IMG/VR virus record: IMGVR_UViG_3300025147_000050
Coordinates: 1 to 20,410 of that record
Source: a virus
DNA length: 20,410 bases
Reading direction: 5' to 3' (one strand)
In this document: one piece after another, positions 1 to 20,410 of the stretch
How the letters are laid out: the number at the start of each line of letters is the position of its first letter
Position numbering within the stretch: the stretch's first letter is position 1
Notes under the pieces: generated by a model
The model's input: only the letters and a program-made list of their open reading frames with translations
Told to the model about the DNA's origin: nothing
Databases searched by the model: none
Position numbers and translations under genes: made by a program

Positions 1-1
1 T

Positions 2-145
2 GACCAGGACAGCGACAAGGAGGATGTGAAAATCCGCGAATGCGACAACCCAAAAATGGTTCAGTTCTTTATGATGGCCTTCTATGGTGTTGGTTTCGAT
101 ACTCTTGACAAGAGGTTTATGAAAGTAATGAAATACTCAGTTTAA
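2..145 (+). CDS. 3' end of an unidentified protein, possibly a capsid or other virion protein
   Basis: An open frame enters from the left edge and stops at TAA 143-145, giving 47 C-terminal residues. The visible part runs D-Q-D-S-D-K-E-D-V-K-I-R-E-C-D then NPKMVQFFMMAFYGVGF and a basic end. It lies 10 bases before the next gene on the same strand, so it probably shares an operon with the tail-tube-like gene. A short acidic stretch followed by an aromatic, Gly-containing strand and a basic tail would suit the C-terminus of a major capsid or other virion protein. That is a guess from position and composition only. The start and the functional domain lie outside the window. Confidence 0.55.
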   Translation, partial: DQDSDKEDVKIRECDNPKMVQFFMMAFYGVGFDTLDKRFMKVMKYSV

Positions 146-155
146 TATCTGGAAT

Positions 156-734
156 ATGATTTTTGAAAATCTGACATGGCCGGCCGGGAAAGTAAACCCG
201 TCCGGCATTAAAACCAAGGTCTATTTTATTGACAAGAACTTCATTAAAACATGGCCTGCCGTTGCTCCTGCTCCTGCCACAGCTCTTGCTAACGTAACGT
301 TAGCAGGTGATTTTGAACTGGTAGTTGGTAAAATGTGGAACGAGCTTTACACGACCCAGGGAAAGGGGAAAGTAGATTTTGAACCAATTGGCGAAAAGGA
401 TTGTAAAATGTTCAACAATAAAGGGACGTTCAAGTTTCCTGATATCAGTAACGAGGCCAAAAGCCTGGCGAAATCTGCTATCAACTCGAATGTGATTTTT
501 GTTGTTCCGCTTCCTCACGAAACCGAAAAACGCTTTATCGTACTTGGTGACGAGAACTACGACCTGGAAGTAACGATCAAAGGTGATTCAGGTGATGCTC
601 CTGGTTCCGCAAAAGGAATTACGATCGAGGTAACAGCCCCGGCAACTACACCGCTTCCAAATTATACCGGAGCTTTGGTAACAGCAGCAGGGTCGCTTGA
701 TTGCGAAACCGGCGTATTTACCCCCATCCCATAA
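156..734 (+). CDS. probable phage tail tube-like (major tail) structural protein
   Basis: 192 aa starting at ATG 156. No membrane segment or signal peptide is visible. The sequence is rich in beta-forming residues, with a Pro/Ala-rich loop around residues 35-45 (AVAPAPATALANV). It ends in a short Ig-like or tube-like strand series: KGITIEVTAPATTPLPNYTG (residues 153-172), then a C-terminal T-G-A-L-V-T-A-A-G-S-L-D-C-E-T-G-V-F strand. Size, beta-rich composition and this C-terminus resemble tail tube proteins of Bacteroidetes phages; no catalytic motif is seen. A strong terminator follows directly, as expected for a highly expressed virion protein. A head decoration protein is the main alternative. 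Confidence 0.6.
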   Translation: MIFENLTWPAGKVNPSGIKTKVYFIDKNFIKTWPAVAPAPATALANVTLAGDFELVVGKMWNELYTTQGKGKVDFEPIGEKDCKMFNNKGTFKFPDISNEAKSLAKSAINSNVIFVVPLPHETEKRFIVLGDENYDLEVTIKGDSGDAPGSAKGITIEVTAPATTPLPNYTGALVTAAGSLDCETGVFTPIP

Positions 735-747
735 TCTATTAATGAAT

Positions 748-785
748 AAAACAAAGCCGGGGCCAACACTCCGGTTTTGTTTTTA
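748..785 (+). terminator. intrinsic terminator after the tail-tube-like gene
   Basis: Arms ACAAAGCCGG (751-760) and CCGGTTTTGT (771-780) pair over 10 bp with one G-U pair around a 10-base loop, and a T-rich tract follows (776-784). It sits 13 bases after the stop of the gene at 156 and just before the next start, so it would separate or attenuate the two. Confidence 0.8.
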
Positions 786-796
786 AAACTGTGATT

Positions 797-1567
797 ATGA
801 CACCACATGAAGAAATAAAAGATTGGCTGGAGTCTGAAAAGAAGGATTTTGAAGCCGGTTATATCTTGTTTGTCCGATTCTCCCACAACCGGGCGCTGGC
901 ATTGTACCTGGCACGGAAACACGATTTATTGAAGCTAACGTATGAGCTTCAAAAGATCAGCGACCGTCCCACACTGAAGGATGCTCCTGTTATGCCTATT
1001 GGTCCGGTACTGAAGATGGTTAAATCATCCGGAGAGAAAGCAAACGGAATTACCGATGCCGGCAATGTAATCGACAATGCAGAGCAGAAGGTCCGAATCA
1101 TCAAGGATGGCAAAGTTCAGTATGATGATCTTCCGGAAGAGCTTAAAAAGCTGTATGATGAAAATACAGCCAGTTACAAAAACATGCGCACGCTCCACGA
1201 ACAAATGAAGCTTGCTTCAACTGACGAGGAACGGGCAGAAAAACGGGCTATCATCGATACGCTTGATGATGGTATCTCCGGCAACTGGAAGATCATTGAT
1301 GACTGGGCTGCAGGGAAAATAACGGCTGATGATTTAGTCGCTGCAACCGGAGAGCAGGAAGAGTATAAACAGATCAACGCTGCAAGGACCTACCTATCGC
1401 GCAATATATCTAAGATGGAAACATTGAAAGATGAGAAGCACGAAAAGATGAAGCTTGATCTTCGCACCAGGGTAACGTTCCTGTGGTCGAAGAAAGCGGA
1501 TATCAGTCTTGAAACGCTGGTTAAACTGGCCAAACATGGCGTCATCGACGAAACTGAATTGGGTTAA
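797..1567 (+). CDS. conserved-looking phage protein of unknown function
   Basis: 256 aa from ATG 797. A GTG six bases upstream at 791 is in frame and could add two residues; ATG is preferred because the GTG abuts the terminator. The N-terminal 50 residues are compact and aromatic (EIKDWLESEKKDFEAGYILF then RFSHNRALALYLARKHD), with the look of a small helical domain. A charged middle region has short repeats of Glu/Lys helices (about 95-230). The C-terminus is a helix ending VKLAKHGVIDETELG. No enzyme motif, signal peptide or membrane segment is visible. It lies between a tail-tube-like gene and the PLD-like and terminase genes, so a role in assembly is possible but not shown. Confidence 0.75.
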   Translation: MTPHEEIKDWLESEKKDFEAGYILFVRFSHNRALALYLARKHDLLKLTYELQKISDRPTLKDAPVMPIGPVLKMVKSSGEKANGITDAGNVIDNAEQKVRIIKDGKVQYDDLPEELKKLYDENTASYKNMRTLHEQMKLASTDEERAEKRAIIDTLDDGISGNWKIIDDWAAGKITADDLVAATGEQEEYKQINAARTYLSRNISKMETLKDEKHEKMKLDLRTRVTFLWSKKADISLETLVKLAKHGVIDETELG

Positions 1568-2003
1568 CGGCATTGCCCCGTTCTTATCAAATCAAATTCA
1601 ATTTCAGGATGTATTTGATTTTATGTTGGATGACTGCGGAAGAGCTGATAAAATGGTTATCAGCTCTTTTGCTATTTCAGAGGCTCTGGTTCGCAGGATC
1701 ATCCGAAACCGGCACCGGATTGATCACCTGACATTATACCTGGACTTCACCATTGCCAGCCGTAATCCGCGAATGACCATGTTTGCAGCAAAAAATGTTG
1801 ATGAGCTTTACCTGACTAATAATCACAGTAAAACGATTTACACTTCAGGAAACGGGAAAGAGTACCTGGCGGTAATATCAAACAATGCAACCAATAATCA
1901 CCGGTACGAATGTGGACTGGTGATCAGTTCCAGGGAAGTGATCAGCCACTTCAGGGAACAATATAATCAGATGAAAAACGACAGTGTTAAGTGGGATGGA
2001 TAA
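1536..2003 (+). CDS. PLD-like (HKD half-motif) phage protein
   Basis: 155 aa if started at ATG 1536, overlapping the previous gene by 32 bases; the next in-frame ATG is 1623 (126 aa). The longer form is preferred because it keeps a helix (NGIAPFLSNQIQFQDVFDFM) that leads into the strand KMVISSFAIS. The C-terminal half carries H97-x-K99, then after 15 residues S115-N-N-A-T-N-N-x-R-x-E125. This matches the HxK...GSxN...N.E layout of phospholipase D-like nucleases and phosphatidyltransferases. The usual HKD aspartate is not in its normal place. Only one half-motif is present, so an active form would need to dimerise, as in Nuc-type single-domain PLD proteins. It sits directly before the terminase genes (8-base overlap with the next gene). 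A DNA-end or defence-related role is inference only. Confidence 0.65.
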   Translation: MASSTKLNWVNGIAPFLSNQIQFQDVFDFMLDDCGRADKMVISSFAISEALVRRIIRNRHRIDHLTLYLDFTIASRNPRMTMFAAKNVDELYLTNNHSKTIYTSGNGKEYLAVISNNATNNHRYECGLVISSREVISHFREQYNQMKNDSVKWDG

Positions 2004-2265
2004 AGAACTATTGGAGAAGGTTGAAGAGTATGCGTCGCTGTTTTTCACAGTTGACGAAATCTCATTGATAGTTGATCTGAGCCCGTCAGACTTTCGGCGT
2101 GAAGTGCGTTACGGCAAAAGTGACCTTGCCAAAGCATATCACCGGGGTAAGCTCAAAACAATGATAGAGATCAGACGGCTAACAGTTGAGTTTGCAAAAA
2201 AAGGGAGTCCACAGGCTGAAGCCTTTGTAAAGGATTACATCGAAAAACAGGAAGAAAATGAGTAG
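1996..2265 (+). CDS. small HTH-like protein upstream of the terminase
   Basis: 89 aa from ATG 1996, which overlaps the upstream stop (ATGGATAA). An in-frame GTG at 1984 is possible but lies deeper in the previous gene. The first half looks like a helix-turn-helix: EYASLFFTVDEISLIVDLSP then DFRREVRYGKSDLAKAYHRG. A charged helix ending in KDYIEKQEENE follows. This 'is the residue low in the regulatory cycle' type of HTH is common in the DNA-recognition part of terminase small subunits. The gene overlaps the next one by 8 bases and is part of the terminase block. It could be one of two proteins sharing the small-subunit role, or an accessory DNA-binding protein. Confidence 0.7.
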   Translation: MDKELLEKVEEYASLFFTVDEISLIVDLSPSDFRREVRYGKSDLAKAYHRGKLKTMIEIRRLTVEFAKKGSPQAEAFVKDYIEKQEENE

Positions 2266-2839
2266 AAAGGCGAATCTCGATAAGTTTCATGATGTGCTGT
2301 TCAAAGATTTTGATGAACAGCAGCATCTTACGCTGGTTGAACGCGAACAGCTGAAGCGTTATCGGGCTGCCTATGCTCAATCACTCGAAAACCCATCAAT
2401 CACAGATACAAAACTGCGTGATTACCTGATGAATGAATATGGCATATCGCAAACTCAGGCCTATTACGATATCGCAAATATCAGGATCCTGCTCGGAAAT
2501 GTGCGCAATGCCGGAAAAAATTGGGTCCGGTACCTGGTAAACGAAACGCTCAAAGAAGCCATTGAAGCCTGCAGGACAAAAAAGAAGTGGAAAGAGGTAA
2601 TACTTGCAACTAATGTTTTAGGCAAATACAATAAACTCGATAAAGATGATGCAACGGAATATCCCTGGGAGGATATTCTTCCGATCCCTATTGAGCCAAC
2701 CAATGACGTGACGGTACTAAAGGTAAAACCACTTGCCAATAAAGAAGAGGAAATCCGAAAGATGTACGAAAAGTACAAAGGCGAAATAGATATTGAAGAC
2801 ATTGGTTATGAAGAGGTAGAAAATGAGCGAAACGATTGA
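2258..2839 (+). CDS. putative terminase small subunit
   Basis: 193 aa from ATG 2258, overlapping the previous stop (ATGAGTAG) and itself overlapping the large terminase start by 17 bases. Residues about 40-85 (NPSITDTKLRDYLMNEYGIS then QTQAYYDIANIRILLGNVRN) form a helix-turn-helix-like DNA-recognition segment. A helical oligomerisation-type region follows (about 90-125), then an acidic C-terminus (EIDIEDIGYEEVENERND) of the kind that contacts the motor subunit. The small subunit recognises the packaging site and loads the large subunit. The call rests on the HTH, the size and its position directly before the large terminase; the family itself is divergent. Confidence 0.7.
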   Translation: MSRKANLDKFHDVLFKDFDEQQHLTLVEREQLKRYRAAYAQSLENPSITDTKLRDYLMNEYGISQTQAYYDIANIRILLGNVRNAGKNWVRYLVNETLKEAIEACRTKKKWKEVILATNVLGKYNKLDKDDATEYPWEDILPIPIEPTNDVTVLKVKPLANKEEEIRKMYEKYKGEIDIEDIGYEEVENERND

Positions 2840-4448
2840 TAAAAAGAAAATATACTTTTCCGATCCGCAGCTGGAGTTTCGCTATACAGCAGCTCACACC
2901 AGTGTTGTGGTTGCTGGTCGTCGATTTGGAAAAACTCACGGCTTAGCAGCTCCCTGGCTTTTACGGAATGTGCAATATATGCCCCGTGCTGCAGGAGCTA
3001 TTGTCGGTTCCACTTTTCAGCAGATCCTTACCCGAACACTTCCGGGAACATTGACAGCTCTTGAAGATATGGGGTTTTACCGTAACGTCCATTATTTTGT
3101 CGGAAGGAAACCGCCTATAACTGCAGGATTTAAGAAACCTGTCCGGGAACCGGTTTCCTTTGATCATGTTATAAGTTGGTATAACGGATCTGTTCAATAT
3201 TTGATTTCCCAGGATATTCCCGGATCATCCAACTCACTCACGCTTCAGTACGTAATGGGTGATGAAGCAAAGTTCCTGAATTTCGATAAATTGAAAGATG
3301 AGACTTTTCCGGCAAATGGTGGATTTAAAGGATCATGGGCAAATTGCCCCTGGCTAAACTCAATGCTTTTCATCTCAGACATGCCAACTACCAAGAAAGG
3401 ATCATGGTTCCTGAATTATGCTGATAAGATGGACCCTGAGTTAATCAATATGATTCAATCCCTGGTAAAAGAGATTTTCAGGCTAAAATCACAAATACAA
3501 AATACCTACACGGTTCGAATGATCCGGGAATATCAGCTGAAGCTCGCGCAGTTCCGCAGCATTGCTGTTTATTACCGTGAATGGTCATCCATCGAAAATA
3601 TTGAACTATTAGGCAAGAAGTATATTCAACAGATGAAGCGGGACCTTCCACCACTTGTTTTTCAAACATCTATCCTTTGCATCCGCCCGGGGAAGCTGAA
3701 GGACGGGTTTTACCCTGCATTGTCCGAAACAAGGCATATGTATTCAGCTTACGATAACTCATACCTGCTCAATCTTGATTATGATTTAGATAAGATTAAA
3801 GAACCCGACTGCCGGCAGGATGGAGACTTAGATCTGGATGATCCTATCAGGGTTGCATTCGATTATAACTCTGATATCAATTGGCTCGTATGTGGACAGC
3901 CTTCATGGTCTAAGGCAAAAGTAATCAAATCATTCTATGTGAAGTATGAGCGTAAGTTGCGTGAGGTTGTTGATGACTTCTGCAAATACTACCGTTTTCA
4001 TCATTCCAAAGAGGTTGTCTATTACTATGACAATACAGCACTGGGCAGTAACTATGCCGTAAGTGATGAGGATTTTGCTTCTGTTATCTGCTCACAGTTC
4101 GAGAAGAACAGATGGACAGTGAACAGGCAGCACATAGGCAACCCATTACGCCACAATGAAAAGTACCTGATCTTTGACCAGGCATTCAAAGGACAGAAGT
4201 ACCTGATGCCTCAAATCAATCAGCCAAACAATGAAGCCCTTGTATTAGGGTTACAACATGCAGGTGTTAGGATTGGATCACACGGCTTTCAGAAGGATAA
4301 GTCTGAGGAGAAGAACAAAGAGACAGAAGAAAGCCTGTTGGAACATCGCACAGATGGCACTGATGCCTTTGATACCCTAATGATAGGCATGATGCTGTAT
4401 CCGGTGAAGGGCAGCGTTGGTGGTGGGTTGGGTAGTTCTTGGATATAG
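2823..4448 (+). CDS. terL: phage terminase large subunit (packaging ATPase and nuclease)
   Basis: 541 aa, a normal length for the family. The N-terminal ATPase has a Walker A motif AGRRFGKT (31-38) and a Walker B LQYVMGDEAKFL (141-152, D147/E148). A long coiled helical insertion follows (about 205-250, LVKEIFRLKSQIQNTYTVRM). The C-terminal RNase H-fold nuclease shows three acidic sites: D347 in VAFDYN, D403 in YYDNTALGSNY, and D514 within DGTDAFDTLMIG. The enzyme pumps phage DNA into the prohead and cuts it into genome units. It overlaps the small-subunit gene by 17 bases. No portal gene follows it; the portal lies 5.4 kb away, beyond an accessory region. The last residues (GSVGGGLGSSWI) form a flexible Gly-rich tail. 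Confidence 0.95.
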   Translation: MSETIDKKKIYFSDPQLEFRYTAAHTSVVVAGRRFGKTHGLAAPWLLRNVQYMPRAAGAIVGSTFQQILTRTLPGTLTALEDMGFYRNVHYFVGRKPPITAGFKKPVREPVSFDHVISWYNGSVQYLISQDIPGSSNSLTLQYVMGDEAKFLNFDKLKDETFPANGGFKGSWANCPWLNSMLFISDMPTTKKGSWFLNYADKMDPELINMIQSLVKEIFRLKSQIQNTYTVRMIREYQLKLAQFRSIAVYYREWSSIENIELLGKKYIQQMKRDLPPLVFQTSILCIRPGKLKDGFYPALSETRHMYSAYDNSYLLNLDYDLDKIKEPDCRQDGDLDLDDPIRVAFDYNSDINWLVCGQPSWSKAKVIKSFYVKYERKLREVVDDFCKYYRFHHSKEVVYYYDNTALGSNYAVSDEDFASVICSQFEKNRWTVNRQHIGNPLRHNEKYLIFDQAFKGQKYLMPQINQPNNEALVLGLQHAGVRIGSHGFQKDKSEEKNKETEESLLEHRTDGTDAFDTLMIGMMLYPVKGSVGGGLGSSWI

Positions 4449-4483
4449 ATAATCATCAATGGTAATTACTTCCACCTTTTTCT

Positions 4484-4491
4484 TACTTTTG
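4484..4491 (+). promoter_or_regulatory. candidate -7 element after terL
   Basis: TACTTTTG fits the Bacteroidetes -7 consensus TAnnTTTG exactly. No good TTTG is found 19-21 bases upstream, so the promoter is weak or activator-dependent. It would start transcription near 4496-4499, at the left end of the structured leader. Confidence 0.4.
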
Positions 4492-4495
4492 CCAA

Positions 4496-4640
4496 ACGAC
4501 ACAATATGATTTATAATGCAGCAGAACAGTATGCCATACTGGGCTGTGAGCATGGGTGAAAGTCCCTCGCTACTGTTTTTGCTGCGAAGCAATCTGTTGT
4601 GTCGTACCACACAGCCCTTCTTTTATACGACACAACATGA
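4496..4640 (+). promoter_or_regulatory. candidate structured switch-like mRNA leader
   Basis: Complementary segments found by eye: P0, 4496-4506 with 4595-4605 (9 bp plus G-U and A-U); P1, 4518-4531 with 4571-4585 (13-14 bp, one bulge); P2, GGGCTGTG 4541-4548 with CACAGCCC 4610-4617; P3, TTGCT-GCGA-AGCAA 4579-4592, a GNRA-capped hairpin; P4, 4595-4606 with 4626-4637 (12 bp, perfect). P0 and P4 compete for the same strand, as do P1 and P3. P2 and P4 together would form a pseudoknot. P4 covers the A of the start codon at 4637. A GGG-TGAAAGT-CCC hairpin lies inside at 4554-4566. The pattern suggests a two-state translational switch. No energy was computed and no known RNA class is claimed. Confidence 0.5.
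4506..4559 (+). CDS. possible 17-residue leader peptide
   Basis: ATG 4506 opens a frame encoding MIYNAAEQYAILGCEHG and stopping at TGA 4557. The start is preceded by ACGACACAAT, nearly identical to ACGACACAAC before the start at 4637, so both may use the same kind of initiation region. The stop lies in the small hairpin 4554-4566. Past the TGA the frame stays open to 4640, where it would end in an ATGA overlap with the 56-aa gene. It is a candidate upstream peptide only; so short a frame can arise by chance. Confidence 0.25.
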   Translation: MIYNAAEQYAILGCEHG

Positions 4641-4807
4641 GTAAGTTCCAATTGATCTATGAAATTGAAGCTGATGACATCAAGCAAGTTATTGCCATCG
4701 CTCTCCAGTCCTATGACCTCACAGGAATCGAACCCACCCGAATCATAACAGAAACGGAATCTATTGCATGGGTAAGACAGGAGATGATCAAGGCCATCAC
4801 TAAGTAA
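4637..4807 (+). CDS. small protein of unknown function
   Basis: 56 aa from ATG 4637. The frame is open further upstream to 4556, but that part runs through the structured leader and gives a Cys-rich, implausible sequence, so the ATG that follows ACGACACAAC is preferred. The protein is a compact alpha/beta-type sequence: FQLIYEIEADDIKQVIAIAL, then TGIEPTRIITETESIAW and a helix ending in K. No membrane segment or motif is recognised. Its start codon is the end of a 12-bp inverted repeat, so translation could be controlled by RNA folding. It is the only likely gene between terL and the accessory cassette at 5350. Confidence 0.55.
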   Translation: MSKFQLIYEIEADDIKQVIAIALQSYDLTGIEPTRIITETESIAWVRQEMIKAITK

Positions 4808-4885
4808 TCCATCACCATTTATCTATCGGCATTGCATACGTCATGTAATTACATGCGTGCGCACCATCTCCTGTACGGCGCGTCC

Positions 4886-4906
4886 TGTTTAGAATCATTC
4901 TAAACA
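4886..4906. promoter_or_regulatory. Fur/PerR-family-like palindromic operator
   Basis: TGTTTAGAAT-C-ATTCTAAACA is a perfect 10-1-10 inverted repeat. Its core TTAGAATCATTCTAA differs from the PerR box TTATAATNATTATAA at two symmetrical positions and resembles the TTTAGAA...TTCTAAA half-sites bound by other Fur-family regulators such as Irr. No Fur-family gene is in the window, so a host regulator is inferred. The nearest downstream gene starts at 5350. Confidence 0.45.
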
Positions 4907-4980
4907 CTCGGGCATATACCGTAAAATTATGTAAAAAATAATGACATTTCCACGCAGGGCGGGGCGGGGTCTTCTGACGG

Positions 4981-5016
4981 AAAAGGGGGAAACCTTCCCC
5001 CTTTGACCTCCTTTTT
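4981..5016 (+). terminator. strong G/C hairpin, possible terminator
   Basis: AAAGGGGGAA (4982-4991) pairs perfectly with TTCCCCCTTT (4995-5004) around a 3-base loop. The T-run (5012-5016) begins 8 bases after the stem, further than usual, so termination efficiency is uncertain. It could close the unit of the 56-aa gene. Confidence 0.45.
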
Positions 5017-5050
5017 AAATCTGAATATCTGAATATTAGATTTTAATTCA

Positions 5051-5139
5051 TTGAAATACTTTGATACCGGCTTAAAATATTTTTTTCGGTCAAAAAACGA
5101 AGCTATCAGAAAGCGACCTTTGAATTATTTTGATGCCGG
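5051..5139. repeat. pair of imperfect 20-base direct repeats
   Basis: Copies at 5051-5070 and 5120-5139 read TTGAAATACTTTGATACCGG and TTGAATTATTTTGATGCCGG, identical at 17 of 20 positions and 69 bases apart. In one frame both encode a Tyr-Phe-Asp-x-Gly peptide. Confidence 0.5.
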
Positions 5140-5252
5140 TAATCATTTTTTCACAAAAATAAATTTTGCTTTATCCTGCGAAACCACACCGCAAAACCAC
5201 ATCATAAAAACATATAACATGTTGAATGATAGGTTTATAGATCAAATAAATA

Positions 5253-5284
5253 TTTGCGTATGTCGTTTAATAGTAGTACTTTTA
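5253..5284 (+). promoter_or_regulatory. Bacteroidetes-type promoter for the 5350-6790 cassette
   Basis: TTTG (5253-5256), 20 bases, then TACTTTTA (5277-5284): a full -33 match and one mismatch in the -7 TAnnTTTG. The spacing equals that of the promoters at 7039 and 8827. Transcription would begin near 5290, so the hairpin 5288-5315 would lie at the very 5' end of the mRNA. Confidence 0.6.
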
Positions 5285-5287
5285 GGA

Positions 5288-5330
5288 AGAGTTAAGAGGG
5301 TAACCACTTAACTCTAAAGACAAATTTTAC
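5288..5330 (+). promoter_or_regulatory. 5' hairpin plus shared 14-base leader motif, copy 1
   Basis: AGAGTTAAG (5288-5296) pairs perfectly with CTTAACTCT (5307-5315). AAGACAAATTTTAC follows at 5317-5330, 19 bases before the start at 5350. The same 14-mer directly follows an unrelated hairpin before the gene at 5893. Confidence 0.55.
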
Positions 5331-5349
5331 TCATTTTAAATTTTAAACG

Positions 5350-5829
5350 ATGGTACAGAAAAAAGAAACTACCTTGGTAAAGGTAGAAGGGGGCAAGAAT
5401 GCCCAGGAATTTACACAGGCAACCATTTCCGAGATGGTGAACCCAACCGCCCAGGAGCAACCCGAAAGCGTTGAAGAACTAAAAACACAGGTTCTTGAAT
5501 TGAAAAAACGGCTTTTAGCCATTCCCCAAAATCTTGATGATCGAATCAAGTACTTTAATGAGAAAAAGGATTTAATCCGACGTCTGGCAATATTAAACGC
5601 CAATACCGAAGCATTGGAAGTACACACCCAAAAATTACATGAGATTGCAGAAATCAACGATTTTGAAACGGAAGATTATTCTTTAACGGTAGAGGGTGGA
5701 ACAGGCTCATACAGGAAAGCAAACATTTTTCTGTTGAAAAACCCTGTTATTATTGGTGAGGTTATAGCCTTTATGATGGGAAGGATTGACGTTAAGCGGT
5801 TAGAACTGGCCGCACAAATAGAAGCATAA
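5350..5829 (+). CDS. coiled-coil protein of unknown function
   Basis: 159 aa from ATG 5350, the first good start after the leader. Residues 1-35 are polar and probably disordered. Residues about 38-58 (SVEELKTQVLELKKRLLAIP) are a coiled-coil helix, followed by a second charged helical stretch (DDRIKYFNEKKDLIRRLAIL). The C-terminal half contains a beta-type segment with GGTGSYRKANIFLLKNP and a final helix. No enzymatic motif, signal peptide or membrane helix is seen. The two following genes (ArdC-N-like and RadC-like) are typical cargo of conjugative elements, so this one may belong to the same cargo class. It uses a leader similar to that of the gene at 5893, suggesting coordinated expression. 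Confidence 0.7.
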   Translation: MVQKKETTLVKVEGGKNAQEFTQATISEMVNPTAQEQPESVEELKTQVLELKKRLLAIPQNLDDRIKYFNEKKDLIRRLAILNANTEALEVHTQKLHEIAEINDFETEDYSLTVEGGTGSYRKANIFLLKNPVIIGEVIAFMMGRIDVKRLELAAQIEA

Positions 5830-5860
5830 AAAAAAGGGGGTTGCACTCCTGCAGCCCCCT
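5827..5860 (-). terminator. strong hairpin oriented as a minus-strand terminator
   Basis: AGGGGGTTGC (5835-5844) pairs with GCAGCCCCCT (5851-5860) with one G-U pair and a 6-base loop. Eight A residues (5828-5835) precede it, which on the minus strand is a T-run after the stem. On the + strand no T-run follows. No minus-strand gene is present, so it may instead stabilise or define the 5' end of the downstream + strand message. Confidence 0.5.
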
Positions 5861-5874
5861 AAGACAAATTTTAC
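5861..5874 (+). promoter_or_regulatory. shared 14-base leader motif, copy 2
   Basis: AAGACAAATTTTAC is identical to 5317-5330 and again lies directly after a hairpin (5835-5860). The start at 5893 follows 18 bases later, and both starts have the context CGATG. Confidence 0.55.
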
Positions 5875-5892
5875 CACTCAATAAATTAAGCG

Positions 5893-6312
5893 ATGAACAA
5901 AGATAGTAAAAAAGAACAATACAAGGCAAACCGCACCGCCTTGATTCAGATTTCAGCAGGTTTAAGGGTATTAGTTAAAGCGGGAGAACTCGACAGCGTG
6001 AACGAAGGATTAAAAGAAATTTACGAAAAGTCAGATTCCAACATTGAAGAGTTTAGAACTTTTTGGCAATGGAAGGATGAAGGTTATACAATCAATAAAG
6101 GTTCAAAAGCATTTCTAATCTGGGGACAACCGCGCAAAGGTTCACAAATAGCCGAAGGAAGCGACGAGCCGGAAGATTATAAATATTGGCCGCTTTGTTA
6201 CCTCTTCGCAAATACGCAAGTATTCAGACCGGAAAAGGAGAAGCAACCCGAGCAGGAGCAACCACGCCACCAACGCACAACCGCCCCGATTTTTGACGAA
6301 TCAATGATTTAA
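5893..6312 (+). CDS. ArdC N-terminal-like (ssDNA-binding) small protein
   Basis: 139 aa from ATG 5893. Residues 60-78 (WKDEGYTINKGSKAFLIWG) and 98-111 (YWPLCYLFANTQVF) follow the layout of the ArdC N-terminal ssDNA-binding domain: a Trp/Gly turn, a 'V-x-K-G-x-K' strand and a later F-N-x-x-Q-V-F-type strand. ArdC proteins are anti-restriction factors carried by conjugative elements. Only the N-terminal part is present here; the C-terminal metalloprotease-like domain is absent and replaced by a Gln/Glu/Pro/Arg-rich tail (about 112-139). A role in protecting incoming DNA is inferred from the family. The gene sits between a coiled-coil protein and a RadC-like protein, and the similarity should be treated as moderate. 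Confidence 0.6.
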   Translation: MNKDSKKEQYKANRTALIQISAGLRVLVKAGELDSVNEGLKEIYEKSDSNIEEFRTFWQWKDEGYTINKGSKAFLIWGQPRKGSQIAEGSDEPEDYKYWPLCYLFANTQVFRPEKEKQPEQEQPRHQRTTAPIFDESMI

Positions 6313-6337
6313 CTATTAACTTTTTAAATATCACATT

Positions 6338-6790
6338 ATGAAACTTTTAAAAGATTTTCAAATTGCAGAAGTGAAAATGAGTTATAACCCTAAAATAGAT
6401 ATTAAGACAGCGCCCACAATTTCAGGAAGTAATTTTGCCTCCCGATGTTTAGCGGAAAGCTGGGAGGACCTTGAATATATTGAACGATTCAAAATCATGC
6501 TATTAAACAGGGCAAACAAGGTAAAAGGAATTATTACTATTTCAATTGGAGGTACTACCGGATGTGTCGTTGATGTAAAAATAGTTTTGCAGGCTGCAAT
6601 ACTTTCAAATTCAAATAGTATTATAATTGCCCACAACCACCCATCCGGAAACCTAAACCCGAGTGACGCAGATATTAAAATCACCCGATCAATAAAAGAA
6701 GCATGTAAATTTCAGGATATTAGCCTGTTAGATCATATGATTATTACAGCAGACGGATTTTATTCTTTTGCCGATGAAGGTTTATTATAA
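6338..6790 (+). CDS. radC: RadC-like JAB-domain protein
   Basis: 150 aa from ATG 6338. It carries the JAMM/RadC signature H99-x-H101-P-S-G-N-L-N-P-S109-D-A-D112 within AHNHPSGNLNPSDADIKIT, and an upstream Glu (E47 in LEYIERF) in the usual place of the catalytic glutamate. The C-terminal DHMIITADGFYSFADEGLL matches the normal RadC ending. At this length it is the JAB domain alone, without the N-terminal helix-hairpin-helix of chromosomal RadC. Such short forms are common on plasmids, conjugative transposons and phages. The JAMM fold binds zinc in its characterised relatives, but the substrate of RadC proteins is not established. It is the last gene of the cassette. Confidence 0.88.
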   Translation: MKLLKDFQIAEVKMSYNPKIDIKTAPTISGSNFASRCLAESWEDLEYIERFKIMLLNRANKVKGIITISIGGTTGCVVDVKIVLQAAILSNSNSIIIAHNHPSGNLNPSDADIKITRSIKEACKFQDISLLDHMIITADGFYSFADEGLL

Positions 6791-7024
6791 AGGCTGATTT
6801 GTTTGTAATTACGCTGTGCGGATGGCTTATGCCTGATCCGCCGCGCCTGGAAGCGGAATTCCGCGATGCTCCGTCCATATATGGCCGGATTTTTTGTGTC
6901 CAAAAAACTGTACTTCGTTCAGGTCGCTCTATCGTGTTTGTTTATTTTATTTTTGCCAGCTTTCCAATCTTTACAAAAAGGCACCAAAGGATTACTCTTT
7001 AAACATGTTCTTAAACATACAAAA
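6791..7024 (+). other. hairpin-rich intergenic region after the RadC-like gene
   Basis: No gene is supported; a 67-codon open frame from 6799 is biased and lacks a leader. The region holds GCGGATGGC-TTAT-GCC-TG-ATCCGC (6818-6841), a GCGGAATTCCGC palindrome (6853-6864), the terminator at 6870-6896 and an AT-rich tail with two TTAAACAT repeats. Confidence 0.6.
6870..6896 (+). terminator. terminator of the 5350-6790 cassette
   Basis: TCCG (6870-6873) pairs with CGGA (6886-6889) around the inner stem CCA/TGG (6875-6877/6882-6884) with one mismatch. T6890-T6895 follow. It lies 80 bases after the stop of the RadC-like gene. Confidence 0.65.
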
Positions 7025-7050
7025 TAAATGTGCAAAATGTTGCACATTTA
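7025..7050. promoter_or_regulatory. 26-bp palindromic operator
   Basis: TAAATGTGCAA-AATG-TTGCACATTTA has perfect 11-bp arms around a 4-base spacer. Its right arm contains the TTG that forms the -33 element of the promoter at 7039-7070, so a bound dimer would block RNA polymerase. The XRE protein at 8513, last gene of the operon it controls, is the obvious candidate repressor; this link is inferred. Confidence 0.7.
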
Positions 7051-7070
7051 AAATAGATAGTATATCTTTG
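7039..7070 (+). promoter_or_regulatory. promoter of the 7117-8809 operon
   Basis: GTTG (7039-7042), 20 bases, then TATCTTTG (7063-7070), a full match to the Bacteroidetes -7 TAnnTTTG. A small hairpin AGAGC-N6-GCTCT (7087-7102) lies in the 5' leader, 15 bases before the start at 7117. Confidence 0.7.
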
Positions 7071-7116
7071 AGACATACAATTTAACAGAGCGGGACAGCT
7101 CTATAATCTCTGCACA

Positions 7117-7584
7117 ATGATTATGAAAACAATTACAAAAACAGCAACGGTAACAACAGAAAGAGGAACAGTAGTAAACATGACTACTACAACGACCAGG
7201 GGTTTTGAAATGGTAAACGAAGAGTTATTTAATGATGGGTATAACTCAACTGTTAAAAAAGCACAGGTAACCGAAAAAACAGAAACTATTTTGACAATAA
7301 AAGGAGTTGAATACAATGGATATTTCAGCGTTCTTTCGGCAAGAGAGCAAAAGGAAAAAGGTGTTTACTGCATTTTTTATGCCAAACAAAATTGTGGCTT
7401 TAGCCAGGTTGTATATGATATTTTAAATACAGCAATTGCAGGGGCAAAAGCAGAAGCCGAAACAGATCAAAGCTGGATTGACTATCGCGTTCGCCTGGCA
7501 GTAGCGGAAGCCGAAGAAATTGAATATTACAAAAATTACAACAAGGTTAGCAATGCAATGACATTAAATGGACACTCTTATTAA
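7117..7584 (+). CDS. unknown protein, first gene of the XRE-type operon
   Basis: 155 aa from ATG 7117; an in-frame ATG at 7123 is equally plausible. The first 30 residues are Thr-rich (MKTITKTATVTTERGT then MTTTTTRG). The middle is alpha/beta-like (ETILTIKGVEYNGYFSVLSA, then GVYCIFYAKQNCGFSQVVYD). The C-terminus is an Ala/Glu helix (IDYRVRLAVAEAEEIEYYKN). No signal peptide, membrane helix or catalytic motif is recognised. It is separated from the next gene by 18 bases and shares its promoter. Because the operon is operator-controlled and ends in two DNA-binding proteins, a function that must be kept silent in the lysogen is possible, but nothing in the sequence fixes it. Confidence 0.7.
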   Translation: MIMKTITKTATVTTERGTVVNMTTTTTRGFEMVNEELFNDGYNSTVKKAQVTEKTETILTIKGVEYNGYFSVLSAREQKEKGVYCIFYAKQNCGFSQVVYDILNTAIAGAKAEAETDQSWIDYRVRLAVAEAEEIEYYKNYNKVSNAMTLNGHSY

Positions 7585-7602
7585 TCTAAACATCCAAACA
7601 CC

Positions 7603-8247
7603 ATGAATCAGCAAGAAATCATAAACAAATTAAAGCACCTACCCGATGATAAAATCGGGGATGGTGTTTACATCGCCTACCAATGGACGGACAAGAAGCT
7701 AACACGACTATATTTGGGGACAAAGCAATGCGGGCCAATGTTACAATTCGACATCTACAAACATGAAACTTACGGAACGGGTGTAGATATTACAATCGCT
7801 GAAACCGTCACACCGGTAATGTATGGTACTCATTACGATGGAGAAAAAGAGCGTTATTTTTTAGCGGGGGCTTGGACTAATCTTTATAGCCGTGGTAATT
7901 TTAGAAACAATTACGCCTGTGGCGGTAATTGGTCTGGACATACAAAAAACCTACTAAGCCCTTCGTGGGAACACAAAGATAAATCCAGTGAGCTGTTTAT
8001 AGTCGACAAGGATGTGATAGTTTTACCTAAAGGGATAGTTGGCAATACCCAACAGATTGAAATGGATTGTTCTGGCGCATGGTCTATATTTTATGACTCA
8101 GCAAGAGAGGCATTAATCAATCGCCTACCTGTTAATAAACTCAAATCGTCGCAACTACCCGAACTTACTAAAGCCCATCTGCTAAAAAATGAAACTCCCG
8201 ATGTGCTTGATCATCTCATGGACGTAATTGAGGCATATAATCTATAA
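7603..8247 (+). CDS. unknown protein in the XRE-type operon
   Basis: 214 aa from ATG 7603. The N-terminus is a short helix, then strands typical of a small beta-sandwich or barrel (GDGVYIAYQWTDKKLTRLYL, MLQFDIYKHETYGTGVDITI, RYFLAGAWTNLYSRGNFRNN). It is rich in Tyr, Trp and Asn. Two Cys lie in or near GNWSG (YACGGNWSG) and a third in MDCSGAWSIFY. The C-terminus is helical and Leu-rich. I do not recognise the family and see no enzyme motif or export signal. It is followed after 2 bases by the HTH gene at 8250, so they are co-translated. It may be the effector that the two regulators control. Confidence 0.7.
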   Translation: MNQQEIINKLKHLPDDKIGDGVYIAYQWTDKKLTRLYLGTKQCGPMLQFDIYKHETYGTGVDITIAETVTPVMYGTHYDGEKERYFLAGAWTNLYSRGNFRNNYACGGNWSGHTKNLLSPSWEHKDKSSELFIVDKDVIVLPKGIVGNTQQIEMDCSGAWSIFYDSAREALINRLPVNKLKSSQLPELTKAHLLKNETPDVLDHLMDVIEAYNL

Positions 8248-8249
8248 AA

Positions 8250-8516
8250 ATGGTAAATCGAAAACGCGCAATAATGCCAAAGCCATCAATTCGTATCCTT
8301 CAATTTATCCAGTTATTATCATCCGCTGACATGGTATCGAAAGAAGAGATAAAAGAGAAACTATCGATTCAAAATAGCGCTTTTTATAAACACCTGGCTG
8401 AAATCAGAGAATTGTTTTCGATCGAATTTGTTGGCAGTATTGGCGGAAACGCCTATTATCAGATTGATAAAAAAACAGTTGCAAATTATTTCAACATAAA
8501 AATAAAATCAGAATGA
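8250..8516 (+). CDS. small winged-HTH-like DNA-binding protein
   Basis: 88 aa from ATG 8250, two bases after the previous stop. Residues about 13-58 form a helix-turn-helix of the HTH_11 kind: RILQFIQLLSSADMVSKEEI, then KEKLSIQNSAFYKHLAEIRE. A beta-wing with IEFVGSIGGNAYYQID follows. No ligand-binding or oligomerisation domain is attached, so it is a minimal DNA-binding protein. It overlaps the XRE gene by an ATGA, so the two are produced together and may act on the same operator region. Confidence 0.7.
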   Translation: MVNRKRAIMPKPSIRILQFIQLLSSADMVSKEEIKEKLSIQNSAFYKHLAEIRELFSIEFVGSIGGNAYYQIDKKTVANYFNIKIKSE

Positions 8517-8809
8517 CAGTAAACACATCACCCGAATACCTTCTTCAAGTCCGAAAACTTTACGGCTCCTGGATCAAGCAAATCCGCGAAGAAAAAGGAC
8601 AAACACAGCAGCAGATGGCCGATGAAATTGGCATGAGCCGTTCAACGATTTCAAAAATAGAAGATGGGAAATGGAACTTTGGAATTGATACCCTAACAAT
8701 ATTCGCTCAACATCTTGATTTCTTTTTGTTCTTTCTGGAGAAAGATAGTAATGATGAACTGGCTGCGCAGATGCGCGATCGGTGGAAAAGAGCTCATGAT
8801 GAGAATTGA
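8513..8809 (+). CDS. XRE-family HTH transcriptional regulator
   Basis: 98 aa from ATG 8513 (ATGA overlap with the preceding gene). The classic XRE/Cro helix-turn-helix covers residues about 18-72: WIKQIREEKGQTQQQMADEI, then GMSRSTISKIEDGKWNFGID and a helix TLTIFAQHLDF. The C-terminus is short, so it resembles single-domain Cro or antitoxin-type regulators rather than a full CI repressor with a protease domain. The palindromic operator at 7025-7050 over the operon promoter makes autoregulation likely. A strong terminator follows directly. A phage lysogeny switch or a toxin-antitoxin-like control are both compatible. Confidence 0.85.
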   Translation: MTVNTSPEYLLQVRKLYGSWIKQIREEKGQTQQQMADEIGMSRSTISKIEDGKWNFGIDTLTIFAQHLDFFLFFLEKDSNDELAAQMRDRWKRAHDEN

Positions 8810-8810
8810 C

Positions 8811-8847
8811 AACAAAAGCCTGGTTATTTGCCAGGCTTTTGTTTTTC
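8811..8847 (+). terminator. strong intrinsic terminator of the XRE-type operon
   Basis: AACAAAAGCCTGG (8811-8823) pairs perfectly with CCAGGCTTTTGTT (8831-8843) over 13 bp with a 7-base loop, followed by a T-run (8842-8846). Confidence 0.92.
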
Positions 8848-8858
8848 TGTTAAATTTG
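8827..8858 (+). promoter_or_regulatory. consensus promoter of the DUF4468 gene, inside the terminator
   Basis: TTTG (8827-8830), 20 bases, then TAAATTTG (8851-8858): exact matches to both Bacteroidetes elements. The -33 lies in the loop of the preceding terminator hairpin. The start codon at 8887 is 28 bases after the -7. Confidence 0.8.
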
Positions 8859-8886
8859 CAGAACAAAACTTATAATCAAATTTATT

Positions 8887-9489
8887 ATGAAAAAACTATT
8901 TTTTATTTGCGTTATGCTTGTTGCATTTGTCACAGTACAAGGTCAAACTCAAAAGACTAAATCGCTTCTTGCTGAAATTGAAGGTCAATGGAGTGTTGAT
9001 GAGAACAAGGATCTGACTTACCAAAAAATTGTAGAGTTGCCTGGAATTAATAAAGATTTACTTTACCAGCGATCTGAAAACTATTTTATTTATAACTATG
9101 GCAGTGGAAAAGATGTTATTCAGACAAAGGATAAAGAACAAGGTCTGATAATTGGCAAAGGATTCTGGCCTGATGTTTATGTTGGAATAACATTCGGCAG
9201 TATGACTTATAGCGCAAATCATATATTGCGTGTTGATCTTAAAGATGAAAAAGCAAGGATAACTCTAACTGTTCAAAAATATGATGTGGAGTATCGTGAC
9301 GGGAAAACAGTAAGTGAATTTACATATCCTTTAAGTAGTACATTCCCAATAAACGCCGAATCAAAATCTAAAACAATGGAGGGTAAAGCATTTTGCGCTT
9401 TACACCTTAAATGCTACAGTTCGATGGATGCACTAATTAACAGTCTTAAAAACGACGTGATCCAAACTACTAAAAGCAACATCTGGTAA
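8887..9489 (+). CDS. exported DUF4468 domain-containing protein (moron)
   Basis: 200 aa from ATG 8887. An N-terminal signal peptide (MKKLFFICVMLVAFVTVQG, cleavage likely near residue 19-20) sends it to the periplasm; there is no lipobox Cys. The mature part shows the DUF4468 pattern (about 48-130): IVELPGINKDLLYQRSENYF, SGKDVIQTKDKEQGLIIGKG, and a later strand set RVDLKDEKARITLTVQKYDV. DUF4468 is a Bacteroidetes-wide family of unknown function. The gene has its own promoter and terminator, the hallmark of a moron expressed from the lysogen independently of virion genes. Altering the host envelope, for example superinfection exclusion, is a reasonable guess and nothing more. Confidence 0.85.
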   Translation: MKKLFFICVMLVAFVTVQGQTQKTKSLLAEIEGQWSVDENKDLTYQKIVELPGINKDLLYQRSENYFIYNYGSGKDVIQTKDKEQGLIIGKGFWPDVYVGITFGSMTYSANHILRVDLKDEKARITLTVQKYDVEYRDGKTVSEFTYPLSSTFPINAESKSKTMEGKAFCALHLKCYSSMDALINSLKNDVIQTTKSNIW

Positions 9490-9512
9490 CCTACATTTCG
9501 TTTATATCATGC

Positions 9513-9539
9513 AAAACCGGACTTAGTTCCGGTTTTTTT
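9513..9539 (+). terminator. terminator of the DUF4468 gene
   Basis: AAAACCGGA (9513-9521) pairs perfectly with TCCGGTTTT (9528-9536); the run of T continues to 9539. Its T-tract merges into the late-promoter-like 12-mer beginning at 9536. Confidence 0.9.
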
Positions 9540-9574
9540 GTCCTTTAACCTCCCCCTCTCCCCGCTTATCTTGC
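9536..9574 (+). promoter_or_regulatory. late-promoter-like element, copy 1 (before the portal unit)
   Basis: TTTTGTCCTTTA (9536-9547), 19 bases, TATCTTGC (9567-9574). The same 12-mer, the same spacing and TACCTTTC occur at 19313-19351. The start codon at 9593 follows 18 bases after the -7-like box. A GCTTATC...GATAAGC inverted repeat (9564-9591) spans from this box to the start. Confidence 0.6.
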
Positions 9575-9592
9575 AATAAAAATAGATAAGCT

Positions 9593-9814
9593 ATGCTGCA
9601 CATTTCACAATTACACAAAGTAGTAGAACTCGGGGAATTCTCCATCAAATTCGTTGAGAAAAGCGGCGCCATTATCCATGGTCCGCGCTGTATCTGCACT
9701 TCGTTTCACTCTGCAGGCCGGACAATGAATCTGAAGTTTTGCGACAGTGAAGAGATCCGCAAAGTGCGCCGGCTTTCGGTCGTTGAGTTTAATGGAGAGG
9801 AGGTTACGTTATGA
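9593..9814 (+). CDS. small phage protein of unknown function before the portal
   Basis: 73 aa from ATG 9593. A compact beta-type sequence: HISQLHKVVELGEFSIKFVE, then KSGAIIHGPRCICTSFHSAG, and a final strand SVVEFNGEEVTL. Two Cys lie close together (RCICTS), with a third in FCDSEEI; with only three, a metal site is uncertain. It overlaps the portal gene by ATGA and is the first gene of the structural unit, right after the late-promoter-like element. A role in head assembly is suggested by position only. Confidence 0.7.
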   Translation: MLHISQLHKVVELGEFSIKFVEKSGAIIHGPRCICTSFHSAGRTMNLKFCDSEEIRKVRRLSVVEFNGEEVTL

Positions 9815-11160
9815 GTGATAATTTTATTGAAATCGGCGGTATAACCTACCTCCCCGAAGCGAAGGCTATCATAGCGATGGAATCGAGCCGTGAAATGTTT
9901 TCAGAAGCAACCGACCTGAAGCCAGTATCAGTTGATGGCTATACAATTTCTCCCTGGGGAGCAACAAACGATATGCCACAGCTCATTATTGAAAAAGCCA
10001 AAAAGAGCGAAATTGTACAATCGAATCTGTTGTTTAATATCCAATCTGGTTACGGACAGGGTATCAAACCCATGCGCAGGATTATTGAAGGGAAGAAACT
10101 CGTGGGTTATGAGGAGATCTATGAAGGCGAAGTAGTTGATTTCTTTGCACAAAACGATATCAACGGTTTCTTCCTGGAGCAACTATCCGACATGCATTAC
10201 TTCTACAATGTTTTCCCGGAGATCATCCTGAGTGGTAATAAACGCAAAATCGTTTCACTCCGGAGCAAGGAGGCCGCCTTCTCCAGATGGGGAGTAATGG
10301 ATTCTAAAAAAGGATGCATCACAAAGCACTACTATTCTGCAAAATGGAACGATGGAGCAAATAAAACGACGATTGAGGAGTCAGATGTTCTGAATAATTA
10401 TAACCCATACCAGGATCTTGTATCACGGATAAGTACCGGCAGTTATTCCAAGCTGCGTTTTATTGTTCCGGTCAATTTCCCTACTCCCGGGAAAACCTAT
10501 TATCAGGATCCTTACTGGTGGAGTATTTTTCTAAGCGGATGGTATGACTTCCTGATGATGATTCCAGAATTCAAGAAGGCGCTGCTGAAGAATCAGCTGG
10601 CATTAAAGTATATCATTTACCTGTCTGATAAGTATTTTACTGAAATATTTAAAGATGAAGGTATCGATACTTCAAATGTCGAAGCGGTGAAAGCAAGAAA
10701 AGCCCTGGAGTATGGCCGCTTTCGCGACTTCCTTGCCGGAGAGAAGAATGCCGGGAAAGGAATAGTGGCATTGAAAAAACTCATCGCTTCCGGAACCAGT
10801 TCGATAGAGGAAAAGTACATCGATATTGTTCCGCTTAAAACCGAGATTGCCGGTGGTGAATACCTCGAAGATTCGGAAGAGGTGAGCAATATCATCAGTT
10901 ACGCGATGGGTGTTCATCCTTCATTGATCGGATCAGTCCCAGGGAAGAACTCCGGGAGCCAATCGGGTACCGATAAACGGGAACTCTTCCAGATTAAACA
11001 AGCCCTGATGAAACCATTCAGGGACCGGCTGTTGAAACCACTTGAACTGATCAAGCTCTATAATAAATGGGATAAGGATATTGTTTTTGCAATCCCTGAA
11101 CCTGTTTTTACAACACTCGATAAAAATAAAACCGGGCAGGAAACTGCTGTAAATAAATAG
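9811..11160 (+). CDS. phage portal protein
   Basis: 449 aa starting in an ATGA overlap. Portals form the dodecameric ring through which DNA enters and leaves the head. The N-terminal half is alpha/beta with SPWGATNDMPQLIIEKAKKS (47-66). A central region contains DPYWWSIFLSGWYDFLMMIP (233-252) and amphipathic helices. A typical portal 'clip/stem' part follows, with GVHPSLIGSVPGKNSGSQSG (367-386) just before DKRELFQIKQALMKPFRDRL (388-407). That layout, a 'P-x-L-I-G' turn, a Gly/Ser loop, then a long helix that ends in the crown, is characteristic. The length fits. No prohead protease or major capsid gene follows within the window. Confidence 0.85.
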   Translation: MSDNFIEIGGITYLPEAKAIIAMESSREMFSEATDLKPVSVDGYTISPWGATNDMPQLIIEKAKKSEIVQSNLLFNIQSGYGQGIKPMRRIIEGKKLVGYEEIYEGEVVDFFAQNDINGFFLEQLSDMHYFYNVFPEIILSGNKRKIVSLRSKEAAFSRWGVMDSKKGCITKHYYSAKWNDGANKTTIEESDVLNNYNPYQDLVSRISTGSYSKLRFIVPVNFPTPGKTYYQDPYWWSIFLSGWYDFLMMIPEFKKALLKNQLALKYIIYLSDKYFTEIFKDEGIDTSNVEAVKARKALEYGRFRDFLAGEKNAGKGIVALKKLIASGTSSIEEKYIDIVPLKTEIAGGEYLEDSEEVSNIISYAMGVHPSLIGSVPGKNSGSQSGTDKRELFQIKQALMKPFRDRLLKPLELIKLYNKWDKDIVFAIPEPVFTTLDKNKTGQETAVNK

Positions 11161-11163
11161 GCT

Positions 11164-12003
11164 ATGGTAATCATTGGCAGTATTGATGTTTTAAAACAGT
11201 ATATTCCGACTATCTTTTCGGCTGAATTCGCAAAGTACGAAAAGTACATTGCCGATGCTGAAGCCTGGTTAATAAAAGAGATCACCGGCAAAGAACTTTT
11301 TCTAATCATCAGCGAGGAGGATGAAGCGTTATTGAATTTCGCCCGGGCAATTGTAGCGAATAAAGCATATGGTGATGGGATTCCGTTTTTTGACCTGGTA
11401 GAGAACGAATCAGGTTTTGCAGTGGTGAGCAATCCAAATCTTGCACCGGCATCACAAGCACGTGTTGCAGCGCTGCAATCTGCAACTTACCGGAAGCTGG
11501 ATGAAGCGGTCGAGTCGTTACTAGAGTACCTCGAAGAAACGGTTGCTTATCACGATGAGTGGAAAGGAAGTCCCGCCTATACCCTTCTTTCAAATCTCTA
11601 TCTCACAACTGTAAATGAATTCCGGCGTTATGTGGTTTACCCCGGCAGCCGTCGTGAATTTATGGCCCTGAAGCCCGAAATGCTGAACGCCATTAACCTG
11701 AAGATTGCCCCGGTGATCAGTCAGGAATTATCTGATCAGGTAGTGGAGCAGCTGCGCGATGGAGATATCACTCCGGATAATAAATCGATTCTTGAGAACC
11801 TTCGGTTTGCGTTCGCCAATTTCACGATGCATCAGGATGAAACCGCACAGTCATATCTCTCACGGGTCCGCAGGTTGCTTTATGCTTCACCCGATAAATA
11901 TCCATTGTTCCGCGATAGCGAAATCTATATTAATTGGCTTGCATCTCAAAAAGTTACAGCCATCAACAATGCTGACTCACCTTTATTCTTTGCAGGATTA
12001 TGA
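11164..12003 (+). CDS. probable head-tail connector-type protein (DUF6712-like)
   Basis: 279 aa from ATG 11164, 3 bases after the portal stop. It is largely helical: VLKQYIPTIFSAEFAKYEKY, EAWLIKEITGKELFLIISEE, then SATYRKLDEAVESLLEYLEE. The second half resembles a repeat of the first, with a short Pro-rich turn (KPEMLNAINLKIAPVISQEL) between them. All-helical proteins directly after the portal are usually head-tail adaptors that bind under the portal ring. The resemblance to a Bacteroidetes-phage family of this position (DUF6712) is from memory and not tested. It ends in an ATGA overlap with the next gene. Confidence 0.65.
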   Translation: MVIIGSIDVLKQYIPTIFSAEFAKYEKYIADAEAWLIKEITGKELFLIISEEDEALLNFARAIVANKAYGDGIPFFDLVENESGFAVVSNPNLAPASQARVAALQSATYRKLDEAVESLLEYLEETVAYHDEWKGSPAYTLLSNLYLTTVNEFRRYVVYPGSRREFMALKPEMLNAINLKIAPVISQELSDQVVEQLRDGDITPDNKSILENLRFAFANFTMHQDETAQSYLSRVRRLLYASPDKYPLFRDSEIYINWLASQKVTAINNADSPLFFAGL

Positions 12004-12767
12004 GAGAAATACATTTACATGCCCCTTCCGGATGGCACGATATCACACCGGAACAACTCCTGTTTGTGGCCAAATTATTCGAAGATCAACTCTCTGAACC
12101 TGAATTTCTGACCAGGTGTATGATCAGCTTCACAGGTATTGAACCAGTGAAACATGGTTTAGAAACTGGTGATGGTGAATTGCTTTTTGAATTTCTGGAT
12201 CCTTCCGGTGAAGTATTTTCGCTGTCGGCTGAAGAGATGAAAAGCCTGCTCGATGAATTGCGATGGCTGATAGATAGTGTTGGCCTGTGTCGCCTGCCGG
12301 AAAAACTCGGAGGACTATCGCCAGTTGATTCCAGGTTGTTTGGCGTCACACTCGAAGAATACCTGTTGGCTGATCAGCTCTATGCAAACTATTCAGCAAC
12401 TAAGAAAGTAGACGATCTGAACCAATTGATTGCAGTATTCTACCGGAAGCCTGGCGAAAAATGGAATGAACGCAAATACAAGATGTATGTCAATATCCTG
12501 CGATCGGTTCCCAATCATGCAAAAACAGCCGTGTATATGTGGTTCTCCGGTTTGAAAAAATGGATTATCGATAAATACCCCTATATGTTTGGTGATGGTA
12601 CAACCGGCGAAACTTCGGTACCATCACCGGATGAGCACATCCTACGGTTATTTACCTCGCTGAATAATGGTGATGTAACGCGAAATAAACAGATCCTTCA
12701 CACACATGTGCATGAGGTATTTTATGAACTGAATCAGAAACTTGAAAATCAACAAAGCAATGTTTGA
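12000..12767 (+). CDS. unknown phage structural or assembly protein
   Basis: 255 aa from ATG 12000 in an ATGA overlap. The N-terminus is short beta (REIHLHAPSGWHDITPEQLL). An acidic segment follows (GDGELLFEFLDPSGEVFSLS), then helices with TLEEYLLADQLYANYSATKK, and a basic aromatic segment (GLKKWIIDKYPYMFGDG) near residues 183-200. No catalytic motif or signal. It lies between connector-like genes, so a neck or tail-assembly role is likely; I cannot name the family. Confidence 0.65.
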   Translation: MREIHLHAPSGWHDITPEQLLFVAKLFEDQLSEPEFLTRCMISFTGIEPVKHGLETGDGELLFEFLDPSGEVFSLSAEEMKSLLDELRWLIDSVGLCRLPEKLGGLSPVDSRLFGVTLEEYLLADQLYANYSATKKVDDLNQLIAVFYRKPGEKWNERKYKMYVNILRSVPNHAKTAVYMWFSGLKKWIIDKYPYMFGDGTTGETSVPSPDEHILRLFTSLNNGDVTRNKQILHTHVHEVFYELNQKLENQQSNV

Positions 12768-13206
12768 CGCACTCGAATACGCTAAAAGCATCACGGCACA
12801 ATTGCCCGAAATAAAAGCAATATATGCCTGCTCCGGACTGGCCGAAATGGAAGGGATGTTGCAAAACCTTCGCAGCCCGGCAACACCTGTTCTGGTAGTT
12901 GAAGACAGCGCTGATGGTTATCTTGACCTGGAGAATGGAAACTTTGCAAACGAATATAATACCGTTTACTTTTTCGATAAGGTAAAACTGAACGATAGCG
13001 CCGATCGGAGACGCGCCCAGGAAGCAACCTTTTCCCTGGGAAAGAAATTCTTCAGTCAACTTATAAAAGATGCCGGTGACTTTGGCGATATCGCTTTTGG
13101 ATTCGACCGGAGCAGGATCGACTTCGCCAAACTTGGACCCATTGGCAACGGATATTATGGCTATTCATTTTCGTTCATCGTGAAAAACGAAAACTTTGAA
13201 ATCTAA
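12760..13206 (+). CDS. unknown phage neck-type protein
   Basis: 148 aa from ATG 12760, which overlaps the upstream stop by 8 bases (ATGTTTGA). A TTG at 12742 in frame is possible but lies inside the previous gene. The sequence is alpha/beta: an opening helix FDALEYAKSITAQLPEIKAI, then strands VLVVEDSADGYLDLENG and TVYFFDKVKLND, a long helix (FSLGKKFFSQLIKDAGDFGD) and a terminal beta hairpin (NGYYGYSFSFIVKNENFEI). The fold and position would suit a tail-terminator-type ring protein. No motif proves this. Confidence 0.65.
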   Translation: MFDALEYAKSITAQLPEIKAIYACSGLAEMEGMLQNLRSPATPVLVVEDSADGYLDLENGNFANEYNTVYFFDKVKLNDSADRRRAQEATFSLGKKFFSQLIKDAGDFGDIAFGFDRSRIDFAKLGPIGNGYYGYSFSFIVKNENFEI

Positions 13207-13209
13207 CCA

Positions 13210-13725
13210 ATGGCCGATAATACGAACCTTTCACTCACAGTTGAAGCCTGGGCAAAGATAGTCGTCGAACGCTGGGAAAATAAGATTACAATGCTCCGGA
13301 TCCATCACTCCGGAAATCTTGCCAAAAGCTTTGCGGTGCATATATTCACACAGGCCAACGGTGACCCTGCCAAGATTGAATTTGCCTTCAATTATTACGG
13401 CAAGTTTGTCGATATGGGTGTTGGAAATGGCGTAACAATGGATCAGGTGGGCGGAAGTAACCGAAAGGCAAAACCATGGTATTCAAGAACTTTTTTCTCT
13501 CAGGTAAAAAGACTATCCGAAATTATTTCTGAAAACCTTGTGACCAGGGCACAACTGACAATTCTCACCAATGTGGAAGCATTCAATGCATCCGGAAATA
13601 AAATCAATCAGCCAACAGCAACAACATCCGGCAGGAGCAACAATGGTTCTGTTGATTCAATTACGGGAAAACAGAAGGTTTCATATAAAGAGTTCGAACA
13701 AAACAGGAAGAAAAATGGCTGGTAA
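13210..13725 (+). CDS. putative tail completion protein (HK97 gp10-like position)
   Basis: 171 aa from ATG 13210, 3 bases after the previous stop. The N-terminal helix (EAWAKIVVERWENKITMLRI) is followed by a small beta core with FAFNYYGKFVDMGVGNGVTM and KPWYSRTFFSQVKRLSEI. The pattern 'Y-Y-G-K-F-V-D-x-G' then a 'P-W-x-x-x-x-F' helix is typical of gp10-like head-tail joining proteins, which are held as rings between connector and tail. A Thr/Ser/Asn-rich, probably disordered stretch (about 128-155) precedes a basic end. It overlaps the phosphatase gene by 11 bases. Confidence 0.6.
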   Translation: MADNTNLSLTVEAWAKIVVERWENKITMLRIHHSGNLAKSFAVHIFTQANGDPAKIEFAFNYYGKFVDMGVGNGVTMDQVGGSNRKAKPWYSRTFFSQVKRLSEIISENLVTRAQLTILTNVEAFNASGNKINQPTATTSGRSNNGSVDSITGKQKVSYKEFEQNRKKNGW

Positions 13726-14050
13726 AAATATATTAATGGTATGCTCAGCAAATGTCAATCGTAGCGTGACAGCTGCGTGGTTACTAAACCTGGCATCAAG
13801 GGGAGACTATTGCTGGAGCAGGGGAAGCAGTCAGGCAGCCTGCAGGATTCATGGAGGAAAACATGTCACATCCGAAGATTTGAAAGAGGCTGATCGGATT
13901 ATATGCATGGAACAACGTAATGTACGGGAAATCAAATTAGAATACGGAACAGGTTATGATGATCGGATTGAATGTTTAGACATCCCGGATAAATACAAAG
14001 CCTATTCGATTGAATTAATGATTCAAATTTTGCTTAAAATAAATATCTGA
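13715..14050 (+). CDS. low-molecular-weight protein tyrosine phosphatase-like protein
   Basis: 111 aa from ATG 13715. A longer open frame from 13571 lies inside the preceding gene and lacks the family N-terminus, so the internal ATG is chosen. It begins NILMVCSANVNRSVTAAWLL, giving the CX5R loop C10-S-A-N-V-N-R16-S17 of LMW phosphatases. It continues EDLKEADRIICMEQRN, and ends with D89-I-P-D92-K-Y, the DxPD motif that supplies the general acid in the family. Length and motifs match the short predicted-phosphatase group COG4551. All catalytic residues appear intact. Family members remove phosphate from tyrosine or arginine residues. It sits between a tail completion-type gene and the tape measure in the late operon, so it is expressed with virion genes. 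Its target, host or virion, is unknown. Confidence 0.85.
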   Translation: MAGKNILMVCSANVNRSVTAAWLLNLASRGDYCWSRGSSQAACRIHGGKHVTSEDLKEADRIICMEQRNVREIKLEYGTGYDDRIECLDIPDKYKAYSIELMIQILLKINI

Positions 14051-14051
14051 T

Positions 14052-17000
14052 ATGGCACAAAATGAAACCGCAAGGGCAACTGTATACCTGGATGGAAAAC
14101 AGGCTGAAGCTGCATTGGAGGCTTTGGACAGAAAATCTAAAGAACTTAAAAAAGATCTAACGAGTGCCCTGCAGGCGGGCGACAATGTTAAGTTTGATAA
14201 GCTGAAAAAGGAACTCTCCACGATCGAAGCAACGCAACGCAGTTTGAAAAGAGAAACCTTTGACGTTGAACGCGTACTGAAGAATATCAATAACGTAAGC
14301 TGGCGTGATCTCCAGAAGGCTCAGAGTACCATCACAAATCAGCTGAAGGGAATGACACGCGGTACTGAAGAGTACTTAAAAAAGTGCGAAGAATTAAAAA
14401 AGGTAAAAACCGCACTGGCAGATATCAATGCAGAAACAAGAACGACAAGTAAATCATGGTCTTTAAGTGGCTTAGCTGATGGCTTCAATAGATATTTAGG
14501 TGTTGTAATGGCCGTCATTGCTTCGTTCACCGGACTTGCTCTGGGATTTAAGCAGGTAGTGCAAAGCTTCAACGACTTCCAGGAGCGTGTTTCCAACCTG
14601 TCAGCATTAACCGGATTAAAAGGCGGTGCACTCGACTGGCTTACTCAGAAAGCAAAAGATCTGAGCATAGCTACACTTGATGGGGGAATTAAAATTAAAA
14701 AGGGTGCCCAGGATATTGTTGATGGATTCACTAAGATGGGATCCGCACGACCGGAACTATTGAAAAATAAAGAGGCCCTTGCCCAGGTAACTGAGAAAGC
14801 GCTGATACTTGCTGAAGCATCAAAAATAGAGATGGTACCGGCTATTGACGCCGTTGCAGCTGCAATGAATCAGTTTAACCTGGATGCGTCACAGTCAGAT
14901 CGGATCATCAATGCAATTGCTGCCGGCTCACTGGAGGGAAGCGCTGAAGTTGCAGACCTTACCGAATCATTAAAGAATGTTGGTACCGTTGCTGCAGATT
15001 CAAATATGAGTCTTGAGCAAACAGTTGCAGCATTGGAGGTTCTTGGAGAAAAGCAATTAAAAGGAGCTGAAGCCGGAACCAAACTTCGTGGTGCACTACT
15101 TAAAATGAAAGATGCAGGAGTTGGTTATGCCAGCGGACAATTCAATATTAGAGATGCTCTGATTGAGGTTAATGCTCAGTTAGAGAAAAAGACATTGGCA
15201 TCAGAAAAGGATGCACTCAAGCAAAAAGTATTCGGAATTGAGAATATTACTGTTGGATCTGTTCTGCTTCAAAATGTTGAGAAATACGACAAACTAACAA
15301 CTGCAGTTACCGGCACCAACGTCGCAATGGTACAGGCTGCCACCAATACAGATAATAATAATGCAAGGCTGGCCCAGGCAAAGAACCGGATCAATATTAT
15401 ATCAATTGAACTTGGTGAAAAATTGGCACCGGCAATGGCTACTATTACGGGGTGGTATGGTAAGATGTTATCTGTCACAATTGTTCTTGTCAATTTCTTT
15501 ACAAAATACGGAGCTGCAATTGTATCTGTAACGGCAACTATAGCAGCTTATACCGCTATTGTTAAAATTGCAGACATGTGGGACACCATACATTATGGTT
15601 TTCTTGTTGCAAAAACGGCAGTTACAACAGCATACACTTATGTTGTAAATGTTCTAACGGGTAGAATCACACTGGCAACCGTCGCCCAGAATGCATGGAA
15701 CCTTGCACAGAAACTTAATCCTATCGGTTTAATTGTCGGCTTTTTAGTTGCTGCAGGAGCCGCACTGTACCTGTATACCCGTGAAATGACCGCTGCTGAG
15801 ATTGCTCAAAAAGCTTTGAATGATATTGGTCAAAAGGCAAAGCAAAGCATCAGTGACGAAAGGGTAGAAATGGAACAGCTATTAAGGGTGGCACAAAACG
15901 AGCTGTTATCAAAGGAAACCAGAAAGACAGCTATTGAAAAATTGAATAAACTGTCTCCTGAATATCTTGGTGGTCTGAGTCTCGAAACGATCAATACCAA
16001 AGCAGCCACACTCGCAACCGATCAGTATATTGCCAGTCTTTTAAGAAAAGCCGAACTGGAGGCTGCTACCGAAAATTTAAAAGAAGTCAATAAAGAGATT
16101 GGAAAGCTGGAGTCCGGTGATGTTGATCCTGGCTTTGGACAGAACGCACTGGGCATATTAAAACATCCAACAATGTCCTGGGAAGATGTGAAGGCAACTA
16201 CGAAAAAAGAAAATATTGCCAAACAATTACCAGTAAAAAAATTAGAGGCCAAAGTTTACCAGGACAAGATTGATTCCTTGGTTAATTCCGCATCCGTCAT
16301 CACAACCAATTCCCCTTCGGGAAGCGGTGGAGGAAATGGCAGTGGAGGTGGTGGCGGTGAAACCGATGATGAGAAAAAGGCAAGAGAAAAAGCAGAAAAA
16401 GAAGCAAAAAAAACTGAAAAAGAGTTAAGTAAAACTGCCAACGATGAATTAAAAGCTGCTTACGAAGATCGTCTTCTGATAATTAAAACCAGCTATCAAA
16501 ATGAAGGTTGGACCAAAGAAGAGTACCAGGTTAAAATGAATATTGCCGAAATAGCTTATCTCTCAGCTCAAAAAGAACTTCTTAAATCCCAGGGAAAAGA
16601 CACAACTGAAGTAGAAATTCAGATTGCAGAGGCAAGAATTAAAATTCAAGAAGATGCTTATAACGTTATAGAGGATATTGCAAAAACGTATGATGAGCAG
16701 GCAAAAAAACAACAGGAAACTGTTGTAAGTCAAATCGAAGAAACTATAAAATCAGTTGACGATTCTCTTGCTGCCTTAAAAGAACTTGAAAAAGAAGAAA
16801 AAGAAATCAATGAAAACCGGGCAAAATCATACCTCGATCTTGCCGGTTCGGTAGGTGATTCTTTTGCCGATACTCTAATGAGTCAGGAACAGGACTTCGG
16901 TCAATTTCTTCGAAATACTTTAGTGATGGCGCTCGATGCGCTTGAGAAAATGCTGATATTAAGCATTGCAGAAACAACCATAAAAGATGTTGCAACTAAG

Positions 17001-17498
17001 GGTTTTGTCGGAATGGCAACTGCAATAGCAAAGATTGTTCTACTAAAAGCTGCATTTGGTACCGCAAAAGCATTGGTTCTTGGAGGAGGAAAAGGCAAAC
17101 AATCCGGAGGATATGCAGACAGTGATTCAAACGACTCCACACCGGTTGGAGTTTATCACGCCAATGAGTTTATTGCTTCAGGGCCTGCAGTAAGGAATCC
17201 AACTATCAAACCTGTACTTGATATTATCGACATTGCACAGCGCTCCGGAACAATACGCACCTTAAACCTTCCTGCTATGCTTGGACAGTCAGGAAAACAG
17301 TCCGGAGGATATGCTTCAGCCGGATCCACATCATCACCAGCAACAAATTCAATTCAGCCAAATACTAAACTTGAATCTGCTATCGATCGTTTGATTTCAA
17401 TTTTAGATAAAGGAATTGATGCAAAGGTCTCCAAATACGGCCGTGGTTCCCTGAGTGACGCATTGAAGGATATTGAAAACTTTAACAAGAAAAAGTAA
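14052..17498 (+). CDS. phage tail tape measure protein
   Basis: 1148 aa from ATG 14052, 1 base after the previous stop. N-terminal coiled coils cover about 15-130. The TP901-type core spans about 140-360 (FQERVSNLSALTGLKGGALD, then AGSLEGSAEVADLTESLKNV and EVLGEKQLKGAEAGTKLRGA). Hydrophobic segments lie at about 472-505 and 556-577. A Gly-rich linker SGSGGGNGSGGGGG (756-769) is followed by long charged coiled coils (772-920). The end has GKQSGGYA twice (1015-1022, 1081-1088) and VGVYHANEFIASGPAVRNP, the common tape-measure terminus. The protein sets tail length; with about 0.15 nm per residue it implies a tail near 170 nm. No hydrolase domain is visible. The next gene starts in a TAATG overlap. 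Confidence 0.93.
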   Translation: MAQNETARATVYLDGKQAEAALEALDRKSKELKKDLTSALQAGDNVKFDKLKKELSTIEATQRSLKRETFDVERVLKNINNVSWRDLQKAQSTITNQLKGMTRGTEEYLKKCEELKKVKTALADINAETRTTSKSWSLSGLADGFNRYLGVVMAVIASFTGLALGFKQVVQSFNDFQERVSNLSALTGLKGGALDWLTQKAKDLSIATLDGGIKIKKGAQDIVDGFTKMGSARPELLKNKEALAQVTEKALILAEASKIEMVPAIDAVAAAMNQFNLDASQSDRIINAIAAGSLEGSAEVADLTESLKNVGTVAADSNMSLEQTVAALEVLGEKQLKGAEAGTKLRGALLKMKDAGVGYASGQFNIRDALIEVNAQLEKKTLASEKDALKQKVFGIENITVGSVLLQNVEKYDKLTTAVTGTNVAMVQAATNTDNNNARLAQAKNRINIISIELGEKLAPAMATITGWYGKMLSVTIVLVNFFTKYGAAIVSVTATIAAYTAIVKIADMWDTIHYGFLVAKTAVTTAYTYVVNVLTGRITLATVAQNAWNLAQKLNPIGLIVGFLVAAGAALYLYTREMTAAEIAQKALNDIGQKAKQSISDERVEMEQLLRVAQNELLSKETRKTAIEKLNKLSPEYLGGLSLETINTKAATLATDQYIASLLRKAELEAATENLKEVNKEIGKLESGDVDPGFGQNALGILKHPTMSWEDVKATTKKENIAKQLPVKKLEAKVYQDKIDSLVNSASVITTNSPSGSGGGNGSGGGGGETDDEKKAREKAEKEAKKTEKELSKTANDELKAAYEDRLLIIKTSYQNEGWTKEEYQVKMNIAEIAYLSAQKELLKSQGKDTTEVEIQIAEARIKIQEDAYNVIEDIAKTYDEQAKKQQETVVSQIEETIKSVDDSLAALKELEKEEKEINENRAKSYLDLAGSVGDSFADTLMSQEQDFGQFLRNTLVMALDALEKMLILSIAETTIKDVATKGFVGMATAIAKIVLLKAAFGTAKALVLGGGKGKQSGGYADSDSNDSTPVGVYHANEFIASGPAVRNPTIKPVLDIIDIAQRSGTIRTLNLPAMLGQSGKQSGGYASAGSTSSPATNSIQPNTKLESAIDRLISILDKGIDAKVSKYGRGSLSDALKDIENFNKKK

Positions 17499-19294
17499 TG
17501 AGACTGATTATAAATGGCATCGAGGCAGTTATGAATGTTGATGAAAAATTGCAGATCAATTTTGTAAATCAGCTATTGCAACAGCAAGGGTTTTTCTCCT
17601 ATCCGATCACGTTACCGCTTCGACCCAATTGGGCTATATTTGGTTATCTCCGGATACAGAAATCAGACCGGCCAGCAAATCTAAAGTTTGAACTTCGCCA
17701 GGGAGCGATTGTAATATGTCGCGGTAACGTTTCGATTGACACATTTATGGAACGATCAGTGGCAATCATTCTCAACAATGAAAGTTCGGGATTCTGGAAA
17801 ACCACCGGAGAAGCGTTTATGGATGAGTTTGATTTTGGTGGTGAGGACAATCGGGATATTACAACAGTTTTATCGCACAGTCAGGTAATCGATAAATGGA
17901 CAGCATCCTGCTTCCTGAAATATCCACAAACACCCTATTCATGTTACCCGGTATATGCTCCAAACTTTCTTCCGGATGCATTCGGATACAGTAACCAGGT
18001 TCTGTGGATACCGAATGGTTATCCCGGTCCAATCATCAACGAATGGAATCATAAAGATGAAAAGCTCAGAGATGCTGATGTACCCACGACAAACGGACCA
18101 GCAGGAAATATTTTCGCCTTGCATTTCTATGTCAGGTACCTGATCGATCAGATCATCACTAAAAGCGGTTATACAAAAGGTATTGACGAACTCAATTTAA
18201 TACCTGATTTTTCGGCTCTAAGCATTATCTCAATGAACCAGGTGATTGGCTTTACTCTGATTGAATATAAAAGGAGTCTTCCGCATATGAAAATTGTTGA
18301 TTTCATGAAGTCCCTGGAGGACACATTTGGCATCACGCTTGACATTGACTTGCTTAAAAACACGATAAACGTAAGGCTCAAACGAACGTTATTGCAAAAA
18401 TCAAACGGGAAAAGTTACTCATCGATGCGGACTTACGATACTGAAATAAGTACAATTCAGACTAATCCGAAAGGTTACCGCGTGAAATGGACCAATGACG
18501 ATGACTCCGATCGCAATTACAACGACATTGAAACTGAATTGTATGTGACGCAAATTGCAAACAAATCATTGCTGCCAGAGGCTTCCCAAACTTATAGCGG
18601 GTCTATGTACCATATTCAATTGAACGACCGATATCTGATCTGTCAATTAAAGGAGAAAGCCGCCGACACCGATCCAGATGTATGGAAATGGGAACCTGCC
18701 GGTCTTTTCCGGCCACTAACCATCGGAGACGGATCTGAGTCCCGCGAAATAAAAGCGAAAACGGTTGTAAACTATACAGAAACAAGGGTTTATAATTACA
18801 TGTTTTACAGTGCGCTATATCCGCAGGGAATATCAACTGCAGTAACTGTTCCCTTCCAATGTCCATCGACACAGGAAAAAGGGAATAGTGGCTATGGAGT
18901 ATATTTTTGCGGAGTAAAACCGAATGAATGGCCTGTACAATTTGTTATAACACGCGGTTCAATTGAGGTATCAGATGCCCAAAATCAGCATCATAAATTT
19001 CCGTTCGCAACATTCGATAACTATACAGAAGATGGCGCCCTGCTCGCCTCTGATTTCAATTTGAGATTTGATGGAATTAAAGGACTGTACAATCAATTTC
19101 TTACAGATGAACTTGCCTGGCTGATGCGCAGAGAATGGGTCCAGACCTATCTTGTAATGCCCTCATCCGAAATAAAAAATATTGACATGGCCGCAAAGAT
19201 TAATATTAATGGCTGCGATCGCATAATCGATAGCCTAAATGCAGAATTCAGCAACGATGATATGGTAATTGTTGAACTTGATAATTGGATTTAA
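17498..19294 (+). CDS. distal tail or baseplate hub-type protein
   Basis: 598 aa from ATG 17498, one base of overlap with the tape measure stop (TAATG). The N-terminus is beta-rich (RLIINGIEAVMNVDEKLQIN, then FSYPITLPLRPNWAIFGYLR), as in distal tail proteins. Domain boundaries are not clear. A helical segment at about 265-300 (PHMKIVDFMKSLEDTFGITL) is followed by beta-rich stretches with many Tyr. Placement right after the tape measure is where distal tail and hub proteins are encoded. No lysozyme, sialidase or other enzyme motif is recognised, and receptor binding is not shown. The stop is followed by a 72-base gap with a new promoter-like element. Confidence 0.75.
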   Translation: MRLIINGIEAVMNVDEKLQINFVNQLLQQQGFFSYPITLPLRPNWAIFGYLRIQKSDRPANLKFELRQGAIVICRGNVSIDTFMERSVAIILNNESSGFWKTTGEAFMDEFDFGGEDNRDITTVLSHSQVIDKWTASCFLKYPQTPYSCYPVYAPNFLPDAFGYSNQVLWIPNGYPGPIINEWNHKDEKLRDADVPTTNGPAGNIFALHFYVRYLIDQIITKSGYTKGIDELNLIPDFSALSIISMNQVIGFTLIEYKRSLPHMKIVDFMKSLEDTFGITLDIDLLKNTINVRLKRTLLQKSNGKSYSSMRTYDTEISTIQTNPKGYRVKWTNDDDSDRNYNDIETELYVTQIANKSLLPEASQTYSGSMYHIQLNDRYLICQLKEKAADTDPDVWKWEPAGLFRPLTIGDGSESREIKAKTVVNYTETRVYNYMFYSALYPQGISTAVTVPFQCPSTQEKGNSGYGVYFCGVKPNEWPVQFVITRGSIEVSDAQNQHHKFPFATFDNYTEDGALLASDFNLRFDGIKGLYNQFLTDELAWLMRREWVQTYLVMPSSEIKNIDMAAKININGCDRIIDSLNAEFSNDDMVIVELDNWI

Positions 19295-19312
19295 ATACAA
19301 TTCCTGTTTGAA

Positions 19313-19351
19313 TTTTGTCCTTTAGTGCAAGCACTCCCTGCCCTACCTTTC
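19313..19351 (+). promoter_or_regulatory. late-promoter-like element, copy 2
   Basis: TTTTGTCCTTTA (19313-19324), 19 bases, TACCTTTC (19344-19351). It has the same 12-mer and spacing as 9536-9574, and again stands 15-18 bases before a start codon (19367). A small palindrome AGTGC-AA-GCACT (19324-19335) lies within this copy only. Confidence 0.6.
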
Positions 19352-19366
19352 GGAAAAATCAAATAA

Positions 19367-20410
19367 ATGAGTGTAATTGTTCAACAACCCGATTCGCTTT
19401 CTTTTGCAGGGAACCTCAAAAAGTTTGTTGTCACCTCCGCTGTGGCTGTCGCGCTTCAGTTGAACAAGGGAGCTGAACAGATTTTGAATGAGATATATCA
19501 GCCAAGCGCAGGAAGCATTGTAGAAATTGACCTCCGAACTGTAATTGACAAAGTATTGTCGGTTACGTTACCAGGAACAAACCTGATCACCGAACAGTCT
19601 TCCGGATTTGCTGATTTCACCGCAACAATTGACGGTACCGCCGTTGCTTTCCGGGTGATCAAAGGTGGAGTACTGGAACTTGGTGAGCTGGCCAGTACGT
19701 TTGCAGATGATCATTTTCTTACCTGGCAGATACAGAACAAAACAATACTGCAGCATCAACCCGAATGGCTGACTATTTATGCCAATGCCGGCCGGAACCT
19801 CAAAGCAAAAGCCTATTATCAGGATAATACAAATGCCTCGATGCTGCTTACCGCACTCGCTGCGGGTAAACTTTTGGCCGTAGACGTGAGCTGGGCATCG
19901 ATAAACGCACTGTTTGTAAAGAAAAACCCGATTGCCTGGGATGTCTGGTTCGAAGATCTTGCAGGTACCCGCTTAAGTTACGTACAGCGGTATTGCCTGA
20001 GAAATTCGATTGAAGAAGAGAAAATATTTATCTGGGCGAATACGATGGGAGGTATTGATTCCATATCGCTCACAGGTAGTGCCGAGGATGATAAAAAGCT
20101 CGAGCATTTAATTGCCGAAATGGGTGACGAATCCCTGCAGGAATACCAGACCGATAAGAAACGTGAAATCAAACAGTCTACGGGATTTTTGACCGTCGAA
20201 GAAAGCCGGTGGATTGAAGACTTTTTCTATTCCGGGCGTCGTTACCTGGTTGGCGAAGATGGTGCTGTACGATCAATCGTTTTAGCGAGTTCAAAGATTG
20301 TCGGATCAACCGCTGACGATCTGTTTGATTATGAATTTAATTACCGATTGGCCTCCGAAAGTCAGTTACTCAATCTTGAAAGATCATTTGAATCATTGCC
20401 AGCATTGGAG
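19367..20410 (+). CDS. 5' part of a large tail structural protein, runs off the window
   Basis: 348 codons open from ATG 19367 to the window edge with no stop. The N-terminus reads MSVIVQQPDSLSFAGNLKKF, then VTSAVAVALQLNKGAEQILN and a beta-rich part (IVEIDLRTVIDKVLSVTLPG). Later come paired motifs with Trp (ADDHFLTWQIQNKTILQHQP, VSWASINALFVKKNPIAWDV) and an acidic helix EEEKIFIWANTMGGIDSISL. It has the features of a beta-rich tail protein encoded after the hub gene, such as a minor tail or fibre-attachment protein. The C-terminal receptor or assembly domains are outside the window. It starts a second transcription unit behind copy 2 of the late-promoter-like element. Confidence 0.8.
   Translation, partial: MSVIVQQPDSLSFAGNLKKFVVTSAVAVALQLNKGAEQILNEIYQPSAGSIVEIDLRTVIDKVLSVTLPGTNLITEQSSGFADFTATIDGTAVAFRVIKGGVLELGELASTFADDHFLTWQIQNKTILQHQPEWLTIYANAGRNLKAKAYYQDNTNASMLLTALAAGKLLAVDVSWASINALFVKKNPIAWDVWFEDLAGTRLSYVQRYCLRNSIEEEKIFIWANTMGGIDSISLTGSAEDDKKLEHLIAEMGDESLQEYQTDKKREIKQSTGFLTVEESRWIEDFFYSGRRYLVGEDGAVRSIVLASSKIVGSTADDLFDYEFNYRLASESQLLNLERSFESLPALE

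Follow-up and report, generated by a model that had tools for sequence, protein, structure and literature searches.

Between terL and a 56-aa gene of a viral DNA fragment lie two near-identical copies of one sequence, ACGACACAATATGA at 4496–4509 and ACGACACAACATGA at 4627–4640, together with a strand complementary to both. The question is whether this 145-nt stretch works as an RNA switch and, if so, which start codon it controls. We use the window for the whole stretch of DNA analysed, 20,410 nt of IMG/VR record IMGVR_UViG_3300025147_000050. A sequence-only reading had proposed that the complementary strand can hide either of two start regions; re-read from the sequence, the repeats, helices and pairings that it listed are all in place, and its placement of the element between terL and the 56-aa gene is borne out.

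An exact 13-mer of the repeat has only two matches in the whole window, the two copies themselves. The switch strand at 4595–4606 (TGTTGTGTCGTA) forms 12 perfect base pairs with 4626–4637, a helix (P6) that takes in the A of the AUG at 4637. The 11 base pairs claimed for the first copy are likewise present, between 4595–4605 and 4496–4506, one of them G-U, and this helix (P1) extends beyond a bulge to 4511/4591. The arrangement consists of an arm at the 5' end (a), a strand complementary to it (a*) and a near-repeat of the arm (a') that runs into the start codon. Since P1 and P6 both use strand a*, the two helices are exclusive. The features, in window coordinates, are as follows.

4484–4491, + strand: putative Bacteroidota-type −7 box TACTTTTG (TAnnTTTG), with spacing conserved in nine members
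4496–4511, + strand: arm a, the 5' strand of P1, nearly identical to the start region; predicted RNA 5' end and putative anti-sequestor
4518–4530, + strand: P2 5' strand, read from the sequence, with compensatory changes in L058 and L003
4537–4540, + strand: conserved TAYY directly 5' of the pseudoknot strand, from the nine-member comparison
4541–4548, + strand: pseudoknot 5' strand GGGCTGTG, pairing 8/8 in all nine members
4549–4571, + strand: P3 hairpin, AGC-AT-GGG-(TGAAAGT T-loop)-CCC-TC-GCT
4572–4585, + strand: P2 3' strand, overlapping the competing hairpin
4579–4592, + strand: competing hairpin P5alt, TTGCT-GCGA-AGCAA, exclusive with P2
4591–4606, + strand: switch strand a*, partner of the 5' arm (P1) or of the start region (P6)
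4606–4609, + strand: 4-nt linker ACCA from a* to the pseudoknot strand
4610–4617, + strand: pseudoknot 3' strand CACAGCCC
4618–4626, + strand: U-rich loop from the pseudoknot strand to the P6 3' strand
4626–4639, + strand: start region a', ending in ATG (4637–4639) and covered by P6 with 4595–4606
4637–4807, + strand: 56-aa gene, the proposed cis target, with no Pfam, PHROG or PADLOC match

The long helix is present as 4518–4530/4572–4585, and the duplex of the window's arm a with a* has an energy of −22.5 kcal/mol. As a check on fold stability, the 145-nt stretch was compared with shuffled sequences, which it surpasses (z −2.97). The reverse strand has a folding energy almost as good, and the strand was therefore assigned from the promoter box, the start codon and the G-U pairs.

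The comparison rests on eight further distinct homologues, two close and six distant, which with the window form a nine-member set (the window; L058 and L003, close; L100, L101, L112, L113, L116 and L118, distant). L022 and L073 are identical to the window. The close relatives carry the element at about 90–92% identity to it; their core TACTGGGCTGTGAGCATGGGTGnAAGTCCCTCGCTACT is constant apart from n, and their arms differ with compensation, a triple in L003 covarying across a, a* and a' from A-U-A to G-C-G. The covariance model R2, which describes the core only and includes neither arm a nor a', matched two Prolixibacteraceae genomes (L100 with 49.7 bits and E 1.6e-9, L101 with 47.5 bits and E 6.5e-9, both per genome), and the other four distant members were added by a pattern scan plus R2. 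All three arm copies are present in each distant member (GCTAACGACAT, ATGTCTGTTAGC and GCTAACAGACATG in L100; GCTAGAATACTAT, ATAGTGTTCTAGC and GCTAGAACACTATG in L101). Because the search model for the core contains neither a nor a', the arms provide an independent confirmation of the distant members. The pattern that retrieved four of the nine sequences has the P3 core fixed, and conservation of that core is therefore partly by construction.

Sampling of about 900 distinct Bacteroidota genomes with R1, R2 and R3 gave the two Prolixibacteraceae genomes and one decayed copy; only some candidates were scored per genome, and the member count may be too low. The decayed copy (L121:1351–1720, − strand) belongs to the same genome as L101 and is partial, its 5' half being recognisable and its pseudoknot 3' strand and start region lost. 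Searching phage and plasmid collections directly at the DNA level returned nothing useful. Pattern matches L074–L078 and L099 proved on inspection to be chance or unrelated hairpins, and covariance-model matches L096–L098 and L120 (22–30 bits), with neither a matching pseudoknot nor the arms, were rejected on the same grounds. One of these, L098:1501–1613, is a long hairpin with the tip GGGTGTAAGTCCC that resembles P2-P3, without arms or pseudoknot partner; L120 denotes that same site, which by our reading of the open reading frames is flanked by a rhomboid-like and an ispG-like gene.

Compensatory changes in homologues, the comparison to which the sequence-only reading had pointed, were found. 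The arm sequences differ between groups, and the a/a*/a' scheme is kept in all nine members. P1 duplexes from a member's own arms stand at −24.4 kcal/mol against −8.6 kcal/mol for between-group swaps (best swap −15.5), and P6 duplexes at −20.0 kcal/mol (range −18.4 to −22.5) against a swapped mean of −6.7 kcal/mol (best swap −10.5), with P6 comprising at least 11 bp in 9/9. Own and swapped energies separate completely for each of these helices. P2 averages −19.8 kcal/mol with its own strands and −9.1 when swapped, with overlapping distributions because a similar P2 sequence is common to some groups; in L101 and L118 this helix is less well paired. The pseudoknot, which had been proposed as an 8-bp pairing, has exactly 8 bp in every member, with changes on both sides at four pairs (strand pairs GGGCTGTG/CACAGCCC, GGGCCGTG/CACGGTCC, GGACCGCG/CGCGGTCC, GGATCGTG/CACGATCC, GGGTAGTG/CGCTACCC and others).

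For the core structure as a whole, both-sided changes occur at 9 of 18 pairs, a count reached by none of 500 shuffles, in an alignment that was fitted to the model and has both pseudoknot strands ungapped. Sliding the partners by 1–3 columns lowers the paired cells from 91.6% to 31–53%. Aligned together, the window, L058 and L003 fold with z −5.2 relative to column-shuffled alignments, and none of 500 shuffles did as well. A hairpin also stands at the position of P5alt in all nine members, with a summed energy of −29.7 against −11.5 for shuffled sequences (sd 4.2; 0/300), and its loop is UUCG or GCGA in four of them.

The same comparison bears on whether these repeats act as DNA, for recombination or protein binding, rather than as RNA. 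Three copies of one motif, direct and inverted, would suit such an element, as would its cassette-like behaviour: the RNA and the 56-aa gene appear to travel together, since both are missing from four relatives whose TerL is 95–96% identical (L004, L005, L006 and L018). A DNA-level element is nevertheless very improbable, given that the repeat sequence varies between groups with pairing kept, that the + strand uses G-U pairs, that the distances to the promoter box and start codon are fixed, and that the loops (GCGA, UUCG, T-loop) are typical of RNA.

The two copies of the repeat differ in their surroundings. In all nine members the 5' arm begins exactly 4 nt downstream of the putative −7 box, whose variants among the homologues are TATCTTCG, TACCTTTA, TATCTTTA and TACCTTAG; TAnnTTTG is the −7 consensus of Bacteroidota (PMC7366714). 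A foreign insert replaces everything upstream in L003, and since homology to the window resumes at the TAnnTTTG box, the predicted RNA start is placed there. Transcription would begin at about 4496, making arm a the extreme 5' end of the RNA. The insert itself (L003:4623–5370) spans about 750 bases from terL to the RNA, carries small reverse-strand ORFs and is missing from the window's phage. A sigma-70-like match at 4489–4517 was set aside, as Bacteroidota promoters follow another consensus.

At the other end, a' reaches the start codon of a 50–100-aa ORF in 9/9 members, whereas the ATG at 4506 is missing at that place in every other homologue. The proposal of a two-state RNA stands, but not that of two alternative start regions, as a conserved start codon adjoins the second copy alone; the first is probably the 5' end of the RNA and a competing decoy arm. 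Control by a leader peptide read from 4506 would make use of the short frame that this ATG opens in the window. With the ATG missing from L058, L003 and all distant members, with other frames through the core shifting between members, and with no short ORF conserved in position or frame, we find such control scarcely conceivable, unless the window departs from all its relatives, and give up the attenuator of that kind suggested earlier.

The spacing of the pseudoknot is also constrained. TAYY at 4537–4540 reads TA in all nine members, followed by Y and then by T (eight) or C (one). The linker is ACCA in eight members and TCCA in L003, and the U-rich loop measures 8–11 nt in eight of the nine and 20 nt in L101. 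Such limits (8 bp, 4 nt and, in 8/9, 8–11 nt) would be expected if the pseudoknot and P6 form together. The order, pseudoknot 5' strand, a*, pseudoknot 3' strand, a', with the start region in the 3' helix, is as read from the sequence that of an H-type pseudoknot.

The U-rich sequence, which follows the stem in most members (TTTTTTTAT in L058, TCTTTTTT in L101), could alternatively belong to a transcription attenuator, in which P3 and P5alt are enclosed by a GC-rich basal stem of the pseudoknot strands, a U-tract follows, RNA polymerase halts ahead of the gene, and P1/P2 act as anti-terminator. A pattern scan does give one terminator-like site here, but with a different stem. L058 and L101 have a good U-tract, but that of L112, L113 and L116 is poor; the apical part would measure about 60 nt; and no role would remain for a', an arm that is strongly conserved and runs into the AUG. 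We consider an attenuator quite unlikely.

We instead regard the element as a probable cis-acting translational RNA switch of Bacteroidota phages. The layout likened earlier to a translational riboswitch is present: the two helices about the start codon exclude one another, and a pseudoknot and a competing hairpin accompany them. The comparisons support the fold and both exclusive pairings; the ligand, the direction of switching and the function in vivo we infer. Pairing of a* with a (P1) would expose the start codon of the 56-aa gene (ON), and pairing with a' (P6) would hide the AUG (OFF), with GGGCUGUG pairing with CACAGCCC adjoining P6. P2, formed with P1, and P5alt would make up a second exclusive pair. 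P2, P1 and the pseudoknot might conceivably form at the same time. Transcription yields arm a first, so P1 should already be in place when a' emerges, and the start would be accessible except where the pseudoknot state of the core is stabilised. With the pseudoknot left out, the energies of P1 and P6 are nearly balanced, lying 0.1–4.3 kcal/mol apart in all nine members. The conserved core is the likely sensor, and binding would shift the balance, most likely to OFF, such that the bound molecule would switch the gene off; this direction is the least certain step. The trigger may be a ligand or a protein, and folding order, a protein or translation could drive switching instead of a metabolite.

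Within the core, the P3 loop at 4557–4563 reads T(G/T)NAAGT across members, and the P3 lower stem is AGC/GCT in members A–C (the window's form) and AGT/ACT in most others. Among the 21 stretches retrieved with the core pattern, nine lie in the 3' half (T-arm end) of tRNAs called by ARAGORN, and the other non-members were dropped by model or inspection. The tRNA matches, which make up most of those outside the RNA itself, together with TTTAAGT in L101, indicate that this loop is better read as a T-loop than as a GNRA loop. Its likeness to UGNAANU had suggested a cobalamin riboswitch, a candidate rejected since no cobalamin-family match appeared up to E 10.

The earlier statement that no ligand class is recognised agrees with a gathering-threshold scan of the window against Rfam 15, which gave no match; in E-value mode, 4400–4720 together with L100, L101 and L118 gave matches only far below gathering scores. 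Literature searches found no description of this RNA, and an earlier listing under a motif number in supplementary motif lists (e.g. those of PMC8040213) is conceivable.

Known classes share parts of the design. In H-type 'direct occlusion' riboswitches (SAM-II, preQ1-II; PMC10907184) the ribosome-binding or start region likewise lies in the 3' helix of a pseudoknot, and in preQ1-II a stem-loop similarly interrupts a pseudoknot loop. Unlike these, the phage RNA adds a 5' competitor arm that swaps strands with the start region, and it has a T-loop hairpin, a long P2 and no Rfam match. Strand-exchange translational riboswitches (group 3, PMC10907184) likewise place one strand in two exclusive helices, ON and OFF, whereas in the phage RNA the competing strand, at the 5' end, nearly repeats the start region itself, and a pseudoknot is added. 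Cobalamin riboswitches also have a T-loop in the core, and docking of that core with an expression-platform hairpin; the phage RNA, however, is without the four-way junction P3-P6 and its L4-L6 T-loop contact, and its pairing strand lies 5' of the T-loop hairpin and not in an L5-like loop. We describe an uncatalogued structured RNA with comparative support, from Bacteroidota phages and prophages, in which a strand-exchange switch, a pseudoknot and a T-loop come together. Its arms are freely rewritten with pairing kept, so that compensatory-mutation tests are simple to design.

A structured 5' leader, a conserved core and an apparent expression platform before the next gene, the features by which riboswitches are recognised, are found by sequence and comparison. 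We tentatively suggest, as a possibility somewhat short of an even chance, a new riboswitch class, seen so far only among phages and prophages of Bacteroidota. Its T-loop/pseudoknot core would sense a host metabolite or a tRNA-related factor and set the time at which the leading gene of the head/portal operon, or accessory genes inserted at that place, are translated.

The window is a Bacteroidota phage fragment carrying terS/terL, the element, the 56-aa gene, an ArdC-like protein, RadC, HTH genes and a portal gene assigned by similarity to Polaribacter phage Leef_1. Small proteins of one homologous family follow the RNA in the window, L058, L003, L101 and L113, and those of a second family in L100, L112 and L116; that of L118 (100 aa) is unrelated or very distant. 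No convincing family match was obtained for the small downstream proteins tested. In L100, L101, L112, L113 and L116 a 73–75-aa gene and then the portal gene come after the small gene, with two further ORFs intervening in L101. The presumably controlled 50–100-aa gene is usually the first gene before the portal gene; as the RNA heads the portal operon in most cases, it gives an opportunity to test whether phage late genes are controlled at the RNA level.

This setting also invites an autoregulatory leader, in which the T-loop/pseudoknot core would be bound by the small protein, or by a different protein of the phage, and translation of the bound protein's own gene would be repressed. At the start of the portal operon the RNA stands in company with two small-protein families, and the P3 T-loop resembles the tRNA T-arm, a shape that proteins recognise. 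One RNA core with two unrelated downstream families and the 100-aa protein of L118, however, makes self-binding by each unlikely, though a third protein is a possible binder; overall we judge autoregulation unlikely as an alternative to the riboswitch-like switch.

In the L118 record the RNA heads three small ORFs, followed by a SIR2-Argonaute. In the same phage record, L128:1137–4301 (− strand) and 6298–7749 (− strand) encode the 1054-aa SIR2-Argonaute (PADLOC pAgo) and, upstream, a TIR-TPR protein, apparently defence cargo within a phage record. A GC-rich intergenic element, GGCATATACCGTAA...GCAGGGCGGGGCGGGGTC, lies at 4905–4985 of the window; similar elements stand downstream of terL in many relatives, including phages without the RNA, and are possibly a packaging site or promoter region.
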